Shown here piece after piece: positions 1-64,000 of a stretch of 64,000 nt of DNA; within the stretch, counting starts at the first letter, position 1; the number at the start of each line of letters is the position of its first letter. Source of the DNA: Tunturiibacter gelidiferens (GTDB lineage: Bacteria; Acidobacteriota; Terriglobia; Terriglobales; Acidobacteriaceae); contig NZ_JACCCV010000002.1 in NCBI RefSeq assembly GCF_013410115.1, forward strand, positions 1,302,001-1,366,000, written 5' to 3'. Under the pieces are notes generated by a model, which was not told where the DNA came from, did no database searches, and saw only the letters and a list, made by a program, of their open reading frames with translations. Made by a program: the position numbers and the translations under genes.

Positions 1-23
1 ACCTGCAATTTTCTCTTCAAACT

Positions 24-1667
24 TTGACGTCCCAACTCGGGTTGCTGGTCGGTCCAAAGGGCTTCGGTCACTATTGGAAGACGCACTACGCGGACAAGAC
101 GTTTGAGCACCTGTATCGATGGAATGCGTTCGATACAGCGATGCTGATTCCCTACTTCATCGTCATGATCATTCTGGCGTTTTATGGGATTCACCGCTAT
201 CAGTTGGTGTGGCTTTACTTCAAAAACAAAAAAAACGCAGCAAAGTGGAGCGAGCCGCCCATGCGGTTCGCTGAAGGGCAGCTGCCCTTCGTGACGATTC
301 AACTACCAATCTTCAATGAACAATTCGTGATCGAGCGGTTGATTGAGGCGGTCTGCAGACTGGACTATCCGCGAGACCGGTTTGAGGTTCAGGTGCTGGA
401 CGATTCAACCGATGAGACCACCGGAGTAGCGCGGGAGATTGTCGAGCGCTACGCGCGCGGATTCGTCGGAATGGCTCCGCAGCCGATTGTGTATCTGCAT
501 CGCAGCAACCGGCATGGGTATAAGGCGGGAGCGTTGGACAAGGGTCTCGATGTCGCTCGTGGCGAGTTTGTGGCGATCTTCGATGCAGACTTTGTGCCTC
601 CGCGACAGTGGGTGATGCAGGTGATTCACCACTTCGCGCAACCGGAGATCGGCATGGTGCAGACGCGGTGGACCCACCTGAATCGGAACTACAGCTTCCT
701 GACGCAGGTCGAGGCGATTCTACTGGACGGGCATTTCGTGCTCGAGCATGGGGGACGAAGCCGCGCCGGAGTGTTCTTTAATTTCAACGGCACGGCGGGG
801 ATGTGGCGGCGAGAGACGATCTCAACCGCGGGTGGTTGGCAGCACGACACGCTCACTGAGGATACAGACCTGAGCTACAGGGCGCAGTTGGTGGGGTGGC
901 AGTTCAAGTATCTGCAGGATGTGGAGTGCCCGGCGGAGCTGCCGATCGAGATGACTGCGTTCAAAACGCAGCAGGCGCGATGGGCAAAGGGCCTGATCCA
1001 GACAGGGAAAAAGATTTTGCCGCGGGTGCTGAAGAGCGATGCTCCTTGGCATACGAAGCTCGAGGCGTGGTATCACCTTACAGCGAATATCAGCTATCCA
1101 CTCATGATTGTGCTGAGTGTTTTGCTGATGCCCGCGATGATTATCCGCAGCTGGCAAGGCTACATCCAGATGCTGCTGATCGACTTCCCTCTGTTCATCG
1201 CCAGCACGATGTCGGTTTCAACGTTCTACATGGTGAGCCAGAAGGAGCTCTATCCGAAGAGCTGGTACAAATCGATCATCTATGTGCCGTTTGTCATGGC
1301 GTTGGGTGGGGTCGGGTTGACGATCACCAATACCAAGGCTGTGTTGGAGGCGCTGTTCGGAGTGAAGAGCGCGTTTGCGAGGACGCCTAAGTACAGCGTG
1401 AAGAAAAAGGGCGAGAAGAGCCAGGCGAAGGTGTATCGCAAACGACTGGGCGTGATTCCCTGGATTGAGATGGCGATCGGATGCTATTTTGCCTGGACCG
1501 TCTACTATGCCATTTCGACGGAGAACTTCTTTACGGTGCCGTTTCTTGTGCTGTTTGTGTTTGGCTACTGGTACACAGGCCTGTTGAGCCTGTTGCAAGG
1601 GCGGTTTGAACGAAGCCGCGACCCCGACCAGGAGATGCACGAGAAGCCGTATCCCGTGGGCGTTTAG
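24..1667 (+). CDS. Membrane glycosyltransferase family 2, cellulose-synthase-like
   Basis: Processive-type GT2 that would use a nucleotide sugar to build or export a polysaccharide or glycolipid at the inner membrane. A membrane segment near residues 40-60 precedes the cytosolic GT-A domain. The GT-A domain shows LDDSTDET, the metal-binding DADF, TEDTDLSYR (catalytic TED) and QQARW (the QxxRW motif). Four or more hydrophobic segments follow from about residue 350. A TTG at 24 is the first start visible, but the frame is open to the window edge, so the N-terminus may lie outside. A small membrane gene follows closely on the same strand. Family assignment is firm; the product could be a glucan, a mannan or a glycolipid. 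Confidence 0.85.
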   Translation: MTSQLGLLVGPKGFGHYWKTHYADKTFEHLYRWNAFDTAMLIPYFIVMIILAFYGIHRYQLVWLYFKNKKNAAKWSEPPMRFAEGQLPFVTIQLPIFNEQFVIERLIEAVCRLDYPRDRFEVQVLDDSTDETTGVAREIVERYARGFVGMAPQPIVYLHRSNRHGYKAGALDKGLDVARGEFVAIFDADFVPPRQWVMQVIHHFAQPEIGMVQTRWTHLNRNYSFLTQVEAILLDGHFVLEHGGRSRAGVFFNFNGTAGMWRRETISTAGGWQHDTLTEDTDLSYRAQLVGWQFKYLQDVECPAELPIEMTAFKTQQARWAKGLIQTGKKILPRVLKSDAPWHTKLEAWYHLTANISYPLMIVLSVLLMPAMIIRSWQGYIQMLLIDFPLFIASTMSVSTFYMVSQKELYPKSWYKSIIYVPFVMALGGVGLTITNTKAVLEALFGVKSAFARTPKYSVKKKGEKSQAKVYRKRLGVIPWIEMAIGCYFAWTVYYAISTENFFTVPFLVLFVFGYWYTGLLSLLQGRFERSRDPDQEMHEKPYPVGV

Positions 1668-1695
1668 ACGATCGAGACTGATAGACTGGCTGTCG

Positions 1696-2139
1696 ATGTC
1701 TCCGAAAAAGCTGCCGGTCCGCAGCGCAGGAGACCAGAATGGGTTCATGATTACTGGCGCTTTTCTTCTACTTGCGATCGTTCTTGGATATTTGGTAACA
1801 GTGGGCCTGTCGATGGCGGCAACCTTTGCCATGACTACGGCCTCGCCCGATCTGGTCGCGCGGGACTTCCGAATCACGTCAAGATACAAGTTTCTGCAGG
1901 ATGGGGTGTGGCTGGTGTGCACAACGGTGGGGGGCTATATGACAGCGCTTGTCCTCGGGAGAGAGCACTCTCCGTGGATTGGCGGGATAGCTTTAATGGC
2001 CGTTCTCATCGGCGTGTTGTGGCTGAATGCGTGGGAGATGCGTCAGCGTGGGGTTGGCCATCAGATCCTGATGAGCGTTGCAACAGTGGTCGGTGTGAGT
2101 GCGGGATTTTTTCTTCGGCTGCGATGGTCCGCTCCCTGA
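1696..2139 (+). CDS. Small hypothetical membrane protein
   Basis: About 147 residues with an N-terminal hydrophobic helix (ITGAFLLLAIVLGYLV), two more hydrophobic stretches in the middle and a last one near the C-terminus, so roughly four membrane segments. No recognised family. It starts about 30 bases after the GT2 gene on the same strand, so co-transcription is likely. The frame stays open upstream into the GT2 gene. I chose the ATG at 1696 because it avoids that overlap; the ATG at 1747 is an equally good alternative with GGAGA somewhat upstream. Confidence 0.6.
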   Translation: MSPKKLPVRSAGDQNGFMITGAFLLLAIVLGYLVTVGLSMAATFAMTTASPDLVARDFRITSRYKFLQDGVWLVCTTVGGYMTALVLGREHSPWIGGIALMAVLIGVLWLNAWEMRQRGVGHQILMSVATVVGVSAGFFLRLRWSAP

Positions 2140-2171
2140 AGAGACGCTAAATAGTTACACGTCAGAATCTT

Positions 2172-2205
2172 AAAAAAGAAGAGAGGCAATGCGCCTCTCT
2201 TCTTG
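2172..2205 (-). terminator. Rho-independent terminator of the beta-barrel gene
   Basis: AAGAAGAGAGGC pairs with GCCTCTCTTCTT around a short AATGC-type loop. On the minus strand the stem is followed by a run of T, the classical terminator form. It sits between two convergent genes, 20-odd bases after the beta-barrel stop codon, and may also act weakly on the plus strand. Confidence 0.8.
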
Positions 2206-2228
2206 CAACTCGATTTCGTGGGTAACCG

Positions 2229-3224
2229 CTAGAAACGCAGACCAAAGGTAATCGGGATGTAACTCGTCTTTGCGCTGTTCTGCGGAAAGACGTTGAATCC
2301 GTTGCCGTTTGCGTCGCCGTAGGAGAATTGGCGTTGAGAGTTGAACGTGTAGACGTAGCGGCCCTCAACGAAGAATCGCGTGGAAGCGAACCGAGAGACC
2401 TTATAGGTGAAGCCCAGGCCACCATTCACACCGAATGCGTTGCTGGTGTACTTGTCGATCGTGGCATTGGCCAGATACTGGTAGCAAAAGCCGAAAGGAT
2501 CGCAATAGATACCGGGCAGGGGCGTGGAGAAATTAGCTGTCTTATGATAAAAACCCGCGCCGCCGATCACATAAGCGCCCTTAGTGTCCGAAGTATAGTA
2601 GTTGACGATCGGGTTGAGAGTGAAAGACCAATCGTGGCTATTTCCGCTTAGCTGAGAGATAGGATTGCCGTTCTGATCTACTACTCCGAGTGAGTCGTAG
2701 ATCGCCAGCAGATTGTTGAGCGTGCTGGTGTTGACCCCGAAGTTGTCGTAGTCGAACTGGGCGATGACGCCGAAGGTCTTATTGAAGTTGCGACCGACGC
2801 CGGCCTGGACCTTCCAACTAGTCGTAAGTGCGCTGTGGGTGGGGCCCGTGGGCACCGTCAGACCGCCACCAACGACGAAGGTATACTTCGCGGACCCATC
2901 AGCGTTGGTTCGGCTGTCGTTGTAGTTTGGGCGGCTATAACGACGACGCGGTGGGGGCTGTGTGGCATCGCTGCTGAGGTTGAAGTCCACGGCATTGGCG
3001 GTCTCGACGCTGCCGGTGCTGCTGCTGTAGCCGAGATCGTCCGGAGTGTAAAGATTGAGCGGCGCAACGAGGCTCGCCTTAAGATTAACCGGCGGCAAGG
3101 GTGATGCGGTTCCGGCAGACTGCTGCGCGTGAAGGCCCAGGCTCCCTGCAGCAGCAAAAAAAGTGATTGCCGCGGTGCGGCCAAGGATACGGTGTAGGCG
3201 ATTCCCAATGATCGTGGTGTGCAT
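2229..3224 (-). CDS. Outer-membrane beta-barrel protein
   Basis: 331 residues with a cleavable signal peptide (hydrophobic AAITFFAAAGSLGLHA, likely cut before QQS). A low-complexity Pro/Ser region follows to about residue 100. The rest alternates polar and aromatic residues as in beta strands (YTFVVGGGL, FGVIAQFDYDNFG, YVIGGAGFYHK, FFVEGRYVYTF) and ends in FGLRF. A terminal Phe is the usual signal for outer-membrane barrel assembly. It resembles the OmpA-like or opacity-type barrels common in Acidobacteriota. The cargo or function is unknown. It is monocistronic with its own terminator. Confidence 0.7.
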   Translation of the reverse strand: MHTTIIGNRLHRILGRTAAITFFAAAGSLGLHAQQSAGTASPLPPVNLKASLVAPLNLYTPDDLGYSSSTGSVETANAVDFNLSSDATQPPPRRRYSRPNYNDSRTNADGSAKYTFVVGGGLTVPTGPTHSALTTSWKVQAGVGRNFNKTFGVIAQFDYDNFGVNTSTLNNLLAIYDSLGVVDQNGNPISQLSGNSHDWSFTLNPIVNYYTSDTKGAYVIGGAGFYHKTANFSTPLPGIYCDPFGFCYQYLANATIDKYTSNAFGVNGGLGFTYKVSRFASTRFFVEGRYVYTFNSQRQFSYGDANGNGFNVFPQNSAKTSYIPITFGLRF

Positions 3225-3381
3225 CTTTGCGTGGCTCCCTTGGTGCTGTGAGGTTCTTCATTGGCTTGAACCCAACTGTAACGCGCTTGTTGTGTAAGAC
3301 GCAGGAAATGTCGTTTAGGATGACAAACCGCGAGAGTTTTTACACTTCGCCTCTGCTATAAGCTGCTGAGGGAGGAATAGT

Positions 3382-3410
3382 TACGGGCGTCCTGGTGTTG
3401 GACGCCCGTA
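3382..3410 (-). terminator. Strong hairpin after the RNase E/G gene
   Basis: A perfect 11-bp stem (TACGGGCGTCC with GGACGCCCGTA, 7-nt loop) lies about 80 bases downstream of the rne/rng stop codon. There is no clear T-run on either strand, so it may be a Rho-type or 3'-stabilising structure rather than a textbook terminator. Confidence 0.45.
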
Positions 3411-3489
3411 GTATCTCATGCCATGGATCGATCTTTTTTCGGAGTCTCGTCACAGGCTAAAGCCCGCAGCTCCTCTCCGAAACAGCGGT

Positions 3490-6400
3490 CTAGTGAATGT
3501 CGAACTGCTCAGGGTGCAAGCTGGGATCGGATTTGACGAGGATCGTCTTGCCGACCATCTCTTCCATCTCCTGAAGCCATTTGGTGCCTGGCGCTTTGAG
3601 TTGTTTGACAACCTCGGGGTTGACGCGAAGCATCACGTCGCCGCGGTCCAGGTGCTTCTGCATCTTGCGCATCTCGATGTAGATGTCGTTGCAGACCGTG
3701 ACGGGCGACTTGACCATGCCAGTGCCAGTGCAGATGTTGCAGGTGGTGGACAACGTGCGCTCCAGCGACTGCTTGACGCGTTTGCGAGTAATGGCGACCA
3801 GGCCAAAGTCATTGAACTGAAGAACCTTCGAAGGGGCTCGATCGGTCTTCAACTCCTCTTCGAGCGCAGCCATGACCTTGTTGCGGTTCTTTCGCTCGTC
3901 CATGTCGATGAAGTCGATGATGATGATGCCGCCAAGATCGCGCAGACGAATCTGACGGACGATCTCTGGGATCGCATCGAGGTTGGTCTTGACGATGGTG
4001 TCTTCGAGGCGCGCCGTCTTGCCGACGAACTTGCCGGTGTTGATGTCGATCGCGACGAGGGCCTCGGTCTGGTTGATGACGATGGAGCCGCCGGACTTCA
4101 GCCATACCTTGGAGCGGAGGGCCTTATTGATCTCTTCGGTGATGCCGAACTGCTCGAAGAGAGGAGTCTCTTTGGTGTAGAGCTTCACGCGGCGAATCAG
4201 CGAGGGCTGGAAGCGCTGCAGGAATCGCAGAACGCGCTCGTATTCACTTTCGCTGTCGACCCAGATGGCGGAGAAGTTATCCGTAACCTGATCGCGAAGG
4301 ATGCGCTCAACGAGATTGAGGTCGTGATAGATGAGCGCTGGCGACTTCGAAGACTCGGAGCGCTGCTTGATGTCGGCCCAGAGGTTGAGGAGGAAGCGCA
4401 GGTCGGAGCGAAGCTCCTCTTCGCTGGCTCCTGATGCGGCGGTGCGGACGATGAACCCGCCAGCAGCCTCGCCTTTCTCGCTGAGCAGAATCTCCTTCAG
4501 GCGACGGCGTTCGCTATCAGAGTCGATCTTGCGGGAGACGCCGGTGTGGTTGACGGTTGGCATGAAGACCAGGAAACGGCCCGGGAGCGCAATGTGCGAG
4601 GTGATGCGTGCGCCCTTCTTTGCAATCGGCTCCTTCGCGATCTGAACGAGGATCTCCTGGCCTGGCTTGAGCAGCTCGCTGATGGCTGGGAGATTTGTGG
4701 ACTGCATGGAACTGCGGCCACCACGACGATCGCGACCACCACCGCCGCTGGCACGCTCACGGTCGCCAGCGCCGCCGGTGTTGCGAGGACGGTCGTTGCG
4801 ATCGCCGCGGCCATATCGGTCTCCGCGGCGGCCATCACGACGACCATCACGGCGGCCACGGCCACGGTCCTGATCGCGATTGCGATCGGTCGCGGGAGCC
4901 GCAGCACCAGCCTGCGACTGATCAAATCCGTTGGCAGCTACTTCATCGCCTTCAACGAACTCCTCATGCAGAACATCTTCTTCGGTGTCGGATTCGTCGA
5001 GGTCTTCTTCGTCAGTGTCCTCAAGATCGCCGACGAGAGGATCGTAGATAGCGTCCTCTTCTTCGAGGTCGTCCTCTTCCTCTTCGTCCACGTTGCCGGA
5101 GCGCGTGATCTGGTCGATGGACATCTCGCGGATCATGGTGCCGAGATCGGCTGCGCCTTCGAGGGTCTCTTCTTCCTCAAAGTCGTCCATCTCTTCAATA
5201 GAGCTGGCGTGGAGAGTGGTGTTGAAGTCCTCCTCCTCGAGTGTCTCCTCTTCGAGTGACCCGATGCCAGGCGCAAAGTGCTGGGGAGCCGCTTCATCTG
5301 CGATGACATTGTCAGCTGGATTCGCGACAGCAGTCTCGTGCTCAATCGGCGAGACGGTTTCGGTGGCATGCTCGGGCGTAAAGATCGCGACCGGAGCCTC
5401 AGAGTGCATCTCGCCGGTGGCGTGAAGCGTGGTCAGCTCGTGAGGCGCAGGTGCGGTCTCGGCATGAACAGCGGATGCAGACTCGACATGGGTTACTGCA
5501 GGGGTCTGCCAGTCAAATGGTTCGTACTCAGCGGGTGCCGACTCAGCGTGCAACTGCGCAACGTGCTCGTCCGGGCCCGGGGTGATGCTGTGAACGGCGC
5601 TGTGGTCGTAAGCTTGCGGCTCAGCCGAGGTCTCCGGCTGGATCTCCTCTGGAGCATCGAGCACTGGCGCGCTCTGGCGGTACTCGCTGGGAGCTGCCGG
5701 GTCGATGCGATAGGAGGCAGAGGCTTCGGTGGGTTCGTATTCGACCGGCTCGGCCGGTGTCTCGTGCTGAAGTTGCTCGGGGGAGATGAGGTCGGGATGC
5801 GTGGCGAGAAGAACCTCAGGCTGCTCCTCAAGAGTCTCCGCGACGCTGAATCCGTCAGCTTCGCGAACGACTTCGGCGCGAGGCTGTGAAGCCGCGGGGC
5901 TAGCATTGCGGTGGTCTGCACGGGCCTCCTGGCGAGGCTCTGCGCGAGGCTCGTTGCGATTCTCCTGGCGGCGATGACGGGAGAGTGACTCGCCAGGAAG
6001 TATCGATCCGCCATCCCAGCCCTCTGGAATGGTGAATGCCGGCGCGGATGGGACGATGACGTTTATCTCGAGAGGCTTTGACGCCGCGGCTACAGGCTCG
6101 TCTCCGCCTTTGCGGTACTTGGAGAGAGACTCGCCAGGGAGAACGATGGGCTCTGGAGCGTTTGCATCGAGTTCAGGCGCCTGATCGTAGGCGGGTGAGT
6201 CGTCGACGCCGTAGAGCGAGGTTTTTGGAGCGAAGCCGCGAGGGATGCGCGGCTCGCGATCACGGCCGCCACGGTCACCTCGATTGCCGCGGTCGTTGCG
6301 GCCTCCGCGATTACGTCCCCCGCGATCGTTGCGCTCGCCACGGTCATTTCCCCGGTCGCGATTGCCACGGTCTGCGTTCTCCGCAGAAGAGGCGGTGGTC

Positions 6401-7242
6401 GTCTCGGGGGTCCCATAGGCAGAGGCGATTGGCGCAGTCGGGCTACTGGAAGGCGCGATAGGTGCGGCGGCTCCGTCGATGTCGAAAGAGTCTTCGTCAT
6501 AGGCGACCTCAGCTGAGGCGTTATCTGGAGTGGCACTGGCGACGTTCGGCGACTCGTCGCGTTGAGACGGGCCTCGGCCACGACGACGGCCACGACGGCC
6601 ACGCCAGCGGCGGCTGCCATCGGCACCGGGAGCTCCTTCGCCGATCTCGCCTCCATCGTTTCGGTCGGTGATGATGTTTTCCGCTGGCTGGTCGGCAGAG
6701 AGGTAGTCGGCGACCGGCGCATCGAAGGCGTCATCCGGCGACGTGGGCGCGAGCGGGTCGGCGACGGGCTGGCGGTCGCGGTTGCCGCCGCGGTCACGAC
6801 GGCCTCTGCCACCGCGGCCACGGTCGCCACGGCCACCGCGGTCCGTGCGCTCAGAAGAGCGAACACCGGAGTCGCTGGTCTGGTCGAGGCGGTCCGGAGG
6901 GCTGGCTACCGTGCCTTCGATGGTGGTGGCGCTGCCGTTGCCACGGTCATTGCGCCGACCCTCGGAGCGGCGGCCGGAGTCGCCATTGGTATCGAAGTCA
7001 GCCGAGTCCCCGGCCTCCTCCATGAAGTCCGTGATGTAAAGGAAGGCGTCGCGCTCGAGGCCGATATCCACGAAGGAGGACTGCATGCCTGGCAGAACGC
7101 GCGTGACTTTGCCGTTATAAATGGATCCGGCGAGGGTGTATTCGTTCTCGCGCTCGTAATAGATTTCGGTTAGGGCGTCGTTTTCGACGATGGCGAGACG
7201 GGTCTCATGGGGAGTACTGGAGATATAAATTTCTTTCGACAT
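3490..7242 (-). CDS. rng: Ribonuclease E/G with a giant insertion in the S1 domain
   Basis: Endoribonuclease for rRNA maturation and mRNA decay. Residues 1-76 carry the start of the RNase E/G fold and the first S1 strands (GKVTRVLPGMQSSFVDIG). The S1 domain resumes near residue 850 (LKPGQEILVQIAKEP). The catalytic acidic motifs VAIDINTGK (about residue 1064) and IIIIDFIDMDE (about 1109) are present, as is the CxxC zinc-link CNIC (about 1166). Without the insertion the core is about 476 residues, the size of RNase G. The insertion of about 770 residues is rich in DRG/RGG, Pro/Glu/Ala and runs of Asp/Glu. It holds two copies of a LPGESLSxxR motif. A long leader separates the gene from rodA. Confidence 0.93.
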   Translation of the reverse strand: MSKEIYISSTPHETRLAIVENDALTEIYYERENEYTLAGSIYNGKVTRVLPGMQSSFVDIGLERDAFLYITDFMEEAGDSADFDTNGDSGRRSEGRRNDRGNGSATTIEGTVASPPDRLDQTSDSGVRSSERTDRGGRGDRGRGGRGRRDRGGNRDRQPVADPLAPTSPDDAFDAPVADYLSADQPAENIITDRNDGGEIGEGAPGADGSRRWRGRRGRRRGRGPSQRDESPNVASATPDNASAEVAYDEDSFDIDGAAAPIAPSSSPTAPIASAYGTPETTTASSAENADRGNRDRGNDRGERNDRGGRNRGGRNDRGNRGDRGGRDREPRIPRGFAPKTSLYGVDDSPAYDQAPELDANAPEPIVLPGESLSKYRKGGDEPVAAASKPLEINVIVPSAPAFTIPEGWDGGSILPGESLSRHRRQENRNEPRAEPRQEARADHRNASPAASQPRAEVVREADGFSVAETLEEQPEVLLATHPDLISPEQLQHETPAEPVEYEPTEASASYRIDPAAPSEYRQSAPVLDAPEEIQPETSAEPQAYDHSAVHSITPGPDEHVAQLHAESAPAEYEPFDWQTPAVTHVESASAVHAETAPAPHELTTLHATGEMHSEAPVAIFTPEHATETVSPIEHETAVANPADNVIADEAAPQHFAPGIGSLEEETLEEEDFNTTLHASSIEEMDDFEEEETLEGAADLGTMIREMSIDQITRSGNVDEEEEDDLEEEDAIYDPLVGDLEDTDEEDLDESDTEEDVLHEEFVEGDEVAANGFDQSQAGAAAPATDRNRDQDRGRGRRDGRRDGRRGDRYGRGDRNDRPRNTGGAGDRERASGGGGRDRRGGRSSMQSTNLPAISELLKPGQEILVQIAKEPIAKKGARITSHIALPGRFLVFMPTVNHTGVSRKIDSDSERRRLKEILLSEKGEAAGGFIVRTAASGASEEELRSDLRFLLNLWADIKQRSESSKSPALIYHDLNLVERILRDQVTDNFSAIWVDSESEYERVLRFLQRFQPSLIRRVKLYTKETPLFEQFGITEEINKALRSKVWLKSGGSIVINQTEALVAIDINTGKFVGKTARLEDTIVKTNLDAIPEIVRQIRLRDLGGIIIIDFIDMDERKNRNKVMAALEEELKTDRAPSKVLQFNDFGLVAITRKRVKQSLERTLSTTCNICTGTGMVKSPVTVCNDIYIEMRKMQKHLDRGDVMLRVNPEVVKQLKAPGTKWLQEMEEMVGKTILVKSDPSLHPEQFDIH

Positions 7243-7824
7243 TCGCTGTGCTCTTTCTGCCCGACCTCAATGAGGTTCGAGCGGCAGACGCGACAGAGAA
7301 CAATCGGGAGTTCGCCTGACCAAGAGGCCAGGTTTGGCTCACCGTGGAGCGGACAGATTACGGGCTGCGGAAGCTCGTGAACAGAACTCGACGACCGGTG
7401 CGAGGTAGGAGTACAGCTCTGCCGTGGGCGCACTCAAGGCGAGGGCGGATTCGGCGTTACCGGGTAGATCGGGGACACGGGGGGATGCTTCAAGCAATTC
7501 GAGACATGCGGAGTTTGTGACCAGAACAACCTCAAAATCAGACACTTGAGGCGGGGCCGTTCGCCATCCGGATGCAATCATTCCCTAAAACCTGTCCGGC
7601 CAACGGATCGATGTCTCTGGCTGGCCGGCCTTTTCTTCTAAAAAGTCTTTTGTTGCCGCTGACTGGCGACCGTGCGCCTGAGTAGCGGGGTACACTGAGC
7701 GGCATCTACAGCCGAACAGGTGTTGCTAACAGTATTGCACTAAAGCGGTTGCAAAAGCCACACGGCATTCACATTCCTTTGTTGTAAAGCTGTAACCCCT
7801 TGCGATCCGCTGACTGACATGCCG
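7243..7824. other. Long intergenic region / rne leader between rodA and rne
   Basis: 582 bases with no convincing gene. It must hold the promoter and 5' leader of rne on the minus strand. RNase E leaders are often targets of autoregulation, but that is not shown here. An imperfect hairpin lies at 7596-7628 (CCGGCCA with TGGCCGG) with T-rich sequence on both sides; it could end rodA transcription or antisense RNA. A minus-strand ORF of 80 codons at 7339-7581 is open, but it has no ribosome-binding site or family resemblance I can see, so it is not called. Confidence 0.5.
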
Positions 7825-8925
7825 CTAGTTGACGAAGCGCCGCATGCGGATGTTCATCACGATGCCGAGCGAGAGAAACGTAAACAGAACCGACGAACCA
7901 CCGTAACTCAGCAACGGCAAAGGAATGCCCGTGACCGGCATCAGGCCGACGACCATGCCTACGTTAACCGCGATCTGAAAGACGATTACTGCGACCACCC
8001 CCATGATGATGAAGCTGCCAGGCAGATCAGAAGCGGTCTGGGCGTTCTGAATTAAACGCATAAGAATGAGGAAGTAGAGGAGCAGAACTCCGATTGCGCC
8101 GACGAAGCCGTGCTCTTCGCAGAAGGCCGCGAAGATGAAATCGGTGTAAGGAATGGGCAAGAAGTCGCCCTGGGTCTGGGTGCCCTTGTTCGCGCCCTTG
8201 CCCCAAATTCCGCCTGAACCGACCGCAATAAGAGACTGGCGGATCTGGTAGCCGGAGCCGCGCGGGTCAGAGTCGGGGTCCATGAAGGCGTTGATCCGTG
8301 CCTGCTGATATGGCTTGAGATGCTTGCCGCTCTTCCAGGCTACGCCACCGATAATGGCAAGCGCTAGGACGACGAGGCCAACCTGCTTGACGCGGATGCC
8401 GCCGAGGAATAACCCACAAATCAAAATAGGGAGATAAGTCAACGCTGTCCCAAGATCCGGCTGTTTGAGTACCAGCGCCATCGGAACAACGACCATGGCA
8501 GCGGCCTTGCCGATGTCCCCCCACGTGAGTTCCTTACCCGCCAGCCCCCAGAAGTAGCGGGCCACTGTGAGGATGAGCACGAGCTTGACCCACTCGGACG
8601 GCTGAAAGTGGATGCCGCCGGGAAATTTGATCCAGCGCCGCCCGCCCAGCACCTTGGTGCCGACGATCAGGACCGCAATGAGCGACAGCACGCTGACGCC
8701 ATAGGCCCAGTGGATGATGTCGATCAGGCGGTGATAGTCGATCAGGGAGATGACGAACATCAGGAAGATGCCGCCGGCCAGGAACTGGATCTGCTTATGA
8801 TCGAAGCCGTGGAACTTGGTGTGGAGCGTGGCCGACTTGATCTCGAGGACAGAGATGAGCGAGAGCAGAAGCACGAATCCGAGAAGGACCCAATCGAAGT
8901 CGCGGTAGGAGGAGAAACGGGGCAT
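7825..8925 (-). CDS. rodA: Rod shape-determining protein RodA (SEDS glycosyltransferase)
   Basis: 366 residues with about ten membrane segments. It shows SEDS-family motifs: WIKFPGGIHFQPSEWVKL, the essential-Asp region KQPDLGTALTYLP, and the C-terminal VTGIPLPLLSYGGSS. RodA polymerises peptidoglycan glycan strands during cell elongation, together with the class B transpeptidase PBP2. The mrdA gene lies 12 bases upstream on the same strand, matching the usual mreCD-mrdA-rodA order. Length is normal for the family. Confidence 0.96.
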   Translation of the reverse strand: MPRFSSYRDFDWVLLGFVLLLSLISVLEIKSATLHTKFHGFDHKQIQFLAGGIFLMFVISLIDYHRLIDIIHWAYGVSVLSLIAVLIVGTKVLGGRRWIKFPGGIHFQPSEWVKLVLILTVARYFWGLAGKELTWGDIGKAAAMVVVPMALVLKQPDLGTALTYLPILICGLFLGGIRVKQVGLVVLALAIIGGVAWKSGKHLKPYQQARINAFMDPDSDPRGSGYQIRQSLIAVGSGGIWGKGANKGTQTQGDFLPIPYTDFIFAAFCEEHGFVGAIGVLLLYFLILMRLIQNAQTASDLPGSFIIMGVVAVIVFQIAVNVGMVVGLMPVTGIPLPLLSYGGSSVLFTFLSLGIVMNIRMRRFVN

Positions 8926-8937
8926 GGCTGGTCTGTC

Positions 8938-10869
8938 CTATTCGGCGCTCGGTACGGTAGGTGCTTCGCTGGTGGGAGTCGTGGGCTTGGCAGGCTCAGG
9001 CGTAGTTGCGATGCGGATGTTGTTGTCGCGTTTGCGCTGTTTGTTCACATAGGCGTCGATGATTTGCGAGGCGAGCTTGGCGGAGTTGTTGCCCCAGTTC
9101 CCATGCTCCCAGAGGACGGCGACAACGATGTCGGGATTCCGCCGCGGAGCCATGCCGACGAACCAGGCGTTCGGCTCCGTGTTATGACCTTTGTTGGTCT
9201 TGGCCAATGCGTCATGGCCGATCACCTGGGCAGTCCCGGTCTTGCCTGCAAAATCGACCCCTTCAAGATGAGCGGCGTAGGCAGTGCCGATAGGGCTGCT
9301 GGTCACATTCGCCATGGCGTCAGTAATCAGCTGCCAGTTCTCCGTACTCAGCGGAATGGTCGCATTGCCGGACCCGGGGAAGGACTCCTGAATCGCTTGC
9401 TGCATGTCGGACGGAACTTCATCGGCAAAGACAACGTGGGGACGCCGGAAGACTCCACCCGATGCGATACCGCTGAGTGCACGAGCGAGTTGCATCGGTG
9501 TTGCAGTTACGGCACCTTGACCGATACCAACCGAGATGGTCTCGCCAGCGAACCACTTGTCGTGCTGAGTCTTCAGCTTCCACGCCGTGGAGGGCATCGT
9601 TCCGGCAACCTCATCGGGCAGGTCGATTCCTGTTCTCTGACCCAGACCCACAGATGTAGCGTACTTCGCGATGGTATCGATGCCAAGACGATTAGCGAGC
9701 GTGTAGTAGAAGGTGTCGCAGGAGTACGGAATCGCATTATTGATGTCGACCGCACCGTGGTGTTTGTCACAGGCATAGAAGTGGCCGTAGAACTCCGCAC
9801 CACCGTTGCAGCTTACGTGCATGGTCTGGGCTACATTCTCCTGCAAACCCGCGACTGACATGATGATCTTGAAGGTGCTGCCCGGAGCGAGCTGCGCCTG
9901 GAGGCTCTTATTCAGCAGCGGGTGATCGGGATTATTGATGATCTCGTTCCAGTAGTTTTTGGTGAGGCGAACCGAGAACTGGTTGGGATCGTAGGTTGGG
10001 CGCGAGACCATCGCGAGGATCTCGCCGGTGTGAGGATCCATCGCAACGATGGCGCCGTTCTTGCCATCGAGAGCTTTTTCAGCGGCAATCTGCAGGTCGA
10101 GGTCGATGGTGAGCTTCAGGTCTTTGCCTGGGACAGCAAGCTCCTGGCCGAGGTGGCCAAGCTCCTTGCCGTGGCTGTTGACGATGACGTCGCGGCTGCC
10201 GTCTTTCCCGCGAAGCAGCGCGTCGTAGGTCTGTTCAACGCCAGAGCGGCCAACGACGTCGCCGGGCGAGTAGAAGGCGTAGCGTGGGTCGTCGAGCATC
10301 TGCTCAGAGACTTCGCCGACATACCCGATAAGGTGGGCGGCGAATCCATCCCGAGGATAGAGACGGCGCTGCTCGTCCAGGGTCTCGAGCTCGGGAAGTT
10401 CGTCGCGATGGGCCGCGATGAAGGCCTGCTCGTCGGGCGAGATGTCCTGCTTCAACGGAATGGGCTGATATTTGGGCGCGATCTGGTAGCGGCGCAGCGT
10501 GGACTGGATCTGCTCGATGGGAATGTGGAGACCCTGCGAGATGAGAGGCAGATCGGCATCAAGGTCTTTGACCTGCTCGCGCAGCAAATAGCAGGAGACC
10601 GAAGGGTAGTTGTCGACGAGCAGCCGGCCCTCTCGGTCAAACAGGCGACCGCGTGGAGCGAGGATTGGAACCTTACGAATGCGATTGGCTTCGGCGAGCG
10701 CGCGGAAGTTATCAGCGCCAAGAACCTGCAGCCGCCAGAGACCGGTGATAAGAACGATCAGAATGAGCGCGACGATGTACTGAGCTGCATGAAGCTTCCC
10801 CGCAGAGACCTTCTCGGCCCTGCCGTTGGGGCCGACGTCATTCGGGTCGATATGGTGGGTTAGTTGCAT
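8938..10869 (-). CDS. mrdA: Penicillin-binding protein 2 (elongation transpeptidase)
   Basis: 643 residues. An N-terminal membrane anchor (YIVALILIVLITGLWRL) leads to the pedestal domain and then the transpeptidase domain. Active-site motifs are present: the STFK tetrad near residue 331, SCD in the SxD position usual for PBP2, and KTG near residue 541. It cross-links new peptidoglycan in the periplasm in complex with RodA. The tail from about residue 620 is Pro/Thr-rich. The spacing to rodA of 12 bases argues for one transcript. Confidence 0.96.
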   Translation of the reverse strand: MQLTHHIDPNDVGPNGRAEKVSAGKLHAAQYIVALILIVLITGLWRLQVLGADNFRALAEANRIRKVPILAPRGRLFDREGRLLVDNYPSVSCYLLREQVKDLDADLPLISQGLHIPIEQIQSTLRRYQIAPKYQPIPLKQDISPDEQAFIAAHRDELPELETLDEQRRLYPRDGFAAHLIGYVGEVSEQMLDDPRYAFYSPGDVVGRSGVEQTYDALLRGKDGSRDVIVNSHGKELGHLGQELAVPGKDLKLTIDLDLQIAAEKALDGKNGAIVAMDPHTGEILAMVSRPTYDPNQFSVRLTKNYWNEIINNPDHPLLNKSLQAQLAPGSTFKIIMSVAGLQENVAQTMHVSCNGGAEFYGHFYACDKHHGAVDINNAIPYSCDTFYYTLANRLGIDTIAKYATSVGLGQRTGIDLPDEVAGTMPSTAWKLKTQHDKWFAGETISVGIGQGAVTATPMQLARALSGIASGGVFRRPHVVFADEVPSDMQQAIQESFPGSGNATIPLSTENWQLITDAMANVTSSPIGTAYAAHLEGVDFAGKTGTAQVIGHDALAKTNKGHNTEPNAWFVGMAPRRNPDIVVAVLWEHGNWGNNSAKLASQIIDAYVNKQRKRDNNIRIATTPEPAKPTTPTSEAPTVPSAE

Positions 10870-10970
10870 GCTTATCTCAGTCTACGACTGGAGTTGATGA
10901 TTCGTGCATACCACTGTTGTGTCGTGAGTACCGTTTAGACGAATGAAATTAGACAAATGAAATCCACGTT

Positions 10971-11495
10971 TTACTCGGTGCGTTTGGTGTTATCGAGCAG
11001 AAAGAAGATGGGAAGGGCTACGACTGTATTAATTGCAGCGCGGAAGAACTCGTGGCTCCAATAGATGTGGAAGTTTGTGAGTCCAAGGAGACGGCGGTTG
11101 ATGAGGAAGAGCAGGAAGCTATTGATAAGAAAGAAGCCGAAGTTGATAAGAATGCGGGTCGTAAGGTTTTCCACGTCAACCTGGATGCCAATGCTGGCCG
11201 CGATGTACCCGATGACCGACTTCGCCATGCCGTTGACCCCGATGGGCTGAGCGGTGAGGGCGTCCTGAAGAAGCCCAATGGCTGCTCCAGTAAGGGTTCC
11301 TGCGACAGGATTGCGACGCGAGACAGCGAAGAAGATGGTGACGATCAGAGGGAGATCGAGGATGGCAAGTCGCGGAAACGGCCTGGGGAGCAGCGCCTGC
11401 AGAAGGATCGCCCCCAACGGAACGAGCAACGCGACGGCAGAAGGAAAGCTGTGCTGCTCTAGCTCTCGACGGGATGTAAAGCTGCGGGTGGCCAT
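10971..11495 (-). CDS. mreD: Rod shape-determining protein MreD
   Basis: 174 residues, almost entirely hydrophobic, with five or six membrane segments. It shows the MreD-like pattern (AILDLPLIVTIFFAVSRRNPVAGTLTGAAIGLLQDAL is split here only to note its position near residues 40-80; GLLQDA is the typical core). MreD is an inner-membrane component of the elongasome. The gene begins 18 bases after mreC and is followed by mrdA after about 100 bases, so family identity is supported by both pattern and context. Confidence 0.9.
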   Translation of the reverse strand: MATRSFTSRRELEQHSFPSAVALLVPLGAILLQALLPRPFPRLAILDLPLIVTIFFAVSRRNPVAGTLTGAAIGLLQDALTAQPIGVNGMAKSVIGYIAASIGIQVDVENLTTRILINFGFFLINSFLLFLINRRLLGLTNFHIYWSHEFFRAAINTVVALPIFFLLDNTKRTE

Positions 11496-11513
11496 GGTGT
11501 AGTTAGCGGACTG

Positions 11514-12818
11514 CTACGGCTGCGGGTTTGGGGACTGGGCCGGGGGCTGAGCCGAGTCCGGTTGAGGCTGAGGTTTCCGAGGCTTTGGCTGCACCGGCTT
11601 CTGCGTGGCTGGCTGAGTCGTTGCGTCCGGAGTCGTTTGAGGCACAACCGGATTGGCCGCCTCAGGAGCGCCAGGCTTGAGACTGGCCGCCGATGGAGTT
11701 GCTCCTGGCGAATAGCGGTCTGAGTGAATAGTCGGAAGCGGCTTCGGCACGACATTGAGCGGAGGAGTAGTGGCGGCGGGTGTCGTCGCGGCTCCGGTCT
11801 TGGCGGCATCGTCTCCCTCATGAATGCTCGGCAGGCGATCAGCCACTATCTGAGCGGCCGACCGGGCAGCAGCCTCGGCAGTCTGCTGATCTGCGAGCTG
11901 TTTGGCAGCGGCCTGAGTCTCGGCAGTCACAACACCTGCAGCCAGATCCTTCTGGGCGGCCACGGGGAGCGTGATCTGGGTGCCAGTGATCACCAGAACT
12001 TCCTCAAGCTGATTCAGATTGGCTGCGGGTCGAAGCTGGATGAGCGTGTAAGGCTGGTGATCCGGGTCGACCTTGATCGACTCGATCGTGCCGACGGGAA
12101 GCCCGCGCGGATAAACCTGGTCGCCGCCGGAGCTGAGCACCTGCTCGCCGGGCTTAATGCGATCGTCCGGAGTCAGATTATTGATAAGAATCTGGCCGGT
12201 GGTGCTACCCCGAAGAATGGCACGAATCCGGGTGGTAGCAAGCAGCACGCCCGCCCCCGAGGTCTGGTCGTTGATCAGCAGCACCTGCGACGTGTGCGGG
12301 AAGACATCCCGGATCTTCCCGACGATGCCGTCCGGAGTAATAACCGCCTGGTCCGCCTTCAGGCCATCCTTCGCGCCTTTATCTATATAGACCACGCGAG
12401 AGAGATCATTGCCGCTCGTCCCAATCACCTGCGCCGCGACAGTGGTGGAGACGTAGTGTTGCTGGAAGTCGAGCATGGCCTGCAGCCGATGCCCCTGCAT
12501 GGCGTCTTCGGCGAAAGAAGCCTGCTCCAGCCGGAGCCGTGCGATCTGCTCCTGAAGGTCGTGGTTCTGTTGGCGGGTGTTGCGCAGGTCGACATAGTCG
12601 GACCATCCATAGCGAACAGTGTGGCCGATTCCGTGGAAGAATCGCTCAAACGGAGTAACGATGGAGACGGCCCAATAGCGGATAAGCGTAACCCTGTTGC
12701 TGTCGGGCGCACCCGATTCGACCGGCCGGCGAACCTGCACCGCAAGACCGATCGTCTGGGCCAGCAGGATCGCCACCAGCACCAGAACGTTTTTAAACCG
12801 TGTGAAGAAAGATTCCAT
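11514..12818 (-). CDS. mreC: Rod shape-determining protein MreC with extended tail
   Basis: 434 residues. An N-terminal membrane helix (NVLVLVAILLAQTIGLAV) is followed by a coiled coil (about residues 70-105, QQNHDLQEQIARLRLEQ) and the periplasmic double beta-barrel domain. The barrel domain has GVVGKIRDV-like (GIVGKIRDVFP) and GVLLATTRIRAILRG segments. MreC links MreB and MreD to PBP2. The C-terminal 130 or so residues form an Ala/Pro/Thr-rich disordered extension, longer than in model MreC proteins. No mreB gene precedes it here; the window's mreB is about 10 kb away on the other strand. Confidence 0.93.
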   Translation of the reverse strand: MESFFTRFKNVLVLVAILLAQTIGLAVQVRRPVESGAPDSNRVTLIRYWAVSIVTPFERFFHGIGHTVRYGWSDYVDLRNTRQQNHDLQEQIARLRLEQASFAEDAMQGHRLQAMLDFQQHYVSTTVAAQVIGTSGNDLSRVVYIDKGAKDGLKADQAVITPDGIVGKIRDVFPHTSQVLLINDQTSGAGVLLATTRIRAILRGSTTGQILINNLTPDDRIKPGEQVLSSGGDQVYPRGLPVGTIESIKVDPDHQPYTLIQLRPAANLNQLEEVLVITGTQITLPVAAQKDLAAGVVTAETQAAAKQLADQQTAEAAARSAAQIVADRLPSIHEGDDAAKTGAATTPAATTPPLNVVPKPLPTIHSDRYSPGATPSAASLKPGAPEAANPVVPQTTPDATTQPATQKPVQPKPRKPQPQPDSAQPPAQSPNPQP

Positions 12819-12994
12819 GCGCTAACACCGATTATCCGCGAAGTCACGCGCGGGCGGAGGTGGCGTGCTGGATGCGGAGGCCAACTTTTCTTTCTTACCT
12901 GCCGAACGATTTCCCCACTACACCGTACTCGCGTAAGACCTTGACTCCGATTTGCGAGATGGTCCATACCACGTTCGGCGCATGCTGCCCGGCG

Positions 12995-14155
12995 CTACTT
13001 CGGCTGAAAGAGCAGCGGAGCAAACTGGCTCAGATTATCCCGCCAGACCATCCACGTGTGGTAGCCAGGTGTTTCGATCTGCTTCACCTGCATGTTCTTG
13101 CTCTTGAGAAACTCAACGAATCTTCGGTTCGGCTCGATCAGTGAATCCTCTGTTCCGCACGCCACCCAAAGCAGGCGAAGATCGGCGGCCTTGGGGTTGA
13201 GCGATGCCAAATTGCCCTCGTAGTTCAAGTTGTGAACGGCCGAGCTGAACCCTCCGACCCAGGCAAACTTATCGGTGTGCGAGAGTCCGATCTCCAGGCT
13301 TTCAAGGCCGCCCATGGAGAGTCCGGTGATGGCGCGGTCGTTGCGATCCTTCGAGACGTGGTAATCGGCCTCAACACGCGGAAGGACCTCGGTGAGCAAA
13401 GCCTTGGCAAACAGGTCGGTGTTCCGGTCGATGGCGGCAGGATCTTCCCAGACATGAAACTGGTGAATGAAGGACATATCTCCGTAGCCCAGCGGCATCA
13501 CCACAACCATCGGCTTGATCTTTCCCTGTGCCAGCAGATTGTCGAGGATCAGATCGACGCGGCCCACCGCCGTCCAGCCCGAGTCAGAATCGCTCCACCC
13601 GTGAAGCAGATAGAGGACCGGATACGGCTGCGGAGCCTTCGGGTCATAGCCCGGCGGAGTGTAGACGTAGTAACGACTCTGATTTTGAGGCAGGCCAAGG
13701 ACAGTGTTCGTCGTGTAGTTGTAGTGGTGCAGGACGCCGTGCGGGACGTTAGCTACCTCCCATAGTTGCGGCGTGTCGCCTGGTACCGTCAGCTCATTCG
13801 CGACATCAACCAGGTTGATCGTCGTGTCTGGATTGGCAGGATCGAGCCGGAAATCGCCGTCCGACTCGAAGTGATATCCGTAGATCTCGGGCGGCAAAGA
13901 CGGCGTCGTCACCGTCCAGATGCCGGCCGCATCCTTCTTCATCGGCAGCTTCTTCGGCAATCCGCCGACCACGAGTTCAACCGTGGTCGCCGCGGCATCT
14001 TTGTAGGAGAAGGTCACCGTCCGGTCAGAATGAACCTCGATCGAAAAGAAGGGTTTGATGGCTTGAGCCGAAAGGAAAAGTGGTGCGGTGACGGAGGATA
14101 GCAGGGCCAGACCTCGAGCGAATCTGCGAGCAGTCCGCAGTTTGGTGAATCTCAT
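12995..14155 (-). CDS. Secreted esterase, esterase D / feruloyl-esterase-like
   Basis: 386 residues. The signal peptide spans about residues 1-32 (LALLSSVTAPLFLSAQA). An N-terminal beta-sandwich of the E-set/CBM48 type covers roughly residues 35-130. The alpha/beta-hydrolase domain shows YLLHGWSDS, the nucleophile motif GLSMGG and the C-terminal histidine in PGYHTW. This layout matches exported feruloyl or acetyl-xylan esterases and enterochelin-esterase-like proteins. The natural substrate cannot be told from sequence; plant polysaccharide side chains are a reasonable guess. The gene stands alone, divergent from era. Confidence 0.8.
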   Translation of the reverse strand: MRFTKLRTARRFARGLALLSSVTAPLFLSAQAIKPFFSIEVHSDRTVTFSYKDAAATTVELVVGGLPKKLPMKKDAAGIWTVTTPSLPPEIYGYHFESDGDFRLDPANPDTTINLVDVANELTVPGDTPQLWEVANVPHGVLHHYNYTTNTVLGLPQNQSRYYVYTPPGYDPKAPQPYPVLYLLHGWSDSDSGWTAVGRVDLILDNLLAQGKIKPMVVVMPLGYGDMSFIHQFHVWEDPAAIDRNTDLFAKALLTEVLPRVEADYHVSKDRNDRAITGLSMGGLESLEIGLSHTDKFAWVGGFSSAVHNLNYEGNLASLNPKAADLRLLWVACGTEDSLIEPNRRFVEFLKSKNMQVKQIETPGYHTWMVWRDNLSQFAPLLFQPK

Positions 14156-14215
14156 ACGAGTCAGTTTAGACGACGTTTGCAGATTCGGGCACTATAACAG
14201 CGCATAATAAGGAGA

Positions 14216-15262
14216 ATGGCCTTTCGCTCCGGTTTCGTCTCCATCATCGGTCGCCCCAACGCGGGGAAATCAACCTTGCTCAATGCGCTGCTCGGACAGA
14301 AGCTCGCTATCGTCACGCACAAACCGCAGACGACGCGCACCCGCATCCACGGTGTGCTCGAAGTTCCGTTGAAAAAGAAGGCTAAAGGCGAACCCGGGCA
14401 TCCCGCCGCGCAGGTGGTTCTGGTCGACACACCGGGCATCCATAAGCCGGACACGCAGCTCGACAAACGGATGATGCAGGAGGTCCACGACGCGCTGGAG
14501 TCGCGCGACGCCGTGCTCTTCATCGTCGACGTGACCCACCGTCTGCCAAAGACTCCCGGTGCAGGCGACAGCGGCAAGACGACAGGGCGAATGGGCATGT
14601 CTGCCGCCGAAGACGACTTCGCGCTCTCGTTGATCAAAAAGCTGGAATGCCCCGTGATCTTGGTTCTCAACAAGATGGACGCGATTCCAAAGAAGGACCT
14701 GCTCCCGCTGATAGCGCACTGGTCCACGCTGCACTCCTTCGCCGACGTGATTCCAATCTCCGCCCGCAAGAAGGAAGGCCTCGATCTGCTTCTCGAAAAG
14801 ATCGTTGGCCAGCTCAAAGAAGGCCAGCGCTACTTCCCAAAGCATCAACTGACCGACCAGCCGGAGCGCTTCCTCGTCGCCGAACTCATCCGCGAAAAAA
14901 TCCTGATGCTGACTGGCGAAGAAGTCCCTTACGCCACTGCGGTAGTGATCGAGAAGTTCGAAGAGCCCGCCTCTATGAAGAAGATGAAGGACGGCAAGCT
15001 GCCGGTGACCAAAATCTCCGCCGCCATCTTTTGCGAGCGAACGGGCCAGAAGGCAATCCTCATCGGCAAGCAGGGCGAGATGTTGAAGCGCATCGGCACC
15101 GCAGCCCGCAAAGACATCGAATCACTCCTCGGCACACGCGTCTTTCTCGAGCTCTTCGTCAAGGTTCAGGAGGAGTGGCGCTCCAGCCGCGGCTTCGTCG
15201 AAGACCTCGACTGGCGCCGCCAGTTGGAGTTGATTGCGGAAAAACAGCAAACGGAAGAGTGA
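14216..15262 (+). CDS. era: GTPase Era
   Basis: 348 residues. GTP-binding motifs are GRPNAGKS (residues 10-17), DTPGIH and NKMD. The C-terminal KH RNA-binding domain contains the GKQGEMLKRIG signature. Era binds the 3' end of 16S rRNA and assists 30S assembly. The protein is about 45 residues longer than E. coli Era, with extra residues before DTPG and after the G3 region (PGAGDSGKTTG). A short gene starts 2 bases after the stop codon. Confidence 0.96.
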   Translation: MAFRSGFVSIIGRPNAGKSTLLNALLGQKLAIVTHKPQTTRTRIHGVLEVPLKKKAKGEPGHPAAQVVLVDTPGIHKPDTQLDKRMMQEVHDALESRDAVLFIVDVTHRLPKTPGAGDSGKTTGRMGMSAAEDDFALSLIKKLECPVILVLNKMDAIPKKDLLPLIAHWSTLHSFADVIPISARKKEGLDLLLEKIVGQLKEGQRYFPKHQLTDQPERFLVAELIREKILMLTGEEVPYATAVVIEKFEEPASMKKMKDGKLPVTKISAAIFCERTGQKAILIGKQGEMLKRIGTAARKDIESLLGTRVFLELFVKVQEEWRSSRGFVEDLDWRRQLELIAEKQQTEE

Positions 15263-15263
15263 T

Positions 15264-15587
15264 ATGGGAACCAGACGGCCAGCGCTACCCAAGGTATCTG
15301 AGGAGATGCGGCGGCGGTCGATTCTGTTGATAGAAGAGGTTCGACGGTGGCCTGAGACAAGAACAGGCCGCATGTTTGGAATGATCAGCATCTATCGGGG
15401 CGATACGATCTTTGCCTTGCTTCCCGGCACAAGAGGGTTGGAGTTGCCGAACGCAATCGCAACGAAACTGAATGAACCTGGACAGACTGAAGGCGAAAAG
15501 TGGCAAAGCTTCGCGATTGAAGACGATGGCGAACTTTCAGCAGCTCTGAAACACCTTGAAGAAGCGTATGGCAAAGCGAAAAAGTGA
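15264..15587 (+). CDS. TfoX N-terminal / MmcQ-like small protein
   Basis: 107 residues from the ATG at 15264, just after era. The central stretch MFGMISIYRGDTIFALL matches the pattern of TfoX N-terminal and MmcQ/YjbR small proteins, where MFG and an aromatic-rich strand pair are conserved. It has no catalytic motif, and the role is unknown. It abuts the convergent ntrX-like gene with no gap. Co-transcription with era is likely. Confidence 0.6.
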   Translation: MGTRRPALPKVSEEMRRRSILLIEEVRRWPETRTGRMFGMISIYRGDTIFALLPGTRGLELPNAIATKLNEPGQTEGEKWQSFAIEDDGELSAALKHLEEAYGKAKK

Positions 15588-16958
15588 CTATTCCTTGACG
15601 CTAACGCCTAGAGCCTTCATCTTGCGGTACAGATGACTGCGTTCAAGGCCAAGCCCTTCGGCAGCGCGGCTGACGTTGCCATGGAACTCGTCTAGTTTTT
15701 TCAGGATGTAGTCGCGTTCATAGGCTTCACGAGCCTGCAGCAGGCTGGTGAACTCCTCGCGTCCATTGCCCTTGTTGGAGTCCTTGGCCGAGTCACGATA
15801 GACGAGCATGGGCAGATGTTTGCGCTCAATACGCAGCGTCTTCGGGTTGAGGATCAGGACGCGTTCCACCAAATTGCGCAGCTCGCGAACGTTGCCTGGC
15901 CAATGGTATTGCTTCAACGCCGCTAGCGCATCTTCGGTCATCTCGACGTGAGGACGACCATACTCGGCGCCAAACTGCTGCAGAAATTCTTTGACGAGCA
16001 GAGGAATATCTTCTTTGCGGTCGCGCAGAGGCGGCACAAAAAACGGAATGACGTTGAGACGATAGAACAGATCTTCGCGGAAGTTGCCCCGAGCGATCTC
16101 CTCTTCAAGATCCTTATTGGTAGCTGCGATAACCCGCACATCGACGTGCACCGGGTGCGAAGCTCCGACCGGAAGAAAGCGCTGCTCATCCAAAGCGCGC
16201 AACACCTTGGCCTGCGTCTTCAGGCTCATGTCGCCGACTTCGTCGAGGAAGAGTGTGCCGCCATCCGCTCTCTCAAACGTTCCGCGCTTCTCGGTTGGGC
16301 CGCCCGGCACCGCTCCATGGCGATAGCCGAAGAGTTCGCTCTCGATGTAATCCTCCGGGATCGCGGCGCAGTTGAGTTCAACGAAAGGACGGTCCTTGCG
16401 CAGACTCTCCGCGTGCATGGCTCTGCCGACGAGCTCCTTCCCTGCCCCGGACTCCCCGTAGATCAGCACGCGTCCGTTCGTCGGCGCCATCAACTTGATC
16501 TGCTGGCGCAGCGCCTTCATCGGGACGGAGTTTCCTGTCACCGTTCCCTTTGTAAGCTGACGCGAGAACTCCTGGTTGTCCTCACGCATCTGGCGAGCCT
16601 TCATCGCGTTCTTAAGTACGATGAGCGTGCGGTCGAGCGACAGAGGCTTCTCGAGGAAGTCATAGGCCCCCAGCTTCGTGGCGCGCACAGCCGCTTCGAT
16701 CGTGCCGTGACCGCTGATGATCACAACCTCAGGCACATTCGTCGACTCCATCTGACGGATCTCGGTCAGAGTATCGAGACCGTCGCGATCGGGCAGCCAG
16801 ATATCCAGCAGAACAACATCGTAGGCAGCGTCGCGCAGAAGCTCGAGAGCTTCGCCCGCAGTCGCGGCAGTGGTGACGAGATAATCCTCTTCACGAAGGA
16901 TGCTTTCGAGCGACTCGCGGATCTCAGCTTCGTCGTCAACGATGAGTACGTGGTTCAT
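15588..16958 (-). CDS. NtrX-like response regulator with degenerate GAFTGA motif
   Basis: 456 residues. The receiver domain has acidic pocket DDE and phosphoacceptor D52 (VVLLDIWLPD). The AAA+ domain has Walker A GESGAGKE (168-175) and Walker B GGTLFLDE (233-240). The C-terminal Fis-type helix-turn-helix contains NVSRAAEGLGLERSHLYRK. The loop that normally reads GAFTGA and touches sigma-54 reads GAVPGG (215-220). Alphaproteobacterial NtrX proteins are also recalled to have lost this loop, so it may act without sigma-54. It overlaps the upstream kinase gene by ATGA. Confidence 0.9.
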   Translation of the reverse strand: MNHVLIVDDEAEIRESLESILREEDYLVTTAATAGEALELLRDAAYDVVLLDIWLPDRDGLDTLTEIRQMESTNVPEVVIISGHGTIEAAVRATKLGAYDFLEKPLSLDRTLIVLKNAMKARQMREDNQEFSRQLTKGTVTGNSVPMKALRQQIKLMAPTNGRVLIYGESGAGKELVGRAMHAESLRKDRPFVELNCAAIPEDYIESELFGYRHGAVPGGPTEKRGTFERADGGTLFLDEVGDMSLKTQAKVLRALDEQRFLPVGASHPVHVDVRVIAATNKDLEEEIARGNFREDLFYRLNVIPFFVPPLRDRKEDIPLLVKEFLQQFGAEYGRPHVEMTEDALAALKQYHWPGNVRELRNLVERVLILNPKTLRIERKHLPMLVYRDSAKDSNKGNGREEFTSLLQAREAYERDYILKKLDEFHGNVSRAAEGLGLERSHLYRKMKALGVSVKE

Positions 16959-19564
16959 TGTGGGCCTCTGGGGAGGGTGGAAGCAAAGTCGTCCTCTGCT
17001 TTAGTGTTGCTGGGAACTGGAGTCTCAGTGGCAGATTCAACCTCGACCGGCGGCTGATGGCCGTTCTGCGGAATGGCGAAGGCGCTGAGGCCCGCCGGCG
17101 CGTCGGAGTCGCTATCAAGCGAAAGGGCTGGGCGCAGCTCGATGATGAACCTGGCCCCTGCTGGTTCGTTCTTCTCCGCACGTATCGTACCCTGGTGCTC
17201 CTGAATGATCTTTGCGGCAATCGCGAGACCGAGGCCGGTGCCACGCTGCTTGGTGGAGAAGTAAGGCAGAAAGAGTCGCTCGCGCATGTCGTCAGTAAGA
17301 CCAGAGCCGCTGTCGGCAATCGCGAGTTCGACCATTCCATTCTCTAAGAGACATGTGCCGATCTGCAGCTCGCGGTAGAGACTCTGCTGCATAGCCTCGG
17401 CGGCGTTGTCGATGAGATTGCCGAGAGCGCGTTTGAGAGCCTCAGGGTCCGCCATAATCAACGGCAGGTCGGGGCTCATCTTGCGCACGATGCGAATCGC
17501 CTGCATGCGTCCGGCGAACAGCGCCAGCGAGTTCTCCACAATCGTGTTGAGGTCCGCAGGCTTGGGTCGAGCCGTCGGAAACTCAGCGAGCGCGGCAAAC
17601 TGATCGACAAGCGAACGCATGCTCTCCACCGACGAGGTGATCACCTCCGAGCATCGACGAATGACGGCGATAGAAGGCGGCTCAGGAGCGCTTGCAGGTG
17701 TGACCTCGGCGACGGCGCGAGCCAGGCGATCGATGTGGCGGCGAATCTGCTCAGCGCTCAGGCTGATCGGTGTCAGCGGATTTTTAATCTCGTGGGCCAC
17801 ACGCCGCGCCACTTCCTTCCACGCCGATTGCTTCTGCGCACGCAGCAGCTCGGTCGCGTTTTCAAGAACAATCACGTACCCCTGGTGCTCGCGCCGCATC
17901 CGTTCCGTCGCCGCTGGCATCTCCAGCAGCGCGACCGTAGCCAGCAGGTTCATCGTCCCGCCGAACCTGTCGCTCGAGGTCTGCGGGAAGCCTGTAATCT
18001 CAATCTCGCTCGACGCCGAGCCCATGCGATGGCTGCGTTTAATCAGCCGGTCAAGCACCTCGGAGACCTCAGGCGGAAAGACCTCCTCCATCACCAGCCC
18101 ATAGAACGGCCTCTGCCCGCCGGGATCCATCATCTCGCTAAGCGCCCGGTTGGCCAGGATGATCCGGCGATCGGTGTCGAGCGTAGCAACTCCATTCGGA
18201 ATCGTCTCCAGCATCGTCTCAAGCTCGCCGCGCCGCGCCTCAAGCGCGGTGTTGGCCGCACTCAGCTGTACCGTAGACTCCTCCACCGCGCGCCGGCTGC
18301 CCTCAAGATCGGCAGCCATATGGTTGAAGCTCCGCACCAGCTCCCCAAGCTCTTCGGTCGCGCTCTCCTGCACGCGGTGGCCGTAATCCCCCTGTGCAAT
18401 CGCCTCCATCGCATCCGCCAGCGCCTCAACCGGCTTAGTCACCTGTTTCGACAGATGCAGCGCAAGCCAGCACGACGCGAACAGAGCAAGGCTCGTCATC
18501 ATCAGCAACAGGAGCATATAAAGATCCCTGATCTGACGCCGCTCGCTATAAAGCACCCAGTACGCATCCGCCGCCTTGCGCAGATTGGTCATCGTCGCAG
18601 CCATCCCAAACGGCATTGGCAGGCCTACGACAACGGTCTCACCTTGTTTAAGAGTGGTCGCGCCAAGCGCGTAGTCTGTAGTTCCAAGCGAGAACACGGG
18701 CTGGTCGATGCGCAGCGCAGCGGCAAGAATCGCAGTATCCGTTGGATCAGTGGGTGCACGAGCCCCCGACTCGTCCGTATCAACCCCAGCCACCTGATCC
18801 GGGAGCCAAACCTTAACCTGCGCCGTCGCACCGGCACGCTGCGGCATGTGAAACGAAGCAACGACGCGGCCCTCGCGATAGACGATCGCAAAGCCGTTCT
18901 GCAACGTGATCTCGTGCTGTCGCAAAACATCGTGAATTGCCTCGCGATTCCGAGTCGCAGCCGACGGCACGACCGCATGACCAACACCGGGCAGGGGACC
19001 GTGGTTCGAGCGGCGGCCGGAGCCATGAACCGAAGCAGCCGCGTGTGCAGCACCGGGCGCTTTGCCCTCGGGAGCAACCACCGGTGCCGCAGGAAGGCTG
19101 GCGGCAATCGAATCCGCCTCCGCGCGAGCGTTAGCGGTCGTGTAGTGCGCCAGCTCCAACGCCATGTTATTGCTGTCTTCCCGCATATCCGTCACCGGCT
19201 GCGTAAACCAGCGATCGACCGCGCGGTTCATCAGCTGATAGCTGAACGCAAACATTGAGGCAATCGGAACCAGACTCACCAGCACCGCGCCCCACAACAT
19301 CCGCGTGCGCAGACGCGTACCCATCACGCGGCTGCGCTGGTCGGCATAAAGCTTCAACACGTTGCGGACGAGCAGCAGAAGCACCACGACGAAGAGAAGA
19401 AAAGCCACGATCGACAGGCCTGTGAAGATGACCGTCTGTTGCGTGCTGGCGGGCTTCGGCAGCTGTGTGTTAAATGCGTTCAGCGTGGCAAGGGCCACGA
19501 AGAGGATGAGCAGGCACGCACCCAGAGCTACGATCCAAATCTTTCGCCGGTTCGTAGTTCCCAT
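16955..19564 (-). CDS. NtrY-like sensor histidine kinase
   Basis: 869 residues. Three membrane segments lie in the first 120 residues. An extracytoplasmic region follows, rich in Ala/Gly/His around 170-210. A further membrane segment runs straight into a HAMP domain (VTKPVEALADAMEAIAQG). A PAS domain follows (ETIPNGVATLDTDRRIILAN), then HisKA with phospho-His in VAHEIKNPLTPISL, and HATPase with NLIDNAAEAM and GTGLGLAIAAKII. The order TM-HAMP-PAS-HisKA is that of NtrY, and the next gene encodes its likely partner. The signal is unknown. Confidence 0.9.
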   Translation of the reverse strand: MGTTNRRKIWIVALGACLLILFVALATLNAFNTQLPKPASTQQTVIFTGLSIVAFLLFVVVLLLLVRNVLKLYADQRSRVMGTRLRTRMLWGAVLVSLVPIASMFAFSYQLMNRAVDRWFTQPVTDMREDSNNMALELAHYTTANARAEADSIAASLPAAPVVAPEGKAPGAAHAAASVHGSGRRSNHGPLPGVGHAVVPSAATRNREAIHDVLRQHEITLQNGFAIVYREGRVVASFHMPQRAGATAQVKVWLPDQVAGVDTDESGARAPTDPTDTAILAAALRIDQPVFSLGTTDYALGATTLKQGETVVVGLPMPFGMAATMTNLRKAADAYWVLYSERRQIRDLYMLLLLMMTSLALFASCWLALHLSKQVTKPVEALADAMEAIAQGDYGHRVQESATEELGELVRSFNHMAADLEGSRRAVEESTVQLSAANTALEARRGELETMLETIPNGVATLDTDRRIILANRALSEMMDPGGQRPFYGLVMEEVFPPEVSEVLDRLIKRSHRMGSASSEIEITGFPQTSSDRFGGTMNLLATVALLEMPAATERMRREHQGYVIVLENATELLRAQKQSAWKEVARRVAHEIKNPLTPISLSAEQIRRHIDRLARAVAEVTPASAPEPPSIAVIRRCSEVITSSVESMRSLVDQFAALAEFPTARPKPADLNTIVENSLALFAGRMQAIRIVRKMSPDLPLIMADPEALKRALGNLIDNAAEAMQQSLYRELQIGTCLLENGMVELAIADSGSGLTDDMRERLFLPYFSTKQRGTGLGLAIAAKIIQEHQGTIRAEKNEPAGARFIIELRPALSLDSDSDAPAGLSAFAIPQNGHQPPVEVESATETPVPSNTKAEDDFASTLPRGPQ

Positions 19565-19633
19565 GGCTCGCCCTCCTCAATCCCCCAGATTATATGCGGG
19601 CGGAGCACGCATCCCTCGCTCAACCCGCACCAG

Positions 19634-20746
19634 CTACACCAGCTTCGCCACAGCCTGCCACTCGCGCTTCTGCGCCTGGGCCACTGCACCGTAGGTCAGA
19701 ACGCCGTTGAAGGTATTGACTCCCTCTGCAATGCCCTTGTCTTCACTGATCGCCGCGTTGGCCCCCAGCCGCGCCAGCTTCAGCACGTAGGGAAAAGTCG
19801 CGTTCGTCAAGGCAAGCGTCGACGTATTTGGCACTGCAGCAGGCATATTCGTCACGCAGTAATGCACCACGCCGTTGACCTCATACGAAGGATTCGAGTG
19901 CGTGGTCGGGTGCGCGGTCTCAATGCAGCCTCCCTGATCGATCGCAACATCGACGATCACCGCGCCCTTCTTCATCTTCGCCACCATCGCCTTCGTCACG
20001 ATCTTCGGCGCAGCCGCGCCCGGAATCAGAACGCCTCCAATCACAAGGTCCGCCTCTCGAACCGCATGTTCGATGTTGTAGCTGTTCGAAGCAACCGTGT
20101 AGATGCGGCCGCCAAAGATGTCGTCAAGCTCGCGTAGACGATTCAGGTTCAAATCAATCAACGTCACCTTCGCGCCCATGCCCAACGCAATCTTCGCAGC
20201 GTTCGTGCCCACAATGCCGCCGCCGATGATGCAAACATTTCCCGGAGGCACACCCGGAACGCCGCCCAGAAGAACTCCGCGTCCGCCATGCTCCTTCTCA
20301 AGATAAGCTGCGCCAACCTGGACGCTCATGCGACCGGCGACCTCGCTCATCGGGGTCAGCAACGGCAGGGCTCCCGTGCGATCGCGAACGGTCTCATAAG
20401 CGATGCCTGTGACCTTCGAGGTAAGCAGCGAATCGGTCAGGTCGTTCAACGGAGCGAGGTGGAGATACGTGAACAGAACCAGGCCCTCGCGAAAGTGCTT
20501 GTACTCCTTCTCAACCGGCTCCTTCACCTTGACGACCATCTCGGCCAACCGCCAAACGTCATACGCTGAGCCGACGATCTCCGCGCCCGCCTCCTGGTAC
20601 TCGTCGTCCGGCATGGCAGACAGCGCCCCGGCATCATGCTCCACCAGAACCTTGTGTCCCGCTTCAACCAGTGCTTTGACGCCAGCCGGGGTTACCCCTA
20701 CGCGGCTCTCGTGATCCTTAACTTCCTTAGGCACACCAATAATCAT
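19634..20746 (-). CDS. ald: Alanine dehydrogenase
   Basis: 370 residues from the ATG at 20746, whose product begins [17 protein letters not shown] as is typical for Ald. The enzyme interconverts L-alanine and pyruvate plus ammonia with NAD. The N-terminal substrate domain has FTYLHLAP. The NAD-binding domain has [18 protein letters not shown]. The conserved [19 protein letters not shown] and THSNPSY are present. The frame is open farther upstream, but those codons are not conserved in style. Length is standard. Confidence 0.95.
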
Positions 20747-20928
20747 TCGTCTGTCTCCACATCGCTGAAGCTTATTTCGATTGTATCTATTTGCACCAGA
20801 ACGATGTCGCGGCAGGATGAGAAAGCCATCCTCAAGCACAGTCCCATAACCGAACCGGGGCGATAACACCATGAGGAAACAGGACAGGAAAAAGTAGCAA
20901 TCGGGTCAACTTCGATTAGATTGGGCAG

Positions 20929-22239
20929 ATGCCACGAACCGCAGGCGATTTGGATCAGACAAAGCAAGACCGCCGCCTGCTGCTGGTGCTGCTGATCGTC
21001 CCTGTACTGGTGTCGCTGGCCGCGGTGTGGACCCTCGATCAGGCGAGGGCAGACAGGTCGCTCTTTTCCCTCACCAATCTGGTGGGACCAACTACGCGCA
21101 GCCTGCTCAACGGCGGTGGTATTACGGTCTGCACCGAGGAGATGGGGACTCGCGGCAATCCCATCTGCTTCCATGCAGCGCGCATGCCGGCCACCGCGAT
21201 CACGGTCGCCTCGGGCATTCGGCTCTTTGGCGACCGCTACGTTCCCGTCGCCTGTTTCAAGACGATCCTCCTGTTGTTGCCGGTCGAGTTCGCCATCTAT
21301 CTGGCATGGTGCTGCCTGCCGCGGCCGTTCGGTCGCAGGCTGATGGTAATCCTTCTACTTCTTATTCCGTTCTTCATTCCGGCGTTTCTGGCCGACGTGA
21401 CCAATCTGCAGGTAGACGAAGGGTTCTCCTACAGTTTTCTGGCGATGGCCGCGGCGATGCTGTTCCTCGACTGGCCTGGTCTGCGCGGCGTTCGAGGAGC
21501 CGTGCTGTTCGCAGCAGCGCTCGATGGACTTTACCTCTCGAAGAGCGGGATGCTGGTCGCCGTGTTGGTGCTGCTGGTGGGTTTCCTGGCTTTGGAGCGT
21601 CAAACCAAGCTGCGATGGCTCGCCGTGCTGCTGGTTGCGGCAGCGCCTTTGGGGTGGGCGCTCCATCAGCACCACGCGAGCGGACGATTCAGCGTGGGAA
21701 CCAGCTTCGACGGCATCAATCTCCATAAAGGCAACAACGCCGGCTTTCTTCAGAATTACCCACCCACGCATGGCGACTCCCTCGACTGGTACGACTTCGA
21801 GTTGAATCGCGGAATGAGCTTCCCCGACGAGTGGAGCTTCAACGACTATCACCTGCGGGCGGCGCTCCAGTATCTGCAAACTCATCCTCGAGAGACGCTG
21901 TCAGGAGATCGGCGCAAGCTGAGGATCCTCTTCTTCTCGGTCGAGAAGTACGGCTCAACCGCAATCTTTGGCGCCCGGCAACTGATCGAAATCGCCGGGA
22001 TGCTGCTCTTCCGGCTGATGTTCTGGATCGCGACTGTCAGCGCAATCGTTCTGCTGCTCCGGCGTCGCTTCGAAGACGATCGCTCGTTGCGCGTGGCCGC
22101 CGCTACATTTCTAGCCCTGGTAGTAGCCTCCACACTTCCCTACCTCGCCGGCTTCGCCTACACCCGCCACGTCAGCATACTCATCTATCCCTCGGCGCTC
22201 TTCTGCTGTCGGCTGCTGTGTGAACCAGAACGGGACTAA
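20929..22239 (+). CDS. Polytopic membrane protein, possibly GT-C glycosyltransferase-like
   Basis: 436 residues with eight or more hydrophobic segments, starting with LLLVLLIVPVLVSLAAVW. It has soluble loops containing DGINLHKGNNAGF and a charged PDEWSFNDYHLR stretch. The overall pattern (first helix, extracytoplasmic loop, many helices) resembles GT-C lipid-linked sugar transferases of the ArnT/PMT kind. I see no diagnostic acidic pair near the first loop, so function is open. It is divergent from ald and upstream of mreB. Confidence 0.55.
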   Translation: MPRTAGDLDQTKQDRRLLLVLLIVPVLVSLAAVWTLDQARADRSLFSLTNLVGPTTRSLLNGGGITVCTEEMGTRGNPICFHAARMPATAITVASGIRLFGDRYVPVACFKTILLLLPVEFAIYLAWCCLPRPFGRRLMVILLLLIPFFIPAFLADVTNLQVDEGFSYSFLAMAAAMLFLDWPGLRGVRGAVLFAAALDGLYLSKSGMLVAVLVLLVGFLALERQTKLRWLAVLLVAAAPLGWALHQHHASGRFSVGTSFDGINLHKGNNAGFLQNYPPTHGDSLDWYDFELNRGMSFPDEWSFNDYHLRAALQYLQTHPRETLSGDRRKLRILFFSVEKYGSTAIFGARQLIEIAGMLLFRLMFWIATVSAIVLLLRRRFEDDRSLRVAAATFLALVVASTLPYLAGFAYTRHVSILIYPSALFCCRLLCEPERD

Positions 22240-22341
22240 CACAGAAGAGGCATGCTTACTGGTTAGGTTAGGTGCTGAAATACAGCTTGCTAAAGGAATA
22301 CACTAGTGTGAGTCTCTTTTTAGGATCGATCGCAAACACCT

Positions 22342-23406
22342 ATGTCTTCGAATAGTTTTCAGATGCGTTACTCCCGCATTCACAATATGCGGTCTCTTTT
22401 CAGCCTCTTCTCCAGCGACCTTGCTATCGACCTCGGCACGGCGAACACGCTCGTCTTCGCTCACGGCAAAGGCATCATCGTCAACGAGCCCTCCATCATC
22501 GCGGTGAACAAGATCACCAACGAGGTTGAGGCCGTCGGCAAAGAGGCCAAAGAGATGCTCGGCCGCACGCCGGGAAATATCGTCGCCATCAAGCCGATGA
22601 AAGACGGCGTCATCGCCGACTTCCGCCACACCGAAAAGATGCTGAACTACTTCATCCAGAAGGCGCACAACCGGAAGATGATGGTTCACCCGCGTATCGT
22701 GATCGGCGTCCCCTCCGAGATCACTCAGGTAGAAAAACGAGCTGTCATGGACTCGGCTTATCGAGCCAAAGCCTCCGAGGTTCACCTGGTCGAACAGGCC
22801 ATGGTCGCCGCGATTGGCGCGGGTTTGCCCATCACCGAGCCGGGCGGCAACATGGTCGTCGACATCGGCGGCGGCACCACTGACATCGCGGTAATTTCGC
22901 TCGCAGGCATCGTCTACTCACGTTCGGTCCGCATGGCTGGCAACCAGATGGATGAGGCCGTGATGACCTACCTCAAGCGGAAGTACAACCTGCTCATCGG
23001 CGAACGCACCGCAGAACAGATCAAGATCTCCCTCGGCTCGGCCTACCCGCTCGACAAACCCATCTCGATGGAGGTCAAGGGCCGCAACCTCATCGAGGGT
23101 GTGCCGAAGACCATCACCATCGAAGACTCCGAGATCCGCGAAGCCCTCAGCGAGTGCATCGCAACCATCATTAACGCCATCCGCGTAGCCCTCGAGCGAA
23201 CCCCGCCCGAACTCTCCGCCGATATCTCCGACCGCGGCATCGTACTCACCGGCGGCGGCGCCCTCATCAAGAACCTCGACAAGCGCATCCGCGAGGAGAC
23301 AGGGCTTCCCGTCTCGATCGCCGACGACCCCCTGGCATCTGTCGTGCTCGGAACAGGAAAGATGCTCTCCGACTTCAAACTGCTCCGAAAGATCTCAATC
23401 GACTAA
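22342..23406 (+). CDS. mreB: Rod shape-determining protein MreB
   Basis: Actin-like filament protein that positions the elongation machinery. Nucleotide-binding motifs are DLAIDLGTANTLV (phosphate 1), VDIGGGTTDIAVISL (phosphate 2) and VLTGGGALIKNLD (adenosine). The first ATG at 22342 gives 354 residues. Internal ATGs at 22363 and 22387 are possible, the last giving MRSLFSLFSSDLAIDLG, which is closer to the usual N-terminus. In most bacteria mreB directly precedes mreC. Here mreC lies about 9.5 kb away on the opposite strand (see findings). Confidence 0.96.
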   Translation: MSSNSFQMRYSRIHNMRSLFSLFSSDLAIDLGTANTLVFAHGKGIIVNEPSIIAVNKITNEVEAVGKEAKEMLGRTPGNIVAIKPMKDGVIADFRHTEKMLNYFIQKAHNRKMMVHPRIVIGVPSEITQVEKRAVMDSAYRAKASEVHLVEQAMVAAIGAGLPITEPGGNMVVDIGGGTTDIAVISLAGIVYSRSVRMAGNQMDEAVMTYLKRKYNLLIGERTAEQIKISLGSAYPLDKPISMEVKGRNLIEGVPKTITIEDSEIREALSECIATIINAIRVALERTPPELSADISDRGIVLTGGGALIKNLDKRIREETGLPVSIADDPLASVVLGTGKMLSDFKLLRKISID

Positions 23407-23487
23407 ACAAGACACTGATGCGATGGTTCCACTCTGGTTACAGGGAAGGTCTCGGACTCAATCCGGGACCTTTCTGTTGTAGAAGCT

Positions 23488-23666
23488 GTCCTGCCGGACG
23501 GGCCTCCTGCGCGGAGCGCGGGCGTTCGCACGCCTTTTTAGAGCTTCGCGTGGTCCTCCCGTTGGTCGGAATCAATCTTCCCTCGCGACCAACGGGAGCG
23601 CCAACCGAAGGGGTATACAAGTCACGAAGTGACCGCCCCACGCGTAGTGGGCCCGTCCGGCAGGAG
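23488..23666. repeat. Dispersed hairpin repeat, copy A (head-to-head double)
   Basis: This lies in the 455-base gap between convergent mreB and the CNNM gene. The left arm starts TCCTGCCGGACGGGCC and ends CTCCCGTTGGTCGG. The right arm is its near reverse complement, ending GGGCCCGTCCGGCAGGA. The right arm carries GTCACGAAGTGAC and the stem CCCAC-GCGTA-GTGGG. The left arm keeps only CTCC-TGCGC-GGAG. Together they form a large imperfect palindrome. Other copies are at 40826, 45682, 48713 and 57512. Confidence 0.85.
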
Positions 23667-23670
23667 AGCC

Positions 23671-23780
23671 AAAATAAAGTTGAAAAACGTGGCGTGTTTT
23701 TAGCCCCTCGAAATATGGCTGCTAAAACACCATCCCAGCCACACAAACCACCACAATCACACCATCAAAACACCACGCTA
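23671..23780 (+). repeat. Second repeated module (M2), copy next to repeat A
   Basis: An A/C-rich stretch containing GAAAAACGTGGCGTGTTTTT, then GCTGCTAAAACACCATC and GCCACACAAACCACCACAA. The reverse complement of 57400-57505 carries the same blocks in the same order and at the same distance from a hairpin repeat, so the two are copies of one composite unit. No gene is evident in it, although the same short reading frame is open in both copies. Confidence 0.7.
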
Positions 23781-23861
23781 AAACGCGCTATTTTCGCAAA
23801 ATCCCTTTATTTTTCGCATATTCACCACGTCAGAAAAAAACATAACCACACTGCAATTTTT

Positions 23862-25316
23862 TTAGGAAAGGTCAGGAGGATTCGTAAGACTCACACGAAT
23901 CCGATCGATCCGCCGGTCCGTACTGGCAAGCACCTCCAGCCGAAGCCCATCTTCTTCCACCACCTCGCCGGGCAGAGGAATATGCCCCGCAATCTCCGAC
24001 ACCAAGCCCCCAAGTGTCGTAGATTCATAGTGTTCTGGAAGCCGTAGAGCCGTAGGATCGTCCCGCGTATCGCGAAGATCCTTCAAATCCTCCGCCTCTT
24101 CCCTCTCACCCCCATCCAGCTCAACCCGTTCTTCTTCCGCATCATGCGGTTCTCCATCCTCAGCGGGTCGCGTAGCGCGATGATTCGGCTCAAATTGATC
24201 GGCGAAGAGGTCGCGCAGACGAGAAAGCTCGAACGAACCAGAGACGACGTAAGCGCCGTTGGTTTCGCGGATAGGTTCGTCGTCTGCTTCAGGTTCGTCG
24301 TGCTCGTCGGCGATGTTGCCTACGATCGCCTCAAGCAAATCCTCAATGGTGACAAGGCCTGCGACGCTGCCGTACTCGTCGATGACCATGCGCATGTGCT
24401 GCTTTTCGCGCTGCATCTCGCGAAGGAGTTCGGCTACCTTTTTGGTCTCGGGTACGAAGGCGGCGGGGCGTTGAATCTGGGCTACGGTGCGGGTGTTGGC
24501 CTCAGTGTCAAGGACCTTGAGGAGATCGTGGGCGAAGGCGATGCCGGTGACGTGGTCGAGCGAACCGTTGTAGACGGGGACACGAGAGAACGCGTGCTCG
24601 TTGATCTCGGCGGTGAACTCCTGCAGGGTAAGAGTGCCGGGAACGGAGAAGATCTCAGGGCGTGGGGTCATGACCTCGAGGACGATTTTGTCGCCGAACT
24701 CCACGGCAGAGCGGACGAGTTCGCGGTCTGACTCTTCGAGGATCCCCTCTTCTTCGCCGGCTTCGAGCAGAGCGTCCATGGCTTCGGAGGGATGGTCCTC
24801 TTCGGTGGTGTCTTCGGGTTCGGCGAGGGCTGCAATGGAGAGGAGGAGGCCGAGGAGGAGAGTGACGGGAAGGATGAGGTAGAAGAGGGTCTGAAGAAGG
24901 GGCGTGATGCGCGCGATCCAGAGGCCGCGGGTGCGGGAGAAGAGGAGCTGGGGGAGGAGGCGGTCGAAGATGAGGATCAGGAGAATGAGTTCGAAGACGG
25001 CACGGAGAACTTCGCTGAGGCTTGGGGTACGCGCGAGGGTCGGGACCAGAGTGGTGTGGGTGTAGAGGCGTAGGCCAGAGAGCAAGGCCAAAGCTGCCAA
25101 GGAGAGCTGGCGAAGGACTGAAGCTGAAAGGGCGATCGACTCCCGACCGAGGCGGAGACGGGGTTCGACGACTCGCTCCCACGAGTCGATATTGTCCTGA
25201 TACTCGCGAGCAAGGAACTTGCCCATCTCGGAGTAGATGCGGTCAACGTAGGCAGCCAACGCAAGGATAGCGAGGAGGAGAATGAGGGCGAGGGTATAGG
25301 CGTAGCCGGGAGTCAC
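23862..25316 (-). CDS. CNNM/CorC-HlyC family transporter-associated protein
   Basis: 484 residues from a GTG start that overlaps the ybeY stop (GTGA). The N-terminal CNNM (DUF21) membrane domain covers about residues 1-190 with four hydrophobic stretches. A pair of CBS domains follows (VMTPRPEIFSVP, VTGIAFAHDLL, MRMVIDEYGSVAGLVTIEDLLE). A C-terminal CorC_HlyC domain is interrupted near residues 385-430 by an acidic Glu/Asp-rich linker. The family is tied to magnesium or cobalt efflux. It is part of the phoH-GH16-ybeY unit, where a CorC-type gene is a standard neighbour. Confidence 0.88.
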   Translation of the reverse strand: MTPGYAYTLALILLLAILALAAYVDRIYSEMGKFLAREYQDNIDSWERVVEPRLRLGRESIALSASVLRQLSLAALALLSGLRLYTHTTLVPTLARTPSLSEVLRAVFELILLILIFDRLLPQLLFSRTRGLWIARITPLLQTLFYLILPVTLLLGLLLSIAALAEPEDTTEEDHPSEAMDALLEAGEEEGILEESDRELVRSAVEFGDKIVLEVMTPRPEIFSVPGTLTLQEFTAEINEHAFSRVPVYNGSLDHVTGIAFAHDLLKVLDTEANTRTVAQIQRPAAFVPETKKVAELLREMQREKQHMRMVIDEYGSVAGLVTIEDLLEAIVGNIADEHDEPEADDEPIRETNGAYVVSGSFELSRLRDLFADQFEPNHRATRPAEDGEPHDAEEERVELDGGEREEAEDLKDLRDTRDDPTALRLPEHYESTTLGGLVSEIAGHIPLPGEVVEEDGLRLEVLASTDRRIDRIRVSLTNPPDLS

Positions 25317-25975
25317 TTTGCGCCTCGCTTAGGTTTGATCTTTGCGCTTTTGAGTTCTTTGGTGCTTCCCGCGGAATGCGGGGGGCTCTCCACTGCTGCG
25401 GCATAGAGCGCCGCCTTGGGTCGAGATGACGATTTTTTCGTGAGGGTTGAAGATTTTTTTGTTGATCGGACGGACGGGGTTTTTAAACGCGACGCGCTCT
25501 TTTTGGTTGCGGGTGGCAGTAATTTTCGCGGGTGCGCGGTAGTTCGCGCGATGAGAGTGTTGGAGAGTTTAAGTTTGCTGCGGAGAGTGGTTTCGCGGGC
25601 TGCCATCTCTCCGTCGTCGGTTTCGTGGTCGAGACCTGAGAGATGGAGGAGACCGTGTAAGAGAAGGATCTGTACTTCGTCGCGCAGGGAGTGGCCGTAG
25701 ATGGCGGCCTGACGGGCTGCGATTTCGAGGGATATCGCGAGGTCTCCGGCGTGGGTGTCGGAGATTTCTGCAGGGGCGGGAAAGCTGAGTACGTCGGTGG
25801 GCTTGTTTTTGCCCCGGAAGGATCTGTTGAGGCGGCGAAGGGTGAGGTCGTCCGCGAGCAGGACCTCGACCTGACCGGTAACGCCGACGGCGAGGCGGGC
25901 ACGGTTGAGAAAGCTCGTCAGGCCGGGGCGTGAGAGGTTTTCTTTGATGCTAGAGGGTAATTCGATGGTGATCAT
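25313..25975 (-). CDS. ybeY: Endoribonuclease YbeY with basic C-terminal tail
   Basis: 220 residues. The zinc-binding signature HGLLHLSGLDHE, with three histidines, identifies YbeY, a single-strand RNase needed for 16S rRNA 3' end maturation. The core ends near residue 145. A Ser/Lys-rich tail of about 75 residues (KKSASRLK, KKSSTLTKKSSSRPK) follows, which model YbeY proteins lack and which could bind RNA. Its ATG overlaps the GH16 stop and its stop overlaps the next start, both by 4 bases. Confidence 0.93.
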   Translation of the reverse strand: MITIELPSSIKENLSRPGLTSFLNRARLAVGVTGQVEVLLADDLTLRRLNRSFRGKNKPTDVLSFPAPAEISDTHAGDLAISLEIAARQAAIYGHSLRDEVQILLLHGLLHLSGLDHETDDGEMAARETTLRSKLKLSNTLIARTTAHPRKLLPPATKKSASRLKTPSVRSTKKSSTLTKKSSSRPKAALYAAAVESPPHSAGSTKELKSAKIKPKRGAK

Positions 25976-26913
25976 TGAAGAGACTTCGGAGTGGACGCTG
26001 CGATGGGTGTTTGGCTGGGTTGCGTCTGATTTGGTTTATAGACGCGAACGTAGTCGATGACCATCTGCTGGGGGAAGGTGGTGGTGTGGTCGGGATTGCC
26101 GGGCCAGTCGCCGCCGGTGGCCAGATTCAAGATGATGAAGAAAGGATGATCAAAGACCCAATGGGTGCCGGGCGGCAGGTCGGCGGGAGTGCGGTGGGTG
26201 ATGAGGTGATCGTCGACAAAGAATTTTATGTCGTTCGGAGTCCACTCAACGGAGTAGAGATGAAAGGCAGTGTTGACGGCCTCGCCTGCCGGGAGGGTGA
26301 ACTTTGCGGTGATGGGATGCGCGCCGCTGTATCCGGGGCCATGGAGGGTGCTGTGGACTTCGGTGGGGTTGCCGATGTTCTCCATGATGTCGATCTCGCC
26401 GGATTTGGGCCAGGGGTCGGAGTCGATGTTGCTGCCAAGGAGCCAGAAGGCGGGCCAGATGCCTTTGCCGGTGGGAAGCTTCATGCGGGCTTCGAAGCGT
26501 CCGTAGGGCTGGGAGAAGAGACCCTTGGTGAGGATGCGGGCGGAGGTGTAAGGCTGGGTAATGCCGTCGGGACCGGTGTGGGTTTCCTTGAGGGCGGTGA
26601 TGATGAGGTGGCCGTCCTGCAGGTGGGCGTTGACGGGACGGTTGGTGTAGGACTCTAGCTCGTGGTTGCCGTAGCCGCTGCCGCCGATGTCGAATTTCCA
26701 TTTGGCGGGATCGGGGGAGGAGCCGCTTGGGCCGTTGAACTCGTCGCTCCAAGTGAGGATCCAGTCCGATGGGTTTGGAGCTTCGGCTCTGAGAACGGTC
26801 GAGAGTCCAGCTGTGAGAGAGAGCGCGAGGCAGGCGCGTGAGAGTGTGCGCAAGTAGCCGAGGCGGCGGAGCGCGGGGATGGAGCGAGTACTTGGAGGTT
26901 CGGTGGTGGTCAT
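25972..26913 (-). CDS. Secreted glycoside hydrolase family 16 (beta-glucanase type)
   Basis: 313 residues from the ATG at 26913. A signal-like hydrophobic stretch (ACLALSLTAGLSTVLRA) comes first. The GH16 jelly-roll follows with the catalytic motif GEIDIMENIG (two Glu, one Asp), plus WSDEFNG and the carbohydrate-binding aromatics FWLLGSN. The family includes laminarinases, lichenases and agarases; the ExDxxE form with this context suggests a beta-1,3-glucanase. A secreted hydrolase here is odd, since phoH, ybeY and the CNNM gene are housekeeping neighbours. A hairpin at 26942-26967 argues against the longer start at 26943. Confidence 0.9.
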   Translation of the reverse strand: MTTTEPPSTRSIPALRRLGYLRTLSRACLALSLTAGLSTVLRAEAPNPSDWILTWSDEFNGPSGSSPDPAKWKFDIGGSGYGNHELESYTNRPVNAHLQDGHLIITALKETHTGPDGITQPYTSARILTKGLFSQPYGRFEARMKLPTGKGIWPAFWLLGSNIDSDPWPKSGEIDIMENIGNPTEVHSTLHGPGYSGAHPITAKFTLPAGEAVNTAFHLYSVEWTPNDIKFFVDDHLITHRTPADLPPGTHWVFDHPFFIILNLATGGDWPGNPDHTTTFPQQMVIDYVRVYKPNQTQPSQTPIAASTPKSLQ

Positions 26914-26941
26914 CGCTTGGAAGCAGGTGGTGCCAAATGTC

Positions 26942-26967
26942 ACAGGGGGCTCGATTGCGCCCCCTGT
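26942..26967 (-). terminator. Hairpin between phoH and the GH16 gene
   Basis: ACAGGGGGC pairs with GCGCCCCCTGT over a short loop, about 30 bases after the phoH stop codon. There is no strong T-run. It could attenuate read-through from phoH into the GH16-ybeY-CNNM genes. Confidence 0.45.
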
Positions 26968-26993
26968 CCTTGATTATCGCAGATTGGTTGAGT

Positions 26994-28031
26994 TCATTGA
27001 GGTTTTGGTATGGGTTTGGCGGCCTGGATGACGTTCGGATCGGGCAGGGCGGTTTCGCCGATGGGGAGCGGAAGCTGCTGCTGGGCCTTTCCGTAGCTGT
27101 CGTAGGCTCGCACGATGCGTTGGACGAGCTGGTGGCGGACGACGTCGACGTCTTCGAAGTGGCAGAAGCGAATGCCTTCGACGCCGTCGAGCACGTGGAG
27201 GGCTTCGAGGAGGCCGGACTTCTTTGGGTTGGGCAGGTCGGTCTGGGTGAGGTCGCCGGTGATGACGGCCTTGGAGTTGTTGCCGAGGCGGGTGACGAAC
27301 ATCTTCATCTGTTCCATGGTCGTGTTCTGGGCTTCGTCCATGATGATGAAGGCGTCGGAGAGGGTACGGCCACGCATGAATGCGAGAGGAGCGACCTCAA
27401 TGACGTTGGATTCGAGGAGCTTGTCGACCTTGACGGGGTCGAGGAGGTCGTAGAGGGCGTCGTAGAGGGGGCGGAGGTAGGGGTCGACTTTTTCCTGGAG
27501 CGAGCCGGGGAGGAAGCCGAGACGTTCGCCGGCTTCGACTGCGGGACGAACCAGGATGATGCGGCTGACTTTTTTGGCCATGAGCGCCGAGACTGCCATG
27601 GCTACGGCGAGGTAGGTCTTTCCGGTGCCGGCGGGGCCGAGGCCGAAGGTCATGTCGGATTGTTCTATGGCTTCGACATACTTGCGCTGGTTGGGCGAGC
27701 GGGGCTGAACCATGCGTTTGACGCCGGCCGAGCGCTGCTTACCTGCGTCGACAAGAGATTTGAGGGTGGTGGTGGAATCGGCGACGACGAGCTTAAGCAT
27801 TCCGTTGAGTTCGCCGTTGTGGAGGTTGACGCCTGATTTTCGTAGGGTATCGAAGTCGGTGAAGACTTGTTCGACGCGAGCAACGTTGGTGGCTTCGCCG
27901 GTAACGTGGATAGCGTCGGAGCGGAGATCGATCGTGACGTTGAGTTTGTCCTCGAGGATGCGGAGGTTTTCGTCGTGGGTCCCGTACAGGGGCTCAATGC
28001 CAGGTGTGATTTCCAGGGATTTTTTGATCAA
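26994..28031 (-). CDS. phoH: PhoH-like ATPase
   Basis: 345 residues. The N-terminal portion (about 1-110) resembles the small RNA-binding-like domain often found ahead of PhoH. The ATPase core has Walker A GPAGTGKTYLA and Walker B AFIIMDEAQNT, with a conserved ITGDLTQTDLP. PhoH proteins are linked to RNA metabolism and commonly sit next to ybeY, as here. The last 30 residues are Pro-rich. The start at 28031 is preceded by a long divergent region shared with rpsT. Confidence 0.93.
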   Translation of the reverse strand: MIKKSLEITPGIEPLYGTHDENLRILEDKLNVTIDLRSDAIHVTGEATNVARVEQVFTDFDTLRKSGVNLHNGELNGMLKLVVADSTTTLKSLVDAGKQRSAGVKRMVQPRSPNQRKYVEAIEQSDMTFGLGPAGTGKTYLAVAMAVSALMAKKVSRIILVRPAVEAGERLGFLPGSLQEKVDPYLRPLYDALYDLLDPVKVDKLLESNVIEVAPLAFMRGRTLSDAFIIMDEAQNTTMEQMKMFVTRLGNNSKAVITGDLTQTDLPNPKKSGLLEALHVLDGVEGIRFCHFEDVDVVRHQLVQRIVRAYDSYGKAQQQLPLPIGETALPDPNVIQAAKPIPKPQ

Positions 28032-28479
28032 GTAGTGTGCTGACCTCCGTCAGGGGGAGCTGGGTTGGGTGCTTGGCCGGTTGACTTGGGAGTTTTTGAG
28101 GGGAAGAGCGGACACTGGCTGGTGGCGCATTGGCTGCGCCCTTTGACTGCGACCGGGATGGCGGAAAGTGCCAATCTAGTGTCGAAGATGGGCAAAGAGT
28201 AGAACGTCGGGAAGATGGCGTCAAGGGGCAAATGATGAATAGATTTTGGTGCAGAACCGGGATGGGATCGCGGTACGGCATGTTTTCTACGAATTGGATG
28301 CTTTTCGGGGCTAATACGCCGTATTTTCGGGTAGAAGATGGGTTGACCAAAGGCCCAGGTTTCCGTAGACTTAGATATTGCAGGGAGTGCGGCAGGCCGT
28401 GACTGGATACAGAGTCGGCTGGCCTTGAGCCTGCATCCCATTTTCCCCTACAAATGTAAGGGTTGAGAGAAGAGAGTTT
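28032..28479. other. Divergent intergenic region phoH / rpsT
   Basis: 448 bases between two divergent genes with no credible ORF. It contains a good promoter candidate for rpsT (separate entry) and the presumed phoH promoter, which I could not place. The rpsT leader would be about 100 nt. Confidence 0.5.
28343..28371 (+). promoter_or_regulatory. Candidate sigma-70-type promoter of rpsT
   Basis: TTGACC, 17-base spacer, TAGACT. This places transcription start near 28378, about 100 bases ahead of the S20 start codon. Predicted from consensus only. Confidence 0.5.
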
Positions 28480-28758
28480 ATGGCAAATCATGTTTCGTCT
28501 TTGAAGCGCGCACGTCAGACCGTAGCCAAGACTGCGGTGAACCGCTCCAACAAAAGCAAGCTGCGCGGAACCCTGCGCCTTCTGCGCGAGTCGATCGCCA
28601 AGGGCGACCACGCTGCGGCGACCACCCAATACCGCGAAACCGCTTCGATTTTGGACAAGAGCGTTCAGAAGGGCGTTCTGCACAAGAACACGGCGAGCCG
28701 CTACAAGAGCCGCTTGAACGCGCGCGTGAAGGCTGTTGCGCCTAAGAAGGCTGCTTAA
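28480..28758 (+). CDS. rpsT: 30S ribosomal protein S20
   Basis: 92 residues, highly basic, beginning [15 protein letters not shown] and containing [10 protein letters not shown] and the C-terminal [16 protein letters not shown] characteristic of S20. It binds 16S rRNA in the small subunit. A purine-rich GAAGAGAG precedes the ATG. It is monocistronic, with a strong terminator just downstream. Confidence 0.97.
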
Positions 28759-28801
28759 TTTTCAGTCGTTGATTTGAAGGTTTCGAGCGTAGAGATTTAT
28801 G

Positions 28802-28840
28802 AAAAAGGCTGGCTTGCGGGAGACCGTAGCCAGCCTTTTT
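28802..28840 (+). terminator. Rho-independent terminator of rpsT
   Basis: AAAAAGGCTGGCT pairs perfectly with AGCCAGCCTTTTT, giving a GC-rich stem followed by T residues, about 45 bases after the stop codon. Confidence 0.9.
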
Positions 28841-28938
28841 CTGTTTGTCCCTGTTGTCGGCAGGCGACTCGAACGTCAACCGCAACGACGAAATACAGGG
28901 ATCTCTCCACTGCGTCACGCGATGAGACCGCGTGACTT

Positions 28939-29110
28939 CGGTCGAGATGACGATTCGTGGGTGCAGATGATTGGGTGCAGATGATTTAGATGACCGAGAG
29001 CGTACAGGGGCGCCTCGTGCATTGGTCGAGATGACGATTCGTGAGTGCGGATGATTTAGCGGGTGCAGATCGTTTCGTAGTGCCGATTGCTTCGTCGGTG
29101 CAGATTGTTT
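28939..29110 (+). repeat. Degenerate direct repeats in the rpsT downstream region
   Basis: A block of about 50 bases beginning GGTCGAGATGACGATTCGTG occurs at 28939 and again at 29027. Inside and after it a 14-base unit of the form GGGTGCAGATGATT recurs about six times with changes. The surrounding gap (28841-29124) holds no gene that I can support. Confidence 0.6.
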
Positions 29111-29124
29111 TTGGATGAGAGAGC

Positions 29125-30786
29125 TTATTGAGGGTTGTCCTTTGGGCGGTCGGAATTGGCTGGGCGATCTGATGGTTTGTCTGTGGGGAGGGTGTAGAGG
29201 GTGGGCGGTTTGCGGTGGACTTCGGGTGACGGGTCGCCAGAGGCTTGTGCGGCGTCGGTCGATGCTTCAGCAGCATCGCTGGATGCCGCAGCGGGGGCTT
29301 GGTTTGCGGGTGCAGGCGGCTGTGCGGAATCGGAGGTCGATGTAGCTGTGTTTGCTGGGGTTGGGGCGACGGCGTTGGCGGGCTGAGCTTCGGGTTGAAC
29401 GGTGGAATCGGCCTCTTCGGCTGACGGAGAGGGTTGGGTGACGAAGCGGACGGGGAGATCGTTTTCGGGCGGAGCGGAGGTCTGGGCGAGTTTGACCGCA
29501 TTCTCCTCTTTGGGGGTGAGGGGTGGGAGATGGTAGATCTCGATGGCGTTGGCGTGGATGAGGGCGAGGGAGAGGCCGTCGGGGGAGAGGGCGAAGTTTT
29601 GGCCTGCGCGCTCTACGGGGGTGCAGTCGGCGTGGAGGATTTGCTTGCCGCTGTCGGTCTGATAGACGACGACGGTTTGCGACGAGATCTCGTCGGCGCT
29701 AATGGGCTGATCGGAGATGGCGGAGGAGTGGAGGAGGACGCGGCTAAGGGCGAATCGGCCGCTGGACGGGGCGTAGACGAGGGACGGAGCGATGAAGTCG
29801 CCGAAGAGACCTTGTTCCCACATCTCCTGCCCCCTCATGTTGAAGCCGCCGACTGCACCGATGGCATTGCCGGCACGGCAGCCGAAGACGATGAACTCAC
29901 TGTGACTGACGAAGAGTGGGAAGGGGCGGCAGGTGGAGTCGAAGGGAGAGAGCTCGTCGACCTTGCCGGCGTAGGAGTGGAAGTCAAAGGCGTAATGACG
30001 ATGGCCCTGGTCCACGGTGGCGAGATAGCCGGCGATGGTGACCGGGACTCCTCCCGTGCCCCTGGAGTGGGCGACACCGGCGAAGTTGGATTTGACTGCA
30101 GCACCAGATTCCGGTGGCAGGTGGAGGCGATAGAAATTGATTTGAACGACGGGGGGTTCAGGAGCCGGCTCGACCGGGGTTGGGCCGAAGAGTGGAGTCT
30201 TCGGTTTGGGAGGGGCCGGAGTGCGCTTGACGGTCTCGACGGTGAGGAGGTCGGCATCGGGAGAGAGGATGACGGCGGCTATGCGGCGGTTGTCTGTGGA
30301 GAGAAAAGGGTGCTCGGCAAAGGGCTGGCTGGTGGAGAGATTGGCGAGAGGAGCGAAGGTAGTGAGGGTGTCGCGGATACGGAGGAGGAAGTGACCGTGG
30401 CCCAGACTCCAAAGATATTGGCCATGGTCGTGGGTGCGCCACGTGGTGCGGGCCAAAATGTGGCCAGAGGGAAGTTCGAGGAGGACGGCGTCGATGGTGC
30501 GGTCCATATCGTCCTCGGGCTCGTCGGGAAGGCGCTTGAGGAGGTGACGGGCGCTGAAGGTGAGCAAGAGGTGTTGATTGTCGACATAGTGGATCGTCAA
30601 CATGGAGCTGCCTGCGAGAAGGAACTGCTCGGAGAGCGGTTGGAAGCCGAACGGTTCCAGTGGCAGGCGCAGCGGAGGCTCGGGACCTCGGGCTGCGAAA
30701 AGGGGGGAAGAGAGGGAAAAAAGAACAACACCAATAAGCGGGAGGCGGCGGCGGAACGTCGAAATGAGAGATCTGGGAACCGTCAT
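29125..30786 (-). CDS. Exported protein of unknown function with WD40-like segments
   Basis: 553 residues from the ATG at 30786 (TTCRRRL-type basic start, then LIGVVLFSLSSPLFA, a signal peptide). The middle has repeated beta-propeller-like strands with the phrases VILSPDADLLTV and FALSPDGLSLALIH. From about residue 430 the tail is Ala/Pro/Ser-rich and disordered (SSDAAEASTDAAQAS). The frame continues upstream to 30960, but that part overlaps the divergent peptidase gene and has no signal sequence. Not recognised as a known family. Confidence 0.6.
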   Translation of the reverse strand: MTVPRSLISTFRRRLPLIGVVLFSLSSPLFAARGPEPPLRLPLEPFGFQPLSEQFLLAGSSMLTIHYVDNQHLLLTFSARHLLKRLPDEPEDDMDRTIDAVLLELPSGHILARTTWRTHDHGQYLWSLGHGHFLLRIRDTLTTFAPLANLSTSQPFAEHPFLSTDNRRIAAVILSPDADLLTVETVKRTPAPPKPKTPLFGPTPVEPAPEPPVVQINFYRLHLPPESGAAVKSNFAGVAHSRGTGGVPVTIAGYLATVDQGHRHYAFDFHSYAGKVDELSPFDSTCRPFPLFVSHSEFIVFGCRAGNAIGAVGGFNMRGQEMWEQGLFGDFIAPSLVYAPSSGRFALSRVLLHSSAISDQPISADEISSQTVVVYQTDSGKQILHADCTPVERAGQNFALSPDGLSLALIHANAIEIYHLPPLTPKEENAVKLAQTSAPPENDLPVRFVTQPSPSAEEADSTVQPEAQPANAVAPTPANTATSTSDSAQPPAPANQAPAAASSDAAEASTDAAQASGDPSPEVHRKPPTLYTLPTDKPSDRPANSDRPKDNPQ

Positions 30787-30947
30787 GGGAGTAGATGCGT
30801 ATCTCTGCTCACCGAGAACGCTGGCTGTAATGCTTTCACAGACGCGCGGGCGACGCCAAGGTATGCGGACGAACGGGTGAAAATAATGGCCGGCGTTGGG
30901 TTGGTGATACAAAGGCTGCAGAAGTTCTGCGCACAAAGGATGATGAA

Positions 30948-33065
30948 ATGTCGAACACATGGATGTTGGGAGTGCCTGGCACGATGAGACGCCGGGCTGG
31001 AGTTGGTTTAGTAATTGGCTTGGCTATGGCCGGCGCCTGGAGTGCCGGATTGGCACAGCAGACCAAGGTGGTGAGCGACAATAGCAAGCCAACCGAGACT
31101 TATCTGCCGATTCCGGGATTTGATACTACCTCTCTGGATACTTCGGTCGATCCCTGTAACGACTTTTACAAGTTTGCCTGCGGGAAGTTCGCGGCGAACC
31201 ATCCGATCCCCTCAGATCAACCGAACGTAGACCAGTTCTACGCGCTTTATAACGTGAACACTCAATCGTTGAATGGGATTTTGAACAAGGCTGCTGCTGG
31301 CGGCACGGGACGTTCGCCCGATGAGCAGAAGATTGGCGACTACTACAAGGCGTGCATGGATACGGACGCCATTGAAGCGAAAGGACTGGCTCCGGTTGAA
31401 CCGCTTTTGCACGAGATCGACGCGGTGAAGAGCAAGTCTGACCTGCCGCCACTGATGGGGAAGCTGCAGAGGATTGGCGTGAATGTGTTCTTCGGTTATG
31501 GGGAACAGCAGGATTATAAGGACGCGACCAAGCAGATTGCGATTGCACAGCAGGGTGGGCTTGGGTTACCGGAAAAAGACTATTACCTTCGAACCGGAGC
31601 GAAGGACGTCGAGTTGCGAGAGCAGTATGTTGCTCACGTAGCAAAGATGCTGGAACTCGCGGGGAGCTCTCCCGAGAAGGCAAAGAAGGATGCGCAATCG
31701 ATCATGACGTTCGAGACCGCGCTGGCCAAAGCGTCGATGAGCGTAACTGAGATGCGCGACCCGGAGAAGACCTACCACTTGCAGCCGATTGCGACGTTCG
31801 AGGCGAGTCTGCCGGGGTTCAAATTTGGAGAGTTCGAGGATGAAATGCACTCTCCGCATGTGACAGAGATTAACAATTCGACGCCCGATTTCTTTCCTGT
31901 TCTCGAGCAGGAGATCCAGGCGACCGACTTGGAGACGCTGAAGGCCTACATGCGATATCAGGTGTTGACGACATCGGCGGGCAGGCTGCCGAAGAGGTTC
32001 GATGCAGAGAACTTCGACTTCTACGGACGCATTCTGAATGGTCAGCCCGAGCAGGCAGCACGATGGAAGCGCTGCTCGAACTCCGTGAATGGCGCGCTGG
32101 GTGAGGCGTTGGGCAAGGTATATGTGGAGCAGTACTTTGCGGGAGACAGTAAGGCGAAGATGGTGGAGATGGTCGGCGACATTGAGGCAGCGATGGGACG
32201 GGATATCGACCAACTGGAGTGGATGTCTGCCGCGACCAAGGTCAAGGCAAAGGAGAAGCTGCACGAGGTGGCGAACAAGATCGGGTATCCGGATAAGTTC
32301 CGCGATTACTCGAAACTCGAGATCAAACCGGATGACGCACTGGGTAATGCTCGACGTGCGGATGCGTTTGAGAATGACCGCCAGTTGAACAAGATCGGCA
32401 AGCCGGTGGACCACAGCGAGTGGGGCATGACTCCTCCGGAGGTGAATGCCTACTACAACCAGAGCATGAACGACATCAACTTCCCTGCTGGCATTCTGCA
32501 GCCCTCGTTCTACGACCCGAAGCAGGATGATGCAGTGAACTATGGTCATATCGGCGCGGTGATTGGACATGAGCTGACCCACGGGTTCGACGATGAGGGC
32601 AAGAAGTTCGACGGTAAGGGCAACCTGAGCGACTGGTGGACACCGGAGGATACGAAGAACTTCGTAGCTCGGACGGACTGTCTTGCGGATGAGTATGGCA
32701 GCTTTGTCGCCGTTGACGATGTGAAGGTGAATGGCAAGCTGACGCTGGGCGAGAACACTGCGGACAATGGCGGTTTGCTGCTGGCTTATATGGCTTACCT
32801 CGATCGTGCGAAGAAGGAGGGCGTGGATCTGGCGACGAAGAAAGATGGATACACGGCGCCGCAGCGGTTCTACATCGGCTATGCGCAGAACTGGTGCGAG
32901 AACTCAAGGCCGGAGCAGGTGCGGACGCAGGTGTTGACGGATCCTCACTCGCCGGATCACTTCCGCGCGAATGGAGCGATTGTGAATCAGCCAGGATTTG
33001 CGGCGGCTTTCGGCTGCAAGAAGGGGTCGCCGATGGTGCCGGTAAAGAGCTGCCGCGTCTGGTAG
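30948..33065 (+). CDS. M13 family metallopeptidase (PepO / neprilysin-like)
   Basis: 705 residues. A signal peptide is present (GVGLVIGLAMAGAWSAGLAQ). The family hallmark VDPCNDFYKFACG lies near the N-terminus. The zinc motif VIGHELTHGFD (HExxH), the third ligand in ENTADNGG and the C-terminal CRVW that ends many M13 members are all present. It is an exported zinc endopeptidase acting on oligopeptides in the periplasm or on the surface. The start at 30948 has a purine-rich AAAGGATGATGA upstream. It is divergent from the unknown exported gene. Confidence 0.95.
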   Translation: MSNTWMLGVPGTMRRRAGVGLVIGLAMAGAWSAGLAQQTKVVSDNSKPTETYLPIPGFDTTSLDTSVDPCNDFYKFACGKFAANHPIPSDQPNVDQFYALYNVNTQSLNGILNKAAAGGTGRSPDEQKIGDYYKACMDTDAIEAKGLAPVEPLLHEIDAVKSKSDLPPLMGKLQRIGVNVFFGYGEQQDYKDATKQIAIAQQGGLGLPEKDYYLRTGAKDVELREQYVAHVAKMLELAGSSPEKAKKDAQSIMTFETALAKASMSVTEMRDPEKTYHLQPIATFEASLPGFKFGEFEDEMHSPHVTEINNSTPDFFPVLEQEIQATDLETLKAYMRYQVLTTSAGRLPKRFDAENFDFYGRILNGQPEQAARWKRCSNSVNGALGEALGKVYVEQYFAGDSKAKMVEMVGDIEAAMGRDIDQLEWMSAATKVKAKEKLHEVANKIGYPDKFRDYSKLEIKPDDALGNARRADAFENDRQLNKIGKPVDHSEWGMTPPEVNAYYNQSMNDINFPAGILQPSFYDPKQDDAVNYGHIGAVIGHELTHGFDDEGKKFDGKGNLSDWWTPEDTKNFVARTDCLADEYGSFVAVDDVKVNGKLTLGENTADNGGLLLAYMAYLDRAKKEGVDLATKKDGYTAPQRFYIGYAQNWCENSRPEQVRTQVLTDPHSPDHFRANGAIVNQPGFAAAFGCKKGSPMVPVKSCRVW

Positions 33066-33156
33066 CGAATTAGCTTAGTATTCGAATTCGGGACGCTGCG
33101 GGAGAGAGGCTTCGGCTTTCTCTCCCGTCCGCTTTTAAGTGTGCGAGAGTGGAAGT

Positions 33157-34077
33157 ATGGCGGTTTTGGAGAAGAGACGGGCACTGGGGTTTGCTGCTTG
33201 TGCGCTGGCCAGTTCGTTGTGGGGATGCGGGTTTTTCTTTGGAAAGATTGCGCTGGCGGAGATGGGCTTTGCGCATATGGTGCTGTACCGGTTCCTGTTT
33301 GCGATGGTGGTTTTGCTGCCGCTGCTGGTAACGCATCGTCCGGGATTGAATCGACGGGAGTGGGGGTTGTTGGTGGTTGCTTCGTTTATGGGGGTGCCGC
33401 TGCAGTTTCTGATTCAGTTTTACGGGCTATCGATTACGACAGTGAGTCATGCTGCGCTGATGGTGGGGACGATGCCGGTGATTCTTGCGGTGGGGGCGGC
33501 GGTGTTTGCGCATGAGCGGATGGATTGGGTGGGGTGGGTGGCTCTGGCGGGATCTACTTGCGGGGCGGGCCTGATTGCGCTGGGTGGCGGATTGCATGCC
33601 AAGGGTGGCGCTACACTGGCTGGGGATGCGCTGGTGGTGGTGTCGTTGCTGATTGCGCTGTTCTGGATTCTTTTCAATAAGGAGTTGATGGGGCGGCACT
33701 CGCATATTGTGGTGACGGCGTATGGGTTGCTGTTGGGGACCTTGATGCTGATGGTGTGGGTGCCGGTGCGGTATGGGATGCCGCCGGTGGCGGGGGTTTC
33801 GGTGAAGGCATGGCTGGCGCTGGCGGCCAGTGGGGTGCTTTGTACGGCCGCCACTACGCTGCTTTGGAACTGGGGGATGACTCAGGTTCCAGCTTCGCAG
33901 GCGGGTGTGCTGCTGAATATGGAGCCGCTGATCGGGAGTCTGCTGGGAGTGATTGTGCTGGGAGAGCGGCTGGGGCCGAGCGCGTGGGTTGGGGGTGGGT
34001 TGATTCTTGCTTCGGCGGTTACGTTGACGACGCGGTCGAAGACCAGGGTGCGCGAGGATATGGCTCTGGCTGGTTGA
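33157..34077 (+). CDS. EamA/DMT family transporter
   Basis: 306 residues with ten predicted membrane segments in two EamA repeats. The first begins FAACALASSLWGCGFFFGKIAL, noted here as a family-typical opening helix. The second repeat has LCTAATTLLWNWGM and PLIGSLLGVIVLGE, the usual end of EamA domains. The family exports metabolites such as amino acids or drugs; the substrate is unknown. I prefer the ATG at 33157 (preceded by GGAAG) to a GTG six codons upstream. Confidence 0.88.
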   Translation: MAVLEKRRALGFAACALASSLWGCGFFFGKIALAEMGFAHMVLYRFLFAMVVLLPLLVTHRPGLNRREWGLLVVASFMGVPLQFLIQFYGLSITTVSHAALMVGTMPVILAVGAAVFAHERMDWVGWVALAGSTCGAGLIALGGGLHAKGGATLAGDALVVVSLLIALFWILFNKELMGRHSHIVVTAYGLLLGTLMLMVWVPVRYGMPPVAGVSVKAWLALAASGVLCTAATTLLWNWGMTQVPASQAGVLLNMEPLIGSLLGVIVLGERLGPSAWVGGGLILASAVTLTTRSKTRVREDMALAG

Positions 34078-34085
34078 AGTTGTGG

Positions 34086-35471
34086 CTAGTGGATGGTTGT
34101 TAGTGGCTCCTGGGTCACGGTCGACGACTTCAATTTTTTGGTGGTGTGGCGCCAGATGAGGGTGAGGGTGGTGCCGGCTACGATAAGGCCGGCGCAGAGG
34201 CCTAGCCAGAGGCCGACGGCTCCGTAGTGGAGGCGGAAGCCGAAGAGGTAGCCGATGGGGAGGCCGATGACCCAGTAGCCGACGATCTGGACGACGAGGC
34301 CGGCGTGGGTGTTTCCTGCACCCCGAAGGGAGCCGGTGGCGGTGATCTGGAGGCCGTCGAAGAACTGGAAGATGGCGGCGACGAAGAGCAGAGGGATGGT
34401 TGCGGCGATGACGTCGCGGTCAGTGGTGAAGCTGGCGGCGATGGCGTGGGGGAAGAGCAGGAGGACAGCGGAGAAGCAGGCCATGACGCCTGCGCCGAGG
34501 AGGATTGCGGCCCATCCTGCTGAGGCGGCTTCGGCGGGGGATTTGCGGCCGATGGCCTGGCCGACGCGCACCGCGGCTGCGGCGGAGATGGCGAAGGGGA
34601 CCATGAAGGTGAAGCTGGCACAGTTGAGTGCGATCTCGTGGCCGGCCAGGGGGAGGCGTCCCATGACTCCGATGAGGAAGGTGACCATGCCGAAGATGGA
34701 GATTTCGACGAAGATCTGACCGCCGGCGGGTGCTCCCAGGAGGGCGAGGCGGCGGAGGCGGCGCGGCTCGAAGTGGCGGGCCATGCTGCGGAGGCCGTAG
34801 TGGTGGCGGCGCTCGATGCGCCATAGGGCGATGACCATGAAGAGGGCGAGGTAGCAGCGGGAGAAAGAGGTGGCGAGGCCTGCGCCCGTGACGCCGAGGG
34901 CGGGGATATGGAAGGGGCCGAAGGCATGGCCGTAGATGAGTAGCCAGTTGCCGCAGACGTTGATGAGGTTTGCTGTGACCAGGGCGACGGCGATGGGGCG
35001 TACGTGGTTGAAGGCCTGAAGGTAGCGGCGGAGGGTGAAGTAGAGGAAGAGTGCCGGGGTGCCGTAGTTGAGAGCGCCGAGGAAGGCGACCGAGCCGGTG
35101 AGGACGGCGTGGTCGATGGGGAGGCGGAGCATGAGCGCCGGGGCGCAGAGGATTATGAGGATGAGCGTGAGGGCCAGGCCAGCGGCGAGGATGAGGCCGT
35201 GGAGGAGCCAGCGGTTGGCTTCTTCAAAGCGACCTGCACCGTGGGACTGGGAGAGGTAGGTGTCGAGGCCGAGGAGAATTCCGGCAATGCCGAATGCGAT
35301 GGTGTTGTAGAGGACCTGGCCGAGGGCGGCGGCGGAGATGGCGAGCGCGGGGTTGGCCATGTGTCCGACCATGATGGTGTCGACGATGCCCATGGACATC
35401 CAGCCGAGTTCGGCGAGGATGAGCGGGAGGGCGAGCGTGAGCACGGGCGGGATTTGCTGGCGAATGGACAT
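34086..35471 (-). CDS. MATE family multidrug efflux transporter
   Basis: 461 residues with twelve hydrophobic segments. MATE features include LGWMSMGIVDTIMVGH in helix 1, an internal FISTF-less second half opening PAGGQIFVEISIFGM, and AAAVRVGQAIG. These proteins exchange cations for drugs or metabolites. It is convergent with the EamA gene (8-base gap). Just upstream lies a C-rich low-complexity stretch and then the IS1595-type element. Confidence 0.9.
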   Translation of the reverse strand: MSIRQQIPPVLTLALPLILAELGWMSMGIVDTIMVGHMANPALAISAAALGQVLYNTIAFGIAGILLGLDTYLSQSHGAGRFEEANRWLLHGLILAAGLALTLILIILCAPALMLRLPIDHAVLTGSVAFLGALNYGTPALFLYFTLRRYLQAFNHVRPIAVALVTANLINVCGNWLLIYGHAFGPFHIPALGVTGAGLATSFSRCYLALFMVIALWRIERRHHYGLRSMARHFEPRRLRRLALLGAPAGGQIFVEISIFGMVTFLIGVMGRLPLAGHEIALNCASFTFMVPFAISAAAAVRVGQAIGRKSPAEAASAGWAAILLGAGVMACFSAVLLLFPHAIAASFTTDRDVIAATIPLLFVAAIFQFFDGLQITATGSLRGAGNTHAGLVVQIVGYWVIGLPIGYLFGFRLHYGAVGLWLGLCAGLIVAGTTLTLIWRHTTKKLKSSTVTQEPLTTIH

Positions 35472-35571
35472 TTCTGGGTACCCCCCTCCCCCCTCTCGGG
35501 GTATTTTGGAATGATTATATGCTTGACGTAGGTTGGGTCAGAGCACATAATTGTTTTTAGGTAAAAAAGCT

Positions 35572-35862
35572 ATGTCTTCGATGCCGCCTGAGTTTCCCCG
35601 AAAGATTGCTGCTTTGATTCGCGAGTACACAACTCAGCTAGCTGACGTTCATACTCTTCGCGGAATGCTAACGATTGCTGAACAAGGTCTTGTTCCGGTG
35701 GATCAATGGGAGATCGCTCTAGAACTCGCTCGTCAGACTCCTGCGTACCGAAATATCTCTGAACAATACGAGCCACTTTTGCTTCGTCTTGAGCATGTGG
35801 CGGACATCCATGAAGTCGAGCGTTTGCTCGCGACCATGCCAGAAGCACGTAAGTCAAACTAG
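35572..35862 (+). CDS. Hypothetical passenger protein of the IS element
   Basis: 96 residues from the ATG at 35572, with a TTG seven codons upstream as an alternative. It is mostly helical and charged (FPRKIAALIREYTTQLADV, then LLLRLEHVADIHEVERLL), with no membrane segment. It ends 12 bases before the transposase start, and the gap holds the ribosome-binding GGAGA, so both are likely on one transcript. It is probably an accessory gene carried by the element; the function is unknown. Confidence 0.6.
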   Translation: MSSMPPEFPRKIAALIREYTTQLADVHTLRGMLTIAEQGLVPVDQWEIALELARQTPAYRNISEQYEPLLLRLEHVADIHEVERLLATMPEARKSN

Positions 35863-35874
35863 GAGACGTGGCTG

Positions 35875-36786
35875 ATGAATCTTTACTCACTTGCTAAGAC
35901 TTTTCCTAATGAAGAGATGGCTCTTGCGTTCTGGATCAAGACAAGATGGCCGAATGGGGTGCGGTGTTTAGCTTGCGACCATGATAAGTGCTATTTGATT
36001 GAAACCAAAGGCACAACACGCAAGATATACCGCAAGTTTGAATGCGCTGACTGTGGTCTTCACTTTAGCCCAACAGCCAATACGATCTTTCACGACTCAC
36101 ATCTTCCACTGACTAAATGGTTCATGGCGATCACCCTAATGACTGAGGCTAAGAAGGGCATCTCTGCTAGTCAGGTGGCGCGGCATCTCGGGATTACCTA
36201 CAAGACAGCATGGCATCTGTGCCACCGAATCCGCGAAGCCATGCAAGAACCTAAATCAATGAAACTTGGTGGTGAATCGGTCACTGTAGAAATTGACGAA
36301 ACCTATGTTGGTGGTCGCAGACGTGGTCAAGGCGTAAAGGGTGGCAAGAAGTCTAAGACCGTTGTTGTCGGCATCGCAGAACGTGACGGAAGCATTCATC
36401 TACAGCGTGTGAAGTCTTCCAAAGATTGGCATATTCGGCCCGTTCTGAGAGAAAAACTGGACAAGAAAACTGAGAAGGTTGTCACAGACGGCGATAAGAA
36501 ATACAAGTCGATGTTTCCGAAAGATCGGCATGTGGTCGGCATCCACAAGCACGAACTCTACAACAAGAACTGGACTTCGACACAAACGGTAGAGAATGCG
36601 TTTTCGTTGTTCAAACGGGGTTTGGTAGGCAACTATCACCAGCTTTCAGCCGATCACCTTGATAGATACCTTGGTGAGTTCTGCTGGCGATATAACCGTC
36701 GCGGCCTACAACCTTGGTTGTTCAACATGACCCTTGAAAACATGGCAACTAGAAAGCCATTGCCCTATAAGGATCTGATCTTCTAA
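35875..36786 (+). CDS. IS1595 family transposase (ISXO2-like)
   Basis: 303 residues. The N-terminal zinc ribbon has C-x2-C pairs (CLAC and CADC). A helix-turn-helix-like stretch follows (ISASQVARHLGITYKTAWHL). The ISXO2-type DDE nuclease has Asp in EIDETYVGG, Asp in VVTDGDKKY and Glu in TVENAFSLFKRG. It ends with the family-typical RYLGEFCWRYNRR. All catalytic residues are present and the frame is intact, so the element may be active. Confidence 0.93.
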   Translation: MNLYSLAKTFPNEEMALAFWIKTRWPNGVRCLACDHDKCYLIETKGTTRKIYRKFECADCGLHFSPTANTIFHDSHLPLTKWFMAITLMTEAKKGISASQVARHLGITYKTAWHLCHRIREAMQEPKSMKLGGESVTVEIDETYVGGRRRGQGVKGGKKSKTVVVGIAERDGSIHLQRVKSSKDWHIRPVLREKLDKKTEKVVTDGDKKYKSMFPKDRHVVGIHKHELYNKNWTSTQTVENAFSLFKRGLVGNYHQLSADHLDRYLGEFCWRYNRRGLQPWLFNMTLENMATRKPLPYKDLIF

Positions 36787-36987
36787 CGTTCTGACTCAGA
36801 CCACCAAACTCCGCAGAACATCGGGAGCATGAAGGTAGGCACTGAGGATAACCATGCATTACGTAAACAACTTTTACCATGTTGTTCTGCTTGTTTCTGC
36901 TTGCTTGGCTCTCTGGCGACAGTTGAGAACAACTAAGCCAGCCGCAAAGCGGTAAAGGGGCGATTTACAGAAACTCCCTTCCTGCAG

Positions 36988-37164
36988 CTAACCCTGTGGG
37001 GAGGGTCTGTCCATTTTCTGGACAGATTTCTTCTTGCGCGGCGATCCATCCTTGTTCAATTTGGGCTTTGCAACAGCTTCTTTGAACGTGGTCGGCTTCG
37101 CGTCAATCATCCGTTTGAGAACGGCTTCTAGCTTGTCTTTGTCGAACATGATGTCTTCGGCCAT
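36988..37164 (-). CDS. Small basic hypothetical protein
   Basis: 58 residues from the ATG at 37164 (a TTG ten codons upstream is possible). It is Lys-rich with a DKDKLEAVLKRMID helix and a basic tail GSPRKKKSVQK. No family is recognised and no clear ribosome-binding site. It is divergent from the zinc-ribbon gene in the accessory pocket. It may be a real orphan gene or a chance ORF. Confidence 0.4.
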   Translation of the reverse strand: MAEDIMFDKDKLEAVLKRMIDAKPTTFKEAVAKPKLNKDGSPRKKKSVQKMDRPSPQG

Positions 37165-37198
37165 GCGAATATTGTAGGGAATTAAAGGAGACAAAAGA

Positions 37199-37408
37199 TT
37201 GTCGGCACATTTCGGAGTTCAATGTAAGAAGTGCAAGGCTGGAATCATCTTGGAAGACCTAAATCTCAACCTTGCGCCGAATCAGGCCGATTGGCATGTT
37301 GTCCCGCTAACGGAAATCAAATGCGCTAACTGTGGCCATCAGCAACAATACCTAAGCAAAGACGGGATTGACTTTGAGGCAGGAACCATACCAAACGACC
37401 CTCGATAA
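37199..37408 (+). CDS. Small zinc-ribbon-like protein, TTG start
   Basis: 69 residues. Two CxxC pairs, CKKC and CANC, about 35 residues apart form a likely zinc ribbon. The start is TTG at 37199, chosen because a strong AAAGGAGAC lies 7-8 bases upstream. The remainder is hydrophilic with LNLNLAPNQADWHVVPL. It may be a regulatory or nucleic-acid-binding protein; no function is assigned. It sits in the A+T-richer pocket next to the IS element. Confidence 0.6.
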   Translation: MSAHFGVQCKKCKAGIILEDLNLNLAPNQADWHVVPLTEIKCANCGHQQQYLSKDGIDFEAGTIPNDPR

Positions 37409-37777
37409 CCAGCTTGCAGCTACACCACACCCAACCATCAGCATCGTCTTTGGCGTATAGGCAACTCAGGCTCGGATGCCATCTAGCTTCGACCCCATAG
37501 CGGGTTGTGATCGGAATGTCGGCTAGATGGGAGTTTCGAGACAAAGGAAAACCTTTTAATTTCAGGGATTTGCGTTGTCAAGTAAACTCGTTTTAGATTA
37601 ATGTCTTTTAGTTTCAACGTCCTACGTGAAACATATAATCATTTATTTTGGACGCAAGTTCAATCGAATCTGCAAGATAGAAGCCTATGGTGTCTGTAAA
37701 ATATTGATTCTTAGAGACTTATGCCTAAAATACTTGTTTTGTTATATTTAGCTCGAGATTTTTCCGGAAAAGACGAA

Positions 37778-37806
37778 ACCCCGGGTTACGCCGGGGTCTT
37801 TTTTGA
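37778..37806 (+). terminator. Isolated Rho-independent terminator
   Basis: ACCCCGG and CCGGGGT enclose GTTACG and are followed by CTTTTTT. The nearest upstream stop codon on this strand is about 370 bases away. It may therefore end a non-coding RNA or the long tail of the zinc-ribbon gene transcript. Confidence 0.75.
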
Positions 37807-37975
37807 AGTCTGCTACCAGTATAACTGGTGGAATGAAACTCATACGCCACGCGAATCTGCTTGTGTGGCGCGGCGATTGGTGAGTTTGGGGGTTGACAAG
37901 GGCAAAGAGCGGTACGGCCGTAGATTGTGATAAATAGGAGCAGCTCTGTCGCGAGGGGAGAATAGACAACGCAGC

Positions 37976-38310
37976 AGAGGGTGGGCTGAAAGGGACGAGC
38001 GGTGAGGGCAGGTTAGAGTTCATCGGGATCCTTCGCTCCGCTCAGGATGACGGCAACGGCTTGAGGACAGATTCCATGGCGGCAACGGCTTGAGGGCAGA
38101 ATTCCATAGCGGCAACGGCTTCAGGACAGAATTCCATAGCGGCAACGGCTTGAGGACAGAATTCCGGCAACGGCTTGGAGAGGGTGGGCTGAAAGGAACG
38201 AGCGGTGAGGGCAGGTTAGAGGTTCATCGGGATCCTTCGCGCCGCTCAGGATGATGGCAACGGCTTGAGGACAGATTCCATGGCTGCAACGGCTTAAGGG
38301 CAGAATTCGG
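37976..38310 (+). repeat. Duplicated segment with a 30-base tandem array
   Basis: A segment of about 132 bases beginning AGAGGGTGGGCTGAAAG occurs at 37976 and again at 38179 with few differences. Between and inside the copies a unit of about 30 bases, opening GGCAACGGCTTGAGGACAGA, is repeated at 38052, 38081, 38111, 38141, 38166, 38256 and 38285. There are no unique spacers, so this is not a CRISPR. Confidence 0.85.
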
Positions 38311-38497
38311 TGTTTGTGTCATTCGACTCTGCTCAGGAGCGAATCGGCTTGTCTGGCGCGGGGATTTGTGAGTTTGGGGGTTGACAGCTTTCGGCTGGAG
38401 GTGGCCGGACCGCTTTGGAGGCCGCCGAATCAAACGTTTGTGGCCCCGATGGTTGGAACAGGTTAACTACAAATTACTCACAGGATGAGAGAACCGA

Positions 38498-39475
38498 ATG
38501 CGCGCCTTTATTGTGGAACGTCCCGAAGCAGCTTTTATGCAGGTAGAACTTCCCCGCCCTGTTCCGTTGGCAGGCCAGGTGCTGGTTCGTGTGCACGCGA
38601 GTGGCGTGAATCCGTTGGACACGAAGATTCGCGCGGGGAAGGCTCCTCATGCGAAGCAGCCGTTGCCTGCGGTGCTGGGGCTTGATATGGCTGGGGTGGT
38701 GGAGGAGGTTGGTTCGGGGGTGACGGCGTTTCGACCGGGTGATGAGGTTTATGGCATGGTGGGCGGCGTGGGTGGGCTGCAGGGGGCACTGGCGGAGTTC
38801 GTGGTGGCGAATGCCGACCTGATTGCAAGGAAGCCGAAGTCGCTTTCGATGCGCGAGGCCGCGGCTCTGCCGTTGATCACGATTACGGCGTGGGAGGGCA
38901 TGGTTGATCGCGCGAAGGTGCATGGGGGACAGAAGGTGCTGGTGCATGCGGGTGCGGGTGGAGTGGGGCATGTTGCGGTGCAGCTTGCGAAGGCGTTTGG
39001 CGCGGAGGTGTTCGCTACGGTTTCGGCGGAGAAGCGACGAGTCGTGGAAGAGTTTGGTGCAACGGCTATCGACTACCGCGCGGTTTCGGCGGAGCAATAT
39101 GTCGTGCAGTATGCCGATGGTGAGGGCTTCGATATTGTGTATGACACGGTGGGCGGTGCGACGATTGACGCATCGTTTGTTGCAGTGAAGAGGTATAGCG
39201 GCCATGTGGTGAGTTGCCTGGGATGGAGCACGCACTCCCTGGCTCCGCTTTCGTTTCGCGGAGCGACGTACTCGGGTGTGTTTACGCTGATGCCTCTGCT
39301 AACGGGAGTGGGGCAGGCGCATCATGGGGAGATTCTTCGCGAGGCGGCGGCGCTGGTTGATGACGGTAAGCTGAGGCCGATGATGAACGAACGACCCTTT
39401 GCCGGAACAGATCTTGATGCTGCCCATGCATTGGTGGAGTCCGGTGCTCTGGGTAAAGTGGTGGTCGATCTCTAA
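38498..39475 (+). CDS. Medium-chain dehydrogenase/reductase, quinone-oxidoreductase type
   Basis: 325 residues. The N-terminal GroES-like domain has GVNPLDTKIR-type residues (SGVNPLDTK) and VLGLDMAGVVEEVG. The NAD(P)-binding fold has VHAGAGGVGHVAVQLAKAFGA. No structural or catalytic zinc cysteines are seen, which fits the zinc-free quinone/enone reductase branch. Such enzymes reduce quinones or unsaturated carbonyls with NADPH. An AGGATGAGAG precedes the ATG. A STAS gene follows on the same strand after 115 bases. Confidence 0.9.
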   Translation: MRAFIVERPEAAFMQVELPRPVPLAGQVLVRVHASGVNPLDTKIRAGKAPHAKQPLPAVLGLDMAGVVEEVGSGVTAFRPGDEVYGMVGGVGGLQGALAEFVVANADLIARKPKSLSMREAAALPLITITAWEGMVDRAKVHGGQKVLVHAGAGGVGHVAVQLAKAFGAEVFATVSAEKRRVVEEFGATAIDYRAVSAEQYVVQYADGEGFDIVYDTVGGATIDASFVAVKRYSGHVVSCLGWSTHSLAPLSFRGATYSGVFTLMPLLTGVGQAHHGEILREAAALVDDGKLRPMMNERPFAGTDLDAAHALVESGALGKVVVDL

Positions 39476-39590
39476 CGTAATTGTGAATGTTCGAGTCGGA
39501 GTGTGGCGTTTGTTTTGGGAGTGGCGAGCGGGTCTGCAGGATTTACACGGCTGTAATCTGCGGCCGGGGAGGCTTGCTACACTTTCAAAC

Positions 39591-39935
39591 ATGCTTGATC
39601 AACCTTTGACTCATAGTTTTACGCCCGGAAAGAGCGAGGGCACGACGATCCTGAAGCTCGCTGGACCGCTGACCCTGTCTACGATCTTCGGATTTCAGAA
39701 TGAGTTTCGCGGACAGACGCCGCAGGTGATGATTGTGGATCTGAGCGAGAGTCCGTATATGGATTCGGCCGGGCTGGGGCTACTGATGAACTACTACGTG
39801 TCGGCGGAGAGTCATGGGCGGAAGTTGCTGCTGGCGGGGGCGAATGAGCGGATTGAGTCGCTGCTGGAGATGACGAAGGTGCACAAAGTCTTGAAGACCT
39901 TCCCGACGGTGGATGCGGCGGAGGCAAGTCTCTAG
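39591..39935 (+). CDS. STAS-domain anti-sigma-factor antagonist
   Basis: 114 residues from the ATG at 39591. The STAS fold is recognised from VMIVDLSESPYMDSAGLGLLM, where the Ser in DSAG is the phosphorylatable residue of SpoIIAA-like antagonists. The gene would act in a partner-switching network with a kinase/anti-sigma factor that is not in this window. No partner gene is adjacent. Confidence 0.88.
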   Translation: MLDQPLTHSFTPGKSEGTTILKLAGPLTLSTIFGFQNEFRGQTPQVMIVDLSESPYMDSAGLGLLMNYYVSAESHGRKLLLAGANERIESLLEMTKVHKVLKTFPTVDAAEASL

Positions 39936-40066
39936 GAGCCTGTCCGTCACACTGAAGGGCTGATATTGATCTTCGGCGAGGACGCGGATCTTTAGAAAAG
40001 ACAACGGCAACGGCCACCGCAGATTCCTCCCCCTTCGACTTCGCTCAGGTGCGGAATGACAAACAA

Positions 40067-40114
40067 AAGAACAGGCAACGGCCACGACAGAAGAACAGGC
40101 AACAGCCACGACAG
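40067..40114 (+). repeat. 24-base tandem repeat
   Basis: Two near-identical units AAGAACAGGCAACGGCCACG (plus ACAG) at 40067 and 40091, with a partial third from 40115. They lie in the 295-base gap after the STAS gene, just after a CTTCGACTTCGCTCAGG block related to those at 38.0-38.3 kb. Confidence 0.75.
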
Positions 40115-40230
40115 AAGAACAACATCCAAAGAACAAACTTAACTGCAAAACAGGGCTGTTTTCCTTTTTGTGAAGAAGCCTCGCCGCGAAGTTTTCGCAT
40201 CTTTATATCGAGAGATACCAAGGGGGTTCT

Positions 40231-40794
40231 GTGAGCGATCTTGTTCTTGATCCGAAGACGACGGCGCTGGTGCTGATCGATCTGGAGTATGGCATTGCGG
40301 CAATGGATCTGGCGCCGTATAGCTCGGCTGATGTGGTGAGCCGGTGCGCTGGGCTGGCGAAGACGTTTCGGAAGAAGGGCGCGGCGGTAATTTTCGTGAA
40401 GGTGCTGATTCCGGAGATGCTGCAGCTGCCGGTGGATACGTCTTTGATGCGAGGCACGCCGCCGCCGAATGCCACTGAGTTTGTTCCGGAGGCCGGGGTG
40501 CAGGCGGAGGATCTGATTGTGAAGAAGCGGTCGTGGGGCGCGTTTTATGGGACCGATCTCGAACTGCATTTGAGGCGGCGTGGGATCAAGACGATCGTGA
40601 TTGGCGGGATCGCTACTAATTTTGGCGTGGAGTCTACCGCGCGGGCTGCGTTCGATCAGGGGTATGAGGTGGTGTTCGCCGAGGATGCGATGTCGAGCGT
40701 GAGCGCGGAGGCGCATGAGTTCCCGATAAAGAATGTGTTTCCGATGATGGGGCGGGTTCGGAGTGTGACGCAGATTGTGAAGGCGCTCGGGTAG
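40231..40794 (+). CDS. YecD-like isochorismatase-family hydrolase lacking the Cys nucleophile
   Basis: 187 residues from a GTG at 40231, preceded by AGGGGG. The fold is isochorismatase-like: Asp in VLIDLEYG, Lys in KKRSWGAFYGTDLELHLRRRG, noted as the most conserved stretch. The position of the usual catalytic Cys reads ATNFGVES, with Gly in place of Cys. E. coli YecD is recalled to have the same Gly (STNIGVES) and the same RRWGAFYG-type region, so this is an orthologue-like protein of unknown substrate rather than a cysteine hydrolase. Confidence 0.88.
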   Translation: MSDLVLDPKTTALVLIDLEYGIAAMDLAPYSSADVVSRCAGLAKTFRKKGAAVIFVKVLIPEMLQLPVDTSLMRGTPPPNATEFVPEAGVQAEDLIVKKRSWGAFYGTDLELHLRRRGIKTIVIGGIATNFGVESTARAAFDQGYEVVFAEDAMSSVSAEAHEFPIKNVFPMMGRVRSVTQIVKALG

Positions 40795-40825
40795 GCGGGA
40801 TGGCGCGCTCTATCCTGTTTCGTGA

Positions 40826-40921
40826 GTCCTGCCGGACGGGCTCCCTGCGCGGGAGGCGGTCACTTCGTGACGTGTGTACCGGTCTTGGTGGGTGATGTGC
40901 GTGGGTCCTCCCTTTGGTCGG
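40826..40921 (+). repeat. Dispersed hairpin repeat, copy B
   Basis: Single arm between the YecD-like gene and convergent thrC, 32 bases after a stop codon. It contains CTCCCTGCGCGGGAG (perfect 5-bp stem), GTCACTTCGTGAC (perfect 5-bp stem) and the end block CCTCCCTTTGGTCGG. Confidence 0.85.
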
Positions 40922-40928
40922 AATGGGC

Positions 40929-42203
40929 TTACTGTGGGGTGATGATGCCTCCTACCGGCATACTGCTGGGGAGATGGGCTTTCTTTTCGCTGGGGCGCTT
41001 GAGGTGCATGGCTTCCGCGGTCATGTCGGTGTACTTGAGGCCGGCGCCGGTGTTGAAGAGGACGACCTTGTCGGTGGCCTTGAGGTCGCCGGTGGCGAGG
41101 AGGGCGTCGTAGGCCGCGGTGGCGGCGGCACCTTCGGGGGAGAGGAAGATGCCCTCGTGTTTGGCCCAGTCGAGGATGCTGGCAAGGATCTGCTCGTCGG
41201 AGAAGGCGAGGGATGCGCCGCCGGACTGGCGGACGATGTCGAGGATGATGGCATCGCCGTAGGGCTTGGGAACGCGAAGGCCGGCGGCGAAGGTGGCCGC
41301 GTTCTCGAAGAAGTCGCTGGCCGGTTTATTTTCTGCGAAGGCTTTGGCGACGGGGGCGCAGCCGGAGGCCTGGAGGGCGTACATCTTTGGGCGCTTGCTT
41401 CCCTTCTCGACCCAGCCTAACTGCTCCATTTCGTCGAAGGCCTTCCACATGCCGATGAGGCCGACGCCGCCGCCGGTGGGGTAGAAGACCGCGTCGGGGT
41501 AGGTCCAGCCCAGCTGCTCGACGAGTTCGTAGCCCATGGTTTTTTTGCCTTCTACGCGGAAGGGCTCCTTGAGGGTGGAGATGTCGAACCAGACCTGATT
41601 TGCGGGGGTGTTGGCGTCGCGCTGAGCCTTGATGTTTTCGGCGACCAGGCGGGCGCAGTCAGAGATGAGGCCGTCGACCATGGTGACGTCGGCTCCGTAG
41701 ACGATGCCTTCGAGGTAGTTGGCGAAGGGGACGTCCTGGGGCATGAAGATGTGGGCCTTGATGTCTGCTGCGGCGGCGTAGGCGGCGAGGGCTCCGGCGG
41801 CGTTGCCTGCGGAGGGGACGGCGAGATGCTGGAGGCCGTAGTGCTTCGCCATGGTGACGGCGAGCGAGAGGCCGCGGGCCTTGAAGGTGCCGGTGGGGTT
41901 TGCGCCTTCTTCCTTGATGTAGAGGCCGGGGTAGCGCTTGCTGTGGAGCATGGGGGTCCAGCCCTCCCCGAGGGTGACGGGGGTTACGTCTGGCAAGACG
42001 CTGGAGTAGCGCCACATGCCGAGGCTCGCTGGGGAGGCTGCGGCGCGGGCGGCGATGTCTTCGCGCTTTGCGGTTTGGCGAAGCTTGTCCATGTCGTAAC
42101 GGACGTAGAGGGAGCCGGCGCAGAGGGGGCAAAGAGTTTGAGGAGTTTCGGCAGAGAGGTGGTGGTGACAGCGAGAACATTCGAGCGAAACAATAACGGC
42201 CAT
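40929..42203 (-). CDS. thrC: Threonine synthase
   Basis: 424 residues. An N-terminal zinc ribbon (CSRC, then CPLC) is followed by the fold-type II PLP domain. The cofactor lysine lies in NPTGTFKARG, and the phosphate-binding loop in PTGGGVGL. It converts O-phosphohomoserine to threonine, the last step of the pathway that begins with LysC and Asd, encoded at 48.9-51.4 kb. The C-terminal end is slightly extended (KKAHLPSSMPVGG). Diaminopropionate lyases have a similar fold, but the zinc ribbon and the TFKARG context favour ThrC. Confidence 0.9.
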   Translation of the reverse strand: MAVIVSLECSRCHHHLSAETPQTLCPLCAGSLYVRYDMDKLRQTAKREDIAARAAASPASLGMWRYSSVLPDVTPVTLGEGWTPMLHSKRYPGLYIKEEGANPTGTFKARGLSLAVTMAKHYGLQHLAVPSAGNAAGALAAYAAAADIKAHIFMPQDVPFANYLEGIVYGADVTMVDGLISDCARLVAENIKAQRDANTPANQVWFDISTLKEPFRVEGKKTMGYELVEQLGWTYPDAVFYPTGGGVGLIGMWKAFDEMEQLGWVEKGSKRPKMYALQASGCAPVAKAFAENKPASDFFENAATFAAGLRVPKPYGDAIILDIVRQSGGASLAFSDEQILASILDWAKHEGIFLSPEGAAATAAYDALLATGDLKATDKVVLFNTGAGLKYTDMTAEAMHLKRPSEKKAHLPSSMPVGGIITPQ

Positions 42204-42351
42204 ATATTAGATGCTAACGGATACCTTGGGCGAAAAGACGCATTCTCAACAGGGTAAAGACTGATGAGTGAGATTTTCCTTTGTCGATGGTTACTGGTCA
42301 GACCGCGTGGGGCTTTGCGATCTGACTCGTGATGAGGTTGTAATCAAATCG

Positions 42352-42705
42352 TCAGTGGCGCTGGAGCCAGCGGCGGGACGAGAAGTCCGTGACGATGCTG
42401 GCGATGAGCAGCGCGACGCTGATGGCCAAGGCGCTGATGACCCAGTTGAGCTCCATCCGGCCTTTGAGCATGAACCTGTCGAGCAGGGCCAAGACAAGGA
42501 CGAGGACCGCCGCTTCTGCGAAGAACGAGGAACAACGCGGGGCGGCGATGGCGATCAGGTCGAGGAGCGGAGATGGTTTCCTCTGGGGCGGAGCTTCGCC
42601 GCCTGGGGGAACCAGCGTAATTCGATTGGGGAGCTGGGGAGAAGAAGCTGGAATTTGCTGCGGTGAGATGCTCCCGAGGGAGGTTAGTACATTTTTGTGA
42701 AACAT
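42352..42705 (-). CDS. Small hypothetical membrane protein
   Basis: 117 residues from the ATG at 42705 (AAAGG about 12 bases upstream). A soluble Pro-rich N-terminus is followed by two hydrophobic helices (FFAEAAVLVLVLALLDRFML and LNWVISALAISVALLIASIV) and a short basic end. No family is recognised. It is divergent from the HAD phosphatase gene. Confidence 0.55.
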   Translation of the reverse strand: MFHKNVLTSLGSISPQQIPASSPQLPNRITLVPPGGEAPPQRKPSPLLDLIAIAAPRCSSFFAEAAVLVLVLALLDRFMLKGRMELNWVISALAISVALLIASIVTDFSSRRWLQRH

Positions 42706-42851
42706 AAACAAGCCTTTGTGGTGCCTGCTTCCAGTGTCGCCCAGGGGCAGGTGAATGTCGAGTGAATTTCCAGTAAATCAAAGAAAATGAATGGTTTATG
42801 GATATGTATTCAAGAGAAATGAGAGAATATGCAGAGGAATCGAGGTTAGGA

Positions 42852-43835
42852 ATGCGTTTGATCGCGGTGGATATGGACGGGACGCTGGTGGGGCCCGATG
42901 GACAGGTGAGCGAGCGAAATCTGGCCGCGATGAAGTCGGCGGAGAGGGCCGGGGCGCAGGTGGTGGTGGCTACGGGGCGGCGGCACTCTTATGCGATGAA
43001 GGTGCTGCGTCGGCTGGGTTTGCGGGAGGAGGATGCGCTGATCAGCTCGAATGGGACGGTGACGCGGACGATTGGGGCGCAGCTGCTGGAGAGGACGTTG
43101 CTGCCGGTGGAAACGGCACGGTGGCTATGTGGACATGTGGAGGAGTTTCGCGATGCGCTGGTGGTTACCTTCGATAAGGTGGGCGACGATGGGGAGGATG
43201 TGCGGGGGGCACTGGTGGTGGAGCATCTGGCGGAGCTGAACGCGAGCATCGGCAGGTGGGTGGCGGCGAATGAGCCTTATATCGAATGTGTGGTGCCGAT
43301 TGAAAAGGCGCTGGAGGGGCACGCGCCGATCCAGATGATGCTTTGCGGGACGGTGGAGCGGATGCGGCGGGCGGAGGCGCGGCTGCTGGAGCATCCGGGG
43401 GTGTCGGCTGTTGGGGTTACGCCGCTCGGGAAGGATGAAGTGGGGCGGTTGCAGGATATTGGGCGGACTAAGGGTGGAATTTCTCCCCAGGGGAGGGCTG
43501 TTGGCGCGGAGGCGGCGCTGCATCGGACGGAGTATCCGGAGCGGGATTTGAGTATCGTGGATATTTTGCCGGCGGGGTGCAGCAAGGGGTCGGCGCTGCT
43601 GCGAGTGGCGGAGACGCATGGGGTGAAGGCGGAGGAGATTCTGGCGATTGGGGATAACTGGAATGACGTTTCGATGCTGGAGGTTGCGGGGCAGGCGGTG
43701 TTGATGGGGAACGCTCCGGAGGATTTGAAGGCGATGGCTGCAGAGAGAGGGTGGGTGATGGGGCTGCGGCATGATGAGGATGGTGTCGCGGAGGCGATTG
43801 AAGCGGTGTTGAACGGTCTGCCAGTGACACGATAG
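42852..43835 (+). CDS. Cof-type HAD-IIB phosphatase
   Basis: 327 residues from the ATG at 42852, which has AGGTTAGGA upstream and gives the classic opening MRLIAVDMDGTLV. An ATG at 42798 would add 18 residues. HAD motif I is DMDGT; motif II-like ATGRR and Ser region ISSNG are present; motif IV is AIGDNWNDVSML. Cof-type enzymes dephosphorylate sugar phosphates, nucleotides or cofactor intermediates. The specific substrate is unknown. Confidence 0.9.
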   Translation: MRLIAVDMDGTLVGPDGQVSERNLAAMKSAERAGAQVVVATGRRHSYAMKVLRRLGLREEDALISSNGTVTRTIGAQLLERTLLPVETARWLCGHVEEFRDALVVTFDKVGDDGEDVRGALVVEHLAELNASIGRWVAANEPYIECVVPIEKALEGHAPIQMMLCGTVERMRRAEARLLEHPGVSAVGVTPLGKDEVGRLQDIGRTKGGISPQGRAVGAEAALHRTEYPERDLSIVDILPAGCSKGSALLRVAETHGVKAEEILAIGDNWNDVSMLEVAGQAVLMGNAPEDLKAMAAERGWVMGLRHDEDGVAEAIEAVLNGLPVTR

Positions 43836-43879
43836 TGGGAGTTTTGATCGGGTCGGTGGAGGGTTGAGGGTGTTAGGCT

Positions 43880-44596
43880 TTGAAGGTGGCAATGTGTCTT
43901 AAAGCGTTTGTGTTCGGCGTAGCGTTGGCGGCGGTGTGCCCGCTGGCGCACGCGGCTGAGCATGTGACGCTGAAGAACGGGTTCGAGGTGGATTGCGTTC
44001 GGCGGGAGGCGGTTGGGGATAGGGTCCGTCTCTACTTTGTTGAGAAGGGTAAGCCCGCGTCCGATTCGAACTATATGGACGTCGCTTCGGACGCAGTGGT
44101 TCGGGTGGAGATGATCGCGGATTTGCCGGAACCAGTGGCGGAGGTGAAGGCGCCGTCCGCAGTAACGTTGATGACCGCACCGACGAAGGAAGAGATGCAT
44201 GAGATGTTGGCGCATGCGGGAACAGCGCACAACATTGATGAGGATCTGCTGGCGAGTGTGGTGAGGGCAGAGAGTGGCGGACAGGTAAGGGCAGTTTCGC
44301 GGACGGGCGCGCAGGGTTTGATGCAGCTGATGCCAGGGACTGCGAGTGCGATGGGCGTGGAGGATGCGTTTCGTCCGGAGCAGAATATCTCGGGCGGTAC
44401 GGCGTATCTGGATTTGATGCTGACGCGCTATCACGACAATGTGGCGTTGGCACTGGCTGCTTACAACGCCGGGCCGGGTGCGGTGGATAAGTATCACGGG
44501 GTGCCTCCGTATCGCGAGACGCGGGCGTATGTGGCCAGAGTGATTCGCGAGTTCAACCGGCGGAAGCAGATGGCAATGGTCGCTCAGGCACGGTAA
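43880..44596 (+). CDS. Secreted lytic transglycosylase (SLT, GH23)
   Basis: Up to 238 residues. The frame opens with TTG at 43880; an ATG at 43892 (MCLKAFVFGVALAAV) is an equally good start. The signal peptide ends near AHA. The catalytic domain from about residue 105 shows AESGGQVRAVSRTGAQGLMQ with the catalytic Glu, LMPGTAS, and ALAAYNAGPGAV. It cleaves the glycan strand of peptidoglycan in the periplasm. A flippase-like membrane gene follows after 33 bases. Confidence 0.92.
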   Translation: MKVAMCLKAFVFGVALAAVCPLAHAAEHVTLKNGFEVDCVRREAVGDRVRLYFVEKGKPASDSNYMDVASDAVVRVEMIADLPEPVAEVKAPSAVTLMTAPTKEEMHEMLAHAGTAHNIDEDLLASVVRAESGGQVRAVSRTGAQGLMQLMPGTASAMGVEDAFRPEQNISGGTAYLDLMLTRYHDNVALALAAYNAGPGAVDKYHGVPPYRETRAYVARVIREFNRRKQMAMVAQAR

Positions 44597-44629
44597 GACA
44601 GCACAGGCTACAGACCAAGAGAGAGATTG

Positions 44630-45673
44630 ATGACGAAGCGTAATGGAGTGGTGTGGGGAGTCGGCGCAGTCGCGCTGGTGGTGCTGGTGTGGTTGTTTCG
44701 GGCCAAGGTGCAGTTTGACTGGGCCAACTTCTGGCAACAGCTTCGGTATGTGAGCGTGGGACATATCGTTGCGGGTATTGTGCTGATTTACGTTACGTTT
44801 TATCTGCGGGCGGTGCGGTGGTCGGTGTTTCTGTCGCCGACGAAGAAGGTTGCGGCCACTTCCCTGGTGGGTTCGCAGTTTATTGGCTTTACGGCTGTGG
44901 CACTGTTTGGGCGGCTGGCTGATTTCACTCGGCCGTACCTGATATCGCGGCGGGAGAATCTGTCCTTGAGTTCCCAGGTGGCGGTTTGGACGATTGAGCG
45001 AATGTTTGATCTGGGCGCGGCTGCGCTTATCTTTTCTGGAGCGCTGGCGTTTACTCCTAAGGGGCTGCCGCATCATGAGGTGTTCGTGCGGGCAGGCGTG
45101 TTGAGCATGGCGGCGACGCTGGCGATTGCTATCTTTGCGGGTGTGGTGCGGGCGGCGGGTGGGGCGGTGGCGTCATTCGCACGGGGGACGGTGGGGCTGG
45201 TTTCGAAGCCTGCTGGAGAGAGTATTGCTACGAAGATTATCGGGTTCCGGGATGGGCTGAATGCGTTGTCTTCGGCGCGGGACTTTGGTGTGGTGACGCT
45301 GCTGTCGCTGACGATATGGATGATGATCGGGTTCGCTTATTTGGAGACGGCGCATGCGTTTGTGCATACGCCTGAGTTGGCAGGGGTGACGTTTTCGCGG
45401 ACGATGCTGCTGATGGCGGCGAGTATTGGCGGGTCTTTGGTGCAGCTGCCGATCATTGGGTGGTTTACTCAGATTGCGATTACGGCTGCGGCGATGCATA
45501 CGTTTTATGGTGCGCCGATAGAGGCTGCTACGGCTTGCGGAGCGTTACTGCTGGTGGTGACTTTTCTTTGCATCATTCCTACTGGGTTGATTTATTCGCG
45601 GGTGGAGCATGTGAGCTTGAAGAAGGTGGCGCAGGAGAGCGAGGCGGCTGGGGCTGCGGTGGTGGAGGGGTAG
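44630..45673 (+). CDS. Lysylphosphatidylglycerol-synthase-TM / flippase-like membrane protein
   Basis: 347 residues with seven or eight membrane segments. The pattern resembles the LPG_synthase_TM (UPF0104, AglD-like) family: VSVGHIVAGIVLIYVTFYLRAVRW, then ALFGRLADFTRPYLISRRE, noted as diagnostic stretches. These proteins are thought to move or modify lipid-linked substrates; no substrate is evident. It ends 9 bases before repeat C. Confidence 0.85.
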   Translation: MTKRNGVVWGVGAVALVVLVWLFRAKVQFDWANFWQQLRYVSVGHIVAGIVLIYVTFYLRAVRWSVFLSPTKKVAATSLVGSQFIGFTAVALFGRLADFTRPYLISRRENLSLSSQVAVWTIERMFDLGAAALIFSGALAFTPKGLPHHEVFVRAGVLSMAATLAIAIFAGVVRAAGGAVASFARGTVGLVSKPAGESIATKIIGFRDGLNALSSARDFGVVTLLSLTIWMMIGFAYLETAHAFVHTPELAGVTFSRTMLLMAASIGGSLVQLPIIGWFTQIAITAAAMHTFYGAPIEAATACGALLLVVTFLCIIPTGLIYSRVEHVSLKKVAQESEAAGAAVVEG

Positions 45674-45681
45674 AAGGCGAT

Positions 45682-45884
45682 GTCCTGCCGGACGGGCGCC
45701 CTACGCGGGCGGCGGTCACTTCGTGACTTGTGTACCTTTTTGCGGTGAGTGAAGGGCGCTGGCCTCCCGTTGGTCGGCGATCGTGATTCCGACCAACGGG
45801 AGGATCTTTGCTGACGACTTGCCGAGACAGGTATACCCGTCACGAAGTGACCGCCGCCCGCGCAGGGCGCCCGTCTGGCAGGAC
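45682..45884. repeat. Dispersed hairpin repeat, copy C (head-to-head double)
   Basis: The left arm has GCCCTACGCGGGC and GTCACTTCGTGAC. The centre is a perfect inverted pair CCTCCCGTTGGTCGG / CCGACCAACGGGAGG. The right arm has GTCACGAAGTGAC and GCCCGCGCAGGGC and ends in GGCAGGAC. It fills most of the gap before nrdR, beginning 9 bases after the upstream stop codon. Confidence 0.88.
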
Positions 45885-45911
45885 ACGCGCTGCTAGAATC
45901 GATTTATTCCG

Positions 45912-46385
45912 ATGAAGTGCCCCTACTGTGGTTTTGCCCAGGACCGAGTTGTCGATTCACGCGAGAGTAAAGACGCCGATTCGATACGCCGGCGACGGGA
46001 GTGCGAAGGCTGTAACAAGCGATTCACGACGTATGAGCGGATCGACGAGATCCCCTACATGGTGGTGAAAAAAGATGGACGGCGGGAGAAGTTCGACCGG
46101 CAGAAGGTGCTGAGCGGGCTGCTGCATGCTTGCGAAAAGAGGCCGGTCGCCGCTGTGAATCTGGAACGGATCGTAGATGAGACCGAGGCGTATGTGGTCG
46201 ATTCTCCGGAGCGAGAGCGGACGACCAATGAGGTTGGCGAGTTGATTATGTCGCGGCTGAAGGAGATCGATACGGTTGCGTATATTCGGTTCGCGAGTGT
46301 GTATCGGGACTTCAAGGATGTTCGCGAGTTCAAGGAAGAGTTGGAAGAGCTTCTGAATGGAAAAGACCTAAAGAAAAGGCGGTAG
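45912..46385 (+). CDS. nrdR: Transcriptional repressor NrdR
   Basis: 157 residues. The zinc ribbon has MKCPYCG and CEGCNKRFTTYER. An ATP-cone domain follows (about residues 49-140, KKDGRREKFDRQKVLSGL). NrdR represses ribonucleotide reductase genes when bound to dATP. Length and order are standard. The icd-type gene starts 3 bases after its stop codon; NrdR targets are not in the window. Confidence 0.97.
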   Translation: MKCPYCGFAQDRVVDSRESKDADSIRRRRECEGCNKRFTTYERIDEIPYMVVKKDGRREKFDRQKVLSGLLHACEKRPVAAVNLERIVDETEAYVVDSPERERTTNEVGELIMSRLKEIDTVAYIRFASVYRDFKDVREFKEELEELLNGKDLKKRR

Positions 46386-46388
46386 GGA

Positions 46389-47435
46389 ATGACGGCAACG
46401 AAGAAGACGCACAGGATTACTTTGATTGCGGGAGATGGGATTGGCCCGGAGGTCTCTGGCGCGGTGGTGAAGATTCTTGAGGCCGCGGGTGCGGCGACGG
46501 GTGTGGCGTTTGACTGGCACCCATATGACGCGGGGGCGAATGCGTTCGAGAAGACGGGTGAGTACATTCCGAAGGTGTTGTATGACTCGATCGAGAAGAA
46601 TCGCGTGGCGCTGAAGGGGCCGGTGACTACGCCGGTTGGTGGAGGGTTCGCTTCGATCAACGTGACGCTGCGAAAGAAGTTTGAGCTGTTTGCGAACTTT
46701 CGGCCGGTGAAGAATCTGCCGGGTTTGAAGACGAAGTATCCTGGGCTGGATCTCGTGATTGTGCGCGAGAATATGGAGGATCTGTACGCTGGCCTCGAGC
46801 ATGAGGTGGTGCCGGGGGTGGTGCAGGCTCTGAAGATTATTACCGAGAAGGGTTCGACACGGATTGCGAAGTTTGCGTTTGACTATGCGCGGAAGCATGG
46901 GCGGAAGAAAATTCATGCGATCCATAAAGCGAACATCATGAAGCTGTCCGATGGCCTGTTTCTTCGGTGCTGTCAGACGGTCGGGAAGGATTTTCCGGAG
47001 ATCGCGTACCACGAGCACATTGTTGATAACACATGTATGCAGTTGGTGATGAATCCTTATCAGTACGACATTTTGCTGACTGAGAATTTGTATGGGGATA
47101 TTCTGAGCGACCTTTGCAGTGCGTTTGTGGGTGGGCTTGGGTTGGTGCCAGGGGCGAACCTGGGGACGGAGTGCGCGATCTTTGAGGCGGTGCATGGGTC
47201 GGCTCCTGATATTGCGGGAAAAGATATGGCGAATCCGACTGCCCTGCTGCAGAGCGCGGTGCTGATGCTTCACCACATCGATGAGCCAGCGACGGCAGAG
47301 CGCGTGCAGGCTGGGCTGGAGCAGGTCTATCGCGAAGGAAAGACACTGACGAAGGATGTTGGCGGCACGAGCGGGACGAAGGCGTTTGCGGATGCAGTGG
47401 TGGAGGCGATGGAAGCTCCAGTGGCGGCGGCTTAA
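46389..47435 (+). CDS. NAD-dependent isocitrate dehydrogenase
   Basis: 348 residues of the beta-decarboxylating dehydrogenase family. Substrate-binding residues lie in INVTLRKKFELFANFRPV. RENMEDLYAGLEHEV, IHKANIMKLSDGLF and HGSAPDIAGKDMANPTA are the other hallmarks. The Asp after AGK and the YAGLEHE segment favour the NAD-linked isocitrate dehydrogenase (IDH3-like) over isopropylmalate dehydrogenase. It acts in the citric-acid cycle. It is cotranscribed with nrdR by position, an unrelated pairing. Confidence 0.85.
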   Translation: MTATKKTHRITLIAGDGIGPEVSGAVVKILEAAGAATGVAFDWHPYDAGANAFEKTGEYIPKVLYDSIEKNRVALKGPVTTPVGGGFASINVTLRKKFELFANFRPVKNLPGLKTKYPGLDLVIVRENMEDLYAGLEHEVVPGVVQALKIITEKGSTRIAKFAFDYARKHGRKKIHAIHKANIMKLSDGLFLRCCQTVGKDFPEIAYHEHIVDNTCMQLVMNPYQYDILLTENLYGDILSDLCSAFVGGLGLVPGANLGTECAIFEAVHGSAPDIAGKDMANPTALLQSAVLMLHHIDEPATAERVQAGLEQVYREGKTLTKDVGGTSGTKAFADAVVEAMEAPVAAA

Positions 47436-47494
47436 GTCTGGGTGTTTGATGCAACTCTGAGGTTCTCAACAAAGGGTCGGTTGTGTGAGGTGGT

Positions 47495-48298
47495 ATGAGG
47501 CGGATTTGTGGTTGGTTGATGGCCGCCGCGATTGCAGCGGCAGGGTTGAGCGGATGTAAGCCGAGTGACGCAGTGAAGCATAGCGGGGATGGAAACACGG
47601 CGACGGTGCCGACCACTCCTCCGGCTTCGACTGTTCAGTTCGACAAGGCGACTCTGGGAATGGTGACTGGAACAATCCGTTTTGTTGGGAAGACCGCGGA
47701 GCCTGTGAAGATCGATATGTCGATGGATCCAGTTTGCTCGATGACTGCGGGAGACAACTTTGCGGAGCAGTATGCGGTGAAGGGTGGCAAGCTCGGGAAT
47801 GTGTACGTGTATATCAAGAGCGGGCCTCCGGCTGCGATGCTGGCGGGTGGGCCGACGCCTGCTCCGGTGGTGCTGGACCAGGTGGGATGCAAGTATGTGC
47901 CGCATGTGATCGCAGTGGTGCGGGGCGGGTCGGTGGAGTTCAGGAACTCAGACTCGACGATGCACAACATTCATACGATGCCGACGGTGGTGGGAAGTCA
48001 GCCGATCGATATCTCGCAGGGGCCGAAGGGCGCGCCGCAGGTGAAGCAGTTCAATCAGCCGGAGGTGATGATTCCGGTGCGATGCAATAACCATCCCTGG
48101 ATGAACGCGTTTATCAATGTGTCGGCGACGCCGTTTTTTGCGGTGACGGATGCCGATGGACATTTTGGGATCACTGGATTGCCGGCGGGGACGTATACTT
48201 TGGCGGCGGTGCACGAGAAGCTCGGCGAGCAGACGATGACGGTGACGGTTGAGCCGAAGGGAACGACGAAGGCGGACTTCAGTTTCAGCGTGAAGTAG
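47495..48298 (+). CDS. Lipoprotein with cupredoxin-like and carboxypeptidase-regulatory-like domains
   Basis: 267 residues. The lipobox LSGC at about residues 20-23 indicates a lipid-anchored envelope protein. A first domain has MDPVCSM. The middle has HNIH and RCNNHPWM, the ligand order (His, Cys, His, Met) of a type 1 copper site. The end (DADGHFGITGLPAGTYTL) is a carboxypeptidase-regulatory-like beta sandwich. Such proteins are frequent in Acidobacteriota; electron transfer is plausible but unproven. A small membrane gene follows. Confidence 0.7.
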   Translation: MRRICGWLMAAAIAAAGLSGCKPSDAVKHSGDGNTATVPTTPPASTVQFDKATLGMVTGTIRFVGKTAEPVKIDMSMDPVCSMTAGDNFAEQYAVKGGKLGNVYVYIKSGPPAAMLAGGPTPAPVVLDQVGCKYVPHVIAVVRGGSVEFRNSDSTMHNIHTMPTVVGSQPIDISQGPKGAPQVKQFNQPEVMIPVRCNNHPWMNAFINVSATPFFAVTDADGHFGITGLPAGTYTLAAVHEKLGEQTMTVTVEPKGTTKADFSFSVK

Positions 48299-48341
48299 AA
48301 GTTGATCGCGAAAAAAATCAAAGGACAGCTACGGAGGCGGG

Positions 48342-48707
48342 ATGATTGCAGGATTGGCGGTGTTGGCGGCACAGCATTCGGCGCAGTTTACGGTTGATTT
48401 GGCCTTCGTGGTACATGCGCTGCCGCTTTGGTTTCTGGTGTTTGCTCTGTTTCTGCCACGGCTGGCGATGGTCGTGGCTTGGTTTCAGGGGTTGCTGGGG
48501 CCGTTTCACTTCGATCTGACACCACCACACTTCCAGGGCTTGGTTCCTCTGCTTTTCTGGCTACTGCTGCCAAGGGCGCTGGTGCTGTATCTGATCTATC
48601 AGGATCAGGGGATTCACTTCTGGTTTCTGCTCCATCTGCTGGTGGCCTTGTTGGTGTGGGCGGGCGGTGGGCACCGGATGACGCGCTCGCGGCGGCGGGA
48701 TAATTAG
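48342..48707 (+). CDS. Small hypothetical membrane protein
   Basis: 121 residues with three hydrophobic helices (LPLWFLVFALFLPRLAMVV, GLVPLLFWLLLPRALVLYL, FWFLLHLLVALLVWAGGG) and a basic tail. No family is recognised. It lies 43 bases after the copper-site lipoprotein gene and may belong to the same transcript. Repeat D begins 6 bases after its stop codon. Confidence 0.6.
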   Translation: MIAGLAVLAAQHSAQFTVDLAFVVHALPLWFLVFALFLPRLAMVVAWFQGLLGPFHFDLTPPHFQGLVPLLFWLLLPRALVLYLIYQDQGIHFWFLLHLLVALLVWAGGGHRMTRSRRRDN

Positions 48708-48712
48708 AGGCC

Positions 48713-48808
48713 CGTCCTGCCGGACGGGCCTCCTGCGCGGAGGGCGGTTACTTCGTGACTTGTATACCTTTTTTGTTGAGTTTTCCGCTTGGTCCTTCCG
48801 TTGGTCGG
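48713..48808 (+). repeat. Dispersed hairpin repeat, copy D
   Basis: Single arm directly after the stop codon of the small membrane gene. It contains CCTCCTGCGCGGAGG (perfect 5-bp stem), GTTACTTCGTGAC (one G-T wobble) followed by TATACCTTTTTT, and CTTCCGTTGGTCGG. The T-run suggests that this copy can act as a terminator. Confidence 0.88.
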
Positions 48809-48854
48809 CTTATGGGTGAGTGACGGTGTTCGGCCGGCGCGTTATTCTTAGTGG

Positions 48855-49976
48855 ATGGAACGACGCAGGGTTGGCATTCTTGGCGCGACCGGAATGGTCG
48901 GGCAGCGATTCATTCAACTTTTGAGCAATCATCCGTGGTTCGAGATTGCGTGGCTGGCGGCGAGCGATCGCAGCTCTGGGAAGACGTACGCCGATGCTTG
49001 CAGGTGGAAGCTGGATACTCCACTGCCAAAGCGAATCGCGGCGATGACGTTGCAGCCAAATGTTCCTGAGGGCTCGGCGATTGAGCTGCCAAAGATTATC
49101 TTTGCCGCGCTGGATGCGGATATTGCGCGGGAGCTGGAGCCGCAGTTTGCGGCAGCGGGATGCGCGGTGATTTCGAACTCCAGCGCGTTTCGGATGACGG
49201 CGGATGTGCCGTTGGTGGTGCCTGAGGTGAATGCGGATCATCTTGCGCTGCTGGAGACGCAGAGTTGGCGGAAGGAGCATGGCGGGCGTGGTGGATATAT
49301 CGTCACAAATCCTAACTGCAGCGCGATTGGGCTGGTGCTGGCGCTGAAGCCGCTTGAAGAGAAGTTTGGCATTGAGAGCTTGTTCGTTTCGACGATGCAG
49401 GCGGTAAGCGGCGCGGGCTATCCGGGGGTGGCATCGCTCGACATTCTGGGGAACGTTGTGCCGTTCATCAAGAATGAAGAGGAGAAGCTGCAGGAAGAGG
49501 TCGGCAAGCTGCTGGGGGAGCGCAAGGGCTCGAAGATCGAGTTGCTGGATGCGAAGGTGAGCGCGCATTGCAACCGGGTGGCGGTGGAGGATGGACATAC
49601 GGAGTGCGTGAGCATCAAGCTGAAGAAGAAGGCTACGCGCGAGGAGATTCTGGCGGCGTGGAAAGAGTTTTTGCCGCTGGAGGGACAACATCTGCCGACC
49701 GCTCCTGATCAGCCGGTGGAGTATGCCGAGGGAGTGGACCGGCCGCAGCCTCGGCTGGACAGGATGCGCGGGCATGGGATGGCGGCGACGGTGGGACGTT
49801 TGCGCGAGTGCACTTTGTTGGATTGGAAGTTTGTGGTGTTGTCGCACAATACGATTCGCGGAGCCGCAGGCGCGGCGGTGTTGAACGCGGAGGTGCTGGC
49901 GTTGTTGGGCAAACTGGATAAGTTGGGCGTTCCATTGGAGAGGTTTTCGGCCAGGGCCGTGGCGGTGACGGCTTGA
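48855..49976 (+). CDS. asd: Aspartate-semialdehyde dehydrogenase (fungal/archaeal type)
   Basis: 373 residues. The NADP-binding start is VGILGATGMVGQRFIQLL. The catalytic Cys lies in NPNCSAIGL. The catalytic His and Arg segments are KVSAHCNRVAVEDGHT. Length and the NPNCSAIG form fit the yeast/archaeal subfamily rather than the E. coli one. The product feeds threonine and lysine synthesis. The lysC start overlaps its stop codon. Confidence 0.94.
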   Translation: MERRRVGILGATGMVGQRFIQLLSNHPWFEIAWLAASDRSSGKTYADACRWKLDTPLPKRIAAMTLQPNVPEGSAIELPKIIFAALDADIARELEPQFAAAGCAVISNSSAFRMTADVPLVVPEVNADHLALLETQSWRKEHGGRGGYIVTNPNCSAIGLVLALKPLEEKFGIESLFVSTMQAVSGAGYPGVASLDILGNVVPFIKNEEEKLQEEVGKLLGERKGSKIELLDAKVSAHCNRVAVEDGHTECVSIKLKKKATREEILAAWKEFLPLEGQHLPTAPDQPVEYAEGVDRPQPRLDRMRGHGMAATVGRLRECTLLDWKFVVLSHNTIRGAAGAAVLNAEVLALLGKLDKLGVPLERFSARAVAVTA

Positions 49977-51406
49977 GTGTAGCGCGAGAGAAGCTGGTCG
50001 TGATGAAGTTTGGCGGCACGTCGGTGGAAGATGCGCCGGCCATGAAGCGGACTGCGGCGATCGTTCGCGGACGACGGGAGAAGGGGCTGGAGGCTGTCGT
50101 TGTGGTATCGGCGATGGCGAAGGTGACGGATCTGTTGTTGTCTGCTGCGTCTGCGGCTGGACGCGGTGACAAGGCTGGGTCGCTGGCGATTGGCGCTCGG
50201 TTGAGGCACCGGCATATCGATACGTCGACCGCGTTGCTTGAGGGGGAGCGGTGCGTTCGAGTTCAGCAGATGTTGCACCAGGAGTTCGATGCGCTGGACG
50301 ATCTGCTGCGTGGAATCGCGGCGGTGGGAGAGCTGACTCCGCGTACGAATGATCTGGTGGTGAGCTTTGGCGAGAGGCTGTCGAGCAGGATGATGGCGGA
50401 AGCGCTGGATCAGCACGGGCTGCAGGGCGCACATGTCGACGCTCGAAGCTGCATTATTACCGATGCAAGCTATGGCAAGGCGGTGCCGCAGGATGCAGCG
50501 ATTGAAGCGAAGCTGGCGGAGATTGTTTTGCCGCTGGTTGCAGTTGGAAAGACGCCGGTGATGGGCGGATTTATCGGATCGACGGCGGAGGGTGTGACCA
50601 CTACGCTGGGGCGTGGGGGGAGTGACTTCACCGCTGCGCTGGTGGGTGGCGGGATGCATGCGGGCGCGATTGAGATCTGGACCGACGTGAATGGAATTAT
50701 GACGACCGATCCTCGGATATGCCCGGATGCGCTGCGGGTGAAGACGATCAGCTTTGAAGAGGCGGCTGAACTGGCTTACTTCGGCGCGAAGGTGCTGCAT
50801 CCGGCGACGATCTTGCCCGCAGTGCAGAAGAGCATTCCGGTGTGGGTGCTGAACTCGCGCAATGCGGAGAATGAAGGCACGAAGATTACAGCGATGGCGG
50901 CGAAGTGCGCGAGTCCGTTCAAAAGCATCGCGGCGAAGAAGCGGTTGACGATTATTGATGTCGTCGCGAGTCGGATGTTGATGTCGCATGGGTATCTGAA
51001 GGCTGTGTTTGATGTCTTTGATAAGTGGAAGTGCGCCATTGATATGGTCTCGACGAGTGAGGTGAGTATCTCGCTGACGGTGGACAGCAATCAGCAACTG
51101 CCGGAGATCTGCGCGGAGCTGGCGAAGATTGCGGACGTGAAGATGGAGGGGCACAAGGCCCTGGTCTGCCTGGTGGGAGAGGATATTCGTGGACACAATG
51201 GCATTGCAGGCCAGGTATTTTCGGCGATCAGCCATGTGAATGTGCGGATGATCTCGCAGGGAGCGAGCGAGATCAATATGAGTTTCATGATCGATGAAGA
51301 GGATGTAGAGGAGGCGGTGCGCAGTTTGCACAACCACTTCTTTGCGAACCCGGATGAGACGGTGTTCGATGTTGCGAACAGGGTTCAGCTAGAGAGCAAG
51401 GCTTAG
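49973..51406 (+). CDS. lysC: Aspartate kinase
   Basis: 477 residues from a TTG that overlaps the asd stop codon (TTGA), so translation is probably coupled. The kinase domain opens VVMKFGGTSVEDA and contains TLGRGGSDFTAAL and TDVNGIMTTDPR. Two C-terminal ACT domains (about 320-470, LTIIDVVASRMLM and ALVCLVGEDIRG) suggest feedback control by lysine or threonine. It commits aspartate to the lysine/threonine pathway. Confidence 0.95.
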   Translation: MSVAREKLVVMKFGGTSVEDAPAMKRTAAIVRGRREKGLEAVVVVSAMAKVTDLLLSAASAAGRGDKAGSLAIGARLRHRHIDTSTALLEGERCVRVQQMLHQEFDALDDLLRGIAAVGELTPRTNDLVVSFGERLSSRMMAEALDQHGLQGAHVDARSCIITDASYGKAVPQDAAIEAKLAEIVLPLVAVGKTPVMGGFIGSTAEGVTTTLGRGGSDFTAALVGGGMHAGAIEIWTDVNGIMTTDPRICPDALRVKTISFEEAAELAYFGAKVLHPATILPAVQKSIPVWVLNSRNAENEGTKITAMAAKCASPFKSIAAKKRLTIIDVVASRMLMSHGYLKAVFDVFDKWKCAIDMVSTSEVSISLTVDSNQQLPEICAELAKIADVKMEGHKALVCLVGEDIRGHNGIAGQVFSAISHVNVRMISQGASEINMSFMIDEEDVEEAVRSLHNHFFANPDETVFDVANRVQLESKA

Positions 51407-51416
51407 AAAGGCATAC

Positions 51417-52103
51417 ATGCGGGTTCTGGTTTTGGGGATGGGGAAGACAGGCAAGCTGGTGGCATCGGTTGCGGCGGAACGTGGGCATAGTGTGAATGTG
51501 CTGGACGCGAAGGAGAATGCGGGAGCCTCGGCGCTGACACCACCGTTTGTTTCGGGGTTCGATGTGGTTATTGATTTCACTACGCCAGAGGCGGCGGTTC
51601 AGAATATGCGGGCTTGCCTGGCGACGGGCGCAAAGATGGTGATTGGGACGACGGGATGGTATGACAAGCTGACGGATATGAAGTCGTTGGCGGAGCGGAA
51701 ACAGGCGGGATTGTTGTATGGAACGAACTTTTCCATCGGTGTGCAGGTGATGCTGCGCCTCGCAAAGACGATGGGGGAAGATCTGAAGAAGGCGGGGTAT
51801 GCGTTTTCGATCGCGGAGACGCATCATGCGAGCAAGCTGGATTCGCCCTCTGGCACCGCGATAAGTTTGTCTAAGGTTGTGGAGGCTGCGACTGGTGCGA
51901 CTGCGGTGCCGGTTGAGTCGAAGCGTGACGGCGATGTGATGGGACTGCATTCGCTGATTGCTGCGAGCGACGCAGACCGTCTGGTGCTGACGCATGAGGC
52001 GTTTTCGCGACGGGGATTTGCCGAGGGCGCGGTGCGAGCAGCGGAGTGGTTGTCGTCGCGGTCCGGATGCTACGACTTCCAGAGTGTTTTTAACGAGATT
52101 TAG
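51417..52103 (+). CDS. dapB: 4-hydroxy-tetrahydrodipicolinate reductase
   Basis: 228 residues. The nucleotide-binding start is LVLGMGKTGKLVASVA. The family signature is ETHHASKLDSPSGTAI, with catalytic His and Lys. GTTGWYDKL is also typical. It is shorter than E. coli DapB (about 270) but of usual size for several phyla. It starts 10 bases after lysC, within the lysine operon. Confidence 0.94.
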   Translation: MRVLVLGMGKTGKLVASVAAERGHSVNVLDAKENAGASALTPPFVSGFDVVIDFTTPEAAVQNMRACLATGAKMVIGTTGWYDKLTDMKSLAERKQAGLLYGTNFSIGVQVMLRLAKTMGEDLKKAGYAFSIAETHHASKLDSPSGTAISLSKVVEAATGATAVPVESKRDGDVMGLHSLIAASDADRLVLTHEAFSRRGFAEGAVRAAEWLSSRSGCYDFQSVFNEI

Positions 52104-52124
52104 TTGGTGTTGCGAGGAGATGTT

Positions 52125-53408
52125 ATGAGTGTTGCGGAGATGGTTTCAAAGTCGCCAGTGATGAAGTTCGCAGATCTCACGTTTGAAGAGAAGCTGGATC
52201 GGCTGGCAGAGGTCGCGGTGAAGGTCGGGCTGGGCTTGCGCGCTGGACAGGAGCTGATCATGTCCGCTCCGATGGAGGCGTTGCCGTTGGTGCGGCGGAT
52301 CACCGAACACGCGTATAAAGCAGGGGCGCTGCTGGTGACAACATTCTATGCGGATGATCCGAGTGTGCTGGCGCGGTTCGAGTATGGTGCGGATGCGAGC
52401 TTCGACTATGCGCCGAAGTGGCTGCAGGATGGGATTGCAGAGGGATTCCGGAGCGGGGCGGCGCGGCTGGCGATTGCGGGGACTAACCCTGCGCTGCTGG
52501 CAAAGCAGGATCCGGCGAAGGTCGCGCGGGCCAATGTTGCGGCGTCGAAGGCGGGTAAGCCGGTGATGGAGTTGATTACGCGGCACGAGATCAACTGGAC
52601 GATCGTTGCGTGTGCGACGCCGGAGTGGGCGAAGCTGGTGTTTCCGGGCGAGCCGGTGGAGGTCGCAGTTGCGAAGCTTTGGGAGGCGATCTTTGTGGCC
52701 TCACGCGTGGCGGTGGATGATCCGGTGCTTGAGTGGCAGGAGCATGGTGCGCGGCTGAAGAAGCGTATGGAGATGCTGAATGCGAAGCGGTTTTCGGCGT
52801 TGCACTTCAAATCGCAAGGTGGGACGACGAATTTGACCGTTGGGTTGGCGGATGATCATCTTTGGGCCGGTGGTGGGACGACTGCGGGGAATGGGATTTA
52901 TTGTCAGCCGAATATTCCTACCGAGGAGTGCTTTACGACTCCGCACAAGGACCGCGTGGATGGGACGGTCAGGGCGTCCAAGCCACTGTCGCACCAGGGG
53001 ACATTGATTGAAAATATTGCGGTGCGATTTGAAGACGGCAGGATTGTCGAGGCCACGGCGACGGCTGGTGAGGATGTGTTGAATCGTCTGATCAGTACGG
53101 ACGATGGGGCGCGACGATTGGGTGAGGTGGCGCTGGTGCCGCACTCGTCGCCGATTGCGCAGAGTGCGGTGCTGTTCTGGAATACGCTGTTCGATGAGAA
53201 TGCGGCGAGCCATATTGCGCTGGGACAGGCTTATTCGACGTGCTTGATCGGCGGCGAAAAGATGGATGCGGAGCAACTGGCGGCGCTGGGCGCGAATGCC
53301 AGTTTGATCCATGTCGACTGGATGATTGGGTCGGGTGAGATGGATGTGGATGGTGTGGCCGCCGATGGAACAGCCGAGCCGTTGATGCGCAAGGGTGAGT
53401 GGGTTTAG
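52125..53408 (+). CDS. M29 family aminopeptidase
   Basis: 427 residues from the ATG at 52125, preceded by GAGGAG. M29 features are the metal-ligand region PTEECFTTPHKDRVDG, then LGEVALVPHSSPI and HIALGQAY, and the C-terminal HVDWMIGSGEMDVDG. These are cobalt- or zinc-dependent aminopeptidases (AmpS/PepS type) in the cytoplasm. It has no obvious link to lysine synthesis beyond position; transcriptional coupling to dapB is likely, with a 21-base gap. Confidence 0.93.
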   Translation: MSVAEMVSKSPVMKFADLTFEEKLDRLAEVAVKVGLGLRAGQELIMSAPMEALPLVRRITEHAYKAGALLVTTFYADDPSVLARFEYGADASFDYAPKWLQDGIAEGFRSGAARLAIAGTNPALLAKQDPAKVARANVAASKAGKPVMELITRHEINWTIVACATPEWAKLVFPGEPVEVAVAKLWEAIFVASRVAVDDPVLEWQEHGARLKKRMEMLNAKRFSALHFKSQGGTTNLTVGLADDHLWAGGGTTAGNGIYCQPNIPTEECFTTPHKDRVDGTVRASKPLSHQGTLIENIAVRFEDGRIVEATATAGEDVLNRLISTDDGARRLGEVALVPHSSPIAQSAVLFWNTLFDENAASHIALGQAYSTCLIGGEKMDAEQLAALGANASLIHVDWMIGSGEMDVDGVAADGTAEPLMRKGEWV

Positions 53409-53469
53409 CCGGGTTGAGCCTATGTGGGCTCTATGGCTAACCGGGCTTCTCAGTGTCCACTTGAACCGG

Positions 53470-53748
53470 TCAGCGGATTCGGCTTCCGAAAAACTCGGCT
53501 AGCGAGGGGATGTAGAAGGGGAAGGGCATGTAGTCGTGCCATCCGACGAGCAGGGAGAAGACAACGTGGATCAGAGGCGCCATGAGAAACGCTATAGGGA
53601 CGTACTGGCAAATCTCGATGCGGGACATTCGCAAAGCAAGCGGCGCTAGGGTGAGTGTGACCAGGGCTGGGAGGCCGTAGTAGATCTGCCACGGGAGTGT
53701 GTGGAACCAGAGATGGGAATATCTCGCGAAGACCATTCCTGCTACCAC
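53470..53748 (-). CDS. Membrane protein remnant, probably frameshifted
   Basis: 92 residues from a GTG at 53748. It shows three hydrophobic segments (VVVAGMVFARYSHLWF, PALVTLTLAPLALRMS, VPIAFLMAPLIHVVFSLLVGW). The coding pattern seems to continue upstream in another frame to about 53852 (MAAASLLFIAVLLFVTRKRK). Loss of a single base near a CCC run would explain this. It is minus-strand inside a plus-strand lysine cluster. No family is recognised. Confidence 0.5.
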   Translation of the reverse strand: MVAGMVFARYSHLWFHTLPWQIYYGLPALVTLTLAPLALRMSRIEICQYVPIAFLMAPLIHVVFSLLVGWHDYMPFPFYIPSLAEFFGSRIR

Positions 53749-53852
53749 TACGATTGTCGCAAGGGTTAGAAGTGCCCTCGAGTTGGGCTTGTCTTTCGTT
53801 TACGAGTGACAAACAAGAGGACGGCAATAAACAGAAGAGACGCGGCTGCCAT

Positions 53853-54203
53853 GAAGATGAGGAACCGGCTATGTCTGGCATCTAGACTCCGAGTTTCGAT
53901 TTACGAGCTTTCGCAGGTGCGGTCAGCGTTGGTCGTGCAGGACTACGAGACAGATCGCGGAGAAGTTCCACCCGGTTTTTCGGATCGATTCAGGAAATTT
54001 TCCTCGCATTCGCAGGAAATTCGCTGTAGATTGATGTTCAACCGCACTGCGGTTCGTCCAAACATCCAAGTTCTCAAAGAGCAGTTCCGGCAAGACGATC
54101 TGGTTTGCGGGAGACCTTTAGCTTATTCGTTCCCTCAGTAGGCGTATTCCTTCTGTTGCCGCGGTGTCGCATCTCTACTAATCGACTTTCGAGGAGAACT
54201 TCT
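53853..54203. other. Intergenic stretch before the Tat-exported aminotransferase
   Basis: About 350 bases with no supported gene. On the minus strand the codons of the damaged membrane gene may extend a little way in (53853-53890). I see no clear repeat or promoter beyond the GAGGAGA ribosome-binding site at the right edge. Confidence 0.4.
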
Positions 54204-55454
54204 ATGAATTCCGATATGACGCAAGGCGTTTCCCGCAGATCGTTTCTGCGCATTGTTGGTGCAGCCTCGGCGGCCGCTACCTCTTTTCCAGCCTTTGCCG
54301 CGATCGCACCTGCTGCTGCGCCCGCAGGGCAGGCGGGCCGACGAAGTGGATCGCGTGGGATGCAGCCGCTGTCGGCTGACACCGTCGTGATCAGTTCGAA
54401 TGAGAATCCGCTGGGACCGGCACAGTCCGCGTTGACGGCGATATGTAGCATGGGCGTGCAGGGCGGCCGTTATCACTGGGATGAATACGTCAAGACGATC
54501 GATGTTTTCAATGGGGAGTTTGGGTTGAAGAAGGATTATTCGGCGCTGTTTCCTGGATCGAGCGGGCCGCTGGATCTGGCGTTGATGTCGAACCTTGGCC
54601 CGGACAAGCCGCTGGTTTACGGCGATCCGAGTTATGAACAGGGGCCGCGCGCGGCTGAGGTGATGAAGGCGCCGAAGTATCCGGTGCCGCTGACTGCAAC
54701 CTATGCCCATGACGTGAAGGCGATGCTGAAGGCGCATCCTTCGCCTGGCGCTTACTACATTGTGAATCCGAATAACCCGACAGGGACGATGACGCCTAAG
54801 GAAGACATCGTGTGGCTGGTGAATAACAAGCCGAAGGGGTCGGTGGTGATCATCGATGAGGCTTATCATCACTTCTCGAATGACGAGTCATGCATCGACC
54901 TGGTGAACCAGGATAAAGATGTGATTGTGATGCGGACGTTCTCGAAGATCTATGGGATGGCTGGCTTGCGGGCGGGGTTCGTCGTGGCGAGACCTGATTT
55001 GATTGACCGTTTCAATAATGTTGGTGGGCCTAGCCAGAGCCTGGCCAGCGTCTCAATTACGAGCGCTGCTGCTGCTCGTGCAAGTTTGCAGGACAAGGAC
55101 CTTGTGCCGCTGCGCAAGAAGATCAACGCAGATATTCGTACGGAGACGGTGGAGTTTTTGGCCAAACACGGATACAAGGTCATTCCGGGGTCTCAGGGAA
55201 ATATGTTCATGGTGGATGTGAAACGCCCTGGGAAGGAGTTTCAAAACGCCATGCTGAAGGAGAACGTTGCGATTGGGCGGACCTGGTCGGCGATGCCGAA
55301 CTATGTGCGTGTGACGGTGGGGACGAAGGCAGAGATGGCGAAGTTCCAGACGGCTTTCGTGAAGTGCATGGATATGCCGGCGGGCGCGGCGAACGGAGCG
55401 GCGGCGCTGCATATGCCGGAGTTCCATGTGCCGTCGGAGCTTTATCGAGGCTAG
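54204..55454 (+). CDS. Tat-exported histidinol-phosphate-aminotransferase-like protein
   Basis: 416 residues. The N-terminus carries a twin-arginine signal, SRRSFLR at residues 10-16, then the hydrophobic IVGAASAAATSFPAFA. The rest is a fold-type I PLP aminotransferase of the HisC branch: SSNENPLGP, NPNNPTGT, IIDEAYHHFS, and cofactor Lys near residue 248 in TFSKIYGMAGLRAGF. The start at 54204 has GAGGAGA upstream. Export fits a pre-folded cofactor enzyme via Tat. It sits between dapB and dapA, but periplasmic location argues against a DapC role. The substrate is unknown. Confidence 0.88.
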   Translation: MNSDMTQGVSRRSFLRIVGAASAAATSFPAFAAIAPAAAPAGQAGRRSGSRGMQPLSADTVVISSNENPLGPAQSALTAICSMGVQGGRYHWDEYVKTIDVFNGEFGLKKDYSALFPGSSGPLDLALMSNLGPDKPLVYGDPSYEQGPRAAEVMKAPKYPVPLTATYAHDVKAMLKAHPSPGAYYIVNPNNPTGTMTPKEDIVWLVNNKPKGSVVIIDEAYHHFSNDESCIDLVNQDKDVIVMRTFSKIYGMAGLRAGFVVARPDLIDRFNNVGGPSQSLASVSITSAAAARASLQDKDLVPLRKKINADIRTETVEFLAKHGYKVIPGSQGNMFMVDVKRPGKEFQNAMLKENVAIGRTWSAMPNYVRVTVGTKAEMAKFQTAFVKCMDMPAGAANGAAALHMPEFHVPSELYRG

Positions 55455-55471
55455 TCGTGTAAAAAGTGTTG

Positions 55472-55504
55472 AGCCTCGGCGAGAGATCGTCGGGGCTTTT
55501 TTTT
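55472..55504 (+). terminator. Rho-independent terminator of the aminotransferase gene
   Basis: AGCCTCGGCGA pairs with TCGTCGGGGCT (two G-T pairs), followed by eight T residues, about 17 bases after the stop codon. It separates this gene from dapA. Confidence 0.85.
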
Positions 55505-55572
55505 GCTTTGCGGAGCGGCGGGGACGGATGTTCTGAAATCAACACCGCTGACGCGGTAAACTTGCAGTCATT

Positions 55573-56493
55573 ATGGAATTGATGGGTTGTGGAACGGCGC
55601 TGGTGACTCCCTTTCGCAGGGACGGCAGCGTCGACGAACCTGCGCTGCGTGCGCTGGTGCTGTGGCAGGTTGAGAGCGGGATCGATTTTCTTGTGCCTTG
55701 TGGGACGACCGGCGAGGCTTCAACTTTGACTGAAGTCGAGTGGTTGCGGGCGATCGAGGTCGTGGTTGCTGCGGCGGGGGGACGGGTGCCGGTGTTTGCG
55801 GGATGCACGCATAACTCGACGCACGAGGCTGTGGCGCGGGTGCAGAAGCTGTCGCAGGTGCATGGGTTGACGGGCGTTTTGTCTGCGAATCCCTACTACA
55901 ATCGGCCTGGTCAGGAGGGGCAGTATCAGCACTTTCGAGCGATTGCGGAGGCGACAGAACTGCCGGTGCTGCTGTACAACATTCCTTCGCGGACGGGTGC
56001 GAACCTGGAGCCGGCGACGGTGCTTCGGCTGGCGGAGTTGAAGAATGTGATTGGAGTGAAGGAGTCGAGCGGAAATATTGCGCAGATTACCGAGCTGCTG
56101 ACGACAGCTCCGCGGAGCTTCAAGGTGTTTGCTGGCGACGATGGGCTGGCGTTGCCGGTGATGGCGCTGGGTGGGGCGGGGTTGGTTTCGGTGGCTTCGA
56201 ATGTGATTCCGGGGCAGATGGCGCGGATGGTGGGGGCTGCGCTGGAGAACGATTGGGTGGATGCGAGGCGGATCAACCGGCAGTTCTTCCGGCTGATGCA
56301 GGCGCACTTCTGGGAGGCTAGTCCCGCTCCAGTGAAGGCGGTGCTGCATATGCTGGGGCGCGGCGAGGATGTGCTGCGGTTGCCGATGGTGCCGGTGTCG
56401 GATGCGACGCGGAGACGGCTGGAGCGGATTGTGGGTGAGCTGGGAATGCTGGTGAGCGTTCCGTCTTCGGGTGAAGATCTGCGAATGTTTTAG
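55573..56493 (+). CDS. dapA: 4-hydroxy-tetrahydrodipicolinate synthase
   Basis: 306 residues. The opening GCGTALVTPF is typical. PCGTTGEASTLT, catalytic Tyr in LLYNIPSRTG and Schiff-base Lys in VIGVKESSGN are all present. It condenses pyruvate with aspartate semialdehyde, the product of Asd encoded upstream. Length is normal. It starts about 70 bases after the preceding terminator. Confidence 0.96.
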   Translation: MELMGCGTALVTPFRRDGSVDEPALRALVLWQVESGIDFLVPCGTTGEASTLTEVEWLRAIEVVVAAAGGRVPVFAGCTHNSTHEAVARVQKLSQVHGLTGVLSANPYYNRPGQEGQYQHFRAIAEATELPVLLYNIPSRTGANLEPATVLRLAELKNVIGVKESSGNIAQITELLTTAPRSFKVFAGDDGLALPVMALGGAGLVSVASNVIPGQMARMVGAALENDWVDARRINRQFFRLMQAHFWEASPAPVKAVLHMLGRGEDVLRLPMVPVSDATRRRLERIVGELGMLVSVPSSGEDLRMF

Positions 56494-56545
56494 GCTGCAT
56501 GCAGATGTCTGATAGTTATGAGATGAGAGAGATGAGGAGTGCGTT

Positions 56546-57391
56546 TTGAACGGAGATTTGCAGGAGCGGATTGAGGATTGGTTTGCGCAGGGTGCGGCGG
56601 CGATTGGGAGTGCTGAGGCGGAGGCGTGTTTTCTTGAGTTGCGCGGGAAGCTGGAGGCTGGCGAGTTGCGGGCGGCTGAGCCGGATGCTTCAGTGCCGCT
56701 GGGGTGGCGGGTGAATGGGTGGGTGAAGCGCGGGATTTTGCTGGGGTTTCGCATTGGAACGATGCGGGAGATGGGTGGTGAGACGCTGAGGTTTATTGAT
56801 AAACATACGTATCCGGTGCGACGATTTGTGGTTGCGGATGGGGTGCGCGTGGTGCCGGGTGGGGTGAGTGCGCGGAGTGGGGCCTATGTGGCTAAGGGGG
56901 TTGCGTTGATTCCTCCTTCTTACGTGAATGTGGGCGCTTATGTGGATGAGGGGACGATGGTGGATTCGCATGCGCTGGTGGGGAGTTGTGCGCAGGTGGG
57001 TAAGCGGGTGCACCTGAGTGCGGCGGCGCAGATTGGCGGAGTGCTGGAGCCGGTGAATGCTAGCCCGGTGATTATTGAAGATGATTGCTTGATTGGCGGA
57101 AACACTGGTGTTTACGAGGGAACCGTGGTGCGCAGGCGCGCGGTGCTGGCGGCGGGAACCGTGTTGACGCGGGGGACGCCGGTGTATGACCTGGTGAAGG
57201 GCGAGATCTATAAGGCTACGGCGGAGATGCCGCTGGTGATTCCTGAAGGAGCGGTGGTGGTGCCGGGGTCGCGGGCGGTTTCGAAGGGCAAGGGCGCGGA
57301 GTGGGGGCTTAGTTTGGCGGCTCCGGTGATTGTTAAATATCGGGACGAGAAAACGGAGCTTTCCTTGGTGTTAGAGGAGATTTTGCGGTGA
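56546..57391 (+). CDS. dapD: Tetrahydrodipicolinate N-succinyltransferase
   Basis: 281 residues from a TTG at 56546 with GAGGAG six bases upstream. The middle is a left-handed beta helix of hexapeptide repeats (KGVALIPPSYVNVGAYVDEG, then DSHALVGSCAQVG), the DapD signature. It shows that this organism uses the succinylase branch to meso-diaminopimelate. The remaining steps (dapC, dapE, dapF, lysA) are not in the window. dapA lies about 50 bases upstream. Confidence 0.95.
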   Translation: MNGDLQERIEDWFAQGAAAIGSAEAEACFLELRGKLEAGELRAAEPDASVPLGWRVNGWVKRGILLGFRIGTMREMGGETLRFIDKHTYPVRRFVVADGVRVVPGGVSARSGAYVAKGVALIPPSYVNVGAYVDEGTMVDSHALVGSCAQVGKRVHLSAAAQIGGVLEPVNASPVIIEDDCLIGGNTGVYEGTVVRRRAVLAAGTVLTRGTPVYDLVKGEIYKATAEMPLVIPEGAVVVPGSRAVSKGKGAEWGLSLAAPVIVKYRDEKTELSLVLEEILR

Positions 57392-57399
57392 TTTGTGGT

Positions 57400-57505
57400 G
57401 GTAAATCGTGGTGAGTTTGTGGTGTTTTGTGTGGCTGATGTGGTGTTTTAAATGCTGCTTTTTGGATGTCGAAAAATACGCCACGTTTTTGAAGTTTATT
57501 TTTTG
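57400..57505 (-). repeat. Second repeated module (M2), copy next to repeat E
   Basis: Read on the minus strand it shows AAAAACGTGGCGTATTTTTC, AGCAGCATTTAAAACACCA, and GCCACACAAAACACCACA. These are the same ordered blocks as 23671-23780 and again directly adjoin a hairpin repeat on the GGCAGGA side. Confidence 0.7.
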
Positions 57506-57511
57506 TGAGCG

Positions 57512-57611
57512 CTGTCCTGCCGGACGGGCCCACTACGCGTGGGGCGGCCACTTCGTGGCGTGTATACCTTGCTGTGATAAAGGATCTGAGGTGGCCCTCC
57601 CGTTGGTCGGG
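57512..57611 (+). repeat. Dispersed hairpin repeat, copy E
   Basis: Single arm between dapD and the convergent reductase gene. It contains CCCACTACGCGTGGG and GCCACTTCGTGGC. In the latter the second stem pair is C-G where other copies have T-A. It ends with TCCCGTTGGTCGGGA, here a perfect 5-bp stem. Confidence 0.88.
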
Positions 57612-57638
57612 ATGGAGTGATTCGCTTGGGTTTGGTTG

Positions 57639-59024
57639 CTAAGCGGGTTTCTTTGGGACGGTGTTGAAAAGGTTGATGAAGCCTTCGGAGAGGGTGGGGT
57701 GGGTGAGGATGAGGTTGTGGACGGCGGTGTAGGGCAGGTCTGCGGACATGGCAAGTTGAATGACGGGCAGGAGTTCGCCGACGCCGGGGCCGAGGGCGGT
57801 GAAGCCGAGGATGCGATCGTCGGGGGCGATGAGGACCTTCATGAAGCCACGGGTTTCATCGAGGGTGCGAGTGCGGAGGGCGGCGGCCATGGGGATTTTG
57901 CCGAGGCGGTAGGCTGTTCCCTGCTTCTTTGCTTCGTTTTCGGTGAGGCCTACGTGGGATAGCTCAGGGTCGGTGAAGGTGACAGAGGGGACGTGCCGAT
58001 TCTTCGTTGTGCGGTTGGCTCCGGCCAGGTTGTCGCGGATGATGCGGAAGTCGTCGAAGGAGATGTGGGTGAAGTGGGGCGAGCCGGCAGAGTCGCCCAT
58101 GGCCCACACGCCGGGGGCGGTGGTCTCGAGGCGGTCGTTGACCTGGAAGTGGCCGGAGGGGGTGGTCTTGATGCCGACGAGGTCGAGGCCCATGTTTTGC
58201 GTGTTGGGGGTGCGACCGGTAGCGACTAAGAGGTGGGTGCCCTCTAGTCTGGCTCCGTCGCCGAGGTGGACGATGACGGATTTGCCGGAGGTGCCTTCGA
58301 CGCGGGTGACGCTGGCGTTGGTGACGATATCGATGCCTTCGTCCGCGAAGAGCTGGTGGAGGGCTTCGGTGACGTCGGGGTCTTCGCGATGGACGAGGGT
58401 TGGGTTGCGCTCGACGATGGTGACGTTGGAGCCGAAGCGGCGCATGGCCTGGGCGAGCTCGAGGCCGATGAAGCCTCCGCCGAGGACGAGGAGGTGTTCG
58501 GGGAGGATGGTGAGTTCGAGGGCTTCGATGTGGGTCATTGGGGCGGACTCGGCGAGGCCGGCGATGGGGTCGATGGTGGCGCGGGAGCCGGTGTCGAGGA
58601 AGATGTAATCGGAGCGGAGGGTGCGGGTGCCACCGGCGTTGAGGGCGACCTCGACGGTTTTTTCGGCGAGGAAGCGGCCGAAGCCCATGACGATCTCGGC
58701 TTTGGATTTGGCGTAGTTGTTGAGGTGCATGTCGCGGAGGCCATCGATCATTCGCTGGCGGCGGGCGCTGACGGCTTCCATGTCGACGTGCCATTTGCCG
58801 TGGACGATTCCGAACTCTGCGCCGCGCTGGAAGAAGGAGGCGACCTTGGCGGAGTGGATGACGTTCTTGCTGGGGAGGCAGGCGATGTTGGGGCAGGCTC
58901 CTCCGAGACGCTTGTCTTCGATGTTGGCGACCTTCTTGCCCTGGGAGGCAAGGTGCCAGGCTAGATATTTTCCGCCTTCTCCGCTGCCGATGATGATTGC
59001 GTCGTACTGTTCGGGCGTGGACAT
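57639..59024 (-). CDS. Pyridine nucleotide-disulfide oxidoreductase (Lpd / mercuric reductase-like)
   Basis: 461 residues from the ATG at 59024, with GGAGA upstream. The FAD site IIIGSGEGG, the redox-active disulfide in CPNIACLPSK, the NAD site LGGGFIGLE, and ATGRTPN are present. The C-terminal dimer domain has HPTLSEG. The ACPNIACLP form is closer to the mercuric-reductase-like branch than to true lipoamide dehydrogenases (which read GTCLNVGC). No heavy-metal genes are adjacent, so the substrate is open. The frame is open 13 codons upstream of the chosen start. Confidence 0.88.
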   Translation of the reverse strand: MSTPEQYDAIIIGSGEGGKYLAWHLASQGKKVANIEDKRLGGACPNIACLPSKNVIHSAKVASFFQRGAEFGIVHGKWHVDMEAVSARRQRMIDGLRDMHLNNYAKSKAEIVMGFGRFLAEKTVEVALNAGGTRTLRSDYIFLDTGSRATIDPIAGLAESAPMTHIEALELTILPEHLLVLGGGFIGLELAQAMRRFGSNVTIVERNPTLVHREDPDVTEALHQLFADEGIDIVTNASVTRVEGTSGKSVIVHLGDGARLEGTHLLVATGRTPNTQNMGLDLVGIKTTPSGHFQVNDRLETTAPGVWAMGDSAGSPHFTHISFDDFRIIRDNLAGANRTTKNRHVPSVTFTDPELSHVGLTENEAKKQGTAYRLGKIPMAAALRTRTLDETRGFMKVLIAPDDRILGFTALGPGVGELLPVIQLAMSADLPYTAVHNLILTHPTLSEGFINLFNTVPKKPA

Positions 59025-59350
59025 GAGAGATCTCCGTTGCGATTGAACTAATAATCGGGGCATTTCTCAGATGCACCCGAGGTCGCAGATGGCTTACATT
59101 ATCGCGTCCCGTCAGTTGATTTGTAGGTACCCAGCTGTCAATCGATGAGTGCTTTGGGGATTTTGCATAAACTGAAACGGGAAATCGGCCAACTTCCAAG
59201 TGGCCGACCATCGCCAGGAAATACTATTTGACTGGCAAGAAGCGAGTTTCGAGTTCCCAATTGCCGCTGATTCGAGCCTTTTCGTAATTCCGGCCCCATG
59301 GTTCGTATACACCACGTATGTTCGATTATGGGCTGACTTCGAGGGCGTCA
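59025..59350. other. Divergent intergenic region reductase / sigma-factor operon
   Basis: 326 bases between divergent genes. An inverted repeat TCGGCCA / TGGCCGA at 59185-59207 with a 9-base centre could be an operator or hairpin. No ORF is supported. Promoters of both genes must lie here, but none can be assigned with confidence. Confidence 0.45.
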
Positions 59351-59908
59351 ATGGAGAGCGATACGCAACAAATCGCGCTTGGGTTGCGCCAGGGAAATGT
59401 CGTTGTCCTTGAGGCGCTGGTCGAGCAATACCAATATCGACTTGTTCGTTATCTCATTTACCTGTTGGGCAGACGCGACGGGGTTGACGATTTGGTGCAG
59501 GAGACTTGGCTGCGCGTTCTTGAGCGAGGCTCCTCCTACGACGGACACTCCCGCTTTGAGCCCTGGCTCTTCAGGGTCGCACGCAATATTGCTGTCGATG
59601 CCATGCGTAAGCGGCGGAATTTAAGTCTGGACTCAGACGATGATGATGGTGGTGTTCGGCCAGCGCCTGCGTCCAATTCGCCTTCGCCATTCACGCTTGC
59701 GGCGCGGACAGAAGATGCTGACCGGCTTGCTCGCTCGCTGCAAACCCTGGAACCCGTCTATCGCGAAGCCCTCGTGCTGCGCTTTCAAGAGGACTTATCG
59801 CTACAGGAGATATCCGTCGTTGTGGGAGCGCCGGTCTCTACCGTCGCTTCAAGAATTTATCGAGGGTTGGCAACGCTGCGGCCGCAGTTCGAGGGAGAAA
59901 CAGCATGA
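59351..59908 (+). CDS. ECF-type RNA polymerase sigma factor
   Basis: 185 residues from the ATG at 59351, with GAGGG five bases upstream; an ATG at 59318 is an alternative. Region 2 shows DDLVQETWLRVLE and FEPWLFRVARNIAVDAMRKRR. Region 4 shows LQEISVVVGAPVSTVASRIYRGL. An acidic loop, DSDDDD, links them. It overlaps the next gene, an anti-sigma factor, by ATGA, so the pair is translationally coupled. Confidence 0.95.
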   Translation: MESDTQQIALGLRQGNVVVLEALVEQYQYRLVRYLIYLLGRRDGVDDLVQETWLRVLERGSSYDGHSRFEPWLFRVARNIAVDAMRKRRNLSLDSDDDDGGVRPAPASNSPSPFTLAARTEDADRLARSLQTLEPVYREALVLRFQEDLSLQEISVVVGAPVSTVASRIYRGLATLRPQFEGETA

Positions 59909-60393
59909 ACATTGACCACCACGAAAGTTTCCAGCAAATGATCGACGAGAGTCTGGCGGGCAGCATCTCGGCTGAGAGGGAACAATCTCTTCGCGAGCAT
60001 CTTGACATTTGCGCTCCATGCCAGGAGTATCTCAGCGCCAGCAACAGGGTTATCGCGGGCCTCGGCGGTTTTTCCTTCGAGGTGGATCCAAACCTCAATG
60101 CCAGGGTTTTCGCGTCCCTCAGGCTGCCTGCGCAGCAGGTCCAGGCCGCGCAGCCAGGCCGCCGGCGATGGGCGTTGATCAGCGTTGCCGCCGTCGTACT
60201 CACAATGGGCGGCTCATTCGTCGATCTGCAATTTGGGGGCCTGATCGCTTCTGTCTTCGATATACAGCGCATGCAGGTGCGGCAGGGGCTGCTCGCTTTC
60301 TGGATTGTGCCCTCTCTTTGTTTCTTACTGCTGTTTCCGCTATTGCCTTTGCTATCGAAAGCCGGCACTCACCGGGAAGAAAGGATTTTATGA
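59905..60393 (+). CDS. Membrane anti-sigma factor with zinc-finger motif
   Basis: 162 residues. An N-terminal zinc-binding anti-sigma motif, HLDICAPC (H-x3-C-x2-C), lies at about residues 32-39. Two membrane helices follow (ALISVAAVVLTMGGSFVDL and GLLAFWIVPSLCFLLLFPLL). It would sequester the upstream ECF sigma factor at the inner membrane. It overlaps both neighbours by 4 bases. Confidence 0.85.
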   Translation: MNIDHHESFQQMIDESLAGSISAEREQSLREHLDICAPCQEYLSASNRVIAGLGGFSFEVDPNLNARVFASLRLPAQQVQAAQPGRRRWALISVAAVVLTMGGSFVDLQFGGLIASVFDIQRMQVRQGLLAFWIVPSLCFLLLFPLLPLLSKAGTHREERIL

Positions 60394-60851
60394 AACACCT
60401 CCGTCAATTTTTGAACATTGTTCCGAAGACAATTCGGCCTTGGGCTTGGGTCCTTATGGGCTGGATGTTGCTGGTCGGGCTGGTTATGGGATACAAGGCC
60501 TCTGACCAGGGCGCTGTGTTGCGGACAATGTCCGCGTATGGCAGCGCTGCCTTAGTGTTCGGCATCGTGAGCGCTATCTGGCTTCTGTGTCTCGGGTTCG
60601 TGTATGCGGACGCTCGGCGGCGCGATATGCGGTCAGTCCTCTGGGTTCTGGTCGCAGCCTTGTTTCCTCACTTGCTCGGATTTCTTCTTTACTTTGTCCT
60701 GCGTCAGCCGATCGCCGCGACCTGCGCCCACTGCGGCATGACTGTTTCGAACCATCAGCGATTCTGCTCCTGGTGCGGCACTGCGCAATTCCCACCGAAC
60801 TCAACTCAAGGACCACTCACCGCAAACCCGTCGCAAGGAGCAAGCCAATGA
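60390..60851 (+). CDS. Membrane protein with C-terminal zinc ribbon
   Basis: 153 residues. Three hydrophobic helices (WVLMGWMLLVGLVMGY, ALVFGIVSAIWLLCLGFVY, VLVAALFPHLLGFLLYFVL) precede a zinc-ribbon tail with CAHC and CSWC. The ATG overlaps the anti-sigma stop codon (ATGA). It is an unknown family member of phospholipase_D-nuclease-N-like or zinc-ribbon membrane type. Its place in the operon suggests a role in the same envelope response. Confidence 0.75.
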   Translation: MKHLRQFLNIVPKTIRPWAWVLMGWMLLVGLVMGYKASDQGAVLRTMSAYGSAALVFGIVSAIWLLCLGFVYADARRRDMRSVLWVLVAALFPHLLGFLLYFVLRQPIAATCAHCGMTVSNHQRFCSWCGTAQFPPNSTQGPLTANPSQGASQ

Positions 60852-61561
60852 AGCCGGTATCCGCTGCAAAATCTTACGACGGCGTCACACTGCGTCAGGC
60901 AGCGGTGGTCGCCGGCTTCGCCTACCTGCTCAATCCTGTCAGCTACGCTGAGTTTTCCATTTACCCGAAGCTGGTGGCTGCGAACAACGCCGCTCAAACC
61001 ATGCAGAATATCTCCGCCCACCCTGGCCTCTTTGCTGTCGCCATACTCTGTTACATCATCAGCTTTATCGGTGACGTCATCATTGCCTGGGCGCTGTATG
61101 TCCTGCTCGCACCGGTCAACAGAGCGCTGTCCTTGCTAACCGCGTGGTGCCAGCTGGTCTACGCCGCCGGTGCTCTCTGCAGCGTGTTTAGCTTGCTGAA
61201 TGTCTACCATCTCCTCGTCACCCCGTATTACCTCACCCTCTTCGGCTCCGGCCCGCTGCAGGCACAGGTGTGGTTTCAGCTCCATTCGTTCCATTACGAA
61301 TGGTCCGTGTCCCTGATCATCTTTGGGCTTCATCTGGTTCTACTGGGCTATTTGGTGTACCGCTCCGGCTATATTCCGTGGATATTGGGGATTGCGTTGT
61401 TCATCGCTGGATTGGGCTGGATGATTGCCGGCTTGGGGCCATACGTTCTTCCGAATGCCAACCTTGACTTCACTTTCATCACGGCCTTCGGCGAAGTACT
61501 CTTCACCCTTTGGCTCTGGATCAGGGGTTGGAAGGTCCGGGAGCCGACCGTAGTCTCTTGA
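60848..61561 (+). CDS. DUF4386-type membrane protein
   Basis: 237 residues with six membrane segments. The stretches AAVVAGFAYLLNPV, LYVLLAPVNRALSLLTAWCQLVYA and HLVLLGYLVYRSGYIPWILG follow the DUF4386 pattern. It is the last gene of the sigma operon and again overlaps by ATGA. The function of the family is unknown. Confidence 0.85.
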   Translation: MKPVSAAKSYDGVTLRQAAVVAGFAYLLNPVSYAEFSIYPKLVAANNAAQTMQNISAHPGLFAVAILCYIISFIGDVIIAWALYVLLAPVNRALSLLTAWCQLVYAAGALCSVFSLLNVYHLLVTPYYLTLFGSGPLQAQVWFQLHSFHYEWSVSLIIFGLHLVLLGYLVYRSGYIPWILGIALFIAGLGWMIAGLGPYVLPNANLDFTFITAFGEVLFTLWLWIRGWKVREPTVVS

Positions 61562-61761
61562 GTCCATCCGATCACTGACGTCTCATGATGCCCTTCGTCG
61601 AAGGTGAGAAGAGTGCCGTCATGCATGGCGCGTGAATGACGGGCAAACCGGAAGTAATTTTCAGCTGACGAGAACAGGGCGATGCGCTCATCTAACCGGC
61701 TCGTCCCTGACTTGTTGGCGGTGTCGTGCAGATTTTTGCTTCCCGTGATATCAAGGAAGGC

Positions 61762-62472
61762 ATGAGTTCTCCTGAGAGCAATTCGACCGATGCAGCTAAG
61801 CGCCGGGCTGCGGTGTGGGCGGCGTCGCAGATTGAAGATGGAATGGCGGTGGGCCTGGGGACGGGGTCTACCTCGGCGCTGGTGATTGAAGAGGTGGGGC
61901 GACGGGTTGCGGAGGGATTGCGGATCAAGGCGATTGCTACGTCTGAGGCCTCGCAGAAGCTGGCGCTGGAGTTGAAGATTCCGATGAGCGACTTTGCGCA
62001 TCTGCCGGAGTTGGACTTGACGATCGATGGCGCGGATGAGGTGCAGGAAGGGACGCTTTATCTGATCAAGGGGCATGGCGGGGCGCTGCTGCGGGAGAAG
62101 ATTGTGGCGATGGCGAGTAAGAAGCTGATTATTGCGGTGGACCCGAGAAAGCTGGTGAAGACTCTGGGGGCGGTGTTTGCGCTGCCGGTTGAGGTGGTGC
62201 CGTTTGGCTATGAGACGACGATCAAGCGGCTGCAGGATCTCGGGTTTGAGTCTGAGTTGCGGGTGACGGATGATGGCAAACCCTATGTGACCGATGGGAA
62301 GCACTACATTGTGCATTGCAAGCTGCCGCAGGTTGGCTTCGATGCGTATGAGGCGGCGGCGAAGTTGAAAGGGACGGTTGGGGTCGTGGAGCACGGGCTG
62401 TTTCTGGGGATGGCGAGCAAGGTGGTGATTGGTGGCCTTGAGGGGATCGAGGTTCTGGAGGCGGCGGGATAG
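61762..62472 (+). CDS. rpiA: Ribose-5-phosphate isomerase A
   Basis: 236 residues from the ATG at 61762, preceded by AAGGAAGG; a GTG at 61726 is less likely. Family motifs are VGLGTGSTSALVIEEVG, DLTIDGADEVQ, KGHGGALLREKIVA and HYIVHCKLPQ. It interconverts ribose-5-phosphate and ribulose-5-phosphate in the pentose-phosphate pathway. It stands between the sigma operon and RNase J. Confidence 0.97.
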   Translation: MSSPESNSTDAAKRRAAVWAASQIEDGMAVGLGTGSTSALVIEEVGRRVAEGLRIKAIATSEASQKLALELKIPMSDFAHLPELDLTIDGADEVQEGTLYLIKGHGGALLREKIVAMASKKLIIAVDPRKLVKTLGAVFALPVEVVPFGYETTIKRLQDLGFESELRVTDDGKPYVTDGKHYIVHCKLPQVGFDAYEAAAKLKGTVGVVEHGLFLGMASKVVIGGLEGIEVLEAAG

Positions 62473-62583
62473 GCGATTCATCGGGCGTTGACAATTGATC
62501 GCATGTCATTTCGGGCGGTGAAGATGCCTTGTTTGCCTCGTTGCCAAGGGCAGTTGAGCTTGCGATGGTAAGCTTAACTATTG

Positions 62584-64000
62584 ATGGCACAAGATAAATT
62601 GAAGATGATTCCGCTGGGTGGCCTTGGCGAGTTCGGTATGAACTGCATGGCCCTCCGCTGGCAGGATGACATTATTGTCATCGACGCCGGTTTGATGTTT
62701 CCTGAAGAAGAGTTGCTGGGTGTGGACATTGTTGTCCCGGATATCAGCTATTTGACTGAAAACCGCGAGAAGGTTCGCGCGATCCTTTTGACCCATGGAC
62801 ACGAAGACCACATTGGTGGGCTGCCGTGGATTCTGTCTGAACTGAATGTTCCGGTGTATGGGACCGAGTTTACGCTGGCGTATGTTGAGGGCAAGCTGGA
62901 AGAACACCGGCTGCTGGATGACGCGGATTTGAACGAGATGATTCCCGGGCATCGGATTACGCTGGGGCCGTTTTCGATCATGCCGATCCGGGTGACGCAC
63001 TCGCTGGTGGACTGCGTGGCGCTGGCGATTCATACGCCAGTGGGCGTGGTGCTGCATACGGGCGACTTCAAGATCGACCTGTCGCCGCCGGATAACAAGC
63101 CGTTCGATCTGCATGCGTTTGCGGAGCTGGGCAAGCAGGGTGTGCTGGCGTTGCTGCAGGATTCGACTAACGTCGATCGCAATGGATATACGCCGAGTGA
63201 GCGGGCTGTTAGGCCGAAGCTGGATGAGATCTTTTCGCAGACGAAGAAGAAGCTTTTCTTCAGCTGCTTCTCATCTTCGATTCATCGGATTCGGCTGGCG
63301 ATGGAGCTGGCGCATCAGCATGGGCGCAAGGTCGCGGTGATTGGACGGTCGCTGGATAACTCGACCGAGATTGCGCAGGACCTTGGGTATCTGGATCTGC
63401 CGCAGGGCTTGGTGATCAATCCGGGACAGATTCGTGATTTTCCTGCGAATAAGTTGCTGATCATGATCAGCGGTACGCAGGGTGAGCCGATGAGTGCGCT
63501 GAGCCGGGCGGCGGTGAACAACCACAAATTTGCGCATATCGAAGCTGGCGATACGGTGTTGCTGAGTTCGCGGGTGATTCCGGGAAATGAGAAGTCGATC
63601 TACAGGATGATTGATCACTTGGAGCGGCGCGATGCAAAGGTGATCCATGATGATGGACAGTCGGGGCTGATCCACGTGAGCGGACATGGGAGCCAGGAGG
63701 AGCTGAGGTTGATGATTAATCTCGTTCGTCCGAAGTTCTTTATTCCGATCCATGGAGACTATCGCCACCTGAAGCGTCACGCGGAGCTGGCGGGGTCGAT
63801 GGGCGTGGTCGAGAAGACGATTTTGATGGAAGACGGCGAGGTTCTGGAGTTCGATAAGGGCTCTGCCACGAAGACCGGAAAGGTTACGGTCGGGCGAGTG
63901 TGCATCGATTCGGGCGGGACCTCGACGGATGTGGTGGAAGACATTGTCATTCGCGACCGGAAGCATTTGAGCGAGGATGGCATTGTGCTGCCGATCATTG
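62584..64000 (+). CDS. rnj: Ribonuclease J, 5' part (cut by window end)
   Basis: 472 codons visible from the ATG at 62584, with no stop codon inside the window. The metallo-beta-lactamase motif is LTHGHEDHIGGLPW. Also present are HTGDFKID, DSTNVDRNGYTPSE, the beta-CASP motif SGTQGEP, and HVSGHGSQEEL and IPIHGDYRHLKRHAELA. RNase J combines endo- and 5'-exonuclease activity in mRNA decay and rRNA maturation. The genome thus encodes both RNase J and an RNase E/G. Confidence 0.95.
   Translation, partial: MAQDKLKMIPLGGLGEFGMNCMALRWQDDIIVIDAGLMFPEEELLGVDIVVPDISYLTENREKVRAILLTHGHEDHIGGLPWILSELNVPVYGTEFTLAYVEGKLEEHRLLDDADLNEMIPGHRITLGPFSIMPIRVTHSLVDCVALAIHTPVGVVLHTGDFKIDLSPPDNKPFDLHAFAELGKQGVLALLQDSTNVDRNGYTPSERAVRPKLDEIFSQTKKKLFFSCFSSSIHRIRLAMELAHQHGRKVAVIGRSLDNSTEIAQDLGYLDLPQGLVINPGQIRDFPANKLLIMISGTQGEPMSALSRAAVNNHKFAHIEAGDTVLLSSRVIPGNEKSIYRMIDHLERRDAKVIHDDGQSGLIHVSGHGSQEELRLMINLVRPKFFIPIHGDYRHLKRHAELAGSMGVVEKTILMEDGEVLEFDKGSATKTGKVTVGRVCIDSGGTSTDVVEDIVIRDRKHLSEDGIVLPII

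Follow-up and report, generated by a model that had tools for sequence, protein, structure and literature searches.

A family of extragenic hairpin arms in Tunturiibacter that keeps pairing and loops while its stem sequences vary

What keeps a repeated intergenic module paired while the letters of its stems change from copy to copy, and is the structure one of RNA or of DNA? The question is raised by a 64,000-nucleotide stretch of the Tunturiibacter gelidiferens genome (assembly GCF_013410115.1, contig NZ_JACCCV010000002.1, positions 1,302,001 to 1,366,000), hereafter the window, in which an earlier note had described one module at five sites, with compensating stem changes around fixed loops that it took to indicate selection on RNA or DNA structure, and had named no described family to match. 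Below, the window's genome (5.29 Mb) is labelled G000, a conspecific genome G120, and further genomes of the genus G002, G027, G028, G031, G041, G054 and G060; L numbers denote fetched loci. The closest named relatives found were Edaphobacter lichenicola strains and Granulicella sp. S190 and L60.

The module was found at all five sites, which together carry seven arms, those of sites A and C forming head-to-head pairs (Table 1). The first stems and loops quoted in the earlier note are as written at sites B (CTCCC-TGCGC-GGGAG), C (GCCC-TACGC-GGGC), D (CCTCC-TGCGC-GGAGG) and E (CCCAC-TACGC-GTGGG), as is the change of stem 2 from GTCAC-TTC-GTGAC to GCCAC-TTC-GTGGC at site E; stem 2 of site D, however, reads GTTAC-TTC-GTGAC. 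Overlooked were the arm pairs of sites A and C, an outer GTCC-TGCC-GGAC hairpin, the second stem of the left arm at site A and a central hairpin. From its outer end, an arm, whose consensus starts TGTCCTGCCGGAC, consists of GTCC-TGCC-GGAC, GGGC, stem 1 (4 bp, loop TGCGC or TACGC), GCG, stem 2 (5 bp, loop TTC), NNGTATACC, a variable stretch and CTCCCGTTGGTCGG, and this inner end pairs with its copy in the opposite arm of a full element to make the central hairpin. Each arm, found singly or in a head-to-head pair, therefore has three local hairpins (outer, stem 1 and stem 2) and half of the central one. The second stem of the left arm at site A, GGCGT-TCGC-ACGCC, is unrelated to the GTCAC-TTC-GTGAC type.

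Table 1. Arms, hairpins and neighbouring genes at the five sites of the window (positions are those of the 64,000-nucleotide stretch).
Site	Feature	Coordinates	Strand	Details
A	full element	23487..23667		left arm 23487-23569 (+), right arm 23586-23667 (-)
A	stems			left stem 1 CTCC/GGAG, left stem 2 of type GGCGT-TCGC-ACGCC; right stem 1 CCAC/GTGG
B	single arm	40826..40921	+	stem 1 TCCC/GGGA
B	neighbouring genes			isochorismatase-family gene (+, ends 40794); PALP enzyme gene (-, 40929-42203)
C	full element	45681..45885		arms 45681-45777 (+) and 45789-45885 (-)
C	stems			stem 1 GCCC/GGGC in both arms; central hairpin 45763-45803
D	single arm	48714..48808	+	
D	neighbouring genes			small ORF 48342-48707 (no Pfam match); aspartate-semialdehyde dehydrogenase gene 48855-49976
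D	outer hairpin GTCC-TGCC-GGAC	48714..48725	+	
D	stem 1 CTCC-TGCGC-GGAG	48730..48742	+	covariation in 132-arm alignment
D	stem 2 GTTAC-TTC-GTGAC	48747..48759	+	one G.T pair; covariation in 132-arm alignment
D	inner end CTTCCGTTGGTCGG	48795..48808	+	half of the central hairpin of full elements
E	single arm	57513..57610	+	stem 1 CCAC/GTGG, stem 2 GCCAC-TTC-GTGGC
E	neighbouring genes			after tetrahydrodipicolinate succinyltransferase gene (+, ends 57391); before pyridine-nucleotide oxidoreductase gene (-, 57639-59063)

The 15-base core TCCTGCCGGACGGGC has 157 exact copies in G000, where the same letters reversed have none. DNA was fetched around nearly all of 100 listed core places, and 103 arms from these stretches and the window served to build an arm HMM, which gave 125 matches in 275 kb of G000; these make up 36 full elements, 154-215 bp long, together with 53 single arms or fragments. 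The 103 arms fall into two length classes, 82-88 and 96-101 nt. Beyond the outer end, by 4-8 nt, lies a purine-rich stretch in arms of G000 and G027, and a T precedes the GGCC end that is found in G027 in 14 of 14 cases, mostly as (C/G)GAT; the stretch or the T could reflect a preferred target or serve as an outer tag. In several species the stem-1 loop region contains another, unrelated hairpin insert resembling CCCCACAAACGAAGACCTGTTTGTGGGG (L006, L042, L090 near 11080, L386 and L392, and in G120 at the sites matching G000 C1:800903 and C1:810593), as if this region were its target.

Pairing was examined in 132 arms trimmed to their first 57 nt: the seven window arms and 125 near-full-length matches at other loci, no genome contributing more than 22. 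The 132 arms represent 20 genome or strain labels and 124 distinct rows; the other arms of G000 and one bearing a nested insert (L042) were left out. The RNAalifold consensus fold omitted stem 2, and pairs were counted instead on the structure read in the arms. The compensating changes around fixed loops held up in this larger alignment, stems 1 and 2 covarying strongly (score 0.239, against 0.090 when shuffled and 0.035-0.073 with partners slid), with 95.0% of cells paired against 86.4% after shuffling. Changes on both sides were seen in 9 of 14 pairs, comprising all five of stem 1, four of five in stem 2 and none of the four in the outer stem. The outermost pair of stem 1 (columns 17-32) changed on both sides in one row only and was unpaired in 41 of 124, and the weakest measure of covariation, that of further pair types, was matched by 13 of 500 shuffles. 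Among 396 unique arms, which span 25 genome or strain labels, stem 1 was parsed in 335 and fully paired in 296 of these (1000 shuffles: mean 94, maximum 123), while stem 2 was parsed in 361, with its three outer pairs standard in 345. The outer hairpin was recognisable in 362 arms of this wider set, most of which had been found through the outer motif, so that its constancy there is partly a matter of row selection.

The variation in stem 1 is of a restricted kind. Seven variants (CCAC, CTCC, CCGC, GCCC, TCCC, CGCC and TCGC) account for 283 of the 335 parsed stems and recur across species, and a CCCC/GGGG stem occurs once (L345). The two arms of full elements share a variant in just 23 of 60 cases (16.4 expected, P 0.03), which indicates that the small hairpin, and not the long palindrome, is the unit. 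Where stem 1 was parsed in both G000 and G120, 33 arms had the same stem, four differed with both versions paired and seven differed with one or both unpaired, these seven including nested inserts, degenerate copies and parser misses; four further arms were parsed in one genome only. The conspecific switches occur as blocks with similar flanks: beyond the four counted, CCGC/GCGG became CCAC/GTGG at C1:768615, stem 2 passed from GTCAC/GTGAC to GCCAC/GTGGC at C1:74613, and at C1:800903 the entire left stem 1 was switched with the remainder of the arm little changed. Thirteen of 52 off-type stems join halves of two known variants; seven of these hybrids differ from a matched stem by one base, as a single-base mutation might produce, and the other six are two or more bases away. 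The simplest account of the stem variation is that short tracts are exchanged between copies of the family.

Since much of the variation resembles such block exchange rather than stepwise compensation, covariation alone is no proof of selection and could in part be a by-product of exchange or of quasipalindrome correction. In its full form, this argument would hold that the covariation was unselected, produced by template switching within hairpins (quasipalindrome correction) together with ectopic gene conversion between copies. Such processes would fit variants that are few and common to several species, switches of whole blocks, stems that combine two variants, and the rarity of one-sided intermediates, as in columns 21-29, where 59 rows were the same, none had changed on one side, 58 had changed on both and six were unpaired. 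We nevertheless regard it as unlikely, as the loops are fixed while the stems change and the outer hairpin of G027 has been replaced by two different paired stems, which asks for the spread of a paired form.

In G027, which belongs to another species, the exact core of the window's genome is absent. In its stead, a core with the outer hairpin GGCC-TGCC-GGCC has 183 exact copies and one with GCGC-TGCC-GCGC has 219, a total of 402. The former occurs elsewhere one to six times in 13 other genomes of the genus (three in G000) and once in each of two outside it, and the latter one to four times in four other genomes of the genus, with a single copy in each of two genomes outside it. In 20 stretches of G027, 11 full elements were recognised, and every one of them has unlike ends, one GGCC-TGCC and one GCGC-TGCC-GCGC; their orientation relative to skew is uninformative, the stretches having been picked by motif strand. 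Together with the variation of stems 1 and 2, this outer-stem replacement shows all three hairpins keeping their form and loop while their stem letters change. The covariation, the unlike arms that each keep their own pairing and the paired replacement of the outer stem thus support the action of selection, or of some mechanism, on local hairpin structure, and paired outcomes would be favoured.

The family is patchily distributed in the genus. The exact core is present in 27 of 61 genomes, with 52 copies in G002 and 55 in G028, and at least two of the 27 (G011 and G049) resemble chance hits in coding sequence. A covariance-model search, which scored at most 46 candidates per genome under stricter filters, found the family in 37 of the 61, nine by a single match. 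Among 59 genomes outside the genus, the exact core occurs once in each of four, with no arm in the surrounding sequence, and the model gave weak matches in three (E 3e-4 to 8e-4). Copy number within the genus extends from one or two elements to several hundred arms, and the family must therefore multiply; its mobility is suggested by copy number and patchy distribution.

Comparison of sites gave no sign of recent transposition of a single sequence. Of 37 elements examined against G120, 33 could be placed, and 31 of these keep arms at the same place and in the same number by the HMM, with no fresh insertion and no clean empty site among the 33. Two candidate empty sites were discarded: at G000 C1:245562-245771, G120 has a deletion between the GTCC repeats of both ends, and at C1:91106-91285 it has about 560 bp of other DNA instead (L196). 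Conversely, all 45 arms in 20 conspecific stretches, chosen around expected sites, match a G000 element. In five named relatives, site C is occupied in all (three full, two single), site D in four and site B in three, and nine more distant relatives are empty at site C. Sites common to different species argue against a recent burst.

One such site lies beside a terminase-like gene (Terminase_6C) that is widespread in the genus and is followed by genes for a HipA-like kinase (HipA_2) and DUF3037 in L037, L044, L048 and L024. In the low-copy genomes G001, G022 and G044 (three, two and two model matches) the element lies between the terminase-like and kinase genes, where G000 also has one (G000:C1:382371-384071). 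The terminase-like gene was considered as founder machinery and set aside: it was found in 28 of 37 genus genomes searched, adjoins the element in eight of the 28 (loci including L212-L239), and is also present in genomes with no model match (e.g., G012, G013 and G029). The locus is thus best taken as an old shared site.

With respect to genes, the elements sit just behind stop codons. Genes were called de novo with a phase model that used no annotation (85% coding), and ten window ORFs, nine of them with a Pfam match, were all placed on the right strand; a codon model gave wrong strands, because local strand composition swamps codon usage. After deletion of small ORFs traversing elements, 41 of the 89 G000 elements lay in convergent gaps, 32 in tandem and ten in divergent ones, with one inside a called gene and five at stretch edges, as compared with 17 convergent, 84 tandem and 24 divergent gene pairs lacking an element in the same stretches. 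The median distance was 12 nt to neighbouring gene 3' ends (n=117; 74 within 20 nt) and 45.5 nt to 5' ends (n=54; 12 within 20 nt). At site D, the flank lengthens the outer hairpin to a perfect 11-bp stem (48707-48717 with 48722-48732), a possible terminator-like hairpin that could serve the small ORF upstream.

This placement would suit a 3' UTR element, that is, a terminator or an array of hairpins stabilising mRNA, with stems kept by selection on RNA; full elements also fold strongly as RNA, and Di Nocera et al. (PMC3733652) make the case for many REPs being transcribed and working as RNA. Position is also explained by selection against promoter damage, REPs in general sitting behind genes. 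On the arm strand, only G.T among the single-base departures from pairing would still pair in RNA, yet G.T barely exceeds A.C (17 versus 14), so that no preference for an RNA strand is apparent. A cis-acting 3' UTR element would further be expected to keep a fixed orientation to the upstream gene, whereas single arms in tandem gaps run with the genes in 9 of 16 cases and with the G-rich strand in 15 of 16. We therefore judge the transcript reading improbable.

The orientation of single arms is instead tied to strand composition. Local GC skew is very strong in G000, 0.3-0.4 at most in the window and with no clear tie to gene direction; about 2.5% is given as typical in the SkewDB abstract (PMC8941118). 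Within the window, skew is mostly about +0.2 to +0.4 from 24000 to 59000 whatever the gene direction, and low or slightly negative from 1 to 24000, with a sharp change near 24.0 kb; the low-skew stretches may be later arrivals. In the G000 stretches, 51 of 53 single arms run from outer to inner end on the local G-rich strand, as do all 49 at |skew|>0.1, and 27 of 28 in convergent gaps; the coding strand is G-rich in 109 of 198 long genes. The same was seen in G060 (8/9), G054 (22/22), G031 (14/14) and G120 (20/22), making five of the six genomes tested. The exception is G041, where the bias is absent (3/8, or 2/5 at |skew|>0.1); G041 and G060 may be close relatives, L342 and L343, from the one and the other, being identical across 250 nt.

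This skew is probably replicational, with the G-rich strand as the leading strand and the arms pointing with the fork. In G054 the exact core shifts from the minus to the plus strand between 4.34 and 4.62 Mb, with dnaA at 4.42 Mb, and in G120 the skew switches near 1.10 Mb, with dnaA at 1.07 Mb. Patches of opposite sign lie on both sides of dnaA in the two genomes (e.g., minus arms at 5.0-5.6 Mb in G054), and there the arms follow the local skew, as inversions carrying both would give. Compositional erosion of the other arm does not account for the bias, since both arms score alike in 33 full elements in skewed DNA (63.9 versus 61.6 bits, p 0.475). The idea that full elements mark the borders of skew domains was dropped, the sign being the same on both sides in 31 of 36. 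Several single arms retain part of the second half, and site C is single in two relatives where four genomes, G000 included, are full; these observations favour an origin of single arms by loss of one arm.

The attachment of single arms to the G-rich strand rather than to gene direction, and the near equality of G.T and A.C departures, favour a replication-coupled role in DNA over one in RNA. Of the alternatives left side by side in the earlier note, RNA or DNA structure under selection, maintained pairing is thus retained and the choice leans to DNA, with the covariation itself being no proof of selection; some RNA effect of single elements would be compatible with these results.

As to kinship, Rfam gave no match for the window at gathering score, in keeping with the claim that no described family fits, but that claim needs qualification, as REP/REPIN-like repeats are a close functional neighbour. 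According to Di Nocera et al. (PMC3733652), REPs are short extragenic palindromes of high copy number with heterogeneous stems, single or in inverted pairs, lying close behind stop codons and between convergent genes; the unit is a palindrome of 20-40 bp, one end of which carries GTAG or CGTC as an unpaired motif, the CGTC-class foot often being TGTC or CCTC and going with a stem of 8-9 bp whose first two pairs are AT and, in most cases, with a CCA tail. The present family likewise has high copy number, extragenic positions behind genes, mostly in convergent or tandem gaps, heterogeneous stems, and single units or inverted pairs. It differs in that the arm lacks GTAG, an 8-9 bp stem, an AT start and a CCA tail, and has three hairpins and half a fourth in 82-88 or 96-101 nt; although the letters TGTC are present, GTCC there forms the 5' half of a stem of 4 bp, pairing with GGAC (GGCC or GCGC in G027). 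Its arms also swap stems as blocks.

The movement of GTAG REPs is ascribed to Y1 transposases, and the ends of IS200/IS605 elements (IS608) are secondary structures read as single-stranded DNA. The family might be a true REPIN that a REP-associated tyrosine (Y1/HUH) transposase once moved, the transposase having since been lost from G000. A single-strand Y1 transposase would give inverted pairs (36 full elements beside 53 single arms in the G000 stretches), hairpins, extragenic sites and replication-strand bias, 50 of the 61 genomes of the genus contain Y1_Tnp genes, and IS608 and ISDra2 target the lagging-strand template (PMC6006769), a further likeness to IS200/IS605 besides the end structures. 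Against this, PF01797 finds no Y1 gene in G000, G002, G028 or G027, with their 157, 52, 55 and 402 exact cores, and the core motif is absent at up to two mismatches from all 30 Y1_Tnp loci searched, the best match of each of 30 genomes; one of them, L156, has a lone one-mismatch match to the inner motif. There is no GTAG foot, and, unlike IS200/IS605 elements, the family has no linked TnpA gene, several hairpins per arm and inverted arms. We find this origin very improbable. Di Nocera et al. (2013) also describe terminal inverted repeat families of TIRYT transposases in the Acidobacteria K. versatilis, T. saanensis, A. capsulatum and G. mallensis (PMC3733652), which share with ours the phylum and the character of repeated inverted repeats outside the REP classes; compared by description rather than letter by letter, they flank Y1 transposase genes, while here none of the 30 Y1_Tnp loci has the core.

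MITEs (e.g., Correia, Nezha and ERIC) are non-coding, intergenic sequences of 100-250 bp with terminal inverted repeats. The elements resemble this description in being non-coding and intergenic, with terminal inverted repeats in those of the G000 type, and their high copy number, their 154-215 bp (36 elements) and their TG...CA ends could mark them as deletion derivatives of an insertion sequence; a DDE transposase recognising TGTCC...GGACA ends would then move them in trans. We hold this to be quite improbable: the ends need not be inverted copies of one another, as in G027; the frequent single arms, lying along the G-rich strand, are not what a cut-and-paste DDE element would lead one to expect; an unsystematic look among about 100 listed core places revealed no longer element with such ends; and the 33 placed conspecific sites, having no clean empty counterpart, established no target-site duplication.

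Among the papers listed by a search of titles and abstracts, none described the element, and in the literature covered neither an exchange of stem variants nor a replication polarity was described for REP-like repeats. RepRanger (PMC12306157) lists Granulicella aggregans among the genomes scanned for REPs, and that scan may include such sequences unnamed. The family is real, structured and old, REP/REPIN-like in habit, and outside both tagged REP classes.

Our preferred reading, which we consider reasonably probable, is a genus-wide family of extragenic palindromic DNA, copied around the chromosome, tolerated just behind genes and having a replication-coupled role. At the replication fork, single-stranded DNA would fold into a small hairpin as the working form, recognised by a putative protein that requires pairing and constant loops but no particular stem sequence. 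Ectopic recombination or template switching would swap stems between copies, with correction or loss of any tract whose product is a hybrid, unpaired stem, and single arms would arise strand-specifically, by loss of one arm or by single-strand insertion. More tentatively, and less probably than not, the family may represent a repeat class defined by hairpin form and loops, with stems as exchangeable cassettes, which is laid down with the fork, requires no Y1 transposase and can evolve unlike end hairpins; if so, it would be a single-strand element coupled to replication, and it would have a mover of a new kind or else no dedicated one, spreading in the latter case by template switching at the fork.

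The role of REP-like repeats, as RNA or as DNA, is unsettled, and this family offers a clean test of both mover and role. Two of its genomes, with 157 exact cores in one and 402 in the other, have no detectable Y1 gene, its structure is kept while sequence is free, and its single arms are tied to the G-rich strand and not to genes. With strand composition as strong as it is in these genomes, the strand test gains unusual sharpness, and the exchange of stems can be observed directly in the natural variants that sister strains carry at one and the same site.
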